A DNA stretch of 49,516 nucleotides. Origin: Bacteroidaceae bacterium (lineage in GTDB: Bacteria; Bacteroidota; Bacteroidia; Bacteroidales; Bacteroidaceae). Each line of letters starts with the position of its first letter. Positions within the stretch are counted from its first letter, which is position 1. This document shows, one piece after another, positions 1 through 49,516 of this stretch. The position numbers were made by a program, and so were the translations under genes. Under the pieces are notes generated by a model. That model made no database searches and was not told where the DNA came from. It was given only the letters and a program-made list of their open reading frames with translations. The stretch covers positions 1 through 49,516 of the forward strand of contig JAGCGS010000066.1 in the NCBI GenBank assembly GCA_017649485.1, written 5' to 3'.

Positions 1-311
1 ATGTTGATTATTCTATAATTTTTGATAAATGCTCTACGAAAGATTTCGTCTTTTTAGATCCTCCGTATGATTGTATATTTACAGACTATGGAAATGAAGA
101 CAATAATGATTTTACTGAAGAAAAACATGTGAAATTGGCACAAGATTTTAGAAATCTATCATCAAAATCATTAATGATTATTGGAAAGACTCAACTCACA
201 GAACAATTATATAGACCTTATATAAAAGCTGAATATTCAAAAAAATATGCGGTTAATATAAGAAATCGATTCAAGTCTGAAAGTTCACATTTAATTGTTA
301 CAAATTTCTAA
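1..311 (+). CDS. DNA adenine methyltransferase, D12 class, C-terminal fragment (cut by window edge)
   Basis: The reading frame is open from base 3 to the stop at 309-311 and continues to the left of the window. It carries the DPPY catalytic motif of amino-methyltransferases (FLDPPYD, Asp codon at 57-59). The C-terminal end, with KKYAVNIRNRF and SSHLIVTN, resembles the end of D12-class (Dam/DpnM-like) N6-adenine methyltransferases. It would methylate adenine in DNA; the recognition domain is outside the window. It ends 11 bases before the McrB-like gene, so it is probably co-transcribed with it. It is strongly AT-rich. A later GTG at 129 would leave out the DPPY motif, so it is not the start. 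Family confidence is good; specificity is unknown. Confidence 0.8.
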   Translation, partial: VDYSIIFDKCSTKDFVFLDPPYDCIFTDYGNEDNNDFTEEKHVKLAQDFRNLSSKSLMIIGKTQLTEQLYRPYIKAEYSKKYAVNIRNRFKSESSHLIVTNF

Positions 312-322
312 TTGAATATAAT

Positions 323-2200
323 ATGGATTCTATCACACGCATTAAAGAGTATATCAACAGGAACTTTCCTGATTGGGTAAAAATTGATTTCTCGGTATTT
401 AACGAGATTATTGATTTTAGAGAAGAGTGGAGCGAATTATATAGGATAAACAATGAAGAAATTATATTAGTGTCATACACCAATATTAGTATCACAGGAA
501 CAGATCGCGCCAAACCCCAACTTAGGGTTTTTCTTGATGAATATAAAAAGCCTTTCTACTTTGCCAAAAAGCATCAATTGCGTTTCTATCTCTTTTCTAT
601 TTTTACCAAAGAAGACAATATGGCAAGAGGATTAAATAATTTTAATCCCAAAGAATATATTATTTCCATAGAGACGAATCTTGATGTAGAAGGATCTCGG
701 AGAGATCTAAGAAGTATTTATGATTATGCAAATGAAAAGTTGAATGAAAGGAAATTTCTTAAATGCACTCGTGCCAATTATAAAGCGGACATTAATCAGG
801 CTTCTTTCATCTACATAGGTACTCCTGAATCGCCATATAAAGATACATTTGAGAATTTTATCAATATTTTCGACTCAAGACCATATATCAATTCTACTAA
901 TGATATAGATAGACAATTAGAGTACAATCAATTACCATTAACTGAAATCGATGATTATAGTACTTTCGTTAACGCTCTCCGTACCAAGCCTTTCCTTCTC
1001 CTGGCAGGAATCTCAGGTACAGGCAAAAGCCAAAAGGTACAGGAATTGGCATTTATGACTTGTCCTGATGGAGAACTGCGGAATGAAGGCGGAACGACGC
1101 CTGGGAACTATTGTTTGGTAGAGGTGAAACCAAACTGGCATGACTCAACAGAGTTGTTGGGATATTATAGTGCTTTGTCGGGAAAGTATGAGTTGACAGA
1201 CTTCATACGTTTTGCTTATAAGGCAACACAGAATAGGGATGTGCCTTTCTTCCTTTGTCTGGACGAGATGAATCTGGCACCTGTGGAGCAGTATTTTGCA
1301 GAGTACCTGAGTGTGTTGGAAACGCGAAAGAAGGTTGGCGATGAAATTCAAACACAATACCTGTTGAGTAAAGACCGCTTCAGTAACTGCGAACTACAGA
1401 AGAAAGTGTTGGTGAAAGATGAGGGCGACATCATTGAAGGTGACAAGCAGTACAAGATGGAGTTCCTGTATTCTGAAAAGGATGCAGAAATCATCACATA
1501 TCTGAAAGAAAACGGTCTGACGCTGCCCGATAATCTTTTTGTGATTGGTACGGTGAATATGGACGACACCACACATCAGTTCTCGCGTAAGGTGATTGAC
1601 CGTGCATTTACCATTGAGATGAACGGTGGCAAGATGGCGGAAATGTTCTCGCCAGAGAGCAAGATGCTGCTGGAATACAGAGATGAGCCAGTACCCATTG
1701 AAGCATTCAAGGCTGAATTTGTGCGGGCATACGAAGTGCTGGACGATGCGCGGTTTGCCAAATACAAGGATGTGATTTCCACGCGCATCCCAGAACTTTT
1801 GGGTGATTCTGATGGTACAGCCGAGGCAGACAGCATCAATGGCATACTGAATGAAACGCCGTTCCGCATCAGTTATCGTGTGCAGAATGAGTTGGTGCTT
1901 TATCTAAGTACGTTGATTGAACGGGCCAACTTCCCCGAGCCAGACCAAATAGAAGTACTGATAGGCGAAGCCACATTAGCTATATTATTAGAAAAGGTGC
2001 TGCCGCGTGTGCAAGGTGAGCAGAAGCAGTTGGAGACACAGAAGGGTAAGAGCAATGTGCTGAAAGATTTGAAGACATTTGTGGAGAGCCACTTTAAGCC
2101 CGAAGAGGACACCGATGCCAATTCGCTCTACAACCAGGTCCTTCGGAAGTTGAAGGAGATGGATGGCAAACTGGCGAACTATTATACCAACTTCTTCTAA
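323..2200 (+). CDS. McrB-like AAA+ GTPase of a type IV-like restriction system
   Basis: A 625-residue protein. Residues 1 to about 205 are a variable N-terminal domain that I do not recognise, probably the DNA-sensing part. The rest is a McrB-type AAA+ motor with Walker A GISGTGKS at 229-236, Walker B FFLCLDEMN with Asp314-Glu315, and the McrB hallmark NMDD at 412-415 followed by an arginine-containing FSRKVIDRAF helix. In the family the motor hydrolyses GTP and drives a partner nuclease against modified DNA. The partner starts 6 bases downstream. The N-terminal third is clearly AT-richer than the motor domain, suggesting a swapped specificity module. The ATG at 323 is the first in frame after the methyltransferase stop. 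Confidence 0.85.
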   Translation: MDSITRIKEYINRNFPDWVKIDFSVFNEIIDFREEWSELYRINNEEIILVSYTNISITGTDRAKPQLRVFLDEYKKPFYFAKKHQLRFYLFSIFTKEDNMARGLNNFNPKEYIISIETNLDVEGSRRDLRSIYDYANEKLNERKFLKCTRANYKADINQASFIYIGTPESPYKDTFENFINIFDSRPYINSTNDIDRQLEYNQLPLTEIDDYSTFVNALRTKPFLLLAGISGTGKSQKVQELAFMTCPDGELRNEGGTTPGNYCLVEVKPNWHDSTELLGYYSALSGKYELTDFIRFAYKATQNRDVPFFLCLDEMNLAPVEQYFAEYLSVLETRKKVGDEIQTQYLLSKDRFSNCELQKKVLVKDEGDIIEGDKQYKMEFLYSEKDAEIITYLKENGLTLPDNLFVIGTVNMDDTTHQFSRKVIDRAFTIEMNGGKMAEMFSPESKMLLEYRDEPVPIEAFKAEFVRAYEVLDDARFAKYKDVISTRIPELLGDSDGTAEADSINGILNETPFRISYRVQNELVLYLSTLIERANFPEPDQIEVLIGEATLAILLEKVLPRVQGEQKQLETQKGKSNVLKDLKTFVESHFKPEEDTDANSLYNQVLRKLKEMDGKLANYYTNFF

Positions 2201-2206
2201 CATTGT

Positions 2207-4429
2207 ATGGAACTATTGCAATACAAATATCATGATTCCTACATCATCCAAGCCAGCAGCACGGATATAGGCATGTCGTGGCGGAAGTTCAAGGTGAGAG
2301 CCAAGCAACTGCTACCAGAGCGGTATTGCAATTATGTGATGGCGAGTGGCGGAGCGTTGAAAGTGTATAATGCTGACAGCAAAGCTATGAACGAAGTGGA
2401 TGAGGCTGACTGGCATGAGGCCCGACCAGTATTCTTCGAAGACCACAAGTATAATCTCACGCTGACTTTCTTTGATGCCGTGGAGGAGCCGCGCATCGTT
2501 CACCCCAATAAAGAGGTGGAGGCCATGTTTAACACGGTGCAGACAGCATCGGGCGAGTATGTCATAAACAGCTGTCTTGACTTTCTGAACCAGCCCGGCC
2601 ACTTTGCTTTGGAATTCGCCTATAAGAATACGGCCAATGAGCACATACAGCATAAGATGGAGTTCGACGTGCTGTCACCTAAACTTGACACGAAGCACGA
2701 CCTCGACATCATCATTCAACAGATAAGGGCTGAATATGGCGATTTGGTGTTCCGATACCTCACGCTGACCTTCCAGCAGTTTGAGATGGGGCGAGAAGCC
2801 AACAATGAACTGATTTGGCTGTCGGTGTTCAAGCTGATTGTGGACAGCTATGTGCAGGCTATTCGCTTTATCATTCATCAGCCACATAATAAGATGCGCC
2901 AATATGAGGAATACCGAAGAGCCGAGCGCATAAAAGGCTGGACACCCATGTTAGCTGAAAGATTCAGCAATGACCGCTTGAATGACGAAGAGCAGGCATT
3001 GAGGAAATATTACAGGACGGAGCAGACGGAAGCGACTTTGGACACACGAGAGAACCGTTTTGTGAAATATACCCTTCAGCGAGTCACCGAGCGTCTTTCG
3101 CTGCTTATCAATAGGCTTGGAGAAGGTACGTCGGACAGTGAGATTGACAATCTGAAGGACAAGCAGAAAGAACTGGAAATGCTTAGGCGCAACTCGTTCT
3201 TCAATGGCATCGGGCATTTTGACGGCTTCCGTCAACAGAGCATGGTTCTCCAGCAGCGTAGCGGCTACTCGCAGGTTTATCGATATTGGATCATGCTGCA
3301 AAACGGGCTTGACCTGATTCAAGGCAATACAAGTGTAGGTGTGCAGCCTATATGGCGACTCTATGAATTGTGGTGTTTCCTAAAGGTGAAGCAACTTGTC
3401 TGCAAAGTGCTAGGTATAGATGTTCATAATAAAGAGCATCTTGAAAAGTATGTCCATGAAGACACACAGAATGCTTTCGATTTGTTTAATGGCGGTTCTT
3501 TGAGTGGGCACATCATATATACCAATCCCCAAAATGGCGATTTGGTGGAAGTGGGCTATCAGTATTCGTTTGATCGGAAAGGCGATGAACACAAGATGCG
3601 TTCTGCCACGACTGAGCAGAAGCCCGATATTGTGATGCACATTCACAAAGACGAGCGTGACATAACGTTGACGTATCTCTACGATGCAAAATACAGTGTC
3701 CGTGGCGATGATGATGCAACTTTGGGTAGCGTGCAAGATGAGCCGAAGCCAGAAACCATTAACGCGATGCACCACTACCGTGATGCCATCTATTACGGCA
3801 AGCGTGGCGAGCATCGTTTCTCAAAAGAGATTATCGGTGGCTACATCCTCTTTCCTGGACGTATGGACGAACACCGATTATTAGAACAAATGCAGAATCA
3901 TGATGAGCAGTTGCCTTATTTCCTGAAATCCATTGAAGAAGTGAATATAGGTGCATTTCCATTGCTGCCAAATGAGGAAAGTGGGTTGCTTTTGGAAAAC
4001 CATCTCCGCAAAGTGCTCCTTGATGAAAGTATCATCGAACAACTTGAAGTAAGTGTGCCGCAGAGAGGTCTATATTATACAGACACTCAACCAAAGTCCG
4101 TTGAATCAAAGAATGTGTTTACCGTTACTGTCAGGAAAAAAGATGCAGACTACCAGACATTCCTTGAACATAAGGCAAGGAAGTATGTGATGGAAACCTT
4201 GCCAAAGGTGAACATTCTCGAAGCAGTTTACCTCCTTCCGATGGTAGGCGGCGATATTGACGGCTATTATAAAATAACACGATTAACCATAGAGGATGGC
4301 AAGATGTGTTTGAAACTGGGCGAATATATATCACTTGGTAACGAGTGGATGTATATTTTCCGAAACATGCGTCATGGTGAACTTATTACCATGAACAATG
4401 TTTTGAAGTTGTATGGACAAAGAAATTAA
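2207..4429 (+). CDS. DUF2357 / PD-(D/E)XK nuclease, McrC-like partner
   Basis: A 740-residue protein directly after the McrB-like motor. The region around residues 75-330 matches my knowledge of DUF2357. A nuclease core follows, with KPDIVMH (Pro473-Asp474) and YLYDAKY (Asp493, Lys495), the D...D-x-K pattern of PD-(D/E)XK nucleases (PDDEXK_7/DUF524 type). The final 120 residues, after about 620, form a separate domain with PKVNILEAVYLLP and GDIDGYYKITRL; it may be a PUA/EVE-like modified-base reader, but that is an inference. Such proteins pair with McrB-like GTPases as the cleaving subunit. No frameshift is seen. It is longer than classical McrC (about 350 residues) but normal for DUF2357 proteins. 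Confidence 0.8.
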   Translation: MELLQYKYHDSYIIQASSTDIGMSWRKFKVRAKQLLPERYCNYVMASGGALKVYNADSKAMNEVDEADWHEARPVFFEDHKYNLTLTFFDAVEEPRIVHPNKEVEAMFNTVQTASGEYVINSCLDFLNQPGHFALEFAYKNTANEHIQHKMEFDVLSPKLDTKHDLDIIIQQIRAEYGDLVFRYLTLTFQQFEMGREANNELIWLSVFKLIVDSYVQAIRFIIHQPHNKMRQYEEYRRAERIKGWTPMLAERFSNDRLNDEEQALRKYYRTEQTEATLDTRENRFVKYTLQRVTERLSLLINRLGEGTSDSEIDNLKDKQKELEMLRRNSFFNGIGHFDGFRQQSMVLQQRSGYSQVYRYWIMLQNGLDLIQGNTSVGVQPIWRLYELWCFLKVKQLVCKVLGIDVHNKEHLEKYVHEDTQNAFDLFNGGSLSGHIIYTNPQNGDLVEVGYQYSFDRKGDEHKMRSATTEQKPDIVMHIHKDERDITLTYLYDAKYSVRGDDDATLGSVQDEPKPETINAMHHYRDAIYYGKRGEHRFSKEIIGGYILFPGRMDEHRLLEQMQNHDEQLPYFLKSIEEVNIGAFPLLPNEESGLLLENHLRKVLLDESIIEQLEVSVPQRGLYYTDTQPKSVESKNVFTVTVRKKDADYQTFLEHKARKYVMETLPKVNILEAVYLLPMVGGDIDGYYKITRLTIEDGKMCLKLGEYISLGNEWMYIFRNMRHGELITMNNVLKLYGQRN

Positions 4430-4462
4430 AGTTGAATATTAAGATGAATCAAGAAGGAGATT

Positions 4463-5536
4463 ATGAGTAGACAGCAATATAGAAAAGAATTCAAATGCAT
4501 TTTAGAAAAGACTTTTTTACCAGAAGGCATTTCTAATGAAGAACGGAATGAATTACTTCTTCCACTATCAAAGCATTTATTTGAGCATATTCCTTCAAGG
4601 TTGTTTCGATATAGAGAATGCTCGGAAATGAATCTTGATGCTTTTAACGGAGATAAACTATTTGCAGTTACCTCAGATAAGTTCAATGATCCATATGACT
4701 GTTTGTTTCGATACGATAAAGAGCGACTTCGCAATTCGATAATGATGGGAATATCTAAGGATTATGTTTATGCTTTAAGAGATCATTTCCAAAGGGGAGG
4801 AGATTTTCCTGATATGCTTAAATCTGTATTCGATGATGAATTCCTGAAAAACGCAAAACAATCTATAGGAAATGCGAATGATGATATGATTGAATTGTAT
4901 AGTGAGAATATTGCAAACATAAAGGAGCCTCTTAACAAGCTGATAGACAGACAAACAGAAGAGGCTGTTAATACAGTAAAGCGATTGACTTTTATCGCAT
5001 GTTTTAGTGAAGAAATTCATTCTGTTACGATGTGGTCTCATTATGCAGATTCACATAAGGGATTTGTGTTAGAATATAGTACAAATTCGTTCCAACTCAA
5101 ATGTCAAATTTGTGATCAATTAAAACAATGCAATAAAGCTGCGGTTTGCAATTTCTATCCCGTAATATATCAGCAACAAAGATATGATGCTACGGATTTT
5201 TTAGCGTGGTATATTGCTCGAAGTTTGGGATTGCCCATTAAGAACCCTGACACATTTGCGGCATCTAAGCCTCTGTTATATAAGTCTTCTCAATGGAGTT
5301 ATGAAAAAGAGTGGAGGCTAATAGTCAGTAAATTTAATGAGTTTCAAAACAAGACTCCTTTCTGTATAGATCATCTACGACCTCAAGCCATTTATTATGG
5401 TACAAGAATCTCGCCAATTAACAGGAAAATGCTACATCTCATTGCAAAAGAAAAAGGAATTAGAGAGTATCAAATGTATATTGATGATAGATCATACAAT
5501 TATTCGGTCAAGTTCTGCAAGTTTTCGGAAGATTGA
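4463..5536 (+). CDS. DUF2971 family protein
   Basis: A 357-residue protein of unknown biochemical role. It shows DUF2971 landmarks: LFRYR near residue 47, the FNDPYD segment near 75, CFSE...TMWSHYADSHKGFVLEY around 180-205, and YEKEWRLI near 285. DUF2971 genes often occur in phage-defence islands, and here the gene lies between a McrBC-like pair and an AlbA-type ATPase, so a defence or accessory role is plausible but not shown. The gene is AT-rich like the methyltransferase fragment. An AAGGAG sequence sits just before the ATG (4454-4459), which is uncommon in this phylum and fits foreign origin. An ATG at 4444 is not usable because a stop follows after nine codons. Confidence 0.75.
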   Translation: MSRQQYRKEFKCILEKTFLPEGISNEERNELLLPLSKHLFEHIPSRLFRYRECSEMNLDAFNGDKLFAVTSDKFNDPYDCLFRYDKERLRNSIMMGISKDYVYALRDHFQRGGDFPDMLKSVFDDEFLKNAKQSIGNANDDMIELYSENIANIKEPLNKLIDRQTEEAVNTVKRLTFIACFSEEIHSVTMWSHYADSHKGFVLEYSTNSFQLKCQICDQLKQCNKAAVCNFYPVIYQQQRYDATDFLAWYIARSLGLPIKNPDTFAASKPLLYKSSQWSYEKEWRLIVSKFNEFQNKTPFCIDHLRPQAIYYGTRISPINRKMLHLIAKEKGIREYQMYIDDRSYNYSVKFCKFSED

Positions 5537-5592
5537 ATTTTATTTATACAAACAATAGTAATAAAAATGAAGCGTTATAAGAATAAAAGGAT

Positions 5593-7278
5593 ATGACAGA
5601 ACAAGCATTACAACAATATCTCATCAAGCAATACCCTAAAGAGGATGAGGGTTGCGAGTGGAAGGAATTCAAGAACCTGAAGAACGACTTCAGCGGTCAT
5701 GAGAAAGATGATGTCATCTCATACGTGTCAGCACTGGCTAACATGGAGGGTGGGCATCTGGTTGTTGGTGTTGAGGATAAGACGTTGAGGATTGTTGGGA
5801 CGGATACTTACAACTATACGACTCAACAGGCGACACTCCGACTGACTAATTTATGTGCCAACCTTTCGAGCGAAGGATTGGATATTGAGGAATTCATCAC
5901 AGAGGATACCCAAAAGACGGTTTGGGTGATTCACATTCCTAAGCATCAACCTAAACTTCCTGTCTATGCTCACAACAAAGCATGGCAGCGGATAGAGGAC
6001 TCTCTGGTGGAACTAACTCCAGAACGGTTGAACGCTATTTTGGAGGAACAACTATTTGCTCCTGATGATTGGTCTGCTGGAATTGTACAGAATGCGACTT
6101 TGGCAGATTTGGATGAACTGGCAGTTGCCAAAGCCCGTGTGATGTACAAAAAGGTACACTCTAAAATTCCTGCTAATGAGATTGACGGTTGGTCGGTAGA
6201 AGAGTTGCTGAGTAACAGCGGCATCATGATTGACGGAAAACTCACACGTGCTGCCATCATCTTGTTGGGTAAACCAACGGCAGTGTTCAAACTGAGACCT
6301 GCAGTCGTGGAAGTTACATGGACACTACGTGATGCAAAAGAAGACGTTGTAGATTACGAACATTTCACTGCTCCATTCATATTGACAGTGGATGAGATTC
6401 TTGGGAAGATTCGCAATCTGACTATGCGCGAGTTGCCTGGAGGTACATTATTCCCAGATACGATGAAGCAATACGACAACTACAGCATCCGTGAGGCTTT
6501 GCATAATGCCATTGCTCATCAGGATTATACATTGCAAGAACGTATTAACTTCGTTGAGAATCCTGGCTATGTGTATTACGAGAATGGTGGCAGTTTCATT
6601 CCTGGCACTTTACAAAAGGCTTTGGCTATTCGTGGACCACAGCGTCACTTCAGAAACGAATGCCTTTGTAAAGCAATGGTGCATTTCAATATGATTGATA
6701 CTGTAAGCCGTGGCATCAAGAAAATATTCGATGAACAATGGCGACGCCATTTCCCTATGCCTGACTATGAGATTGATGCAGTCAACAAGGTTGTCGGTGT
6801 GAGACTCTATGGCAATGCCATTAATGAGAAATACACAAAGATACTGAAAGAGAATAAAACTCTGACATTACAAGAGTGTATTGCTCTCGATGCTGTGCAA
6901 AAAGGACATCAGATTAGCGAAGATACGGCAAAAGAATTATTGGACAAGGGGCTGATTGAGGGCGAATCTCCTAATTATCAAATTTCATTGGGTGTTGCTA
7001 AGATAACACACCAGTTGCCAGAATATACCCGTGTCAGTGGCTTGGAGCGTTCAAAATTAAAACAAATGACATTGCAATTTATTCAGAATGCAGGTGAGGA
7101 TGGAACTATGCGTGACGGTATCTATGAGTATCTGAAAGTCGCAATGCCTAGCAATAAGACGAAAGAGCAGAATCTCCGTTTGTTGGGAAACATCCTTAAA
7201 GAATTAAAAGAGGAAGGCGCTGTTTCTTTGAAAGGATTATCATGGTACGAAGTGAAGAATCCGACTAAAAAGGACTAA
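5593..7278 (+). CDS. AlbA_2 (Schlafen-type) domain ATP-binding protein, predicted regulator or defence factor
   Basis: A 561-residue protein. The N-terminal 135 residues match the AlbA_2/Schlafen nucleic-acid-binding domain (CEWKEFKNL near 22, NMEGGHLVVGVED near 50-63). A GHKL-like ATP-binding segment follows, with REALHNAIAHQDY at 300-312, then a C-terminal region of helix-turn-helix character. This is the COG2865 layout, usually annotated as a predicted transcriptional regulator and frequent in defence islands. It follows the DUF2971 gene by 56 bases without a visible terminator. The last codons (NPTKKD) are encoded by the first copy of a 30-base tandem repeat that continues past the stop. 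Confidence 0.8.
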   Translation: MTEQALQQYLIKQYPKEDEGCEWKEFKNLKNDFSGHEKDDVISYVSALANMEGGHLVVGVEDKTLRIVGTDTYNYTTQQATLRLTNLCANLSSEGLDIEEFITEDTQKTVWVIHIPKHQPKLPVYAHNKAWQRIEDSLVELTPERLNAILEEQLFAPDDWSAGIVQNATLADLDELAVAKARVMYKKVHSKIPANEIDGWSVEELLSNSGIMIDGKLTRAAIILLGKPTAVFKLRPAVVEVTWTLRDAKEDVVDYEHFTAPFILTVDEILGKIRNLTMRELPGGTLFPDTMKQYDNYSIREALHNAIAHQDYTLQERINFVENPGYVYYENGGSFIPGTLQKALAIRGPQRHFRNECLCKAMVHFNMIDTVSRGIKKIFDEQWRRHFPMPDYEIDAVNKVVGVRLYGNAINEKYTKILKENKTLTLQECIALDAVQKGHQISEDTAKELLDKGLIEGESPNYQISLGVAKITHQLPEYTRVSGLERSKLKQMTLQFIQNAGEDGTMRDGIYEYLKVAMPSNKTKEQNLRLLGNILKELKEEGAVSLKGLSWYEVKNPTKKD

Positions 7279-7317
7279 AAGCGACTAAATCCGACTAAAA
7301 AGGAACTAAAGCCGCCT
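7258..7317 (+). repeat. Two tandem copies of a 30-base repeat at the 3' end of the AlbA gene
   Basis: Two near-identical 30-base units beginning AATCCGACTAAAAAGGA lie head to tail at 7258-7287 and 7288-7317. They diverge only near their ends. The first encodes the last residues and stop codon of the AlbA-domain protein; the second is non-coding. The stretch from 7318 to 7414 contains no gene. Confidence 0.8.
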
Positions 7318-7414
7318 ATAAATGACCAATTATAATCGTTTATGACCATTTACGACCAGTTTCAGCCAGATTCTGTCTGTTAGAGCATAAAAGATGCTAA
7401 AAGCACTCAGATTC

Positions 7415-7446
7415 TTTGGCTGTTTGGAAGAAGTTTTGTACCTTTG
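7415..7446 (+). promoter_or_regulatory. Bacteroidota-type promoter with no coding gene behind it
   Basis: TTTG at 7415-7418, 20 bases, then TACCTTTG at 7439-7446 is a full match to the -33/-7 consensus of this phylum. Transcription would start near 7453. The next ORF on this strand begins 700 bases away and a gene on the opposite strand lies between, so the expected product is a non-coding or antisense RNA. Confidence 0.7.
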
Positions 7447-7452
7447 CAACTA

Positions 7453-7610
7453 GAAAGAGCGTTCTTTGGATTTGTGTAAAACGTGTAGGAATATGTAAGT
7501 CCTCTCGTTTCCAAAGTGTTACCCATTTCTACTTTTCTTTTAGGTAACACGTTGATTTCCAAAAGAATTTAAGAATAGTATCGTATTTTCTTTTATTATC
7601 ATTCTTAAAA
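7453..7610 (+). ncRNA. Candidate small RNA with two stems
   Basis: No credible ORF is present here. Downstream of the strong promoter the transcript would contain an 8-bp stem GTGTTACC (7516-7523) with GGTAACAC (7543-7550), and a 9-bp stem TTTAAGAAT (7568-7576) with ATTCTTAAA (7601-7609). The motif TTTCCAAA occurs on both sides of the first stem. The RNA would end near the 3' end of the convergent HTH-like gene or run antisense to it. Function unknown; the call rests on promoter plus structure only. Confidence 0.4.
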
Positions 7611-7612
7611 AA

Positions 7613-7650
7613 CCCGCCCCTCCCTCCCCGACAACCGTCAGCAGTTGTCG
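7613..7650 (-). terminator. Hairpin plus G-rich run at the 3' end of the HTH-like gene
   Basis: On the - strand a 7-bp hairpin (CGACAAC at 7629-7635 with GTTGTCG at 7644-7650) overlaps the stop codon of the HTH-like gene. It is followed by a four-tract G-rich run (7629 down to 7613) and six T residues. The G-rich run fits a G-quadruplex motif. Terminator activity is inferred, since the T tract does not directly follow the stem. Confidence 0.4.
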
Positions 7651-7928
7651 AAAGCATCATCGAGCAACGCTCGCAGTTCGTCAAAGAACCGCTGCGTAGT
7701 GGCCAAATCACGGCTCGTGTCACGCTGCATCAGTTCAGCTATGACAAGCAAAGCCTCCCAAACCCTAACTTCGGGATCACCAGAAATCACTTTCTTGAAA
7801 GTGTTGTAATGAACACTGGTTTCCTCGGTTAACGAACTAATACGAGTACCTGTTTCCTTCAGGTAACGCTCGACAAGATGACCAATCTGAATGATGGTCT
7901 GCTTCATTGCATTTTTTTTGTCGTTCAT
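7638..7928 (-). CDS. Small HTH-like protein, putative regulator
   Basis: A 96-residue protein with predicted helices in IGHLVERYLKETGTRISSLTEETSVHYNTFKKVISGDPEVRVWEALLVIAELMQ, which has the layout of a lambda-repressor/XRE-type helix-turn-helix (TRISSLTEETSVHYNTFKKVISG). I do not recognise a named family. A second possible start is Met8 at 7907. It is transcribed divergently from the DUF4373-like gene, and two perfect palindromes lie in the 220 bases between them, so it could bind there and control the module. This is inference from layout. Confidence 0.55.
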   Translation of the reverse strand: MNDKKNAMKQTIIQIGHLVERYLKETGTRISSLTEETSVHYNTFKKVISGDPEVRVWEALLVIAELMQRDTSRDLATTQRFFDELRALLDDAFDNC

Positions 7929-7972
7929 GATTAAAAAAAAATTAAGTTAATACTATAAAAAATACACTCGCT

Positions 7973-7982
7973 TACGCGCGTA
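7973..7982. promoter_or_regulatory. Palindrome TACGCGCGTA in the divergent control region
   Basis: A perfect 10-base palindrome of alternating CG steps in an otherwise AT-rich leader, 45 bases upstream of the HTH-like gene start. It may be a regulator binding site. The site is short, so chance is not excluded. Confidence 0.3.
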
Positions 7983-8023
7983 TAAATTTAATATAACAAA
8001 ATTTTAATGGAAAAAAAATACCG

Positions 8024-8046
8024 ATTATGCACACAGTGTGCATAAT
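8024..8046. promoter_or_regulatory. 23-base perfect inverted repeat, probable operator
   Basis: ATTATGCACAC, one central A, then GTGTGCATAAT is an exact 11-bp inverted repeat centred on 8035. It ends 18 bases before a TATCTTTG -7 element at 8065-8072 and thus covers the -33 region of the rightward promoter. This is the classical position of a repressor or activator site. The divergently encoded HTH-like protein is the obvious candidate ligand. Confidence 0.65.
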
Positions 8047-8064
8047 GTCGTCAAACCTTTTCCG

Positions 8065-8072
8065 TATCTTTG
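8065..8072 (+). promoter_or_regulatory. -7 element of the DUF4373-like gene promoter
   Basis: TATCTTTG matches TAnnTTTG. No clear TTTG is found 20 bases upstream; the 23-base palindrome occupies that position, which suggests activator-dependent or repressed expression. Transcription would start near 8078, excluding the ATG at 8027 as a translation start. Confidence 0.5.
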
Positions 8073-8152
8073 TAATGGCTCTCAAAGAGATATTTATTTC
8101 AATGCCTGCCAAATTAATTAACAATATTATTAACACTAAAAATCAAACCGTT

Positions 8153-9082
8153 ATGGCATTATGGCAGAAGCATTGGAGTAATACTCCCAGCGACCCCCGC
8201 ATGCAATTATTGATTGGAGAAATGGGAGCAAAGGGCTATGGCATCTATTGGCTCCTCAGTGAAAAGATTATTGCCTGTAATGAAGGCGCAGTTCTCTTAC
8301 CTCAACTGAAGCGTGAGATGTGCAGCAGGAAACTCTACAGCAAGTCAGTCTTGCAAGTAATCAACAATTATTATCTGTTCGAGACAGACGACAGCGGGTA
8401 TGTCAGGCTCCACCCTATACCCATCGGCAACATGAGTGCGCACATGCTGCACGACCTGAAGTCGGGCAAGGTAGAGCCTATGCAAACTTTCATCCGAAAC
8501 ATATCCGAAACTACTCCCGACTCCACCTATTATAACACGCGGGCGGGCGAGAACCAGAATAATAATAATATTACGTGCTTGACGCACGAGTCCATCCTCA
8601 ATGAGCACCCCAAGGTGAAGGAGGTTTTGGGTTGCTTCGCCACCAGTACTTGGTGCGGCTACGTACTGTCGCTGCTCGACCCGAAATCTTTCATGTGGAG
8701 GCAGAGCACCTGTCTGCATTCAGGCTATGCCATGCTGTTGGACCGTCACTGGGAGGATGCCGTGGTGGCTTTCATCCACCATATCATCGCCTTGGATCGG
8801 GCGGATGAGATACGCAGTGAGCAGAATGTGCATTATTATTTCGCCAACTTCGTTAACAGGTATAACAATACGGGCAAGAAACTGATGGAGATGCTGAAGC
8901 AGCAGGAGAATGGTGGTAAGACTATAAAGCCAGCCCCGTGTTTCCCTGGCGCGAACAACTTCGAGGAAATCATAGGCGGCAAGCGTTATGCGGATGGGAA
9001 GCCGATTCCTGATGACGCTCCTCCCAGGCCGTCGGCAACGGCTGTCTGGGATGCTGGTGGGCAATGCTGGACAGAGCTATAA
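8153..9082 (+). CDS. DUF4373 / Lin1244-Lin1753-like protein
   Basis: From the ATG at 8153 the product has 309 residues. The N-terminal part (MQLLIGEMGAKGYGIYWLLSEKIIA) matches the start of DUF4373/Lin1244-type domains, which occur in phage- and plasmid-like replication modules, typically before a helicase or primase gene as here. The frame is open upstream to 8027, but that ATG lies inside the operator palindrome and upstream of the predicted transcription start; the ATG at 8102 is a second alternative. The central region is less conserved and the C-terminus is proline-rich. A role in replication initiation is an inference from context. It ends 49 bases before the primase-helicase. Confidence 0.65.
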   Translation: MALWQKHWSNTPSDPRMQLLIGEMGAKGYGIYWLLSEKIIACNEGAVLLPQLKREMCSRKLYSKSVLQVINNYYLFETDDSGYVRLHPIPIGNMSAHMLHDLKSGKVEPMQTFIRNISETTPDSTYYNTRAGENQNNNNITCLTHESILNEHPKVKEVLGCFATSTWCGYVLSLLDPKSFMWRQSTCLHSGYAMLLDRHWEDAVVAFIHHIIALDRADEIRSEQNVHYYFANFVNRYNNTGKKLMEMLKQQENGGKTIKPAPCFPGANNFEEIIGGKRYADGKPIPDDAPPRPSATAVWDAGGQCWTEL

Positions 9083-9131
9083 CTGTGCCCCACGTATTTT
9101 ATTTCATTATTAATCAGCAAAAAACATATTT

Positions 9132-11003
9132 ATGACAATATCATTATTAAGTCTGGGCATTCAAGGATTAACACCCCAGAAAGAAAAAGTGTACGTGGCT
9201 TGTCCGTTCTGTAAAGACAAACATGAGAAGCACAGCAAGAAGAGGTGCCTGAAAGTAAATGTAAAAAACGGTTACTACAAATGCTTCCGCTGTGAAGCGA
9301 ATGGCAGGTTAGAAGGCTTTGACAACAGCTTCGTTGACTATAAGGCTGAGACGGAGCAGAAACCAAAGTTCAATAAACCCGTCTGGGACGCGCGTTTCAT
9401 CAATGTACCTTCAGAGACATTGGATTACTTGGTGAACGACCGCAAGCTGTCGTTGGACACGCTCAAGACGTTGAAAGTGAGCGAGCCGTGGACAAAGATG
9501 CCGGAAAGCGATAAATCAGAGCAGGTCATCGCCTTCAACTACTTCTTGAACGGTGAGCTCACCAACATCAAGTACCGAAGCATCGATAAGCGGTTCAAGA
9601 GCTTCACGGGTGGCAGGGTGATACCTTACAACCTCGACTCGGTGAAAGACAAGACCGTATGTGCCATCACGGAGGGCGAGATCGATGCCCTCACCCTGTA
9701 CGAATGTGGCTTCAAGGGCGTGCTGAGCGTGCCTACCGGCGGCAATGCCAATGTACACTGGATTGCCGATTTCTGGGAGACGCACTTCAAAGACAAGGCT
9801 TACTTCATCCTTGCCCTCGACAACGATAAGGTGGGACACCAGTTGCGTGATAACATCGTGAGACATCTTGGGGCTGATAAATGCTGCGTCGTGCAGTGGC
9901 ACAAGGACTGCAAGGATGCCAACGAGGAACTGTTGAAGCATGGCAAGACGGGGGTGATTAGTCGCATCGAACGGGCTGTGCATCCCCTGATGGAAAATGT
10001 CTATACCGCCAACGAGCTGGAGCAGGATCTGTTAGACGTGTACAACAACCGCATCCAGCACGGGTTGAAGATTGGCTTGAAGAGTTTCGACGATCTGGTG
10101 AGCTTCGAGACAGGCAGGTTGGTCATCATGTCTGGCCGTCCAGGAGACGGTAAGAGCGAGCTGGTGGACGAGATAGCTGTTCGCCTGAACCTGATACACG
10201 GCTGGAAAGTGGCATACTTCTCACCGGAGAACGTACCGATAGCCCTCCACCTGCGCAAGCTGTCGGAGAAAATCACCGGCTACCGTTTCGAGCCATCAAA
10301 GGGGATGACACAAGACATGTACAATGCCGTGAAGCAATGGCTCAGCAAGAACATCTTCCACATCCTGCCAAAGGAGGACCGTTACGAGTTGGACAGCATC
10401 CTCGACACGGCACGTATGTTGGTGGAACGCAAGGGCGTGAAGATGTTGGTGATCGACCCCTTCAACCGCATCGAGCAGCGACTGAGTGAGGGGCAGACAG
10501 AGCTACAGTACATCTCGTCGATGCTGAACCGACTGGTGCGCTTTACCCAGCAGACAAATGTGATGGTAATGTTAGTGGCACATCCCCGTAAGGTGAACCG
10601 CAACACCAACGACGGCAAGTCAAGGCGTGTCGAGATGAACGACATCAACGGCTCAGCCGACTTCGGCAACAAGGCGGACATCTGCCTGATTGTGGATCGT
10701 GACGACGAGAAGGGTGTTACCACTGTGTTTGTTGACAAGGTGAGGTTCAAGCACTTAGGCAAGCGTGGCTTCAGTTATCTGCATTACGACCCCATCAATG
10801 GCCGCTTCAATCCGTGTGAGATTAGCAAGGCTATGAATCACAATGGTGAGGTCATCGAACGCTATGCCAATGTGCAGTGGCAGGCTGAGCCGTGGATCCT
10901 CCCCGATGGCACGCTGCTCATGCCAGGCTACGAGGAAAGGGTTATTGAACCCATTGAGCCCCCTACCCCCACACAGCAGACATTGCCATTCGCGGAGGCG
11001 TGA
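9132..11003 (+). CDS. Primase-helicase with zinc finger, Toprim and DnaB-like domains
   Basis: A 623-residue protein with the layout of T7 gp4-type primase-helicases. A CHC2-like zinc ribbon has Cys24, Cys27, Cys51 and Cys54. The Toprim domain has EGEIDAL (Glu181-Asp185) and ALDNDKVG (Asp230, Asp232). The RecA-fold helicase has Walker A GRPGDGKS (335-342), a Walker B-like VKMLVIDPFN and LVAHPRK further on. It would unwind DNA and lay primers. It lies in the accessory module without visible integrase or capsid genes, so it may come from a phage or integrated element. A strong hairpin follows its stop codon. Confidence 0.85.
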   Translation: MTISLLSLGIQGLTPQKEKVYVACPFCKDKHEKHSKKRCLKVNVKNGYYKCFRCEANGRLEGFDNSFVDYKAETEQKPKFNKPVWDARFINVPSETLDYLVNDRKLSLDTLKTLKVSEPWTKMPESDKSEQVIAFNYFLNGELTNIKYRSIDKRFKSFTGGRVIPYNLDSVKDKTVCAITEGEIDALTLYECGFKGVLSVPTGGNANVHWIADFWETHFKDKAYFILALDNDKVGHQLRDNIVRHLGADKCCVVQWHKDCKDANEELLKHGKTGVISRIERAVHPLMENVYTANELEQDLLDVYNNRIQHGLKIGLKSFDDLVSFETGRLVIMSGRPGDGKSELVDEIAVRLNLIHGWKVAYFSPENVPIALHLRKLSEKITGYRFEPSKGMTQDMYNAVKQWLSKNIFHILPKEDRYELDSILDTARMLVERKGVKMLVIDPFNRIEQRLSEGQTELQYISSMLNRLVRFTQQTNVMVMLVAHPRKVNRNTNDGKSRRVEMNDINGSADFGNKADICLIVDRDDEKGVTTVFVDKVRFKHLGKRGFSYLHYDPINGRFNPCEISKAMNHNGEVIERYANVQWQAEPWILPDGTLLMPGYEERVIEPIEPPTPTQQTLPFAEA

Positions 11004-11040
11004 GATTGGTAATGTGAAGCATAAGAGATTAGTAATGTAT

Positions 11041-11069
11041 AGGGCTGGACATTGGTATTGTCCAGCCCT
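11041..11069. terminator. Bidirectional hairpin between primase-helicase and DUF4248 gene
   Basis: AGGGCTGGACA (11041-11051) pairs perfectly over 11 bp with TGTCCAGCCCT (11059-11069). It lies between two convergent genes and fits a shared terminator, although no long T tract follows on either strand. Confidence 0.6.
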
Positions 11070-11075
11070 TACTGT

Positions 11076-11285
11076 TTACGGCTCTCCCAGGTAATGGAAG
11101 ATGAGTTCTACCTGGCGTACTGTGAACACTTTCTGGTTACGGCGGTAACCGGCAGAGAGCAGTTCCTGACTCAGTTCCTTGTTGTAATCAATCCAATACC
11201 TCAGGCGGTTCAAAGCCGACCTGCTGTCTATCTCCGGTGCATAGGCTTGCGCCAACTCACTCTTGCTGTACGATCTTAGTTTCAT
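11076..11285 (-). CDS. DUF4248 domain protein
   Basis: A 69-residue protein with the family pattern: KSELAQAYAPEIDSRSALNRLRYWIDYN near the start, YRRNQKVFTVRQVELIFHYLGEP at the end; the closing LGEP is typical. DUF4248 proteins are small, MerR/HTH-like in appearance, and regularly lie beside HU-like, smalltalk and amidase genes in Bacteroidales, as here. Function is unknown; DNA binding is plausible. It is transcribed leftwards, away from the HU-like gene. Confidence 0.8.
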   Translation of the reverse strand: MKLRSYSKSELAQAYAPEIDSRSALNRLRYWIDYNKELSQELLSAGYRRNQKVFTVRQVELIFHYLGEP

Positions 11286-11311
11286 AACTGTCTTTTGTTA
11301 AATCTGATATG

Positions 11312-11342
11312 CAAAGATAATGATTTTTCAGCTAAACAGCAA
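11312..11342 (-). promoter_or_regulatory. Promoter of the DUF4248 gene
   Basis: On the - strand TTG (11342-11340), 20 bases, then TATCTTTG (11319-11312) matches the Bacteroidota consensus, about 27 bases upstream of the ATG at 11285. Confidence 0.6.
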
Positions 11343-11436
11343 GCGAAATCGTCATAGAAAGTCATTGATAATCATAAAAGAGCATGGAATAATTGAGAAG
11401 GCTACACATGGTCATAATCCAGGCTTTGCCAAGTAG

Positions 11437-11444
11437 TAACTTTG
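11437..11444 (+). promoter_or_regulatory. Possible -7 element for the HU-like gene
   Basis: TAACTTTG matches TAnnTTTG and lies 75 bases upstream of the HU-like start codon. A -33 TTTG at the right distance is not evident, so the call is weak. Confidence 0.35.
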
Positions 11445-11479
11445 CCTTTGTAATCAGTTGTCCGGAAGACCGATTGCAA

Positions 11480-11514
11480 ACTTTAATCTTTAAACATTAA
11501 CCTTTAAACTTTAA
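11480..11514 (+). repeat. Five tandem heptamers of ACTTTAA type before the HU-like gene
   Basis: Five exact 7-base units (ACTTTAA, TCTTTAA, ACATTAA, CCTTTAA, ACTTTAA) run up to six bases before the ATG at 11520. The period equals that of the GACCATT arrays elsewhere in the window but the consensus differs (nCnTTAA). The array makes up the 5' untranslated region, so unit number could change the leader length. Confidence 0.75.
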
Positions 11515-11519
11515 AAAGT

Positions 11520-12110
11520 ATGATTAATTACAGTTTGGTAAAGCGTTATGCGAAGGTGGGCGATGAAACCAGCATCAAGCTCACCTACGGTACGGCACAG
11601 ACAGTGAAGACCATCGACCTGATGGAGTTCGCCAAGCACATTGCCGATCATGGCAGCGTGTATGGCAGAAGTGATGTTCAGGGTATCCTGACCCTGGCTG
11701 TGGATTGCCTGCGTGAGATGCTCCTGTCGGGCTACAAGGTGAACCTGGGCGAGCTGGGTGACTTCTCCGTTTCCCTGCATGGCAAGGGTGTGGCGGATGC
11801 CGACAAGTACAACCCATCGGTACAGGTGAGCAAGATCAAGGTAAAGTGGAGCCCTGGCGTCATGTTCCGAAATCTGGTAGAGGATGCCGAGTACAGCCTC
11901 GTGCCTACCCTGCGTGAGAAGGCTGCTCTGCTGAAGGCCATCAAGGCTGGTCAGACCACAGTGGACATCTCTATCCCTCCACGACCAACCACTGGAGGCT
12001 CAGGATCCAACACTGGTAACGGTGGCAACACAGGTGGTGGCACAGGTGGCAATAACGGTGGTGATAACAACGGAGGTGGCGATAATGGCGATGGCGACCT
12101 TGACATTTGA
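11520..12110 (+). CDS. HU-family DNA-binding protein with Gly/Asn-rich tail
   Basis: A 196-residue protein. Residues 1 to about 125 resemble the Bacteroidales HU-like (HU-HIG) domain: MINYSLVKRYAKVGDE, then DVQGILTLAVDCLREMLLSGYKVNLGELGDFSVSL, which parallels the HU dimer core and arm. Residues about 157-192 are a low-complexity tail rich in Gly, Asn, Asp and Thr. It is expected to bind and bend DNA. This family is regularly next to DUF4248, smalltalk and amidase genes, as seen here. The last residues (DLDI) and the TGA stop are already within the first unit of a heptamer array, so the array edge supplies the stop. Confidence 0.8.
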   Translation: MINYSLVKRYAKVGDETSIKLTYGTAQTVKTIDLMEFAKHIADHGSVYGRSDVQGILTLAVDCLREMLLSGYKVNLGELGDFSVSLHGKGVADADKYNPSVQVSKIKVKWSPGVMFRNLVEDAEYSLVPTLREKAALLKAIKAGQTTVDISIPPRPTTGGSGSNTGNGGNTGGGTGGNNGGDNNGGGDNGDGDLDI

Positions 12111-12147
12111 CAATTTACAATTTACCATTGACCATTGACCGTTAGAT
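12101..12147 (+). repeat. Heptamer array A (GACCATT family)
   Basis: About six to seven 7-base units, from TGACATT and TGACAAT types to GACCATT, GACCATT and GACCGTT. It starts inside the last codons of the HU-like gene and is followed at once by hairpin core A. Orientation is GACCATT on the + strand, as in all other arrays of the window. Confidence 0.75.
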
Positions 12148-12209
12148 AAATCGCTCACGCTCGACATTCTTTGAGCAAGCTCAAGACTGTTCTCGCTTAA
12201 TCGCGATTT
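12148..12209 (+). repeat. Hairpin core A of the composite repeat
   Basis: A 27-nt hairpin occupies 12164-12190: a 12-nt arm with one bulged base, a CAAG loop at 12176-12179 and an 11-nt arm, with ten pairs and one T-C mismatch. An outer 7-bp stem AAATCGC (12148-12154) with GCGATTT (12203-12209) encloses it. The same 27-nt design, with different bases in the stem, is found at 14990-15016 and 21058-21084. Confidence 0.6.
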
Positions 12210-12245
12210 TAATCATTGAATGTGTCCTTTGGGATGTGGTGATAG

Positions 12246-12265
12246 CAAGGGGGCTTGCCCCCTTG
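12246..12265. repeat. GC-rich hairpin with CTTG loop
   Basis: CAAGGGGG (12246-12253) pairs with CCCCCTTG (12258-12265) around a CTTG loop; read on the - strand the loop is CAAG, as in the composite cores. It lies 44 bases upstream of the smalltalk gene and could be a terminator or a repeat remnant. The rest of 12210-12308 holds no gene. Confidence 0.5.
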
Positions 12266-12308
12266 TTCTTCCCACCCCATGGAAATTGACAATTAAAAAC
12301 CAAGAAAC

Positions 12309-12548
12309 ATGAAAAGAAAGACAATCATTGAGATGGCAGTAAAGGTAATAGTAGCTGCCCTCACAGCATTCCTGACAGCCCTCGGCACCACCAGTTGCAT
12401 GAGCATGTTGCAACCTCATAAACCAACAGGTTTGTACATTAGCTCAAGCAGATACTCCCCCGCCCTTACAGGCACCCCCTCTACATTTGAGGAGGAACTC
12501 CCAGGCGTATCTCCCATCCCCCTCACCTTCCACATCGCTGCAGCGTAG
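12309..12548 (+). CDS. Smalltalk-type small membrane protein, with unusual C-terminal extension
   Basis: The first 35 residues (KRKTIIEMAVKVIVAALTAF..., with TTSCM after the hydrophobic segment) match the Bacteroidales smalltalk small protein, usually about 30-35 residues with one hydrophobic segment and a Cys. Here the frame stays open to 79 residues. The extra part is proline- and serine-rich, and its DNA (about 12461-12530) is a cytosine-rich, partly palindromic sequence that looks like repeat DNA rather than conserved coding sequence. Read-through after loss of the usual stop is likely. Function of the family is unknown; it lies between HU-like and amidase genes, its usual place. Confidence 0.7.
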   Translation: MKRKTIIEMAVKVIVAALTAFLTALGTTSCMSMLQPHKPTGLYISSSRYSPALTGTPSTFEEELPGVSPIPLTFHIAAA

Positions 12549-12610
12549 ATAGGAGTTATAGCTAAGAAAGAAGCCGACCTCATTTTTGGAGCGTTAAGAA
12601 AATCGGGAAA

Positions 12611-12670
12611 GTTTTCCGTATAAAAACGCAAACTGTTTGAGCGAAGCGAGTTTTTGCGTTTTAGGAAAAC
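12611..12670. promoter_or_regulatory. 60-base imperfect hairpin upstream of the amidase
   Basis: GTTTTCC (12611-12617) pairs with GGAAAAC (12664-12670), and AAAACGCAAA (12623-12632) pairs with TTTGCGTTTT (12653-12662), leaving a 20-base loop with GAGCGAAGCGAG. No gene is present in 12549-12782. A structured leader, terminator or repeat element is possible. Confidence 0.5.
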
Positions 12671-12718
12671 GTGAGTGATTTTTAGTGGAAAAAATGCAGT
12701 CGGCAGTCTCTCTCTTTG

Positions 12719-12755
12719 GTTCTTTTCTCTCTCTGCTGTCAGAGAGAGAAAGAAC
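12719..12755. promoter_or_regulatory. 16-bp hairpin in the amidase leader
   Basis: GTTCTTT, one bulged T, CTCTCTCTG pairs with CAGAGAGAG, AAAGAAC around a CTGT loop. It ends 27 bases before the amidase start codon and has no T tract in the coding direction, so a leader structure affecting translation or RNA stability is more likely than a terminator. Confidence 0.55.
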
Positions 12756-12782
12756 AATACCATTGACAATAAAAACTATTTT

Positions 12783-13199
12783 ATGAGAAAAATCACCCTT
12801 ATTATCCTGCACTGCAGTGCTACGAGAGAAGACAGTCGTTACACGGCTGAAGCCTGCAGGAATGACCACATCAAGCACCGTGGTTACAAAGACATCGGCT
12901 ATCACTTCTATATTGAGCTTGATGGCACAGTAAAGGAAGGTCGCCCAATTGAAATGATTGGCGCCCACTGCCTTCATCATAACAAACATTCCATTGGCAT
13001 CTGTCTGGAAGGAGGCATAAATCGCTATGGCAAGCATGACGACACCCGTACAGGAGCCCAGGAGATCGCCCTGATGGAGTTGCTGGCTCGCCTCAAGGAG
13101 GACTATCCCCAAGCCCTGATTGTTGGGCATAACACCCTCAATCCAGAGAAAGACTGTCCCTGCTTTGACACAGCTGAATATCGGCAGTTATTTCCATAA
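12783..13199 (+). CDS. N-acetylmuramoyl-L-alanine amidase (Amidase_2 / T7 lysozyme fold)
   Basis: From the ATG at 12783 the product has 138 residues, the usual length for this Bacteroidales group. Zinc ligands of the T7 lysozyme type are visible: His10 in ILHCSAT, His116 in VGHNTLNPEKDCPCFD, and Cys125 or Cys127 in the same segment. It cleaves the bond between N-acetylmuramic acid and L-alanine in peptidoglycan. No signal peptide is seen, so it would act in the cytoplasm or leave through lysis or a partner, possibly the smalltalk membrane protein. The frame is open upstream to 12675, but that part crosses the leader hairpin and is not conserved-looking. Confidence 0.85.
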   Translation: MRKITLIILHCSATREDSRYTAEACRNDHIKHRGYKDIGYHFYIELDGTVKEGRPIEMIGAHCLHHNKHSIGICLEGGINRYGKHDDTRTGAQEIALMELLARLKEDYPQALIVGHNTLNPEKDCPCFDTAEYRQLFP

Positions 13200-13210
13200 A
13201 TCAGGCTGCG

Positions 13211-13260
13211 TTTTAACTGTTTAGGGAGTGCAAATTGATGTACTCCTTAAACAGTTTAAA
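13211..13260. terminator. Long hairpin after the amidase
   Basis: Two 19-base arms (13211-13229 and 13242-13260) pair with one mismatch and one G-T pair around a 12-base loop. It starts 11 bases after the amidase stop and lies between convergent genes, fitting a terminator; it also marks the edge between the accessory module and truA. From 13261 to 13436 I see no gene or clear site. Confidence 0.6.
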
Positions 13261-13436
13261 TCAAATCTCCTTACAAAAAAGCTTCTGGCATTAGTAATTC
13301 CGCTGTGGTTATACTGATGTTCGCTGAGAAACGATAATAATATACCAGCCAAGCAGATTATTACCAATAATCCTATTTTTCAAGACTAAGTTTGCACAAA
13401 TTCAGATCTATTAAAAGGATATAGGTAAGACTTTGA

Positions 13437-14171
13437 TTAATACTGCACATCCGCCAAGAAGAGGGCTTGTGCAGGCACGGACATGCCAGCGGAACAGCGG
13501 TCTTTCTGCTGGATGACCTGACGGAAGCCATCGAGGGTGAGCTTACCGAAGCCTACGTCCAAGAGGGTACCGACAATGGCACGTACCATGTTGCGGAGAA
13601 ATCGGTCTGCCTGGATATTGAACACCCAAGTGGTTTCATCCACCTGACTCCATTCAGCCCTTGTTACATGGCAGATGTTGGTCTTGACATCGGTGTGAAG
13701 TTTGCTGAAGCTGGTGAAGTCGTCTTGCTCTAACAGGATCTGAGCAGCTTGATTCATCAACTGGAAGTCGGGCTGTTTGTGCAAACGATAACGATATTGA
13801 CGCATGAATGGATACTTGGCTGTGGTAACGTAATACTCATATCTCCTCGCCTTGGCACTGAAACGGGCATGCATGTCAGCATCAACAGGTTCTACCTTGC
13901 TGATACTGATATCAGGGGGCAACAGACGGTTGAGCTTGTCAGTGAGCTTGGGACAATCCAGCATGGCTTCATGGTCGAAATGAGCCACCATCAGCTTGGC
14001 ATGTACACCAGCATCGGTTCGTCCTGCACCTGTGACCTCCACAACATCAAGACGAAGCAAGGTCTGCAAGGCATCCATAAGGCGTTGTTGCACACTGTCG
14101 CCATTGGGCTGTATCTGCCAGCCATGATAAGCAGTGCCATCGTATGCCAAATATATGAAGTATCGTTGCAT
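13437..14171 (-). CDS. truA: tRNA pseudouridine(38-40) synthase TruA
   Basis: From the ATG at 14171 the product has 244 residues ([19 protein letters not shown]...). It carries the catalytic aspartate motif [11 protein letters not shown] and the downstream [18 protein letters not shown] segment typical of TruA. The enzyme isomerises uridines 38-40 in the anticodon arm of tRNAs. The longer frame starting at 14204 adds eleven residues with no similarity to TruA. It is divergent from the DUF5715 gene; an AT-rich control region of about 50 bases separates them. Confidence 0.95.
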
Positions 14172-14219
14172 ATCTGAAAAAAAAGTATTACCTTTACGCC
14201 ACAAATTTAATGGAAATAT

Positions 14220-14885
14220 ATGAAACTACCTAAAATTACGCCAATTATCACAGTGATGGCAGCCATTTGCCTGTTAGGAAGCTGCAAGAAGAAAGACATG
14301 TCGATGAAGATGAACGACCCTCATAACATCAAAGGCGTCATCAGTTACCAACGCGATTTCCCCGACGACAACGACACACAACTGGCTGCAGCCAAAGCAA
14401 TTGGCGTGAAGCCGTTCAACAAGGCTGAGGATGCTCCAAATATCAAGCAGTTTAAGTTGATAGAGAGTAACGAACATTATACCCTTGACGATTTCACCCA
14501 CTCTGTGCCTTACGTGGTGCCACAGGCAGCCAAACTGATTGATGACATTGCCGTGAGTTTCCTTGACTCTCTTGCCAACAAAGGACTGAATCCTTACCGC
14601 ATCATTATCACATCGGCAACACGTTCGAAGGAGCAGCAACAACAGCTGTCAAGAAGCAATATCAACGCCACAGAGAACTCCACGCATTGCTATGGTACTA
14701 CCTTCGACATCAGCTGGAAGCGTTTTGAGCAGGTAGCTGACAAGGATGGCAGACCTATGCAGGAGGTGGGAGCAGATACGCTGAAGATGGTGCTGAGCGA
14801 GGTGCTGCGTGATGCCCGTCTTGCCAAACGCTGCTACATCAAGTATGAGAGGAGGCAGGGATGTTTCCATATTACAGCGAGGTGA
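14220..14885 (+). CDS. DUF5715 lipoprotein, peptidase M15-like
   Basis: A 221-residue protein with a lipoprotein signal (ICLLGSC, Cys21), so it should be membrane-anchored in the envelope. The C-terminal half has TSATRSKEQ, then [11 protein letters not shown] (His and Asp) and GCFHITAR (His), which is the spacing of zinc ligands in LAS/M15 D,D-carboxypeptidase-like folds. This agrees with the DUF5715 family. A role in peptidoglycan trimming is likely but inferred. The TGA stop is the first TGA of composite repeat B, so the repeat directly abuts the coding end. Confidence 0.75.
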
Positions 14886-15093
14886 CGATTGACTATTGAC
14901 TATTGAAGATTGAAGATTGAAGATTGAAGATTGAAGATTGACAATTGACCATTGACCATTGAGCTTCGGTCCAATTATTTCGCGACTCGGCATAGCCCAA
15001 GCAAGCTGGGCTATGCTCTTACTGCTCCAAAAAGTGAAGATTGAAGATTGACCATTGACGATTGAAGATTGACCATTGAATGTTAAACATTGG
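14883..15093 (+). mobile_element. Composite repeat B: heptamers, hairpin core, heptamers
   Basis: Left heptamers (14883-14965) include GACTATT, GAAGATT and GACCATT units. A 68-base core (14966-15033) contains CGCGACTCGGCATAGCC and the 27-nt hairpin 14990-15016 (11 bp, CAAG loop at 15002-15005). Right heptamers (15034-15093) resume with GAAGATT, GACCATT and GACGATT. The layout, order and total length (211 bases) nearly equal composite C at 20930-21146 (217 bases). No coding sequence lies within it. It is probably a non-autonomous repeat; how it moves or spreads is not visible. Confidence 0.6.
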
Positions 15094-15120
15094 AATAATA
15101 AATCGCTGCGATTTATTATT
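15094..15120. terminator. Hairpin at the 3' end of nnr
   Basis: AATAATAAATCG (15094-15105) pairs perfectly with CGATTTATTATT (15109-15120) around CTG. It overlaps the stop codon of nnr. The element resembles the outer AAATCGC/GCGATTT stem of core A. Confidence 0.5.
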
Positions 15121-16630
15121 CTAAAGCTTTCCAGGCTTTGTGGAGATAGTCAACTACATCACCGGCTACGAGGGCTATTTCGCCTTTGTCACGAGCTGCA
15201 AGGTCGCCAGCTAAGCCATGAATGCAGACACCCATCTTGGCTGCGGTATCAGCATCGTAGCCCTGTGCCAGCAAGGCAAGGATGACACCTGTGAGTACAT
15301 CGCCACAACCACCTGTAGCCATGCCTGGATTGCCAGTAACATTGAACCAGCAACTGCCTGACGGCGAGATAACAGCCGTATAAGCACCTTTCAAGACAAT
15401 ATGTATGTCACAAGTCTGTGCCAAGTTCATCGCCTTAGACAGACGCTCGAAAGAGTTGGCACATTTACCCACCAAACGATCCATCTCCCCAGGATGAGGC
15501 GTGATGATGCTACCCTTCGGCAGACGACGCAAGTAGGTGTGATTCCCCCCTATCAAGTTTAAGGCATCGGCATCAATCACCAAAGGTACGGAACTATGTG
15601 TCAGCAAATCGTATAATGCCTGCTGCGTCCTGTCTGACTTTCCCAAGCCTGGTCCTACACCTATTGCCTGATAAGACTTTAGATCAGGTGTTTCAGTATA
15701 ACAAAACTCATCCCTGTCGAGGGAGGTCATTGCCTCTGGCACCGATGTCTGTATGATGGTGTTGTTACAACGTGGAACATGCACCGTGAGTAGTCCGACA
15801 CTAGAACGAAGACATGCACGAGCTGCCAAGACAGAAGCACCAGCCATGCCCTGCTGACCAGCTATGAGCAAAGCCCTGCCAAAGTCGCCCTTATGAGAGA
15901 AACGGCTACGGATCTTCAGCTGATACCTCATCCTACCTGCATCACCCATCTCATAAGGTGTGTAAGTCTGACGGATGCCCTCACTGTTCAAACCGATGTC
16001 GAGCACCTTCCATGCACCCACACACGACTCGTTCTCAGCAAAGAGAAATGCCAACTTGGGGAACTGTAGGCTCAGTGTATAGTCGGCTTTCACCACATGA
16101 TCCAGGTTATTGAAGGTGTTGTCCTCACCCATCAAACCGCTTGGGATGTCGATGCTCACCACTGTTGCATCAGATGCGTTGATGAACTTCACCAACGAGG
16201 CAAAGCCACCAGCGAGAGGCTTGTTCAGCCCACTTCCAAACAAGCCATCAATAATCACATCATCCTCAGTCAGTTGAGGCAGTGCAAACTGGTTGGTTAT
16301 CACATGAAATTTCACTCCTTCAGTGATGCTCAGCAAATCACGATTCGTTTCACAATCTGTCGAGAGCTTGCCTGTGGTATTGAACAGATAAGCCACAGGC
16401 TTGTAGCCTTGTTCTGCCAGCAGTCGAGCCACCGCTAAGGCATCGCCTCCGTTGTTACCAGGTCCGGCAAAGATAACAAAACGGGTGTCATCCTTGTCGG
16501 GCCACTGATTCATGATTTCTTTTGCGACAGCCTGGGCTGCACGTTCCATCAGTGCCAACGAATCAATCGGCTCATGCTCGAATGTATAGGCATCCAGCTC
16601 TCTGATGGCTGATGTAGGAAATATTTTCAT
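15116..16630 (-). CDS. nnr: Bifunctional NAD(P)H-hydrate epimerase / ADP-dependent dehydratase
   Basis: A 504-residue two-domain protein. Residues 1 to about 215 are the YjeF_N epimerase domain with AGPGNNGGDA at 55-64. Residues about 225-500 are the ADP-dependent carbohydrate-kinase-like dehydratase with GVGPGLGKSD and NPGMATGGCGDVLTG near 434-448. It repairs damaged hydrated NAD(P)H. It heads a leftward run with overlapping or closely spaced envelope genes upstream (acid phosphatase 13 bases away). Length and motifs are complete. Confidence 0.95.
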   Translation of the reverse strand: MKIFPTSAIRELDAYTFEHEPIDSLALMERAAQAVAKEIMNQWPDKDDTRFVIFAGPGNNGGDALAVARLLAEQGYKPVAYLFNTTGKLSTDCETNRDLLSITEGVKFHVITNQFALPQLTEDDVIIDGLFGSGLNKPLAGGFASLVKFINASDATVVSIDIPSGLMGEDNTFNNLDHVVKADYTLSLQFPKLAFLFAENESCVGAWKVLDIGLNSEGIRQTYTPYEMGDAGRMRYQLKIRSRFSHKGDFGRALLIAGQQGMAGASVLAARACLRSSVGLLTVHVPRCNNTIIQTSVPEAMTSLDRDEFCYTETPDLKSYQAIGVGPGLGKSDRTQQALYDLLTHSSVPLVIDADALNLIGGNHTYLRRLPKGSIITPHPGEMDRLVGKCANSFERLSKAMNLAQTCDIHIVLKGAYTAVISPSGSCWFNVTGNPGMATGGCGDVLTGVILALLAQGYDADTAAKMGVCIHGLAGDLAARDKGEIALVAGDVVDYLHKAWKALE

Positions 16631-16643
16631 ATCAATTATCTTG

Positions 16644-17456
16644 TCAGTTCATCTCTGCAGGGTTGAATGAGAAGGTAGAAGGAGCTATCTTACCATCTTT
16701 CTTCAGCTTGGCAAACTCTTTCTTGGCTTTCTCCAGTTGCTTCTGGAAAGCTTCGTTGGCATGGAGACGTGCCACCACACCGGCTGCTACGATACGGCCG
16801 TTATCCACATCGCTCTGGTAATGATAACCCGCAATGACACGGCTCTCACCCATCTCGTAGCCACGCTTGAGAATCTCGTTCTGACGGTCCACATTGATTT
16901 CAGCCAGCACCAGCGCAGTAGCCCAACCGATGGCGGTATGTCCTGACGGATAGGAACCGTTGTTAACCAAAGCTGCCTCATCCTCAGGCACACTGGTACC
17001 GATGCCAAAATAAACGAACGGACGCATACGTTGGTAATACACCTTTGCCTGACCACCGCTCAACACACCAGCATCGCCATTCATATTGGTCATGAGTTTG
17101 TAGATTTCAGGCGTGTTCTGCTCGTTAATCTCAATGCCGAAAGCCTCACTGAAAGCAACAGCCACACCCTTGGGTGTTACATCGGCATCTGCTATGGCTT
17201 GCTTGCCACGCGGACGCAGACGCTGGTAGCGCCCCCAGTTGAAACGAGCCTCATCAACAGCAAACTTGGCACTACCTGGTTCTGGAGGTGGAGGCAACAG
17301 ATAAACACTGCTCGGCACATCACCCTCTTCCAAGAAGAAATACTGAGGAGCTGTAGAACGGTCATAAACACCGGCACGAGCCTTAGACTGAGCATCCTGT
17401 GCCATCATATTCATTGCAGCCAACACGCATGCTGCGAGTAATAAAATCTTTTTCAT
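16644..17456 (-). CDS. Secreted class A non-specific acid phosphatase (PAP2 superfamily)
   Basis: A 270-residue protein with a Sec signal peptide (about residues 1-19, ending MMAQ). PAP2 catalytic motifs are complete: KVYYQRMRP (138-146), GSYPSGHT (167-174) and GESRVIAGYHYQSD (203-216). The GSYPSGHT signature is that of class A bacterial acid phosphatases (PhoN/PhoC). It would hydrolyse phosphomonoesters in the periplasm. It lies 11 bases after the stop of a second, membrane-bound PAP2 phosphatase, in the same direction, so both are probably co-transcribed. Confidence 0.9.
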   Translation of the reverse strand: MKKILLLAACVLAAMNMMAQDAQSKARAGVYDRSTAPQYFFLEEGDVPSSVYLLPPPPEPGSAKFAVDEARFNWGRYQRLRPRGKQAIADADVTPKGVAVAFSEAFGIEINEQNTPEIYKLMTNMNGDAGVLSGGQAKVYYQRMRPFVYFGIGTSVPEDEAALVNNGSYPSGHTAIGWATALVLAEINVDRQNEILKRGYEMGESRVIAGYHYQSDVDNGRIVAAGVVARLHANEAFQKQLEKAKKEFAKLKKDGKIAPSTFSFNPAEMN

Positions 17457-17467
17457 ATTTTTATTTT

Positions 17468-18226
17468 TTAAGTATTAATCGTATAACAAGCATAAAGGGA
17501 GATACCTGCCACTATCAGCAGGCATGCCACCATTGGCACCCACCCATGTTTCGCTTCTTTTATCGGAGTTTGGTGGGTGAGTTTCTTATAGATAAACCAT
17601 ACGAGGGTAGCAGAGAACAGACCTACCAATGCTCCACAAAGGATGTCGCCTGGATAGTGAACGCCCAAGTAGATACGTGTGTAGCAGTTCAATATCGCCC
17701 ACCCCATGACGAATAATGTCAACGGCTGACTCCTGAACAGATAGAACAGGAAGAATGCCAAACCAAAGGAATTGGCGGCATGACTGCTGGGAAAACCATA
17801 TCGCCCACCCCGATAGCCATCAACGATATGAACCAGGTCGCTGATGGGGTTATCTACATTGGCTGGACGAAGTCTGCACACCAACTGACGGATGATGGTA
17901 GAGCTCAGCTGATCAGCTAATGCTATCATGAAGAAGATGGCCACGATGCACGCTACAGCCTGCTTGGGTTTCATATTCTTGAAAATCACGTAAGCCAATG
18001 CCAAATACATAAGCACCCACATCCATTTGTCGGTGAAAAGTATCATGAATGAGTCGAAGAAAGCATTATGCGCTCCGTTCAGCCACAGCAGCAAGTCTGT
18101 GTCGATGTCATTGACCATTGACCATTGACCATTGACCATTGACCATTGACTATTGACTATTGACCATTGACCGTTGACCATTGACCAATCTGGATTGAGC
18201 ATTATTTCATTTATCGTATTTATCAT
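17468..18226 (-). CDS. PAP2 family membrane phosphatase with heptapeptide-repeat N-terminus
   Basis: A 252-residue protein. After residue 40 it is a standard membrane PAP2 lipid phosphatase: IDTDLLLWLNGAHNAFFDSFM, several membrane helices, and the motifs RLRPANVDNP, GFPSSHAANSFG and RIYLGVHYPGD. Likely substrates are undecaprenyl diphosphate or other lipid phosphates. Residues 14-39 are only the translated heptamer array (MVNGQWSIVNSQWSMVNGQW), which is not part of the enzyme fold. The start is therefore uncertain: ATG at 18226 or an ATG within the array just before residue 40. It begins 2 bases after the LtaS-like gene's stop. Confidence 0.85.
   Translation of the reverse strand: MINTINEIMLNPDWSMVNGQWSIVNSQWSMVNGQWSMVNDIDTDLLLWLNGAHNAFFDSFMILFTDKWMWVLMYLALAYVIFKNMKPKQAVACIVAIFFMIALADQLSSTIIRQLVCRLRPANVDNPISDLVHIVDGYRGGRYGFPSSHAANSFGLAFFLFYLFRSQPLTLFVMGWAILNCYTRIYLGVHYPGDILCGALVGLFSATLVWFIYKKLTHQTPIKEAKHGWVPMVACLLIVAGISLYACYTINT
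18107..18188 (+). repeat. Heptamer array inside the PAP2 gene N-terminus
   Basis: About eleven to twelve 7-base units, mostly GACCATT with two GACTATT and one GACCGTT, on the + strand. The gene on the - strand reads them as NGQWSMV-like heptapeptides at residues 14-39. Confidence 0.85.
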
Positions 18227-18228
18227 AA

Positions 18229-20265
18229 TTAACGCTTAGCAATATCATCATATAGTTTTTGCAGGTATGCCTGTCCTTTACTGAGGTTCGCTCCAGGACG
18301 TATTCCTTCATCCCACACAGTCTTACCTGCTTGATTGTCAAATATCAAAGTATTATCATCAGTAACCATGCCAAAAGCATCGGGAACCGTGAAGAATGCA
18401 AAATGTGGATTGGAAGGATTCAGCATGTCTTTGCTGAAGGTAAACTCATCATGGGGTAAGCCCAACATCGCCAATAAGGTGGCAGCGATGTCCTGCTGTG
18501 AGCCGATGGTGTCAATCACCTGTGGTTCCTTTACTGCTCCACCTATCATGATTAGAGGTATCTGATAGCGTTCTGGAGTGAAGTTGCTGATGTTTTCAGG
18601 ATATGCACCTAAATGATCTGGCACTAACACTACCAGTGTTTGCTCCCATTGAGGCAGCTGTTTGAAAGCCTGGATGAAGCGGCCAATGCAATCATCTGTA
18701 TAAGCAAAGGCGTTCAAACGTTCATTATCTAAACGATGATAAGGAACTTCGAATGGCTCATGACTGCTGGAAGTCTGGAGAACTTTGAACCATTGACCGT
18801 TGACCATTGACCGTTGACCGTTGACCATTGACCGTTGACCGTTGACCATTGACCGTTGACCGTTGGACGTTGAGACACTCTCCTGCCCTATAGGCATCTC
18901 TTCTAACTTAGAGGAGGAGTTAGTGAATTTCGCTTCTGTTTTTAGGTCTTCTAATAGACGGTTGAAGACTACTTCATCGTGGGCACCCCACTTGCTAAGT
19001 CGTTCACTCACAGGGAAATCCACATCGCTGATGATTTGATCAAAGCCTTGCGCCATAAGATATGACCGCATGTTGGTGAAGTCGGCATCACCTCCATAAT
19101 AATAAGTGGCTTCATATCCTGCCTGCTTCAAGCTACGGGCGATGCCAGGGAGGTTCTGCGTTTTGCGAGGATATTTCATCAAGCTGGTGGTGGGCTGTGC
19201 CGGATAGCCACTGAGAATAGACACCAGTCCACGATCGGTGCGGAAGCTGTTGGCATAGAAATTAGTAAATAAGATACCTTCTTGAGCCAAAGCATCTAAA
19301 TTGACCGCTACATCTGGTTCGCCTCCTAAAGAAGTCATCAGTCTGGATGAGAAACTTTCCAAGATGATGAATAAGACGTTGACCTTTGGGCGTTGAATAT
19401 TGACAGACACGCCACCATCTCCCTTATCTACCAATGTGTCGAAAATGGCGGTAGCCTCGGCATCGTCCATGAAACGATATTGATGAGCAAAGTCTTTCTG
19501 CTTGGATAGTGATTCCATCAAGTTGAAGGCAGGATTCAGGGCAGCATGGTTCAGTCGCATGTCGGTACTGAAAAACACCTTACCTGTATTCATGGTGGAA
19601 ACGGTAAAGCCACCTCGGATGGGGATGAAAAGGAGGGCAGTAAGGATAAGGAGAAGAATTGACCGTTGACCGTTGACCATTGACCATTGACTATTGACCA
19701 TTGACCATTGACCATTGACCATTGACCGTTGAGCATTGACTATTGACCATTTACCGTTGAGCACTGTGCTCCGAATTTCTGTTGACCGCCAGATTCCCAA
19801 GCCCTTAAATACGCTATATATAATATAGGTGACGAAGAGGATGGCTAATAATGCCAGAAGGATGTACAACCAACTGACACTGGCAAAGGCATCCTTGGGC
19901 GAGGTGAACAGGTAGAACAGAGGCGTTGCATCGAGACGAAAGCCCCAAAACTCATAGAGTGCCATGTCAGCCACAAAAATGATAGCTACTATAGCACTCA
20001 TGATGATGAAATAAGTCTTCATGGCAATGCTTACCCATGGGTGACGAGTCCAAATGCCAGCGATGAGGAGTAAGCCTGGAATGATGGTGAGATAGCCTGC
20101 CATAGAAGCATCAAGCTTCAGTCCGTGCCAAACCACAGCCAGCCAGTCTGTCCAGGTGGCATCGGCATAGAGTTCATGATACCATGCCATGAACAACGGT
20201 TTCTGAATGGCAAAGATGCAAAGCCAAGCAACAAATATCCATATAAACGCCCAGATTCTCCTCAT
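18229..20265 (-). CDS. LtaS-like phosphoglycerol transferase / sulfatase-fold membrane protein
   Basis: A 678-residue inner-membrane protein. Five membrane helices lie in residues about 1-225, followed by an extracytoplasmic alkaline-phosphatase-superfamily domain with NVLFIILESFSS (metal-binding Glu), SFRTDRGLVSILSGYPA (nucleophile Thr343), LQTSSSHEPFEVP and LVPDHLGAYP (metal-binding Asp-His). In the family such enzymes transfer phosphoglycerol or phosphoethanolamine to lipids or glycans. Two heptamer arrays are read in frame: residues about 169-204, between the fourth and fifth helix, and about 464-494, just before LQTSSSHEPF in the catalytic domain. All catalytic motifs remain. The start ATG overlaps the stop of the ABC gene by four bases. 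Confidence 0.85.
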   Translation of the reverse strand: MRRIWAFIWIFVAWLCIFAIQKPLFMAWYHELYADATWTDWLAVVWHGLKLDASMAGYLTIIPGLLLIAGIWTRHPWVSIAMKTYFIIMSAIVAIIFVADMALYEFWGFRLDATPLFYLFTSPKDAFASVSWLYILLALLAILFVTYIIYSVFKGLGIWRSTEIRSTVLNGKWSIVNAQRSMVNGQWSMVNSQWSMVNGQRSILLLILTALLFIPIRGGFTVSTMNTGKVFFSTDMRLNHAALNPAFNLMESLSKQKDFAHQYRFMDDAEATAIFDTLVDKGDGGVSVNIQRPKVNVLFIILESFSSRLMTSLGGEPDVAVNLDALAQEGILFTNFYANSFRTDRGLVSILSGYPAQPTTSLMKYPRKTQNLPGIARSLKQAGYEATYYYGGDADFTNMRSYLMAQGFDQIISDVDFPVSERLSKWGAHDEVVFNRLLEDLKTEAKFTNSSSKLEEMPIGQESVSTSNGQRSMVNGQRSMVNGQRSMVNGQWFKVLQTSSSHEPFEVPYHRLDNERLNAFAYTDDCIGRFIQAFKQLPQWEQTLVVLVPDHLGAYPENISNFTPERYQIPLIMIGGAVKEPQVIDTIGSQQDIAATLLAMLGLPHDEFTFSKDMLNPSNPHFAFFTVPDAFGMVTDDNTLIFDNQAGKTVWDEGIRPGANLSKGQAYLQKLYDDIAKR
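18787..18876 (+). repeat. Heptamer array with 21-base higher-order unit in the LtaS-like catalytic domain
   Basis: From 18795 to 18857 three exact copies of a 21-base unit (GACCGTT, then GACCATT, then GACCGTT) stand in tandem, flanked by further units. Each copy adds seven codons (NGQRSMV on the - strand), so expansion by this unit keeps the reading frame. Confidence 0.9.
19657..19762 (+). repeat. Heptamer array between membrane helices of the LtaS-like protein
   Basis: About fifteen 7-base units (GACCATT, GACCGTT, GACTATT, GAGCATT variants) in + orientation. They encode residues about 169-204, in the loop before the last membrane helix. Confidence 0.88.
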
Positions 20266-21890
20266 ACTATCTTTTTCAACTGCAGTCGATGATCAATGCA
20301 TGAAGGCAGTTCGTTTTCAAAATGCGTCACCATCATCAAGGTTTTACCCTCACGGCGGCAGAAAGCATCTATAATGGTCTTCACCTTGCGACGATTGAAA
20401 GTATCCAATCCATGCAACGGCTCATCAAGAATCAACAGCTCAGGATCTTTCACAAAGGCCCTTGCCAACAAAACCAAACGCTGTTCGCCATCGCTCATCT
20501 GCAAGAATGGGCGATCAGCCAAATGGGAGATACCGAATGTTTCCATCCATTGCAGGCAAACAGTACGTTGCTCTGGTTTAGGCTTGACATATAACCCGAT
20601 GCTATCATGTAAGCCACTCGCCACAATATCAATGGCAGGCAGGTTTTTCAGATAAGCACGGTGCATCTCAGGACTCACATAGCCGATATGTTTCTTGATA
20701 TCCCAGATGCTCTCGCCTGTACCTCGTTTCCTGCCAAACAGACTGACATCGCAGGCATAACTCTGGGGGTTGTCGGCACAGATGATACTCAGCAGTGTAG
20801 ATTTTCCACAACCGTTTTCTCCACTCAATGCCCACTTTTCACCTCGCTTTACCACCCAGTCCAAGTCTTTTAAGATAGTACGGGTACCGTAACGGATGCT
20901 GACTTTCTGCAGTCTGACGATTTCGTCACGTTGAACATTGACCATTGACCATTGACAATTGACAATTGACGATTGACCATTGACCATTGACCATTGACAA
21001 TTGACCATTGACAATTGACCATTGACAATTGACTGCGTCCTATTTCGTCGCGACTCGGCATAGCCGATGCAAGCATCGCTCTGCTCTCGCTGCTCCGACC
21101 ATTGACCATTGACCATTGACGATTGACCATTGACAATTGACAATGGTGAAAGGTCAATCGTAGAAAACCAAGCCCGATATTCGTTTAGTGTCATCTTGCC
21201 CGCTATCTTCATGTCTTTCACCCTCACTACATGGGTGATGAAGTCGGGTACACTGTCCATCATACTCATCACCAATATCAACTGTATGCCTTGCTCAGCC
21301 AACTGCATCAGAAGCTGTGTGAGCAAGTCGCGTGTGGCAGCATCTAAGCCAATATACGGATTGTCGATAATCAGAATACGGGGCTGAGTCAACAGCATCT
21401 TCACCAATTGAAACTTTCGCATCTCACCACTACTCAGCAGGATGATGGGCTTATCGAGCATCTCATCGACATGGAACAACTTCACCAAACGACTCACGAA
21501 ATGTTGGTCATCACCATCTGCAGATGAAAGGTCAATCTCCAATAAATCTTTCACTAAAGGCACCTCATCCAGGTCAGTGGAGTTCCATCGTTGCTGGTAG
21601 TAATAATTTGTATCAGCACTACCAAACGTATCACGAAAACTGATATGCTTGATGTTTTTATATACTTCTTTCCATGGTGAGGGTGAGAAATCATAGTCAA
21701 TCGAGCCTACCTGCAAAGGATACTTGCTGATGAGCATATCCACCAATCGGCTCTTGCCAGCACCATTCTCCCCTACTAACGCCACCTGCTCACCCTTGCA
21801 TAACTCCAAGCTGATGGGCTCTGCCATACGGGCTTCAGGCAAACGTGGCACCGCATTGATTAATCTGATTGAAAATTGACTGTTGACCAT
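20262..21890 (-). CDS. Twin-ABC ATP-binding protein (ModF-like) with repeat-filled linker
   Basis: A 542-residue soluble protein with two ABC ATPase domains and no membrane helices. Domain 1 has Walker A GENGAGKS at 40-47, signature LSSGEMRK and Walker B ILIIDNP. Domain 2 has GENGCGKST, signature MSDGEQR and LLILDEP. This resembles ModF-type proteins, whose role is poorly defined. The linker (residues about 248-321) is entirely composite repeat C, including its hairpin core, read in frame as NGQWSMV-like and SEQREQSDACIG segments. The ATG at 21890 also lies in a short heptamer array. The last four bases overlap the start of the LtaS-like gene, so translation may be coupled. Confidence 0.85.
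   Translation of the reverse strand: MVNSQFSIRLINAVPRLPEARMAEPISLELCKGEQVALVGENGAGKSRLVDMLISKYPLQVGSIDYDFSPSPWKEVYKNIKHISFRDTFGSADTNYYYQQRWNSTDLDEVPLVKDLLEIDLSSADGDDQHFVSRLVKLFHVDEMLDKPIILLSSGEMRKFQLVKMLLTQPRILIIDNPYIGLDAATRDLLTQLLMQLAEQGIQLILVMSMMDSVPDFITHVVRVKDMKIAGKMTLNEYRAWFSTIDLSPLSIVNGQSSMVNGQWSEQREQSDACIGYAESRRNRTQSIVNGQLSMVNCQWSMVNGQSSIVNCQWSMVNVQRDEIVRLQKVSIRYGTRTILKDLDWVVKRGEKWALSGENGCGKSTLLSIICADNPQSYACDVSLFGRKRGTGESIWDIKKHIGYVSPEMHRAYLKNLPAIDIVASGLHDSIGLYVKPKPEQRTVCLQWMETFGISHLADRPFLQMSDGEQRLVLLARAFVKDPELLILDEPLHGLDTFNRRKVKTIIDAFCRREGKTLMMVTHFENELPSCIDHRLQLKKIV
20930..21146 (+). mobile_element. Composite repeat C: heptamers, hairpin core, heptamers, inside the ABC gene
   Basis: Fifteen units (20930-21034; GACCATT, GACAATT, GACGATT) are followed by a 62-base core (21035-21096) with CGCGACTCGGCATAGCC and a 27-nt hairpin at 21058-21084 (ten pairs, one mismatch, CAAG loop 21070-21073). 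About seven more units follow (21097-21146). The whole element of about 217 bases is read through by the ABC gene on the - strand without a stop. Core sequence and order match composite B. Confidence 0.65.
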
Positions 21891-21895
21891 TGAAC
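21867..21895 (+). repeat. Short heptamer array at the ABC gene start
   Basis: GATTGAAAATTGACTGTTGACC and the following CATTGAAC hold about four 7-base units. The array covers the start codon at 21890 and gives the first residues MVNSQFS. Confidence 0.65.
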
Positions 21896-21899
21896 TATA

Positions 21900-23900
21900 T
21901 CAATTATCTTGATAAACAATTAAAGCCGACTCTGGAGCTACCGACAATGTTGGTCCATAAAAGACACCTATGCCTCCTTCATACACAACACCTTCCCTCA
22001 CCACAGCTATATACTTTCCTTCTGGTACAGTAACCTTGGCATATTCCCTACGGGCATTGAGCAAAACAATGATATTATTCCACACATCATTGCCGGCATG
22101 ATCCTTCAACCGGAAAGCCACCACATTACTATCTTCCACTGGCAAGAACTCCAAATGCTTGCGTACCAACTCAGCAGAACCCAAACGGAAAGCGGGATGA
22201 TGCTTACGTAGGGCTATCAGTCCCTTGTAATAGTTGAATACAGACTGATATTTAGCCTTATTATGCCAGTTGATGGCATTGATACTGTCTGAACTTTGGT
22301 AGCTGTTATGCACAAACTTCTTGTCGCGCATCACCTCCTCGCCGGCAAAGATAAACGGTATGCCCTGTGAGGTGAGCACTGCTGTCTGTGCCAGCATGTC
22401 CAACTTCTCCAGTTCGCCTTGTTTTAGGTCGGGCACAGAGGTACGAAGTCTATCCACCAAGCACATATCATCGTGACAGCTCACATAACTCATCATCTGT
22501 ACAGGTTCCAGTGCCCATGCTTTATTGCTATAGTTCACCTTGTCCATTTGCACCTGAGGATGCTCAATGGCTCCTGCTATACCGAACTTCACGCTTTCTT
22601 CATGCCCAGGCAAGCCTGCCAAGAATGCACCCTTCTTATCGTCATCCCAAGGGCCACGCAAGCCGTCACGTAATTCATCACTAAAGGCAGCGATGCCAGG
22701 CATCTTAGCAATATTTGCCTTCATAGCCAATGAATCTGCAGCATATTGTGGAGTGGAAGCAGCCCACCCTTCGCCATATATCAGCACTTGAGGATCGAGT
22801 TTTTGTGCTTCCTGGCGTATCTCATTCATCGTGGCAATGTCATGGATGCCCATCAGGTCGAAGCGGAAGCCATCGAGATGATACTCACGCATCCAATATA
22901 GTACACTCTCAATCATGAACTTACGCATCATTGGACGATCGCTGGCTGTTTCATTACCACAACCTGATCCATCTGCATATGTCCCATCGGGTTTCATACG
23001 ATAGAAGTAGCCTGGTACGGTCTTTTCAAATGCACTGGTTGCAGCGTTGTAGGTGTGGTTATATACTACATCCAGCACCACACGAATGCCTGCCTGATGC
23101 AGAGCCTGCACCATCTGCTTGAACTCACGGATACGCAAATCGGGCTGTGTGGGGTCAGAAGAGTATGTACCATCTGGCACATTATAATTTTGAGGGTCAT
23201 AGCCCCAGTTATAGTGATTATCCTTGAATGTATGTTCGTCGATTGACGCATAGTCGTAGGATGGCAACAGATGCACATGCGTCACGCCTAACTCTTGCAG
23301 ATGACCAATGCCTGTCAGCAATCCTTCTGGTGAGCGCGTCCCTGTTTCTGTCAGTGCAAGGAACTGTCCTTTGTGCTGAATACCAGAGCTACTGTCAATG
23401 GAGAAGTCACGATGATGCATCTCATACACCACAGCATCTGCCACGCTCTTAAGCTCAGGCTTGCGATCGTTCTCCCACCCCTGTGGGTTGGTTTGTTCCA
23501 TATCGATGATGGCACCACGGTTGCCATTGATACCCACCGCCTTGACAAACAATCCAGGAGTATCGCCCAACCACTCTTCATGTATCTTCACATTGAAGGT
23601 ATAGAATTTCCCAAGCAGGTCTTTATCAACCTTCACATGCCAGGTACCATCAACGCCAAGCTTCATGTGATGTGTCTCATAAGCATGACCACCCTCTGCC
23701 CCATCATAGAGCATGAGTCGCACCTCGTCAGCATTAGGACTCCATAAATGGAAACTCGTACCACTTGGAGAATACTCCATCTCGCTCATGCTATCCATCC
23801 TAACAGGATAGTCGTCGGGCGATTCATACAACACCCGCTGCTGATTATTACAGCCTGTCATCATCAATGATACCATAATCAAATAAATAAAATGTCTCAT
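21900..23900 (-). CDS. pulA: Type I pullulanase, outer-surface lipoprotein
   Basis: From the ATG at 23900 the product has 666 residues and starts with a lipoprotein signal (LMMTGC, Cys17). A CBM48-type domain (about 40-140) is followed by a GH13 catalytic domain. The type I pullulanase motif YNWGYDP is present, as are DVVYNH, GFRFDLMG (nucleophile Asp348), YGEGW (acid-base Glu) and SCHDDM. It cleaves alpha-1,6 branches in pullulan, starch and glycogen. A TTG start at 23921 would extend it into ruvC and spoil the signal peptide, so the ATG is preferred. It starts 17 bases after ruvC in the same direction. Confidence 0.93.
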   Translation of the reverse strand: MRHFIYLIMVSLMMTGCNNQQRVLYESPDDYPVRMDSMSEMEYSPSGTSFHLWSPNADEVRLMLYDGAEGGHAYETHHMKLGVDGTWHVKVDKDLLGKFYTFNVKIHEEWLGDTPGLFVKAVGINGNRGAIIDMEQTNPQGWENDRKPELKSVADAVVYEMHHRDFSIDSSSGIQHKGQFLALTETGTRSPEGLLTGIGHLQELGVTHVHLLPSYDYASIDEHTFKDNHYNWGYDPQNYNVPDGTYSSDPTQPDLRIREFKQMVQALHQAGIRVVLDVVYNHTYNAATSAFEKTVPGYFYRMKPDGTYADGSGCGNETASDRPMMRKFMIESVLYWMREYHLDGFRFDLMGIHDIATMNEIRQEAQKLDPQVLIYGEGWAASTPQYAADSLAMKANIAKMPGIAAFSDELRDGLRGPWDDDKKGAFLAGLPGHEESVKFGIAGAIEHPQVQMDKVNYSNKAWALEPVQMMSYVSCHDDMCLVDRLRTSVPDLKQGELEKLDMLAQTAVLTSQGIPFIFAGEEVMRDKKFVHNSYQSSDSINAINWHNKAKYQSVFNYYKGLIALRKHHPAFRLGSAELVRKHLEFLPVEDSNVVAFRLKDHAGNDVWNNIIVLLNARREYAKVTVPEGKYIAVVREGVVYEGGIGVFYGPTLSVAPESALIVYQDN

Positions 23901-23917
23901 AACTAAAACACTAAACT

Positions 23918-24487
23918 TCAAACCTTTACTTTATCCGGATTCTTTGTCACATAATCCTTCCAGCTCTTATAACTTTTCTCCACTTTCGGTGTTCCCATCT
24001 GCATGAAATGACAGTAGGCAGCACCCAAGGCATCGGTGGCATCCAGGAACTTAGGCATATCCTCTTCGGCAATATGCAGCAGTCGTTGCAACATACCTGC
24101 CACCTGCTCTTTAGAGGCATTGCCATTGCCTGTAATCGCCATCTTTATCTTCAATGGAGCATACTCAGTGATGGGTATGTCACGACTCAATGCCACTGCC
24201 ATCGCCACCCCCTGTGCACGTCCCAGCTTCAGCATACTCTGCACATTCTTACCAAAGAAAGGAGCTTCGATAGCCAGTTCATCAGGCAGGTAGCTCTCAA
24301 TGATGCTCAATACCCGCTCGTGAATTTTAGCCAGCTTGAGGTAATGGTTGGCATATTTGTGCAAGTCAATCACCCCCATCGCAATCAGCGAGGGTTTACC
24401 CATTGACACCTTCAGCACACCATAACCCATAACAGTAGTTCCCGGATCAACACCTAATATAATCTTCTCTTTCACAGGCTCTTTCAT
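23918..24487 (-). CDS. ruvC: Crossover junction endodeoxyribonuclease RuvC
   Basis: A 189-residue protein with the four acidic residues of RuvC: Asp14 ([13 protein letters not shown]), Glu74 ([11 protein letters not shown]), Asp149 and Asp152 ([14 protein letters not shown]). It resolves Holliday junctions with RuvAB. Length is normal. It is divergent from pheS and probably shares a transcript with pulA downstream. Confidence 0.96.
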
Positions 24488-24550
24488 AAATTCACCACCT
24501 CCACGGCTTGGTAAGATATATTAATAAAATACATAATCTGTCAGTTTTAT

Positions 24551-24582
24551 TTTGCAAAAGTAATGAATTATATATATCTTTG
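24551..24582 (+). promoter_or_regulatory. Promoter of pheS
   Basis: TTTG at 24551-24554, 20 bases, TATCTTTG at 24575-24582: an exact match to the Bacteroidota housekeeping consensus. The start of transcription would be near 24588, 26 bases before the ATG. Confidence 0.85.
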
Positions 24583-24613
24583 CAACCGTTAATCGAAGAT
24601 TAAAGAAACAAAA

Positions 24614-25651
24614 ATGATGATATTAGACAAAATCAATGAGATTCTGAAGGATGTAGAGGGTCTGCATGCAGCTAATGCTGAGGAGTTGGAAGCCCTGCGC
24701 ATCAAGTATCTAAGCAAAAAAGGCATCATCGGCGGATTGATGAATGACTTCCGTGAAGTAGCTGCTGACCAGAAACGTGAAGTAGGTATGAAGCTTAATG
24801 AGCTGAAAGCACGGGTTCAGGAAAAGATCAATGGTCTGAAGGAACAGTTCGACAGCATGGACAATGTGGATGAAGATATCGACCTGACTCGTACCGCTTA
24901 TCCTGTAACTTTAGGCACTCGCCATCCGCTGACAATTGTTAAGAACGAGATTATCGACATTTTCGGTCACATGGGCTTCAAGCTCGCTGAAGGTCCGGAG
25001 GTAGAGGACGACCTGCATGTATATACCAAGCTGAACTTTGCTGCCGACCATCCTGCACGCGACATGCAAGACACTTTCTTTGTGGAGCAAAACGAGAATG
25101 TGATCAAGAACATCATCTTGCGTTCACACACCAGTTCTGTTCAAGCTCGCGTAATGGAACAGACCCAGCCACCTATCCGTGTGATTTGCCCGGGTCGTGT
25201 TTATCGTAACGAAGCCATCAGTGCCCGTGCTCACTGCTTCTTCCATCAGGTTGAAGGACTATATATAGATAAAGGTGTATCGTTCACCGACCTCAAGCAA
25301 GTGTTGCTGACCTTTGCCCGTGAGATGTTCGGCAACGACACCAAGATCCGTCTTCGTCCTTCATATTTCCCATTTACAGAGCCAAGTGCCGAGATGGACA
25401 TCAGCTGCAACATCTGTGGTGGTAAGGGATGCGGATTCTGCAAGCATACTGGTTGGGTAGAGATTTTAGGTTGCGGTATGGTTGATCCTAACGTATTGGA
25501 AGCTTGTGGCATCGACAGTAAGGTTTATACCGGCTATGCTTTTGGTATGGGTATCGAACGCATTGCCAACCTGAAGTACCAGGTGAGCGACTTACGTTTG
25601 TTCAGTGAAAATGATGTGCGTTTCCTCCGTGAATTCGAGGCAGCAAACTGA
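24614..25651 (+). CDS. pheS: Phenylalanine-tRNA ligase alpha subunit
   Basis: A 345-residue class II aminoacyl-tRNA synthetase subunit. An N-terminal coiled-coil region (1-90) is followed by the catalytic core with RVYRNEAISARAHCFFHQVEGL (motif 2) and GYAFGMGIERIANLKY (motif 3). The CNICGGKGCGFCKHTGWVEILGCGMV segment is usual for this family. It charges tRNA-Phe together with PheT, which is not in the window; unlinked pheS and pheT are common in this phylum. The start could also be the second ATG at 24617. Confidence 0.97.
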   Translation: MMILDKINEILKDVEGLHAANAEELEALRIKYLSKKGIIGGLMNDFREVAADQKREVGMKLNELKARVQEKINGLKEQFDSMDNVDEDIDLTRTAYPVTLGTRHPLTIVKNEIIDIFGHMGFKLAEGPEVEDDLHVYTKLNFAADHPARDMQDTFFVEQNENVIKNIILRSHTSSVQARVMEQTQPPIRVICPGRVYRNEAISARAHCFFHQVEGLYIDKGVSFTDLKQVLLTFAREMFGNDTKIRLRPSYFPFTEPSAEMDISCNICGGKGCGFCKHTGWVEILGCGMVDPNVLEACGIDSKVYTGYAFGMGIERIANLKYQVSDLRLFSENDVRFLREFEAAN

Positions 25652-25685
25652 AGATAAAGCCATAAGGCACCTCTTATGTTTTTAA

Positions 25686-25724
25686 AATAATAGACCATTG
25701 AGCAATGCTCAATGGTCTATTATT
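25686..25724. terminator. Bidirectional terminator between pheS and gldE, built on a GACCATT-type stem
   Basis: An 18-bp perfect stem (25686-25703 with 25707-25724) around AAT. The centre of the stem reads GACCATTG, the heptamer motif of the arrays. It overlaps the gldE stop codon and serves two convergent genes. Confidence 0.75.
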
Positions 25725-27034
25725 CTAAATTTCACTTTCAATATCCTTCGTTTATCGAGTGACAAGATCTCAAACTCATAACCTTGATAGACTATCTTTT
25801 CGTGTACCTTGGGGAACTCACCCTTCAGTTCCAAGAGCAAACCACCTACCGTGTCACTTTCACCTGAAGCCTCATCGAAAGTATCCTCGTCAAGTTTTGT
25901 AACCTTGTAAAAGTCAGTGAGCTGTGTCTTCGCCTCAAAGATCCAGGTATGGTCATCAATGACAACATACGAGCGATCTTCATCATCGTATTCATCACGT
26001 ATTTCACCTACGATCTCCTCAATGATATCTTCCATCGTGACCAAACCCGACGTACCACCAAACTCATCCACCACTATGGCGATATGCACCTTGCTTGTCT
26101 GGAAATCCTTCAGCAACACATCAATCATTTTCGTCTCAGGCACGAAATAAGCCGGACGGATGAGCGATTGCCAGTGGAAATTGTCAGCTTTGCTTAAATG
26201 AGGCAGCAAGTCCTTGATATAGAGCACACCCTTGATATTATCCACCGTTCCCTGATAGATAGGAATGCGAGAATACACATTGTCAATGATGCATCGCAAC
26301 ACGTCCTTGTATGGCGTGCGTATATCGAGTGCCACCATATCCATGCGTGAAGTCACCACCTCTTTGGCGGTTTCACCACCAAAGCGGATGATACCTTGAA
26401 GGATTGAGCTCTCGTCGGTTATCTCCTTTTTATCGGTCAGCTCCAAAGCATGTTCCAACTCATCCACCGACACATTATGCTTCTTGGGTGAAAAATACTT
26501 ATTCATAAAGAACGTGCTGTGTACCAGTGCCTGTGCGAATGGCTTGAACAACGAATGGCAGAAGCTGATGGCTGGAGCTGCAAAACGACAAAATTTCAGC
26601 GTGTTCTGTGCTGAATAAATCTTAGGTACAATCTCACCAAACAACAGCAAGAGGAATGTCAGTATCACCGTCAGTATCAAGAACTCAGCCAATGGCGAAG
26701 CAAATGTGAAAACCTTCATAAAGAAGTAGTTGCACAACAAGATAATGGTGACATTCACAAAGTTATTGGTGATAAGGATAGTAGCCAACAGTCGTTCCTT
26801 GTTACTGAGCAAGCGAGAGATACGCTTGTCAGTAGCATTCTTTTCCTCTGCAATCACATTCAGGTCACTGGGAGTAAGAGAGAAAAACGCTATCTCAGAC
26901 GCAGAAGCGAAAGCAGAGAAAAACAACAGAATAGCAGCCACAACAATGGCAATGACGGCCGCTGTTGATGGCTGCTGAATAGTGATATCATTAAAAACAG
27001 CTGTTAGCTGAAATAAAAACGAATCTGAGTCCAA
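25709..27034 (-). CDS. gldE: GldE-like CNNM/CBS/CorC transmembrane protein
   Basis: A 441-residue protein: a membrane DUF21/CNNM domain with four hydrophobic segments (about 20-160), paired CBS domains (SRIPIYQGTVDNIKGVLYIKDLLPH and the EFGGTSGLVTMEDIIEEIVGEI segment) and a CorC_HlyC domain at the C-terminus. This is the GldE family, named from gliding in flavobacteria; in non-gliding Bacteroidales its role (possibly ion transport) is unclear. The start is a TTG at 27034 (LDSDSFLFQL), since a TAA lies two codons upstream and no ATG is near. The order mutY-ssb-gldE is common in the phylum. Confidence 0.85.
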   Translation of the reverse strand: MDSDSFLFQLTAVFNDITIQQPSTAAVIAIVVAAILLFFSAFASASEIAFFSLTPSDLNVIAEEKNATDKRISRLLSNKERLLATILITNNFVNVTIILLCNYFFMKVFTFASPLAEFLILTVILTFLLLLFGEIVPKIYSAQNTLKFCRFAAPAISFCHSLFKPFAQALVHSTFFMNKYFSPKKHNVSVDELEHALELTDKKEITDESSILQGIIRFGGETAKEVVTSRMDMVALDIRTPYKDVLRCIIDNVYSRIPIYQGTVDNIKGVLYIKDLLPHLSKADNFHWQSLIRPAYFVPETKMIDVLLKDFQTSKVHIAIVVDEFGGTSGLVTMEDIIEEIVGEIRDEYDDEDRSYVVIDDHTWIFEAKTQLTDFYKVTKLDEDTFDEASGESDTVGGLLLELKGEFPKVHEKIVYQGYEFEILSLDKRRILKVKFRIIDH

Positions 27035-27061
27035 AGATTACAATTTTAGTTAAACATATTG

Positions 27062-27481
27062 TTAAAACGGAGTGCCATCCTCTGTAGCAGATGCCGTCTG
27101 TGGGTTGGTCTGCTGGGGATCCCCTGCCTGAGGTGCCACCGCAGGCTGGTTTGATTTAGGAGTCAACATCTCCATCTCGTCCACATAAATTTCAGTTACA
27201 TAACGCCTGATGCCACTCTGGTCATCATAGCTACGGGTAAATATCTTACCTTCCACATACAATTTGTCGCCTTTATGCACATACTTTTCCACGGTCTGCG
27301 CCATACCATTACGGAACACCAAATTATGCCACTCAGTGCGGTCAGGAACAACCGTCCCATTCTGTAATGTGTAGCCTCTTTCTGTAGTAGCCAAAGGTAA
27401 TTGAGCTACTGCACGTCCACCTTCAAAATACTTTACACTTGGGTCTCTGCCAACGTTACCAATTAAAATCGCTTTATTCAT
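27062..27481 (-). CDS. ssb: Single-stranded DNA-binding protein
   Basis: A 139-residue protein with an OB fold in residues 1-105 (MNKAILIGNVGRDPSVKYF, TEWHNLVFRNGMAQTVEKYVHKGDKLYVEGKI) and an acidic C-terminal tip ending DGTPF, the peptide that contacts partner proteins. It coats single-stranded DNA in replication and repair. It is placed between mutY and gldE, 66 bases after the former. Confidence 0.95.
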   Translation of the reverse strand: MNKAILIGNVGRDPSVKYFEGGRAVAQLPLATTERGYTLQNGTVVPDRTEWHNLVFRNGMAQTVEKYVHKGDKLYVEGKIFTRSYDDQSGIRRYVTEIYVDEMEMLTPKSNQPAVAPQAGDPQQTNPQTASATEDGTPF

Positions 27482-27547
27482 AACTGTTATAATTTAAATT
27501 AATTGTCGGCACAAATTTAGCTCAAATTCTTGCATCCTGCAAGTTTT

Positions 27548-28582
27548 TCAGCATGATTTATCTAAAAAAATTGTGATGAGCCTCGGGAAGGCATAGTTAG
27601 TCAAGCTATCGACCTTTACCTTATTATAATTAGAAAAAGAGAGGGTATCGAAGGGTAAAGTCACCTCATAGAAATCAGCCAGGATGATGCGATGGGTCAG
27701 TACATGCTTCACCCCCTGTTTCAACAATGTGACTTGTGGGATCTCTCCTGGTGCTAACAGTGGAGCCATGGCTTGCAACAACTCGTTGAACGACAAAGGA
27801 TGGTCACTCTCTATCAATGGTAGTTCATAAAGGTTCTGCCAAATGTCCTTGTCTGTACGTTTACGGATAAATGTACAGTTGCCAGCCTTAACCCAGAGGT
27901 AATGGAAGTAACGTGTCTTGATGGAGAGTTTCTGTTGTTTGAGGGGCAGGATATCTGCCCGACCTGTACGAAAAGCGACACAAGTCTCAGCCAAAGGGCA
28001 AGACAGGCATGAGGGTGATTGAGGCGTGCACTGCAAAGCGCCAAAGTCCATCATGGCTTGGTTGTAGTCAGCTGGGCATGAAGAGTCGAGGTTATCTTGT
28101 GCCAAGGCAGCAAAAAGCTTCTTGCCCTCATTCGTGTCAATAGGAACCTCGATACCGAAGTACCTTGAGAGTACACGATAAACGTTACCATCAACCACAG
28201 CATAGGGCATATCGTAAGCAAAGGAGCAGATGGCGGCAGCTGTATAGTCCCCTACCCCCTTCAAGGCACGCACACCCTCATAGGTGGTGGGAAAAGTGCC
28301 CTTCATACTCTTGGCTGCTGCATGAAGGTTGCGGGCACGTGAATAGTAACCCAGTCCTTGCCAGTAACGCATCACCTCATCTTCTGGAGCCGAAGCCAAC
28401 GATGCCACATCTGGAAAACGTTGCATGAACCTCAAAAAGTAATCATATCCTTGACTTACACGTGTCTGTTGCAGGATGATCTCAGAAACCCATATACGAT
28501 ATGGGTCTTTGGTGTCACGCCAAGGTAGTTCGCGACGGTTTTCTCTATACCACAGCAAAATCTTATCGCTAAGCACACTCAT
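27548..28582 (-). CDS. mutY: A/G-specific adenine glycosylase MutY
   Basis: A 344-residue protein with the HhH-GPD core: catalytic Glu34 in SEIILQQTRV, LKGVGDYTAAAICSFAY, and Asp in AVVDGNVYRVLSR. A four-cysteine iron-sulfur motif follows (CTPQSPSCLSCPLAETC), then a NUDIX-like C-terminal domain that recognises 8-oxoguanine. It removes adenine mispaired with 8-oxoG. It is divergent from the HU gene. Confidence 0.95.
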   Translation of the reverse strand: MSVLSDKILLWYRENRRELPWRDTKDPYRIWVSEIILQQTRVSQGYDYFLRFMQRFPDVASLASAPEDEVMRYWQGLGYYSRARNLHAAAKSMKGTFPTTYEGVRALKGVGDYTAAAICSFAYDMPYAVVDGNVYRVLSRYFGIEVPIDTNEGKKLFAALAQDNLDSSCPADYNQAMMDFGALQCTPQSPSCLSCPLAETCVAFRTGRADILPLKQQKLSIKTRYFHYLWVKAGNCTFIRKRTDKDIWQNLYELPLIESDHPLSFNELLQAMAPLLAPGEIPQVTLLKQGVKHVLTHRIILADFYEVTLPFDTLSFSNYNKVKVDSLTNYAFPRLITIFLDKSC

Positions 28583-28686
28583 ACACTTTCATGGCTATTT
28601 AGGGGTACAAAAGTACTAAAAAAAGGCAAAGAATGCACTTAATTTGCTGAAAATGCGTTTTTTTATAAAAATAAAACACATGACTC

Positions 28687-28717
28687 TTGGGGAATTGGAA
28701 ATTTCAAACTATATTTG
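28687..28717 (+). promoter_or_regulatory. Promoter of the HU gene
   Basis: TTG at 28687-28689, 20 bases, TATATTTG at 28710-28717, about 37 bases upstream of the ATG. A good match to the Bacteroidota consensus. Confidence 0.7.
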
Positions 28718-28754
28718 CAGTCCGAAAATATTAACAACTTAAAATATTAAGAAA

Positions 28755-29030
28755 ATGACAAAGGCTGATATTATTAACGAGATTGCAAAGAGTACTGGCG
28801 TTGACAAGAAGTCAGTAGCAGCAACAGTAGAGGCATTCATGGTTGCAGTGAAAGAATCTTTAGAGAAAGAGGAGAATGTATATCTCCGTGGTTTTGGTAG
28901 CTTCATCGTAAAGAAGCGTGCACAGAAGACCGCTCGTAACATTTCTAAGAATACTACTCTGATCATCCCAGAGCACAATATTCCTGCTTTCAAGCCAGCT
29001 AAGACTTTTACCCTGCAGGTTAAGAAGTAA
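28755..29030 (+). CDS. HU family DNA-binding protein
   Basis: A 91-residue classical HU protein: TKADIINEIAKSTGVDKKSVAATVEAFM dimer helices, LRGFGSFIVKKR, and a basic arm with ARNISKNTTLIIPEHNIPAFKPAK. It binds and bends DNA as a dimer in the nucleoid. No terminator separates it from the 29-residue ribosomal-type gene 40 bases downstream. Confidence 0.95.
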   Translation: MTKADIINEIAKSTGVDKKSVAATVEAFMVAVKESLEKEENVYLRGFGSFIVKKRAQKTARNISKNTTLIIPEHNIPAFKPAKTFTLQVKK

Positions 29031-29070
29031 AACGAGTTTTATTAACCCTTTTAATTTTTTCAATTAAGCT

Positions 29071-29160
29071 ATGCCAAGCGGAAAGAAGAAAAAAAGACAT
29101 AAAATGTCAACGCATAAGCGTAAGAAAAGACTGAGAAAGAACAGACATAAGAACAAGTAA
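29071..29160 (+). CDS. 29-residue mS38-like (AURKAIP1/COX24 domain) ribosomal protein
   Basis: A very short ORF of 29 codons, in which about two thirds of the residues are Lys, Arg or His (begins MPSGKKKKRHKMSTHK, ends NRHKNK). The sequence matches the small basic protein annotated in Bacteroidota as AURKAIP1/COX24 domain protein, related to mitochondrial mS38 and probably a ribosomal small-subunit component. It lies between the HU gene and RNase G, and a strong terminator follows 30 bases later, so the HU gene and this ORF likely form one transcript. Its size makes it easy to miss. Confidence 0.88.
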   Translation: MPSGKKKKRHKMSTHKRKKRLRKNRHKNK

Positions 29161-29190
29161 ACTTCTCGGTCTGAAAAGAAGATAAGTTAG

Positions 29191-29238
29191 AAGGACAGAC
29201 TTGGGTAGTATTGTTCAAGTTTGTCCTTTTATTTTTTC
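29191..29238 (+). terminator. Terminator after the mS38-like gene
   Basis: AAGGACAGACTTG (29191-29203) pairs with CAAGTTTGTCCTT (29216-29228) with one G-T pair, then a T-rich run to 29238. It ends the HU/mS38-like transcript. Confidence 0.85.
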
Positions 29239-29292
29239 TTGAATACTTGTTTTTTTGAACAAAGAGATCTTTAATTTATTGTAAGTAACCCC

Positions 29293-30861
29293 GTGACAAA
29301 CGAACTTGTGGTAGATGTGAAACCCAAAGAGGTTTCCATCGCCCTATTGGAAGACAACCAACTTGTTGAACTTCAGAAAGAAGGTAACAATACGGCTTTC
29401 AATGTGGGCAATATTTATTTGGGACGCGTTAAGAAATTAATGCCAGGACTCAATGCATGCTTCGTGGATGTGGGGTACGAGAAGGAGGCATTTCTTCACT
29501 ATCTGGACTTAGGTCCTAAATTTAGCTCTATCGACAAGTATGTCAAACAGACTTTAGGTGACAAACGAAAGCTGAATCCACTCAGCAAAGCACCCAATTT
29601 ACCAGACCTGCCTAAAGAAGGCTCAATAGCAGAGTACTTGACAGTTGGACAAGAGGTAGTGGTGCAGATTGTAAAGGAACCTATCTCGACCAAGGGACCC
29701 AGACTAACTACAGAGCTGTCGTTTGCCGGCAGATACCTGGTGCTGATGCCCTTTGACGATAAGGTTTCCGTATCACAGAAAATAAAATCAAGCGAAGAGC
29801 GTGCACGCCTCAAGCAGTTACTGATGAGTATCAAACCCAAGAATTTCGGGGTCATCGTCAGAACCGTTGCTGAAGGAAAACGTGTAGCCGAGCTTGACGG
29901 AGAACTTAAAGTCTTGATCAAGCGATGGGAAGAAGCTATGATGAAAGTACAGAAAGCCACGAAATATCCGACACTGATTTACGAGGAAACAAGCCGTGCC
30001 GTAGGTATGATACGCGACTTGTTCAATCCAGATTTCGAGCACATCTATGTGAATGATGAAGCTGAGTTTAATGAAATCAAAGATTACGTAACACTCATAG
30101 CCCCTGAAAAGGCAGGAATCGTGAAACTGTACCAAGGCGAGCTCCCAATCTATGACAACTTTGGCGTGACCAAGCAGATAAAGTCGTCGTTCGGACGTAC
30201 CATCTCTTACAAGAATGGTGCCTATATTATTATTGAACACACAGAGGCTTTGCATGTGGTGGATGTGAATAGTGGAAACCGCACAAAGACCAACAATCAA
30301 GAGACGACTGCGCTGGAGGTGAACCTGGGTGCCGCTGATGAATTGGCCCGACAACTCAGACTGAGGGATATGGGCGGTATCATTGTGGTGGATTTCATCG
30401 ATATGGCACTGGCTGAAGACCGTCAAAAGCTTTACGAGCGTATGTGTGCGAATATGCAGAAAGACAGGGCACGTCATAAGATCCTACCTTTGAGCAAATT
30501 CGGACTGATGCAGATTACTCGTCAGAGAGTGAGGCCTGTATTGGACATCGACACGTCGGAAACATGTCCTACTTGTTTCGGCAAAGGCAAGATACGCCCG
30601 TCAATCCTGTTTACAGACCAACTGGAGAGCAAAATCGATTATCTGGTGAATACATTGAAGATTACCAAATTCTCACTCCATGTACATCCTTATGTGTCGG
30701 CATTCGTCACCAAAGGATTGCTATCGCTGAAAAGGCAATGGCAGATGAAGTATGGATTTGGCATCAAGATTGTCCCCAACCAAAGCTTAGCCTTCCTGCA
30801 ATATAAGTTTTTAGACAGGAACGGTGAGGAGATTGACATGAAGGAGAAGAATGATGCTTGA
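29293..30861 (+). CDS. rng: Ribonuclease E/G family protein (RNase G type)
   Basis: A 522-residue endoribonuclease starting with GTG at 29293 (TNELVVDVKPKEVSIALLED). An S1 RNA-binding domain (about 36-130, NVGNIYLGRVKKLMPGLNACFVDVGYEKEAFLH) is followed by the catalytic part with VVDVNSGN and GGIIVVDFIDM (metal-binding Asp residues) and a CPTCFGKGK zinc-link. It processes rRNA and decays mRNA. Length is typical for Bacteroidota RNase G; the long RNase E scaffold tail is absent. Confidence 0.94.
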   Translation: MTNELVVDVKPKEVSIALLEDNQLVELQKEGNNTAFNVGNIYLGRVKKLMPGLNACFVDVGYEKEAFLHYLDLGPKFSSIDKYVKQTLGDKRKLNPLSKAPNLPDLPKEGSIAEYLTVGQEVVVQIVKEPISTKGPRLTTELSFAGRYLVLMPFDDKVSVSQKIKSSEERARLKQLLMSIKPKNFGVIVRTVAEGKRVAELDGELKVLIKRWEEAMMKVQKATKYPTLIYEETSRAVGMIRDLFNPDFEHIYVNDEAEFNEIKDYVTLIAPEKAGIVKLYQGELPIYDNFGVTKQIKSSFGRTISYKNGAYIIIEHTEALHVVDVNSGNRTKTNNQETTALEVNLGAADELARQLRLRDMGGIIVVDFIDMALAEDRQKLYERMCANMQKDRARHKILPLSKFGLMQITRQRVRPVLDIDTSETCPTCFGKGKIRPSILFTDQLESKIDYLVNTLKITKFSLHVHPYVSAFVTKGLLSLKRQWQMKYGFGIKIVPNQSLAFLQYKFLDRNGEEIDMKEKNDA

Positions 30862-30868
30862 TACAAAT

Positions 30869-30905
30869 AGCCCCGAAGCTATAAAAGCTCTCGGGGCTTT
30901 TTTTA
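30869..30905 (+). terminator. Terminator of rng
   Basis: AGCCCCGA (30869-30876) pairs with TCGGGGCT (30891-30898), with AGCT/AGCT extending the stem past one bulge, followed by seven T residues. A canonical intrinsic terminator. Confidence 0.92.
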
Positions 30906-30941
30906 TGGTGTAATCGTGTTTCTCAAAATAGGATAGAAAGA

Positions 30942-30967
30942 GGGCTCATTGTTTTTGCAATGAGCCC
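30942..30967 (-). terminator. Terminator of glnN
   Basis: GGGCTCATTG (30942-30951) pairs perfectly with CAATGAGCCC (30958-30967); on the - strand a TCTTTCT tract follows. It lies 27 bases beyond the glnN stop. Confidence 0.8.
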
Positions 30968-30994
30968 AAACTTAAAAACAAACTAATTAAAAAA

Positions 30995-33211
30995 CTATCT
31001 AACAAATAGTAGCTCTCGGTATTTCGGCAGAGGCCATAATGCATCATCAACAATGAGTTCCAACTTATCAATCTGATAACGGATAGTGTCGAGATAAGGC
31101 TCCACTAAGTCGTGGTATGCTATGGCTTTTTCATGCTCATCTGTAATCTTGTTGGCAAGTTTGCGAGCATTGACGAGCTCTTCAACTCCTTTCTCGATAG
31201 CAGACGTACGTTCTGCAATCTCCTCAATAATTTTAATATTACGAGCTGAGAGTTTTTCTGATTTTTCAACAGGGAAAATGGCTGCTATGTTCTCCACGTT
31301 TTTCAATAGGGCACTTTGGTAACGAGTGGCAACAGGGATGATGTGATTCATAGAAAGGTCGCCAAGTACGCGTGCCTCAATTTGAACCTTCTTTGTATAG
31401 GTCTCCCACTTCACTTCGTTACGAGCCTCTAATTCCATTTTCGTCATTATGCCCAAGCTCTCGAACATCTGGATACTTTCCGGATCGAGATAACGTTCAA
31501 AAATCTTTGGGCAGGATTTTTCAATGTCCAGTCCGCGTTTCTCAGCCTCAATGACCCACTCGTCTGAATAACCGTTACCATCGAAACGGATGGGTTTACA
31601 GGTCTTGATGTCTTCACGTAGAACTTCAAGTATGGCATGGAAAGTAGCTGAATGACTTGTTCCTTCGAGTTTTTTCTCCAATTCAGGAATACGGGCATCC
31701 ACACGTTTCTTAAAATCGAACAAGGCTTCTGCCACAGCACTGTTCAATGTAATCATAGCACTAGCACAGTTTGCCTCAGAGCCAACGGCACGGAACTCGA
31801 AGCGGTTGCCCGTGAAAGCAAATGGCGATGTACGGTTACGGTCTGTATTGTCAATTAGTAACTCGGGAATCTCAGGGATATCCATCTTGAGTCCTTGTTT
31901 ACCAGCCATCACAAGGATATCTTTTACATCTGCCTTTTCTATATGGTCTAAAAGTTCTGAAACCTGCTTTCCTAAGAATGAAGAGACTATGGCAGGAGGA
32001 GCCTCATTGGCACCTAAGCGATGAGCGTTGGTGGCACTCATAATAGAAGCCTTTAACAGACCATTATGCCTATATACACCCATCAGCGTCTCTACGATAA
32101 ACGTAGCAAAACGCAGGTTCTGCTCAGGAGTCTTGCCTGGAGCATGTAGAAGAACGCCATTATCAGTACTCAATGACCAGTTGTTATGCTTTCCAGAGCC
32201 ATTGATGCCTGCGAAAGGCTTCTCGTGGAGTAATACACGGAAACCATGTTTTCTTGCAACCTTCTTCATCAAACTCATCATTATCATGTTATGATCGACT
32301 GCAAGGTTTGTGTCCTCGAAAATAGGAGCCAACTCAAACTGATTGGGAGCCACCTCGTTGTGACGAGTTTTACATGGAACGCCTAATTCAAGGGCTTGTA
32401 TCTCAAGGTCGCGCATAAAGGCAGCTACACGTTCAGGTATAGAACCAAAGTAATGGTCATCCATCTGCTGGTTTTTGGCAGAGTCATGCCCCATAAGTGT
32501 CCGTCCAGTCAACAGCAGGTCAGGACGAGCAGCATAGAGACCTTCATCCACGAGGAAATATTCTTGCTCCCAACCGAGATTAGAAGTTACTTTCTTAACA
32601 CTGGGGTCGAAATAGTGGCACACTTCTGTCGCTGCTACATTTACAGCGTGAAGAGCGCGAAGTAACGGAGCCTTATAGTCGAGTGCCTCACCTGAGTAAG
32701 ATATAAACACGGTGGGGATACAGAGGGTGTCATCAATAATGAATACAGGTGAGGTTGGATCCCATGCAGAATAACCACGAGCTTCGAAAGTAGAACGGAT
32801 ACCACCTGAAGGGAACGAGGAAGCGTCAGGCTCCTGTTGTACGAGTAGCTTACCTGTAAACTCTTCAACCATACCACCCTTTCCGTCGTGTTCTATAAAC
32901 GAGTCGTGCTTCTCAGCAGTGCCCTCTGTCAATGGCTGAAACCAATGGGTATAATGGGTAACGCCATTCTCAATGGCCCATTTCTTCATGCCTGCAGCCA
33001 CAGAATCTGCCACTGTCCTGTCAAGGCGTGCGCCATTATCAATGACATCAATCATTTTTTCATAAACGTCCTTAGGAAGGTACTTAAACATCTTTTCACG
33101 GTTAAATACTTTCTTACCGAAATACTCGTAAGGTCTCTCACTGGGTGCTTTTATGTCGAGCGGCTTCTTCTTGAAGGCTTCGCCGACAACTTGAAATCTT
33201 AATGTTTCCAT
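30995..33211 (-). CDS. glnN: Glutamine synthetase type III
   Basis: A 738-residue protein, the size of type III glutamine synthetases (about 730). Family marks include the N-terminal RFQVVGEAFKKKPLDIKAPSERPYEYFG, GGIRSTFEARGYSAWDPTSPVFI, GLYAARPDLLLTGRTLMG, RHNEVAPNQFELAP and KPFAGINGSGKHNNWSL. It forms glutamine from glutamate, ammonium and ATP. It is last in a leftward run gltB-gltD-dapF-dapL-glnN, 11 bases after dapL, which places ammonium fixation in the same block as glutamate synthase and the divergent ammonium transporter. Confidence 0.96.
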   Translation of the reverse strand: METLRFQVVGEAFKKKPLDIKAPSERPYEYFGKKVFNREKMFKYLPKDVYEKMIDVIDNGARLDRTVADSVAAGMKKWAIENGVTHYTHWFQPLTEGTAEKHDSFIEHDGKGGMVEEFTGKLLVQQEPDASSFPSGGIRSTFEARGYSAWDPTSPVFIIDDTLCIPTVFISYSGEALDYKAPLLRALHAVNVAATEVCHYFDPSVKKVTSNLGWEQEYFLVDEGLYAARPDLLLTGRTLMGHDSAKNQQMDDHYFGSIPERVAAFMRDLEIQALELGVPCKTRHNEVAPNQFELAPIFEDTNLAVDHNMIMMSLMKKVARKHGFRVLLHEKPFAGINGSGKHNNWSLSTDNGVLLHAPGKTPEQNLRFATFIVETLMGVYRHNGLLKASIMSATNAHRLGANEAPPAIVSSFLGKQVSELLDHIEKADVKDILVMAGKQGLKMDIPEIPELLIDNTDRNRTSPFAFTGNRFEFRAVGSEANCASAMITLNSAVAEALFDFKKRVDARIPELEKKLEGTSHSATFHAILEVLREDIKTCKPIRFDGNGYSDEWVIEAEKRGLDIEKSCPKIFERYLDPESIQMFESLGIMTKMELEARNEVKWETYTKKVQIEARVLGDLSMNHIIPVATRYQSALLKNVENIAAIFPVEKSEKLSARNIKIIEEIAERTSAIEKGVEELVNARKLANKITDEHEKAIAYHDLVEPYLDTIRYQIDKLELIVDDALWPLPKYRELLFVR

Positions 33212-33222
33212 AACTCATTTTA

Positions 33223-34482
33223 TTATTTTGTCCATTTTTCTATTCTTGATAATGCTTCTTCTGTCTTTTCATGACTTCCAAAGGCGGTAAAGCGTACATA
33301 TCCTTCACCAGCTGGGCCGAACCCGACACCCGGTGTACATACTACATTGGCACCATAAAGTAAAGCATCGAAGAACTTCCATGATGATATGGGAGCCATC
33401 GAACCAATATCTTCTTGATAACTTTCAGGTGTACGCATCCAGATGTAAGGAGCGTTCTCGCCACCATAGACCTCAAAGCCGAGACGGCGCAAAGTAGTCA
33501 GCATCATCTTGGCATTCTGCATGTAGTAATCAATGGTTCTTTTAATTTGTTCTTTTCCTTCTGGTGTATAAATGGCTTCTGCTGCACGCTGGCTAATATA
33601 ACTGGTACCATTGAACTTGGTACACTGGCGTCTATACCATAGTGGATTTAACGGAATGCGCTCTCCTGTTAGTGTAGAGGCTGTCAATTCTTTAGGAACA
33701 ACAGTATAGCCACAGCGAACACCCGTAAAGCCTGCTGTTTTCGAATACGAATGAAACTCTATCGCACAATGTCGCGCACCACGAATCTCATAGATAGAAT
33801 GTGGTATGTCATCATCTTGAATATAGGCTTGGTAAGCAGCATCATAAAGAATGAGTGCATCGTTTTTAAGTGCATAGTTAACCCATTTTCGTAGTTCTGA
33901 TTTTGAGATGACCATACCTGTAGGATTGTTAGGATAACAGAGGTAAATGACATCCACTCGACGATTAGGTATTTTAGGCACGAAACCGTTTTCTGCTATG
34001 CAAGGCATATAGACAACGTTCGACCATTTACCATTTTCTACAGTCCCTGCACGGCCAATCATTACATTCGAGTCTATATAAACAGGATAGATAGGGTCGG
34101 TTACACCGATAGAATTGTCCCAACGTATGAGTTCCTGAATATTGCCTGTATCTGACTTAGCGCCATCATTCACAAATATTTCGTCGATATCGAGATGAAT
34201 GCCACGCGGCAGGAAGTCATTCTTCAAAATGGCTTCTCGCAAAAACAAATAACCTTGTTCTGGACCATATCCCCTAAACCCTTCAGCTGTACCCATCTCA
34301 TCAGCTGCTTTATGCATGGCCTCAATGACAGCAGGGCAAAGAGGCTGTGTTACATCACCGATGCCAAGTGAGATAACATCTGCTTTAGGATGCATCAACT
34401 TGAAGGAATTAACCTTCTTGGCAATATCTGCAAACAGGTAGTTGTTTGACAGTTTTAGAAAATGTTCGTTAACTAAAGCCAT
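33223..34482 (-). CDS. dapL: LL-diaminopimelate aminotransferase
   Basis: A 419-residue fold-type I PLP aminotransferase. It starts [26 protein letters not shown] and has [28 protein letters not shown] and PLP-lysine Lys248 in [14 protein letters not shown], all typical of DapL. It converts tetrahydrodipicolinate to LL-diaminopimelate using glutamate as amino donor. DapF, the next enzyme, is encoded 18 bases upstream in the same direction, so two consecutive steps for peptidoglycan and lysine are paired. Confidence 0.96.
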
Positions 34483-34500
34483 ATTCAGTTCTTGGGTATA

Positions 34501-35325
34501 TTAGTTTGTTATTTCTATTTCTCCATCGAAAACAAAGGAAGCAGGACCAGTCATATAGACATGTTGATCTGTTTCACGCCATTCAATTGAAAGTACTCCA
34601 CCATCCATCACTATATTCGATGTACGATTTGCTTTACCATTGACAAAGGCAGCAACTGCTGAAGCACAGGCTCCTGTACCACATGCTTGCGTGATGCCAC
34701 TACCACGCTCCCAAACACGAGTACGTATTGAGCCATCAGGCATGATGCTTGCAAACTCAATATTACAGCGTTGCGGAAAAGCGGGATGATGCTCCAATGT
34801 ACACCCAGTCTCTCCTACTTGATCTACATTGTCAGTGAAGATTACATAATGAGGATTGCCCATTGAAACAAATGTGCCCAATTTTGGGTCATTACTTGCA
34901 ATAAATTGCGATTCATCCTGCAGTTTAGGAACAAGCATATCCACTGTTACACTTTCTACTATATCTCCGACTAAGTTTAACCATAATGTCTTTATTCCAG
35001 AGAGTGTTTGCAGTCGGATTTCATTCTTATTAGTAAAACCACGTTCATATAAATACTTGCCTATACATCTGGATGCATTGCCACACATCATAGCTTCGGA
35101 ACCATCAGCATTGAAAATACGCATAGAGAAATCGGCTTCTGGAATAGAAGGTTTTCCTATCAACACAAGCCCATCTGAGCCTATACCCTTGTAACGATTG
35201 CTCCATTTAATGGCCGCTTCTGAAGGACTATTCACTTCGTATAGCATTGTATTGACATAGATGTAGTCATTTCCACAACCATGCATCTTTGTAAACCTGA
35301 TTATTTGTGTCCTTTTGCTATCCAT
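34501..35325 (-). CDS. dapF: Diaminopimelate epimerase
   Basis: From the ATG at 35325 the product has 274 residues. Both catalytic cysteines are present in [10 protein letters not shown] and [12 protein letters not shown], along with the N-terminal [13 protein letters not shown] motif. It converts LL- to meso-diaminopimelate. The frame reaches a GTG at 35343, which would add six residues; the ATG fits the family better. It follows gltD by about 180 bases with a hairpin between, so it may have its own promoter: TAATTTTG is visible on the - strand at 35371-35364. Confidence 0.94.
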
Positions 35326-35433
35326 ACATTCTTGTATTTGCACATTTTGTAATTTTTCGACTACAAAATTATGACAAAAAGATAATTAATAAAAGTAATT
35401 GGCTACTTTTTGTTCATAAAAATGACAAAAACT

Positions 35434-35463
35434 ACTAAATTGACATATTTTTATCAATTTAGT
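35434..35463 (-). terminator. Inverted repeat after gltD, terminator or operator
   Basis: ACTAAATTGA (35434-35443) and TCAATTTAGT (35454-35463) are a perfect 10-bp inverted repeat with T runs on both sides. It can terminate gltBD transcripts; its place upstream of dapF also allows a role as a regulator site. Confidence 0.55.
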
Positions 35464-35505
35464 TTTTGAATCATTAAAATAATACCATGTTTCATAGTGC
35501 GTTTG

Positions 35506-36873
35506 TTACAAATTTACAGTTGCTTTAAGATAATTATTTATTTTGGCTGCTATTTGGCGTCCACTTGCCAAGGCACGAACAACGAGCGAAGCTCCATTAA
35601 ATGCATCACCACAAACAAAGACATTCTCTGCGTATTTTGGATGCTCAGGTTTGAGGAAACCCATGGCCAAAAGAACAAGTTCTGCTTTGATTACCTCTGG
35701 TTTCCCTTTCTCCACCATGATGGGACGTCCACCATCAGGATTGGGTTGCCAGTTGATTTCTTGCACACGAACCCCTGTTAAACGACCGCTCTCCCCTAAG
35801 AATTCAAGTGTGTTAATATTCCAACGTCGGGAGCAGCCTTCTTCATGCGATGAAGTAGTTTTGAGTGTCCGAGGCCAGTTTGGCCAGGGGTTCTGTGGGT
35901 CATCAGGCCCTTCAACAGGACGAGGCATAATCTCTATTTGAGTTACGCTTTTACAGCCTTGACGATGAGCTGTGCCAATGCAATCTGATCCTGTGTCACC
36001 CCCACCAATCACAAGTACATCTTTACCCTTGGCTGTGATTCGTTCATCCTTAGGGAATTCCATTCCTGCCAATAAACGATTCTGTTGCGATAGCAGTTCA
36101 AGTGCTAAGTGTACACCTTTCAAATTGCGACCAGGAATATTGAGATCTCGTGCTTTAGGAGTTCCGGTAGCAATTACAATAGCATCATAATCTTTCTCTA
36201 AATCGGATAGCTTTCCTAAATCAATAGTTTGGCTATAGCGGAACTCAACACCTTCTTCTTCTAACAATCTGATTCGGCGGTCAATGATAGCCTTGTTAAG
36301 TTTAAAGTTTGGGATCCCGAAACGAAGCAAACCTCCAGCAGACTCATTCTTCTCGAAAACAGTAATATGATAGCCCATCAAATTCAAATCATTTGCTGCA
36401 GCAAGCCCTGCAGGACCTGCCCCGATAACAGCCACATTCTTACCATTACGAACAATGTCTTTTCGTGGTAATATCACTCCCTCTTGGAAAGCCATTTCAG
36501 TAATGGCAGCCTCATTTTCGCGATTTGTTGTAGGCTCGTGGTTGTAACGGTTTAACACGCAAGCCTTTTCACAGAGTGCAGGACAAATGCGTCCAGTAAA
36601 CTCAGGGAAAGGATTGGTACTGGAGAGCAAGCGGTAAGCCAAATCCCACTCACCTTTGTATAGCGCATCGTTCCATTCAGGGGCTTTATTGCCTAATGGG
36701 CACGCCCAATGGCAGAAGGGCACTCCGCAATCCATGCAGCGAGAAGCCTGCAATTTACGCTCTCGTGTGTTAAGCGTCTGCTCAACCTCTCCAAAGTCGT
36801 GAATTCTATCATGTACTGGACGGTAACCCGCCTCTTGGCGATGTATCTCTAAAAATGCTTTTGGATTTCCCAT
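35506..36873 (-). CDS. gltD: Glutamate synthase small subunit
   Basis: A 455-residue flavoprotein with N-terminal cysteine clusters (CMDCGVPFCHWAC and CPALCEKAC), FAD-binding GAGPAGLAAAN and NADPH-binding GGGDTGSDC. It passes electrons to the large subunit for glutamate formation from glutamine and 2-oxoglutarate. It lies 29 bases downstream of gltB in the same direction; the gap holds three heptamer units. Confidence 0.95.
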   Translation of the reverse strand: MGNPKAFLEIHRQEAGYRPVHDRIHDFGEVEQTLNTRERKLQASRCMDCGVPFCHWACPLGNKAPEWNDALYKGEWDLAYRLLSSTNPFPEFTGRICPALCEKACVLNRYNHEPTTNRENEAAITEMAFQEGVILPRKDIVRNGKNVAVIGAGPAGLAAANDLNLMGYHITVFEKNESAGGLLRFGIPNFKLNKAIIDRRIRLLEEEGVEFRYSQTIDLGKLSDLEKDYDAIVIATGTPKARDLNIPGRNLKGVHLALELLSQQNRLLAGMEFPKDERITAKGKDVLVIGGGDTGSDCIGTAHRQGCKSVTQIEIMPRPVEGPDDPQNPWPNWPRTLKTTSSHEEGCSRRWNINTLEFLGESGRLTGVRVQEINWQPNPDGGRPIMVEKGKPEVIKAELVLLAMGFLKPEHPKYAENVFVCGDAFNGASLVVRALASGRQIAAKINNYLKATVNL

Positions 36874-36883
36874 GATAAATAGT

Positions 36884-36904
36884 AATAATTGATGATTGAT
36901 GATT
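36884..36904 (+). repeat. Three heptamers in the gltB-gltD gap
   Basis: AATAATT, GATGATT, GATGATT follow each other exactly and run into the gltB stop codon. Orientation and period agree with the GACCATT arrays. The run is short, so chance cannot be fully excluded. Confidence 0.45.
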
Positions 36905-39900
36905 AATAGTCGCGTTGGATATCAGAAATCTTGTTTCTCAATTTCTGCATCTGCTCTTCCTGCAAGACACGTTTATACTCAATAGGTACTACTTGTATAA
37001 ACTCTTCGCAATAGCGATTCCATTCATCCAACATACGGCCTGCAATAGCTGAACCTGTATGCAAATAGTGTTGACGGATCAGTTCGAGTAGTTCTTTTCG
37101 GGAAACGCCGTCCTCAACGAGGTTGATTTCAACCATATCCATATTGCAAAAATAATCGAAGTTATGATTTCTATCCCAGACATAAGCTACGCCACCACTC
37201 ATACCTGCAGCAAAGTTGCGTCCTGTCTCACCAAGAACCACCACACGGCCACCAGTCATGTATTCACAACAATGATCGCCTGCCCCCTCGATAACAGCAA
37301 CAGCTCCAGAATTGCGAACAGCAAAACGTTCGCCTACCTTACCATTGATATAAAGTTCTCCAGAAGTTGCTCCATAAAGCCCAGTGTTACCAGCAATGAT
37401 ATTATCTTCTGCACGGAAAAAGCTACTACTTCTGGATGGAGGAAGAATGCTGATACGACCTACTGAAAGACCTTTACCAAAATAGTCATTACATTCACCT
37501 TCCAATTTGAGATTCAGTCCATGAACGGCAAAGGCACCGAACGACTGACCAGCAGAGCCTTTAAACTTGATGTTAATCATATTGTCAGCCAATCCCTTTT
37601 CACCAAATCTTTTCGCAATGATTCCCGACAGCATTGTTGTTGTAGCACGATCAGTGTTGCGAATGGCATAGTCAAGGGTTACCTCCTCCTGCTGGTCGAT
37701 GGCCTTCTTGGCAGCACGGATGATTTCCTCGTCCTTCACACCTACTACTTTCGTAAACTCACCACCATCCCAACAGATCGCTTTCTCGTTGTCAGGTTTG
37801 TGTAACAGTCGACCAAAGTCTATGGTCTTTTGCTTGTCGGTAGCACGACTAATGTTTACATCTATTAATTCAGTATGACCGATGATTTCATTCAAACTGC
37901 GTACACCTATCTCCGCAAGGTATTCACGCACGTGCTCGGCCAGGAAAGTGAAGAAGTTCACCACATAATCGGCATGTCCCTGGAAATGTTTGCGTAGCTC
38001 AGGATTCTGTGTTGCCACACCCATCGGACAAGTATTTGTGTTGCACTTTCGCATCATGACACAGCCCAACACAATGAGCGGCAAGGTACCAAATGAGAAC
38101 TCATCGGCTCCCAACATTGCCATCAAAATAACATCCTTTGCAGTTTTCAGCTGACCGTCGGTTTGCAAACGCACATGGTTGCGTAGCCCGTTCATTACCA
38201 AAGTCTGCTGAGTTTCAGCCAATCCTATCTCTGGAGATATACCTGCAAAACGAATAGAACTTGCTGGTGAAGCACCTGTACCACCTTCAGCACCACTTAT
38301 GACAATGAGGTCGGCCTTAGCCTTTGCCACACCAGCAGCTATCGTACCCACACCACTCTCGGCCACCAGCTTCACACTTACAGCAGCAGTGGGGTTGATG
38401 TTCTTTAGGTCGAAAATAAGCTGCGCCAAATCCTCGATACTATAGATGTCATGATGAGGAGGAGGAGAGATGAGTGAGATACCTGGGATGGCATTACGCG
38501 TTTTAGCAATGATGTCGTTCACCTTGAAACCTGGCAGCTGTCCTCCCTCGCCTGGTTTAGCACCCTGCGCCACCTTGATTTGTATCTCTTCTGCATTCAC
38601 CAAATATTCGGCAGTCACACCAAAGCGTCCACTGGCAATTTGCTTTGTTTTACTTGACAAAGAAACGCCATCGACCTCTGTATGGTAACGTGCATTATCT
38701 TCACCACCCTCACCAGTATTGCTCCTCGTACCTAATTTATTCATGGCAATGGCCAGTGCCTCATGTGCCTCGATGCTCAGTGCGCCAAAACTCATGGCTC
38801 CTGTTACAAAATGCTTCACAATGCTTTCCACAGGCTCTACCTCGTCAACAGGAATGGACTTACCTGCTTTTTTCCAACTAAATAAGTCGCGAAGAAAGAT
38901 AGGACTTTCTTTCTCATCTACCATCACCGCCCATTCTTTAAACTTTTTATAACTACCCAGTCTGGTTGCCAACTGCAGATTTGCTATTGTCTCAGGGTTC
39001 CAAGCATGCAAGATACCATCCTTTCGCCAAGCGTACTGTCCTTGGTTTTGCAGGAGGGTTTGTTTTTGGGCTGCTTCATGCATGCGAATAGCATCACGGG
39101 CAATTTCTTTCAGCCCAACACCACCAATGGTACTCACCTCGGTACCAAAGTACCTTCTTAACAAATCCTCGTTCAGTCCGATACTTTCAAAGATCTTTGC
39201 ACCTCGATATGAACGAATAGTCGAGATTCCCATCTTCGACATGATTTTTTTCAAGCCTTTATCAACCGCTTTAATGTAGTTGTTTTCAGCTGTGGAATAT
39301 TCTTCCTGTATCTTCCCTTTTTTTACCAGGTCATTTAGGATGGCAAAAGTCATATAGGGGCACAATGCTGAAGCGCCATAACCCAATAACAACGCAGCAT
39401 GCATCGTTTCACGAATCTCACCACTTTCCACAATGAGGGCAGTCTGAACACGTTTGCCCACACTGATCAGATAGTGATGAACAGCAGATACAGCAAGCAA
39501 TGAAGGTATAGCAGCATGATTTTCATCAATGTTACGATCAGAGAGAATAATGTAGTTTACTCCTTCATCTACGCTTGCCTCAGCCTCTTTACAAAGCTCA
39601 TCAAGAGCTTGGTTCAGTCCGTTTTCCCCTCGTTCTACCTCAAAGAGTATCTGTAGTTTCTTCGTATTAAAACCTTTGTAGCGAATGTTACATAATATAT
39701 CAAGCTGTGTATTTGTCAATACAGGCTGTGGCAAACGCACCATTTTACAGTTGCTGGCATCGGGTGTCAAAATGTTTGTACCCACTGCACCGATGTATTC
39801 AGTCAAACTCATCACCAACTCCTCGCGGATGGGGTCGATAGCAGGGTTAGTAACCTGAGCAAACTGCTGGCGGAAATAATTAAAAAGCAGCTGTGGACGC

Positions 39901-41396
39901 TCACTAATGATTGCCAGAGGCGTGTCATTGCCCATCGCCGATACTGGCTCTTGTCCGGTGGTCGCCATTGGTATGATCGTACGATCTATATCCTCTTGAC
40001 CGAAGCCGAAGTTAACCAGTTTGCTTTCTAAGTTGCTAATGCTATTATCCACATGTCGCCCACTCTTCAACTTTTCCAATTGTACTCGATTTTCATTCAA
40101 CCATTTCTGGTAAGGATGTGCTTTTGCCAACTGCTCCTTTATCTCACCATCAAAGTATATCTTACCCTCCTGAGTATCAATGAGCAGTATCTTTCCAGGT
40201 TGTAGGCGGCCTTTACTTACTACATCACCTGGTTCAAAGTCCATCACGCCAACTTCAGACGCCACCACCATCATTCCCTGCTTCGTTATGGTATATCGAC
40301 TAGGCCGCAAACCGTTTCTATCAAGCATTCCTCCAGCATAGCGTCCATCAGAAAAGAGTAAAGCTGCAGGACCATCCCAAGGTTCCATTAGGATCGAATG
40401 ATACTCATAAAAAGCTTTTAAATCCTCACTAATGGGGTTCTTGTCATTGAAGCTCTCGGGTACCAATATAGCCATAGCCTGTGGCAGACTCAGTCCGCTC
40501 ATCATCAAAAATTCAAAAACATTGTCTAGACTGGCAGAATCACTCATTCCTTCTTGAACGATAGGACGCAAATCTTTGATGTCGCCCAAAGCTTCGCTAT
40601 TTAGCACGCTTTCCCTGGCTTTCATCCAGCCACGGTTGCCACGTATGGTATTAATCTCACCATTGTGTGCTAATAAACGGAAAGGCTGAGCCAACGACCA
40701 CGTAGGAAAAGTATTAGTGCTAAATCGAGAATGTACTAAAGCCAATCCACTTGTAAAATAGGGGTTTGACAGATCGGGAAAATATCTCCGCAATTGTCCG
40801 CTGGTGAGCATTCCCTTGTAAATAATGTTCTTACTTGATAATGAACAAACATAGAAATCGCAATTCTTGATACGATTCTCTATTCTTTTCCTTATTTTAT
40901 ATAAGGTACGATCAAGCGTAACAGCCTGTTCTTCCGTTGCACCAGTTACAAAGATTTGTCTGATTTCCGGTTCTACCACCCTTGCAGCCTTTCCCAGCAC
41001 TTCAGGACAGGTGGGCACTACCCTGACATGCATCAGTTGCAGTCCCTCGCGCTCTATCTCTTCAATCATTACACTCAGAATGTCCTCTTGAGCTTGTCCT
41101 TCTTTTGGAAGGAAAACCAGTCCTGTACCATAATGCCCCTTCTCTGGCACGGGAATGCCTTGTAATAAGATAAACTCATGTGGAATCTGCACCATAATAC
41201 CCGCACCATCACCTGTTTTGTCGCGTGTCTCAGCTCCACGATGCTCCATATTTTCCAGCACCTTTAATGCATTGTCAACCAATTCATGGCTCTTGCCTCC
41301 GTGAATATTAACTACCATACCCACACCACACGCGTCGTGTTCATATGATTGTTGATAAAGACCTTCATCTTGGTTTTGAATTTTACATTTTGTCAT
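36903..41396 (-). CDS. gltB: Glutamate synthase large subunit
   Basis: A 1497-residue protein with the full GltB layout: a class II glutaminase domain with nucleophile Cys23 (DACGVGMVVN) exposed after removal of a 22-residue propeptide; a central domain; the FMN domain with a 3Fe-4S motif (CVMMRKCNTNTCPMG); and the C-terminal beta-helix GXGXG domain (MTGGRVVVLGETGRNFAAGMSGG). It makes two glutamates from glutamine and 2-oxoglutarate. It heads the leftward nitrogen operon; on the - strand TATCTTTG is visible at 41445-41438. Confidence 0.97.
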   Translation of the reverse strand: MTKCKIQNQDEGLYQQSYEHDACGVGMVVNIHGGKSHELVDNALKVLENMEHRGAETRDKTGDGAGIMVQIPHEFILLQGIPVPEKGHYGTGLVFLPKEGQAQEDILSVMIEEIEREGLQLMHVRVVPTCPEVLGKAARVVEPEIRQIFVTGATEEQAVTLDRTLYKIRKRIENRIKNCDFYVCSLSSKNIIYKGMLTSGQLRRYFPDLSNPYFTSGLALVHSRFSTNTFPTWSLAQPFRLLAHNGEINTIRGNRGWMKARESVLNSEALGDIKDLRPIVQEGMSDSASLDNVFEFLMMSGLSLPQAMAILVPESFNDKNPISEDLKAFYEYHSILMEPWDGPAALLFSDGRYAGGMLDRNGLRPSRYTITKQGMMVVASEVGVMDFEPGDVVSKGRLQPGKILLIDTQEGKIYFDGEIKEQLAKAHPYQKWLNENRVQLEKLKSGRHVDNSISNLESKLVNFGFGQEDIDRTIIPMATTGQEPVSAMGNDTPLAIISERPQLLFNYFRQQFAQVTNPAIDPIREELVMSLTEYIGAVGTNILTPDASNCKMVRLPQPVLTNTQLDILCNIRYKGFNTKKLQILFEVERGENGLNQALDELCKEAEASVDEGVNYIILSDRNIDENHAAIPSLLAVSAVHHYLISVGKRVQTALIVESGEIRETMHAALLLGYGASALCPYMTFAILNDLVKKGKIQEEYSTAENNYIKAVDKGLKKIMSKMGISTIRSYRGAKIFESIGLNEDLLRRYFGTEVSTIGGVGLKEIARDAIRMHEAAQKQTLLQNQGQYAWRKDGILHAWNPETIANLQLATRLGSYKKFKEWAVMVDEKESPIFLRDLFSWKKAGKSIPVDEVEPVESIVKHFVTGAMSFGALSIEAHEALAIAMNKLGTRSNTGEGGEDNARYHTEVDGVSLSSKTKQIASGRFGVTAEYLVNAEEIQIKVAQGAKPGEGGQLPGFKVNDIIAKTRNAIPGISLISPPPHHDIYSIEDLAQLIFDLKNINPTAAVSVKLVAESGVGTIAAGVAKAKADLIVISGAEGGTGASPASSIRFAGISPEIGLAETQQTLVMNGLRNHVRLQTDGQLKTAKDVILMAMLGADEFSFGTLPLIVLGCVMMRKCNTNTCPMGVATQNPELRKHFQGHADYVVNFFTFLAEHVREYLAEIGVRSLNEIIGHTELIDVNISRATDKQKTIDFGRLLHKPDNEKAICWDGGEFTKVVGVKDEEIIRAAKKAIDQQEEVTLDYAIRNTDRATTTMLSGIIAKRFGEKGLADNMINIKFKGSAGQSFGAFAVHGLNLKLEGECNDYFGKGLSVGRISILPPSRSSSFFRAEDNIIAGNTGLYGATSGELYINGKVGERFAVRNSGAVAVIEGAGDHCCEYMTGGRVVVLGETGRNFAAGMSGGVAYVWDRNHNFDYFCNMDMVEINLVEDGVSRKELLELIRQHYLHTGSAIAGRMLDEWNRYCEEFIQVVPIEYKRVLQEEQMQKLRNKISDIQRDY

Positions 41397-41437
41397 ATTA
41401 TCAATAAAATACTATTCTTTCTGCTTAAATTTTTGCG

Positions 41438-41445
41438 CAAAGATA
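41438..41445 (-). promoter_or_regulatory. -7 element of the gltB promoter
   Basis: TATCTTTG on the - strand, 42 bases upstream of the gltB ATG. A good -33 TTTG is not visible at 20 bases, so the promoter may need an activator. The surrounding 41397-41701 region holds no gene and separates the two divergent nitrogen operons. Confidence 0.5.
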
Positions 41446-41625
41446 TATCAAAAAGAAATTACCTAAGCCTATTCGATTACTATTTTGTTTATTGATTTTA
41501 TCTCATTCTTTCAATTTACAACAAATCGTGTAGATTGTTTTGTTATTGTTTTACTATTATTCACCCAAACTCTTACAATTTATAAACACCGCCCATTTTT
41601 AACAATCAAAACGAAAGTATCCTCA

Positions 41626-41655
41626 TTGTGATACAGACAAAACTGGATAATTTTG
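41626..41655 (+). promoter_or_regulatory. Promoter of the amt operon
   Basis: TTG at 41626-41628, 19 bases, TAATTTTG at 41648-41655. Transcription would begin near 41661, about 40 bases before the amt ATG. No sigma-54 type element (GG-N10-GC) was noticed nearby. Confidence 0.7.
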
Positions 41656-41678
41656 CAAAAGATTTAAAACATCTTTTG
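41656..41678. promoter_or_regulatory. Inverted repeat at the amt transcription start, probable operator
   Basis: CAAAAGAT (41656-41663), seven bases, ATCTTTTG (41671-41678): a perfect 8-bp inverted repeat directly after the -7 element and over the predicted start of transcription. It fits a repressor site or a 5' leader hairpin for nitrogen control. Confidence 0.5.
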
Positions 41679-41701
41679 TGATATAGGTAAGATTAAATTA
41701 T

Positions 41702-43096
41702 ATGAAGGTAAAAAGACGTTGGATAATCCTGATGACGGCGATGATTCTGATAGCCGTAGCAGGGCTTTTCGTAGGCGAGCCTACATTTGAGTGTGACTGG
41801 TCGGTAATCTCCGCGGCTGATGTGGCCTGGTTGATTACCGCCACTATTTTTGTATTAATGATGACACCTGGCTTATCATTCTTCTATGGCGGTATGGTAG
41901 GAGCAAAAAATGTCATCAGTACGATGTTGCAGTCATTTATCGCGATGGGACTTATCTCAGTGCTTTGGGTGGTTGTGGGCTTCTCGTTGTGTTTCGGTGA
42001 CGACATTGGTGGTATCATCGGCAACCCTTTAACTTTTGCGATGTTCAATAATGTAGGAGGAGCTGTTTATACTACGCCTGCGGGTAATATATTAGGTGGG
42101 GCTACGATACCGTTGGCATTGTTTGCCTTGTTTCAGATGAAGTTTGCTATCATCACGCCCTCGCTTATTACGGGATCATTTGCCGAACGTGTCAGGTTTT
42201 CGGCCTATATGTTCTTTATGATGTTTTTCTTCTTTGTCATCTACTGTCCACTGGCTCATATGACTTGGCATCCCGAAGGATTATTTATGCGATGGGGGGT
42301 GATAGATTTCGCTGGTGGTATTGTAGTACATGCATCTTCAGGAATAGCGGCATTGGCAGGTGCCATCTTCTTAGGACGCCGCAAAGCGGTGACCCGTAAT
42401 AGTGAACCCGCCAACATCCCCTTTGTATTGCTTGGAGCCGCTATGCTATGGTTAGGATGGTTTGGCTTCAATGCAGGCTCTTCTCTCCATGCTGATGGAC
42501 AGGCCATTAAGGCGTTCCTCAACACGAATACGGCTTCTGCAACGGCTATGATGACATGGATATTCTTTGATTGTCTGCGTGGCCGTAAACCGTCTGCAAT
42601 GGGTGCTGCAGTGGGTTGCGTAGTAGGTCTGGTAGCTATCACTCCGTCAGCAGGCTATGTAACAGTGGGTCAGAGCATCTTCATTGCTTTCGTCATCACA
42701 CTAATCTGTAACATTGCCGTTTATTGGCGTTCACGGAGTAGTATTGACGATGCCCTTGACGTATTCCCTACTCACGGAACGGGTGGTATCTTCGGCACCA
42801 TACTGACGGGTATCTTCATCCAGGAAGGACTTATTGCAGGCACATGGGAAGGTTTTGTCATCTTCCTTTACCATCTGTTGGCCATCGTCATTGTGTTTGT
42901 CTACACCTTCTCCATGAGCTGGTTAGGCTATAAACTCATCGATAGCCTCATCCCGATGCGTGTATCTGCCTTTAGTGAAAAGGTAGGCCTCGACTTTTCA
43001 CAGCACGACGAGCATTACGGTCTGGCACATATCGGAGAACGCGAATTGGCAGAGTACGAGGAGTATATTAGAGGTAAAGGAGAAAAAACAAAATAA
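41702..43096 (+). CDS. amt: Ammonium transporter
   Basis: A 464-residue membrane protein with an N-terminal hydrophobic segment and about eleven membrane helices. Amt family marks: PGLSFFYGGMVGAKN, the twin histidines His210 (VVHASSGIAALAGA) and His358 (FPTHGTGGIFGT), and GWFGFNAGSS. It imports ammonium. No glnK/PII gene follows, although PII often accompanies amt; the next gene is pyrG, 37 bases downstream. Confidence 0.96.
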   Translation: MKVKRRWIILMTAMILIAVAGLFVGEPTFECDWSVISAADVAWLITATIFVLMMTPGLSFFYGGMVGAKNVISTMLQSFIAMGLISVLWVVVGFSLCFGDDIGGIIGNPLTFAMFNNVGGAVYTTPAGNILGGATIPLALFALFQMKFAIITPSLITGSFAERVRFSAYMFFMMFFFFVIYCPLAHMTWHPEGLFMRWGVIDFAGGIVVHASSGIAALAGAIFLGRRKAVTRNSEPANIPFVLLGAAMLWLGWFGFNAGSSLHADGQAIKAFLNTNTASATAMMTWIFFDCLRGRKPSAMGAAVGCVVGLVAITPSAGYVTVGQSIFIAFVITLICNIAVYWRSRSSIDDALDVFPTHGTGGIFGTILTGIFIQEGLIAGTWEGFVIFLYHLLAIVIVFVYTFSMSWLGYKLIDSLIPMRVSAFSEKVGLDFSQHDEHYGLAHIGERELAEYEEYIRGKGEKTK

Positions 43097-43115
43097 ACAA
43101 ACATTTGAACAGTAA

Positions 43116-44735
<1,620 letters not shown>

Positions 44736-44767
44736 TTTAATAAAACGTTGAATCATAGGTTAGAAAG

Positions 44768-46498
44768 ATGGAACAGTTAAAGCATGAATGTGGAGTAGCG
44801 ATGATTCGCTTGTTAAAGCCACTTGAGTATTATGCCCAGAAATACGGCTCAAAGGCTTATGGGTTCAACAAGCTTTATCTGATGATGGAGAAGCAGCATA
44901 ACCGTGGACAGGAAGGAGCTGGTATTGCATCGTTAAATCTTAACAAAGAGCCAGGTACGGAATATATGTTCCGCGAGAAGGCCGAGGGTAAGGATGCAAT
45001 CACCGAGATTTTCTCGCGAGTTACACAGGAGATGGTTGGCGAACTCTATATGGGTCATCTACGCTATTCAACTACGGGAAAAACAGGACTGACGTTCGTG
45101 CATCCTTTTTTGCGACGTAACAACTGGCGATCTAAGAACCTTTGCCTATGTGGCAACTTCAACATGACAAACATTGATGAAGTGTTCCAATTCCTAACTC
45201 AACAGGGTCAGTCGCCACGTATCTATGGTGACTCATATATCACCTTAGAACTAATGGGTCATCGTCTTGACCGCGAGGTGGAACGATTATATCAGAAGGC
45301 ACGTGGAAAAGGTTTGGATGGCACGGACATTACGAATTATATAGACAATAATGTGGAGATAGCCAATGTACTAAAAACCACGATGAGTCACTATGATGGC
45401 GGCTATGTGATGTGCGGCATGACAGGAAGCGGAGAGATGTTTGCTATACGCGACCCTTGGGGTATACGTCCTGCTTTTTACTATCGCGATGACGAAATAG
45501 TGGCCTTAGCCAGCGAACGCCCTGTTCTTCAGACTACTTTCGATTTACAATATGAGGAAATCCAAGAATTGCAGCCAGGCGAGGCTCTCATCGTTCGTCG
45601 CAATGGCAAGAGTCATATGCAACAGATAATACCTACCAAGAAGTTCAGTGCGTGTTCTTTCGAACGCATATACTTCAGTAGAGGTTCAGACCGTGACATC
45701 TATCAAGAGCGTAAACGACTAGGCGAACAACTGACACAGCCCATTCTCAAAGCTATAAATTATGATGTGGGCAATACAGTCTTTTCATATATACCCAACA
45801 CTGCCGAGGTGGCTTATTATGGTATGACAGATGGTTTCCGTAAGTTAAGGGGTGAGGTCCGTACAGAAAAAGTGGTTTGGAAAGATATTAAGTTGCGTAC
45901 TTTCATCGCTGACAACAGTGAGCGTAATGACCTTGCCGCTCATGTCTATGACATCAGCTATGGTTCATTAAGGCCTTACAAGGATAACCTCGTGATTATT
46001 GACGACAGCATCGTACGAGGCACCACACTAAAAGAAAGCATTTTTAAGATTCTCGACCGTTTACACCCCAAAAAGATCGTGATGGTGTCCAGCTCGCCAC
46101 AAATCCGTTATCCTGATTATTACGGTATTGACATGCCACGTTTGGAGGAGTTCTGTGCTTTCCGAGCCACTATGGCTTTAATAGAAGAACGGGGAATGTG
46201 GCAATTAGTTAATGATACATATCTGGCATGCAAGAATGCCGATGATAAAGAAAACTGTGTTCGAGCAATATACGAGCCATTCACTATTGAAGAGATCAAT
46301 ACAAAAATAGTAGAGTTGCTCCGTCCTGATGGGATGCAGGCTCCCATAGAACTGGTATTTCAGAGTATCGAGGGACTACATGAAGCTTGTCCCAATCACC
46401 CAGGCGACTGGTACTTTACAGGTCATTATCCTACTCCTGGTGGAACGCGACTTGTAAACCAAGCTTTTGTTAATTATGTGAAATCAATAAATAGGTAA
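44768..46498 (+). CDS. Amidophosphoribosyltransferase-like protein (PurF family, Bacteroidota type)
   Basis: A 576-residue protein with a class II glutaminase domain, nucleophile Cys8 (HECGVAM) behind a short propeptide, HNRGQEGAGIASL and MGHLRYSTTG, and a phosphoribosyltransferase domain with the PRPP loop VIIDDSIVRGTT (409-420). It should form phosphoribosylamine from PRPP and glutamine for purine synthesis. It is longer than classical PurF (about 500 residues), with inserts in the glutaminase domain and a different C-terminus, a variant I associate with Bacteroidota. Whether it replaces or supplements a standard PurF cannot be told from here. It ends 5 bases before glmS. Confidence 0.85.
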   Translation: MEQLKHECGVAMIRLLKPLEYYAQKYGSKAYGFNKLYLMMEKQHNRGQEGAGIASLNLNKEPGTEYMFREKAEGKDAITEIFSRVTQEMVGELYMGHLRYSTTGKTGLTFVHPFLRRNNWRSKNLCLCGNFNMTNIDEVFQFLTQQGQSPRIYGDSYITLELMGHRLDREVERLYQKARGKGLDGTDITNYIDNNVEIANVLKTTMSHYDGGYVMCGMTGSGEMFAIRDPWGIRPAFYYRDDEIVALASERPVLQTTFDLQYEEIQELQPGEALIVRRNGKSHMQQIIPTKKFSACSFERIYFSRGSDRDIYQERKRLGEQLTQPILKAINYDVGNTVFSYIPNTAEVAYYGMTDGFRKLRGEVRTEKVVWKDIKLRTFIADNSERNDLAAHVYDISYGSLRPYKDNLVIIDDSIVRGTTLKESIFKILDRLHPKKIVMVSSSPQIRYPDYYGIDMPRLEEFCAFRATMALIEERGMWQLVNDTYLACKNADDKENCVRAIYEPFTIEEINTKIVELLRPDGMQAPIELVFQSIEGLHEACPNHPGDWYFTGHYPTPGGTRLVNQAFVNYVKSINR

Positions 46499-46503
46499 TT
46501 ATT

Positions 46504-48351
46504 ATGTGTGGTATCGTAGGTTACATTGGCCAGAAAAAGGCCTATCCCATTTTAATTAAAGGACTCCAACGGTTGGAATATCGCGGTTACGACAGCGCTG
46601 GAGTGGCCATGATTAGCACCAATGGCAATCTCAATGTCTATAAAGCAAAAGGTAAAGTAGCCGACTTAGAAACTTTCTGCGAAGACAAGGATGTCAGTGG
46701 TAGTGTCGGTATCGCTCATACTCGTTGGGCTACTCACGGAGAGCCCAACATTACCAATGCACACCCTCATTACTCTGCCTCTGGACGACTTGCTCTCATC
46801 CACAATGGTATTATTGAGAACTATGCGACAATTAAGGAGAACCTTATTGCTCGAGGCATACATTTCAAGAGCGTTACCGACACAGAGGTCCTGGTTCAAC
46901 TCATAGAACATATCATGCTCAGCAATGACCTGTGCATACTTGAAGCAGTACAAGTTGCTTTACACCAAGTGATTGGTGCATACGCCATTGCCATCCTTGA
47001 TTGTGAACACCCTGACACCATTATCTGTGCGCGCCAGAGTTCACCTCTTGTTGTAGGTCTTGGTGAAGAAGGTGACTTTTACCTTGCCTCTGATGCCAGT
47101 CCCATAGCAGAATATACGGACAAAGTTGTTTATCTCAACGATGGTGATATCGCAGTGATGCAACTGGGAAAAGATTTGATAGTTGTCAATACCGACAACG
47201 AAACACAACACCCAAAAGTAAAGCTGATAGATGTTACCCTTGGCCAGTTGGAAAAAGGGGGCTATCCATTTTTTATGCTCAAAGAGATTTTTGAACAACC
47301 CAATTGCATACGGGATTGTATGCGTGGACGAATCAATGTGGAAGGCAATCGTATCACTCTTTCTGCCGTCATCGACTATCGTGAGAAGCTCGTCAACGCC
47401 CACCGCATCATTATAGTGGCATGTGGCACCAGTTGGCATGCTGGACTCATCGGCAAGCAACTCATAGAGAGTCTTTGCCGCATCCCTGTTGAAGTGGAAT
47501 ATGCTTCGGAGTTCCGTTATCGTGAACCAGTAATATTCCACGATGATGTAGTAATAGCCATTTCGCAAAGTGGTGAGACAGCAGATACTTTAGCTGCTAT
47601 TGAGTTGGCACGAAGATCAGGTGCATTCGTATTCGGTGTCTGCAATGCTATCGGTGCTTCTATTCCTCGTCAGACTCAAACGGGAGTCTATATCCATGTG
47701 GGACCTGAAATTGGTGTGGCTTCAACTAAAGCTTTTACAGGACAGGTCACTGTGCTATCTATGCTCGCCCTCTGCATAGCCAATGAACGTTGCACAATAA
47801 CAGACAATCAGTACAAGGAGATGGTGGCCGAACTGACACGAATCCCTGCTAAAATGGAGGAGGCACTAACGACCAACGAACAGATTGAACATCTGTCATC
47901 CATTTTCACTTATGCTAAGAACTGTTTGTATCTCGGACGCGGCTACAATTATCCCGTTGCCCTTGAAGGAGCTCTTAAACTGAAAGAAATTTCTTATATA
48001 CATGCTGAGGGTTATCCTGCAGCAGAGATGAAACATGGTCCCATTGCTCTTATCGATTCTGAGATGCCCGTCTTTGTGATTGCTACGCGTGATAAGCTCT
48101 ATGAAAAGGTTATCAGTAATATACAAGAAGTACGAGCTCGAGGCGGACGAGTTATTGCACTTGTCACCAGAGGTGATGAGCAGATTCGAAACCTTGCCAA
48201 TCATGTCATTGAGCTACCAGATACCTTCGAATGTTTTCAACCTCTCATTGCCAGTATTCCTTTGCAATTGTTGGCATATCATATTGCAGTATGTAAAGGC
48301 AAGGACGTTGACCGACCACGCAACCTTGCCAAGAGTGTTACTGTAGAATAA
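46504..48351 (+). CDS. glmS: Glutamine-fructose-6-phosphate aminotransferase
   Basis: A 615-residue protein: class II glutaminase with Cys2 (MCGIVGYIG), RLEYRGYDSAG and HTRWATHG, then two SIS sugar-isomerase domains (VACGTSWHAGL, SQSGETADTLAA, GRGYNYPVALEGALKLKE) and the conserved end DRPRNLAKSVTVE. It makes glucosamine-6-phosphate for cell-wall and LPS precursors. It is translated closely with the purF-like gene before it and the carA gene 16 bases after it. No glmS ribozyme-like sequence fits in the 5-base gap. Confidence 0.97.
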   Translation: MCGIVGYIGQKKAYPILIKGLQRLEYRGYDSAGVAMISTNGNLNVYKAKGKVADLETFCEDKDVSGSVGIAHTRWATHGEPNITNAHPHYSASGRLALIHNGIIENYATIKENLIARGIHFKSVTDTEVLVQLIEHIMLSNDLCILEAVQVALHQVIGAYAIAILDCEHPDTIICARQSSPLVVGLGEEGDFYLASDASPIAEYTDKVVYLNDGDIAVMQLGKDLIVVNTDNETQHPKVKLIDVTLGQLEKGGYPFFMLKEIFEQPNCIRDCMRGRINVEGNRITLSAVIDYREKLVNAHRIIIVACGTSWHAGLIGKQLIESLCRIPVEVEYASEFRYREPVIFHDDVVIAISQSGETADTLAAIELARRSGAFVFGVCNAIGASIPRQTQTGVYIHVGPEIGVASTKAFTGQVTVLSMLALCIANERCTITDNQYKEMVAELTRIPAKMEEALTTNEQIEHLSSIFTYAKNCLYLGRGYNYPVALEGALKLKEISYIHAEGYPAAEMKHGPIALIDSEMPVFVIATRDKLYEKVISNIQEVRARGGRVIALVTRGDEQIRNLANHVIELPDTFECFQPLIASIPLQLLAYHIAVCKGKDVDRPRNLAKSVTVE

Positions 48352-48367
48352 AAACAGTTATGTTAAT

Positions 48368-49516
48368 ATGAAGGACGCTACTTTGATTCTTAGTAACGGA
48401 ACACAGTTCCATGGAAAAAGTTTCGGCTACGAAGCAGAGACAGTCGGCGAGGTCGTGTTTAACACCGCCATGACAAGTTATCCTGAGAGTTTGACAGATC
48501 CAAGCTATGCAGGACAGATAATGGTGAATACGTATCCGCTGATTGGGAACTACGGCGTACCTGAAATAGCCATGGGTAGAGATGGTTTGCCATTGTACAC
48601 AGAAAGTGATAAGATCCAAGTGAAAGCCTTAATTGTGGCTGACTATAGTGAAACCTATTCACATTGGAATGCTAAGGAATCATTAGCTACTTGGTTGAAA
48701 CGCGAAAAGATTCCTGCTATAACAGGGATTGACACCCGCCGATTAACGATGCTATTGAGAGAACATGGTGTGATGATGGGAAGAATAGTCATAGACCATT
48801 CATTATTGAACTTTGACCATTGCCTATCAGACTACGGTTCGGTGAATTGGGTAAAGCAGGTAAGCTGTAAAGAAGTTATTACGTATCGTCCTGAAAGTGC
48901 CATTATCAAAGGTCATTGTTCAATGAAAAGAGTAGTCCTGGTTGATTGTGGCGTAAAAGCAAATATCATTCGTTGCCTGCTCAAGCGTGGAATCGAGGTA
49001 GTGAGAGTACCATGGGACTTCGACTTCAATCTGTTAGATTTTGATGGACTTTTCCTTGCCAATGGTCCAGGTGACCCAGAACAATGTGAAAAAACAATTG
49101 CTCATATCCGAGCCTTCCTTAATAACAAAAATATTCGCCCATGTATGGGCATCTGTTTGGGTAATCAATTACTGGCTCGAGCCGCTGGGGCTAAGACTTA
49201 CAAACTGAAATACGGTCATCGCTCGCACAACCAACCCGTTCAACGAGTTGGGACAAATCAGTGTTTTATAACCTCACAGAACCACGGTTACGCAGTGGAT
49301 GATTCAACATTACCTGAAGACTGGGAACCGCTGTTCAGGAATATGAATGATGGTTCGAACGAAGGTATTCGTCACAAGTCTAATCCCTGGATGTCAGCTC
49401 AGTTTCACCCGGAAGCCTGTGGCGGTCCAACCGATACTGAATGGATGTTTGATGAGTTTGTTTCTTTAGTTGAGAAGTTCAACAGCAAACATGTAAACGA
49501 GTTGAACGATAGAGCA
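48368..49516 (+). CDS. carA: Carbamoyl-phosphate synthase small subunit (3' end cut by window)
   Basis: From the ATG at 48368 the frame is open for 383 codons to the last base without a stop. The N-terminal domain (LSNGTQFHGKSFGYEAETVGEVVFNTAMTSYPESLTDPSYAGQ) and the class I glutaminase with VDCGVKANIIRCL, GPGDPE, nucleophile Cys263 in GICLGNQ and FHPEA identify CarA. It supplies ammonia from glutamine for carbamoyl phosphate (pyrimidines and arginine). carB probably follows. Near residues 145-156 (bases 48800-48830) the coding sequence has a weak 7-base rhythm with two GACCATT copies. Confidence 0.95.
   Translation, partial: MKDATLILSNGTQFHGKSFGYEAETVGEVVFNTAMTSYPESLTDPSYAGQIMVNTYPLIGNYGVPEIAMGRDGLPLYTESDKIQVKALIVADYSETYSHWNAKESLATWLKREKIPAITGIDTRRLTMLLREHGVMMGRIVIDHSLLNFDHCLSDYGSVNWVKQVSCKEVITYRPESAIIKGHCSMKRVVLVDCGVKANIIRCLLKRGIEVVRVPWDFDFNLLDFDGLFLANGPGDPEQCEKTIAHIRAFLNNKNIRPCMGICLGNQLLARAAGAKTYKLKYGHRSHNQPVQRVGTNQCFITSQNHGYAVDDSTLPEDWEPLFRNMNDGSNEGIRHKSNPWMSAQFHPEACGGPTDTEWMFDEFVSLVEKFNSKHVNELNDRA

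Follow-up and report, generated by a model that had tools for sequence, protein, structure and literature searches.

A covarying hairpin repeat dispersed in Bacteroidales genomes, frequently within heptamer arrays and at times inside genes, as a candidate non-autonomous mobile element

Several families of short repeats and small transposons provide the closest points of reference for the element considered here, and are summarized below from the sections of the cited sources that bear on them. REP elements bear a GTAG at the foot, with a RAYT that is flanked by the repeat, and their covarying stems contain bulges and G-T pairs (PMC3733652). The CGTC repeats, which include the Rickettsia palindromic elements, possess stems of 8-9 bp starting with two A-T pairs, loops of 4-5 nt and unpaired CCA-like tails; their CGTC is often TGTC, and they are present in Bacteroidetes without a dedicated transposase (PMC3733652). 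The IS200/IS605 transposons insert on the 3' side of a short target, and a guide located 5' of their hairpin base chooses the cleavage sites by pairing (PMC8266576, PMC5934647). A different kind of repeat is typified by the TAACTGA heptamer direct repeats, which form dispersed arrays that are protein-readable in one orientation and also occur in five Bacteroidetes (PMC4679880).

The window, i.e. the whole 49,516-nt stretch of Bacteroidaceae DNA analyzed here, which comes from a gut or rumen bacterium, contains heptamer arrays with and without an intervening hairpin core. The relevant features are as follows (array limits from Tandem Repeats Finder where indicated by TRF; bit scores from R1, a model built from the cores):

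12096-12140, plus strand: heptamer array preceding hairpin A (TRF)
12144-12210, plus strand: hairpin unit A, assigned to a sister subfamily (TCACGCTCG...CTCGCTTAATC), following the ATT of a GANNATT-type unit, with the 3' flank AATCATTGA
14883-14960, plus strand: left heptamer array of composite B (TRF)
14961-15035, plus strand: core unit B, with mini-hairpin, outer stem and a hairpin with a CAAG loop at 14990-15016; 79.7 bits
15036-15092, plus strand: right heptamer array of composite B (TRF)
18109-18187, plus strand: core-free heptamer array inside a PAP2 gene (17468-18226, minus strand), close to the gene start
18789-18873, plus strand: core-free heptamer array inside a sulfatase-domain gene (18229-20265, minus strand)
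19658-19760, plus strand: second core-free heptamer array in the same sulfatase-domain gene
20262-21890, minus strand: gene with two ABC domains; composite C lies in the interdomain linker and is translated in frame
20931-21030, plus strand: left heptamer array of composite C, within the ABC gene (the TRF end is 21033)
21031-21096, plus strand: core unit C, with its hairpin at 21058-21084; 85.1 bits
21097-21141, plus strand: right heptamer array of composite C (TRF)

Direct reading of the sequence confirmed the heptamer-core-heptamer order that a preliminary description of this DNA had reported for composites B and C. Composite B is intergenic, between a DUF5715 gene (14220-14885, plus strand) and a YjeF/Carb_kinase gene (15116-16630, minus strand). 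Core C is devoid of the 3' arm of the outer stem, with CTCC directly adjoining GACCATT. The same description had pointed to 27-nt hairpins with compensated base pairs, and these too are as described: the hairpins at 12164-12190, 14990-15016 and 21058-21084 share a 12-4-11 layout with a CAAG loop, and pairs 5-23 and 6-22 are respectively A-T and G-C in B and C but T-A and C-G in A. However, its treatment of A as a diverged third core needs to be revised, since A scores 22.3 bits (E 0.0042) with R1 and its basal arms differ from those of B and C; it belongs to a sister subfamily rather than being simply a third diverged copy of the core. The arms of this subfamily, TCACGCTCGGCATAG...CTCTGCTCTCGCTTAATC, recur in 27 distinct regex sequences in the loci examined, two of them of low complexity (L224). 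Its members follow ATT in GANNATT arrays, and at four loci (L010, L014, L061, L062) one lies inside a palindrome, between CGGATTT and GTAATCCG; the uninterrupted palindrome, CGGATTTGTAATCCG, stands near the RAYT-like gene of the window's own genome. The compensation between A and B/C is thus a comparison of subfamilies. Weak single matches in other genomes reveal additional subfamilies whose basal arms are different again. With respect to folding energy, the plus strand of core B is better than shuffles (RNA z -2.24, DNA z -1.84), while those of core C (RNA z -0.18, DNA z 0.06) and hairpin A (RNA z -0.53, DNA z 0.28) are ordinary; energy alone thus speaks against structure for C and A.

Alignment of the cores revealed that the unit extends beyond the 27-nt hairpin to about 75 nt, and comprises, in order, a 5' mini-hairpin, a covarying outer stem and the conserved hairpin. 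From the own genome 22 cores were aligned, and 21 trimmed sequences (20 distinct) were used after dropping the truncated L014 copy. Under a 23-pair structure 96.0% of their cells pair, a value reached in 0/500 shuffles (mean 89.9), with 26 double-change cells against 7.2 (0/500) and a covariation score of 0.248 against 0.137 (0/500); structures slid along the alignment pair in only 36-53%. A measure of further pair types was ordinary in this set (18 against 17.5 shuffled; 262/500). In a more diverse set, 72 of 84 cores were aligned, the remaining 12 being left out either as false, truncated or flank-replaced (L014, L147:6083, L202, L224:42, L224:7633, L245) or as further exclusions, several with an unusual 5' part (L063, L152, L153, L169:4902, L169:5662, L177). 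Here 87.8% of cells pair against 76.6 in shuffles, with 190 double-change cells against 70.3 and a covariation score of 0.345 against 0.163 (each 0/500), and slid structures pair in 34-45%. The compensation that the preliminary description had regarded as pointing to selection on structure is hence real, large and far in excess of chance, and stem covariation in a larger alignment, the absence of which it had named in advance as a refutation, is present in the 72 diverse cores.

The signal is unevenly distributed over the unit: across the 72 cores the basal helix TCGCGACTCGGC...CTCGCTGCTCC with its bulges is nearly constant, and the apical and outer stems change in step. A TC/TC mismatch recurs at the same place of the outer stem in 23/72 cores. 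The mini-hairpin, with at least three pairs 5' of the outer stem, is found in 59/72 cores as against 0.30 in shuffles, a count that may be flattered because several of the excluded cores have an unusual 5' part. In the 20 distinct own-genome cores, column 18, which immediately precedes GTC, holds C 12 times and T 8 times. Both ends of the unit are fixed: among 159 cores recovered by a loose regex, a few doubtful ones included, 134 possess a mini-hairpin, which is preceded by TT in 116 of these, and T is found at position 7 after CTCC in 153/159; the unit ends in (G/T)T. On the plus strand G-U cells exceed A-C cells by 168 to 25, and by 44 to 22 with three positions removed (p 0.009, with sequences that are not independent); this provides a hint that the plus strand might be the folded one. 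Covariation of this kind could also come about if a DNA strand is recognized in its folded form, or if the hairpin is repaired from a template. A rival account is that template switching that copies one hairpin arm onto the other could generate compensation with no need for structural selection. Double changes do often swap several adjacent pairs together (e.g. GATG/CATC versus CAAG/CTTG at the apex), in line with such copying; but the bulged basal helix hardly changes between variable stems on either side, and template switching leaves both dispersal and turnover of the core unexplained. We hold it to be a very improbable account of the element.

Searches with the core and its models showed it to be a dispersed, high-copy repeat with a patchy distribution among genomes. 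Composite C, when used as a DNA query, hit 57 places in the own genome (G000, 83% complete), where R1 recovered 38 matches at E<=0.01 and 44 at E<=1; copies beyond the window, without which the preliminary description would have dismissed the element as chance similarity, are hence plentiful. Across 61 genomes R1 had any match in 15, with 38 in G000, 64 in G013, 47 in G029, 40 in G008, 27 in G006 and 22 in G027; G023 had 13 matches of lower strength. A broader model, R2, matched 34 of 133 genomes of the genus at E<=1e-6 when at most 35 candidates were scored per genome, with at least 12 matches in G000, G013, G029, G006, G027, G127, G100 and G108. In a sample of the phylum 2/296 genomes matched, one being the own genome. 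The exact core pattern was present in at least 110 genome-contig stretches, nearly all of them Bacteroidales by title. One listed match is from a Christensenellaceae MAG, which is perhaps misbinned. Among the matches listed are isolates of Phocaeicola coprophilus, P. faecicola, Bacteroides faecalis, B. fluxus, Leyella stercorea (two) and Parabacteroides faecalis; the range is thus wider than the Prevotellaceae, to which a search had initially been proposed. The readable isolate copies are identical over the compared stretch (L197 not covered) and sit in one common gene cluster, which we take to be a conjugative element. The pattern also matches nine viral contigs, one of which (L259) bears the same sequence as the isolate copies, as well as one phage record and one plasmid record. 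Rfam yielded no match in the window at or above its curated thresholds, and the cores were without a match at E<=1.

The relationship of the core to the heptamers was found to be looser than that of parts of a single element, as which the preliminary description had presented them. Among own-genome loci 34/43 arrays are GANNATT-like, and the cores occupy one phase of such arrays: GANNATT stands directly 5' of them exactly in 16/22 and with at most one substitution in 22/22, and GANNATTGA directly 3' exactly in 14/22 and with at most one substitution in 21/22. Differences between neighboring units, over 333 pairs from these loci, number 72, 37, 127, 158, 77, 30 and 39 by heptamer position, so that the two N positions (127 and 158) hold 53% of the 540 differences, array edges included. 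Elsewhere the same core is flanked by repeats of CTCAATT, CTCCATT, CATTATT, TTTCA(A/G)G or GTTATTG, or by none, with the same ends at heptamer-free sites such as L149, L152 and those in viral contigs. A 7-mer repeat spanning the core (at least 6/7) was detected for 17/24 cores in the own genome against a mean of 6.9 in cross-group pairings, for 11/16 against 3.0 in relatives, for 62/109 against 21.5 in named contigs and for 3/10 against 0.6 in viral contigs. Matches to TTGANNATTGANNATTGANNATTGA number 331 in G000, 226 in G013, 202 in G006, 105 in G108 and 93 in G127, and none of the remaining 133 genomes surveyed exceeds 29; the latter include G029 (11), G027 (5) and G100 (17), which are core-rich yet have few matches. 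Its backward control has none in G000 but 60 in G105, 44 in G114 and 42 in G104, which indicates that other heptamers populate other genomes. Orthologous arrays also differ in core presence: L218 (G013) has a core and L023 (G000) has none in the same array, and L012 has a core in GANNATT where L196 has core-free CATTATT-like heptamers. Given arrays without cores, cores in other or no heptamers and such orthologous differences, a fixed composite repeat was rejected; the heptamers are separable from the core.

Comparison of individual sites points to turnover of the core. L230 differs from L185 by a clean 76-nt insertion at the edge of a degenerate heptamer run, with no target duplication, up to two identical T at the ends being indistinguishable in this check. 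This pair is the sole clean empty site at the nucleotide level for the core subfamily, other pairs being messy: L198/L243, L236/L082 and L227/L231 gave no clean empty site, and L210 is too divergent a relative of a GDP-fucose-synthase-like gene to be informative. Of 30 own-genome core loci, 1, within a KdsA-like gene, is matched in position by a core of G013, in a comparison with 37 G013 stretches bearing 62 regex cores that unassembled sites would escape. A CapA-like locus was considered as a second site common to G013 and rejected, its cores being at different places on opposite strands. In G013, seven cores have the same sequence over 66 nt and lie at seven separate sites whose heptamers differ, which speaks for recent spread. 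The gene cluster of the window is kept in order in five core-rich relatives, of which G013 and G006 alone have the sulfatase gene. R1 found no core at the places of B or C in the G013, G008, G027 and G029 stretches, nor at that of C in G006, whose stretch does not cover B; a core-like match of 44.2 bits lies between the pullulanase and ABC genes of G027. At the place of B the two flanking genes are 7 nt apart in G029, G013 and G027 have another open frame, and G008 has 233 nt. The relatives are thus core-free at the window's B and C sites but are otherwise rearranged.

These observations bear on the chief rival to a mobile element, namely that no transposition takes place, ectopic homologous recombination or single-strand annealing copying the cores between arrays, by way of homology in the heptamers to either side, with the arrays themselves originating and expanding by slippage. 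The register of own-genome cores between heptamers, the occurrence of identical cores amid differing heptamers (which mosaic exchange would produce), the core-richness of all genomes with more than 90 heptamer-pattern matches (5/5) and the lack of a transposase for the core in the core-rich genomes examined are all in keeping with it. Nevertheless, we consider such array-to-array copying unlikely, as cores with the same ends occur at heptamer-free sites (L149, L152, viral contigs), subfamily A sits inside an unrelated palindrome, the core-rich G029, G027 and G100 are poor in GANNATT, albeit with other heptamers there or in like genomes, and TT before the unit and (G/T)T at its end recur from one context to another.

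Several cores of the own genome are read in frame within open frames, with all three core frames being used. In addition to the ABC protein, the other core-bearing frames resemble, in our judgment, an RND pump, a glycosyltransferase (with two cores), KdsA, a lipoprotein and an ATP-grasp-like enzyme, as well as a large membrane protein, a membrane permease, a CapA-like protein and a GDP-fucose synthase. A strict count over 137 cores gave 17 antisense and 2 sense in-gene cores in bacteria, and 0 antisense and 2 sense in viral contigs. Of eight common heptamers, 7/8 are stop-free in every frame of the antisense strand (GACTATT has stops), while 8/8 have stops in every frame of the sense strand; the consensus core itself is open in 2/3 antisense and 1/3 sense frames. 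In-gene copies are thus mostly found in the orientation in which the heptamers are free of stops. A mobile hairpin would, if true, explain odd in-frame repeats like SMVNGQW in these proteins. The strand bias also bears on the other possibility voiced in the preliminary description, that of a functional structured RNA, such as a processing, stability or regulatory hairpin of transcripts, which selection would maintain and some other process would multiply. It would draw on the strong covariation and on the plus-strand excess of G-U over A-C cells (168 against 25, or 44 against 22 minus three positions). However, most in-gene copies are antisense, which places the opposite strand in the host mRNA; moreover, no Rfam family reached threshold, sites turn over fast and no neighboring gene is common to the copies, and G-U pairs are frequent in REP repeats too, according to the relevant section of PMC3733652. 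We regard this alternative as decidedly improbable, whereas the other half of that earlier proposal, a non-autonomous mobile repeat, stands as the best reading on account of dispersal, turnover and fixed ends.

The search for a protein that might move the core covered nine core-rich genomes, all incomplete (the MAGs searched were 74-90% complete). Y1_Tnp was above the family cut-off in three of them (G000, G006, G127) and below it in G008, G013, G027, G029, G100 and G108. The RAYT-like protein of G000 had no match in 15 other genomes, and its gene is flanked by a palindrome different from the core. At E up to 1 the Y1 profile gave weak matches with a similar profile span in most core-rich genomes. 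Of 13 such frames that were read, four are Y1-like (two from G006, one from G127 and the own RAYT-like protein), and of the others eight are, we presume, one cytidylate-kinase-like protein and one another unrelated protein. A Y1/RAYT protein is thus not shared by these incomplete genomes at the default threshold and was set aside as common mover, and with 9/13 weak-match frames unrelated to Y1 this negative result stands. A gene carried beside the core was likewise rejected: clustering of 719 open frames (L141-L259) gave no gene recurrently linked to it apart from the presumed conjugative-element cluster and a handful of small ones.

Taken together, we favor, with a probability of roughly 65%, the interpretation that the core, about 75 nt in length, is a mobile hairpin of the non-autonomous kind, as this accounts for its dispersal, turnover, fixed ends and absence of duplication. 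An enzyme acting in trans might recognize the folded single strand, cut after T at both ends and insert the core after TT, with the heptamer arrays offering rich and mostly harmless landing sites. In genes, mainly insertions with a coding antisense strand would survive, because the heptamers are mostly stop-free in that direction. The outer stem, situated just 5' of the hairpin base, pairs with the element's own 3' end and may act like the guide of IS200/IS605; its covariation is compatible with guide pairing. A more speculative version, which we put forward tentatively and hold to be rather doubtful, is that of a single-strand element lacking a transposase, in which the covarying outer stem and the mini-hairpin together make up a guide that can be rewritten, the one conserved core having thereby been retargeted to the heptamer satellite of each lineage (GANNATT, CTCAATT, CTCCATT, CATTATT, GTTATTG), with the satellites serving as landing strips into genes in frame and the sister subfamilies sharing one mover. 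If the mobile hairpin is real, a wide-ranging Bacteroidales family would join the few palindromic elements known inside protein genes, tied to heptamer satellites of unexplained origin and offering a natural test of target choice by base-pairing without an encoded enzyme.

The core resembles known systems in different respects. Like the repeats of REP/RAYT systems, as far as the pertinent sections of PMC3733652 and PMC8266576 describe them, it is a short palindrome that is dispersed, in genes too, and whose covarying stems contain bulges and G-T pairs. However, the consensus of 72 cores lacks a GTAG at its foot, the core is about 75 nt with two hairpins and tied to heptamer arrays, and no RAYT is common to the core-rich genomes, the own RAYT-like gene being flanked by another palindrome. 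Like the CGTC repeats and Rickettsia palindromic elements, as characterized in the sections drawn on, it has no dedicated transposase, occurs as in-frame gene copies and in Bacteroidetes, and commonly contains (C/T)GTC; in contrast to them, this motif is internal, with the outer stem and mini-hairpin lying outside the tag, it is adjoined by C-G and G-U or A-U pairs, and a CCA tail is missing. Insertion after a fixed TT (116/134) with no duplication at the one clean site recalls IS200/IS605 elements such as IS608 and ISDra2 as they are presented there, but the core has no transposase gene and one main hairpin, and the guide role of its outer stem would be an analogy. Absence of a target site duplication at that site also sets it apart from a MITE with terminal inverted repeats. 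The TAACTGA repeats are built on another heptamer in which single-base variants are rare, and the portion of PMC4679880 consulted mentions no hairpin core. The BrickBuilt MITE of Porphyromonas gingivalis similarly combines tandem and inverted repeats in the Bacteroidales; however, according to the part of PMC4596501 used, its 23-nt tandem unit lies within the element, which is always intergenic. In agreement with the preliminary description, we met no account of this element in the open-access literature on palindromic, REP/MITE-like and heptamer repeats of Bacteroidetes and Prevotella. Devoid of a GTAG tag, a linked RAYT or a common Y1 transposase, the core is best read as an element that is REP/MITE-like in lifestyle.

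The core, a dispersed hairpin unit of about 75 nt that we read as a non-autonomous mobile element, occurs as one identical sequence in several genera within a single common gene cluster (loci L149, L156, L158, L164, L165, L228, L246 and L247, and the viral contig L259), indicating recent transfer. This gene cluster is presumably a conjugative element, and such an element was probably the vehicle of the transfer between genera. A core was also recovered on a contig titled Christensenellaceae (L172, MSGY01000009.1), which is perhaps misbinned.

Comparison of the gap between the DUF5715 and YjeF genes (window 14886-15115) with the corresponding stretches L134, L136, L137 and L138 from related genomes revealed an extra open frame in G013 and G027; neither the own genome nor G029 has this frame in the gap. 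Repeats of the form AGTTANN, the reversed pattern counted as a backward control, are numerous elsewhere in the genus (G105, G114 and G104 among others), implying that those genomes are filled by another heptamer satellite, one with free positions.

Further features of the own genome (G000) are:

G000:C14:1631-4882 (L031), RAYT-like Y1_Tnp gene, 183 aa frame
G000:C56:75162-78350 (L032), frame of roughly 1,300 aa that matches Y1_Tnp
window 13204-13267, strong inverted repeat that follows the amidase gene

The RAYT-like gene has on each side a long palindromic repeat based on CGTTCGGATTTGTAATCCGAACG, in several copies. In L010, L014, L061 and L062 this palindrome (CGGATTT|...|GTAATCCG) hosts nested hairpins of subfamily A, the sister subfamily of the core. 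Within the longer frame peptides such as SKGACPLVS and TRGQAPLLS recur, and look like another in-frame insertion family. The inverted repeat matches a microRNA family below threshold (E 0.0048, with a score of 31.2 where the gathering score is 95), and is more likely to be a terminator.

The hairpin subfamilies of L277, L284, L287, L294 and L298 frequently have TATATTTG or TATCTTTG at the end of the 3' arm, both of which are similar to TAnnTTTG, the Bacteroidetes promoter motif.
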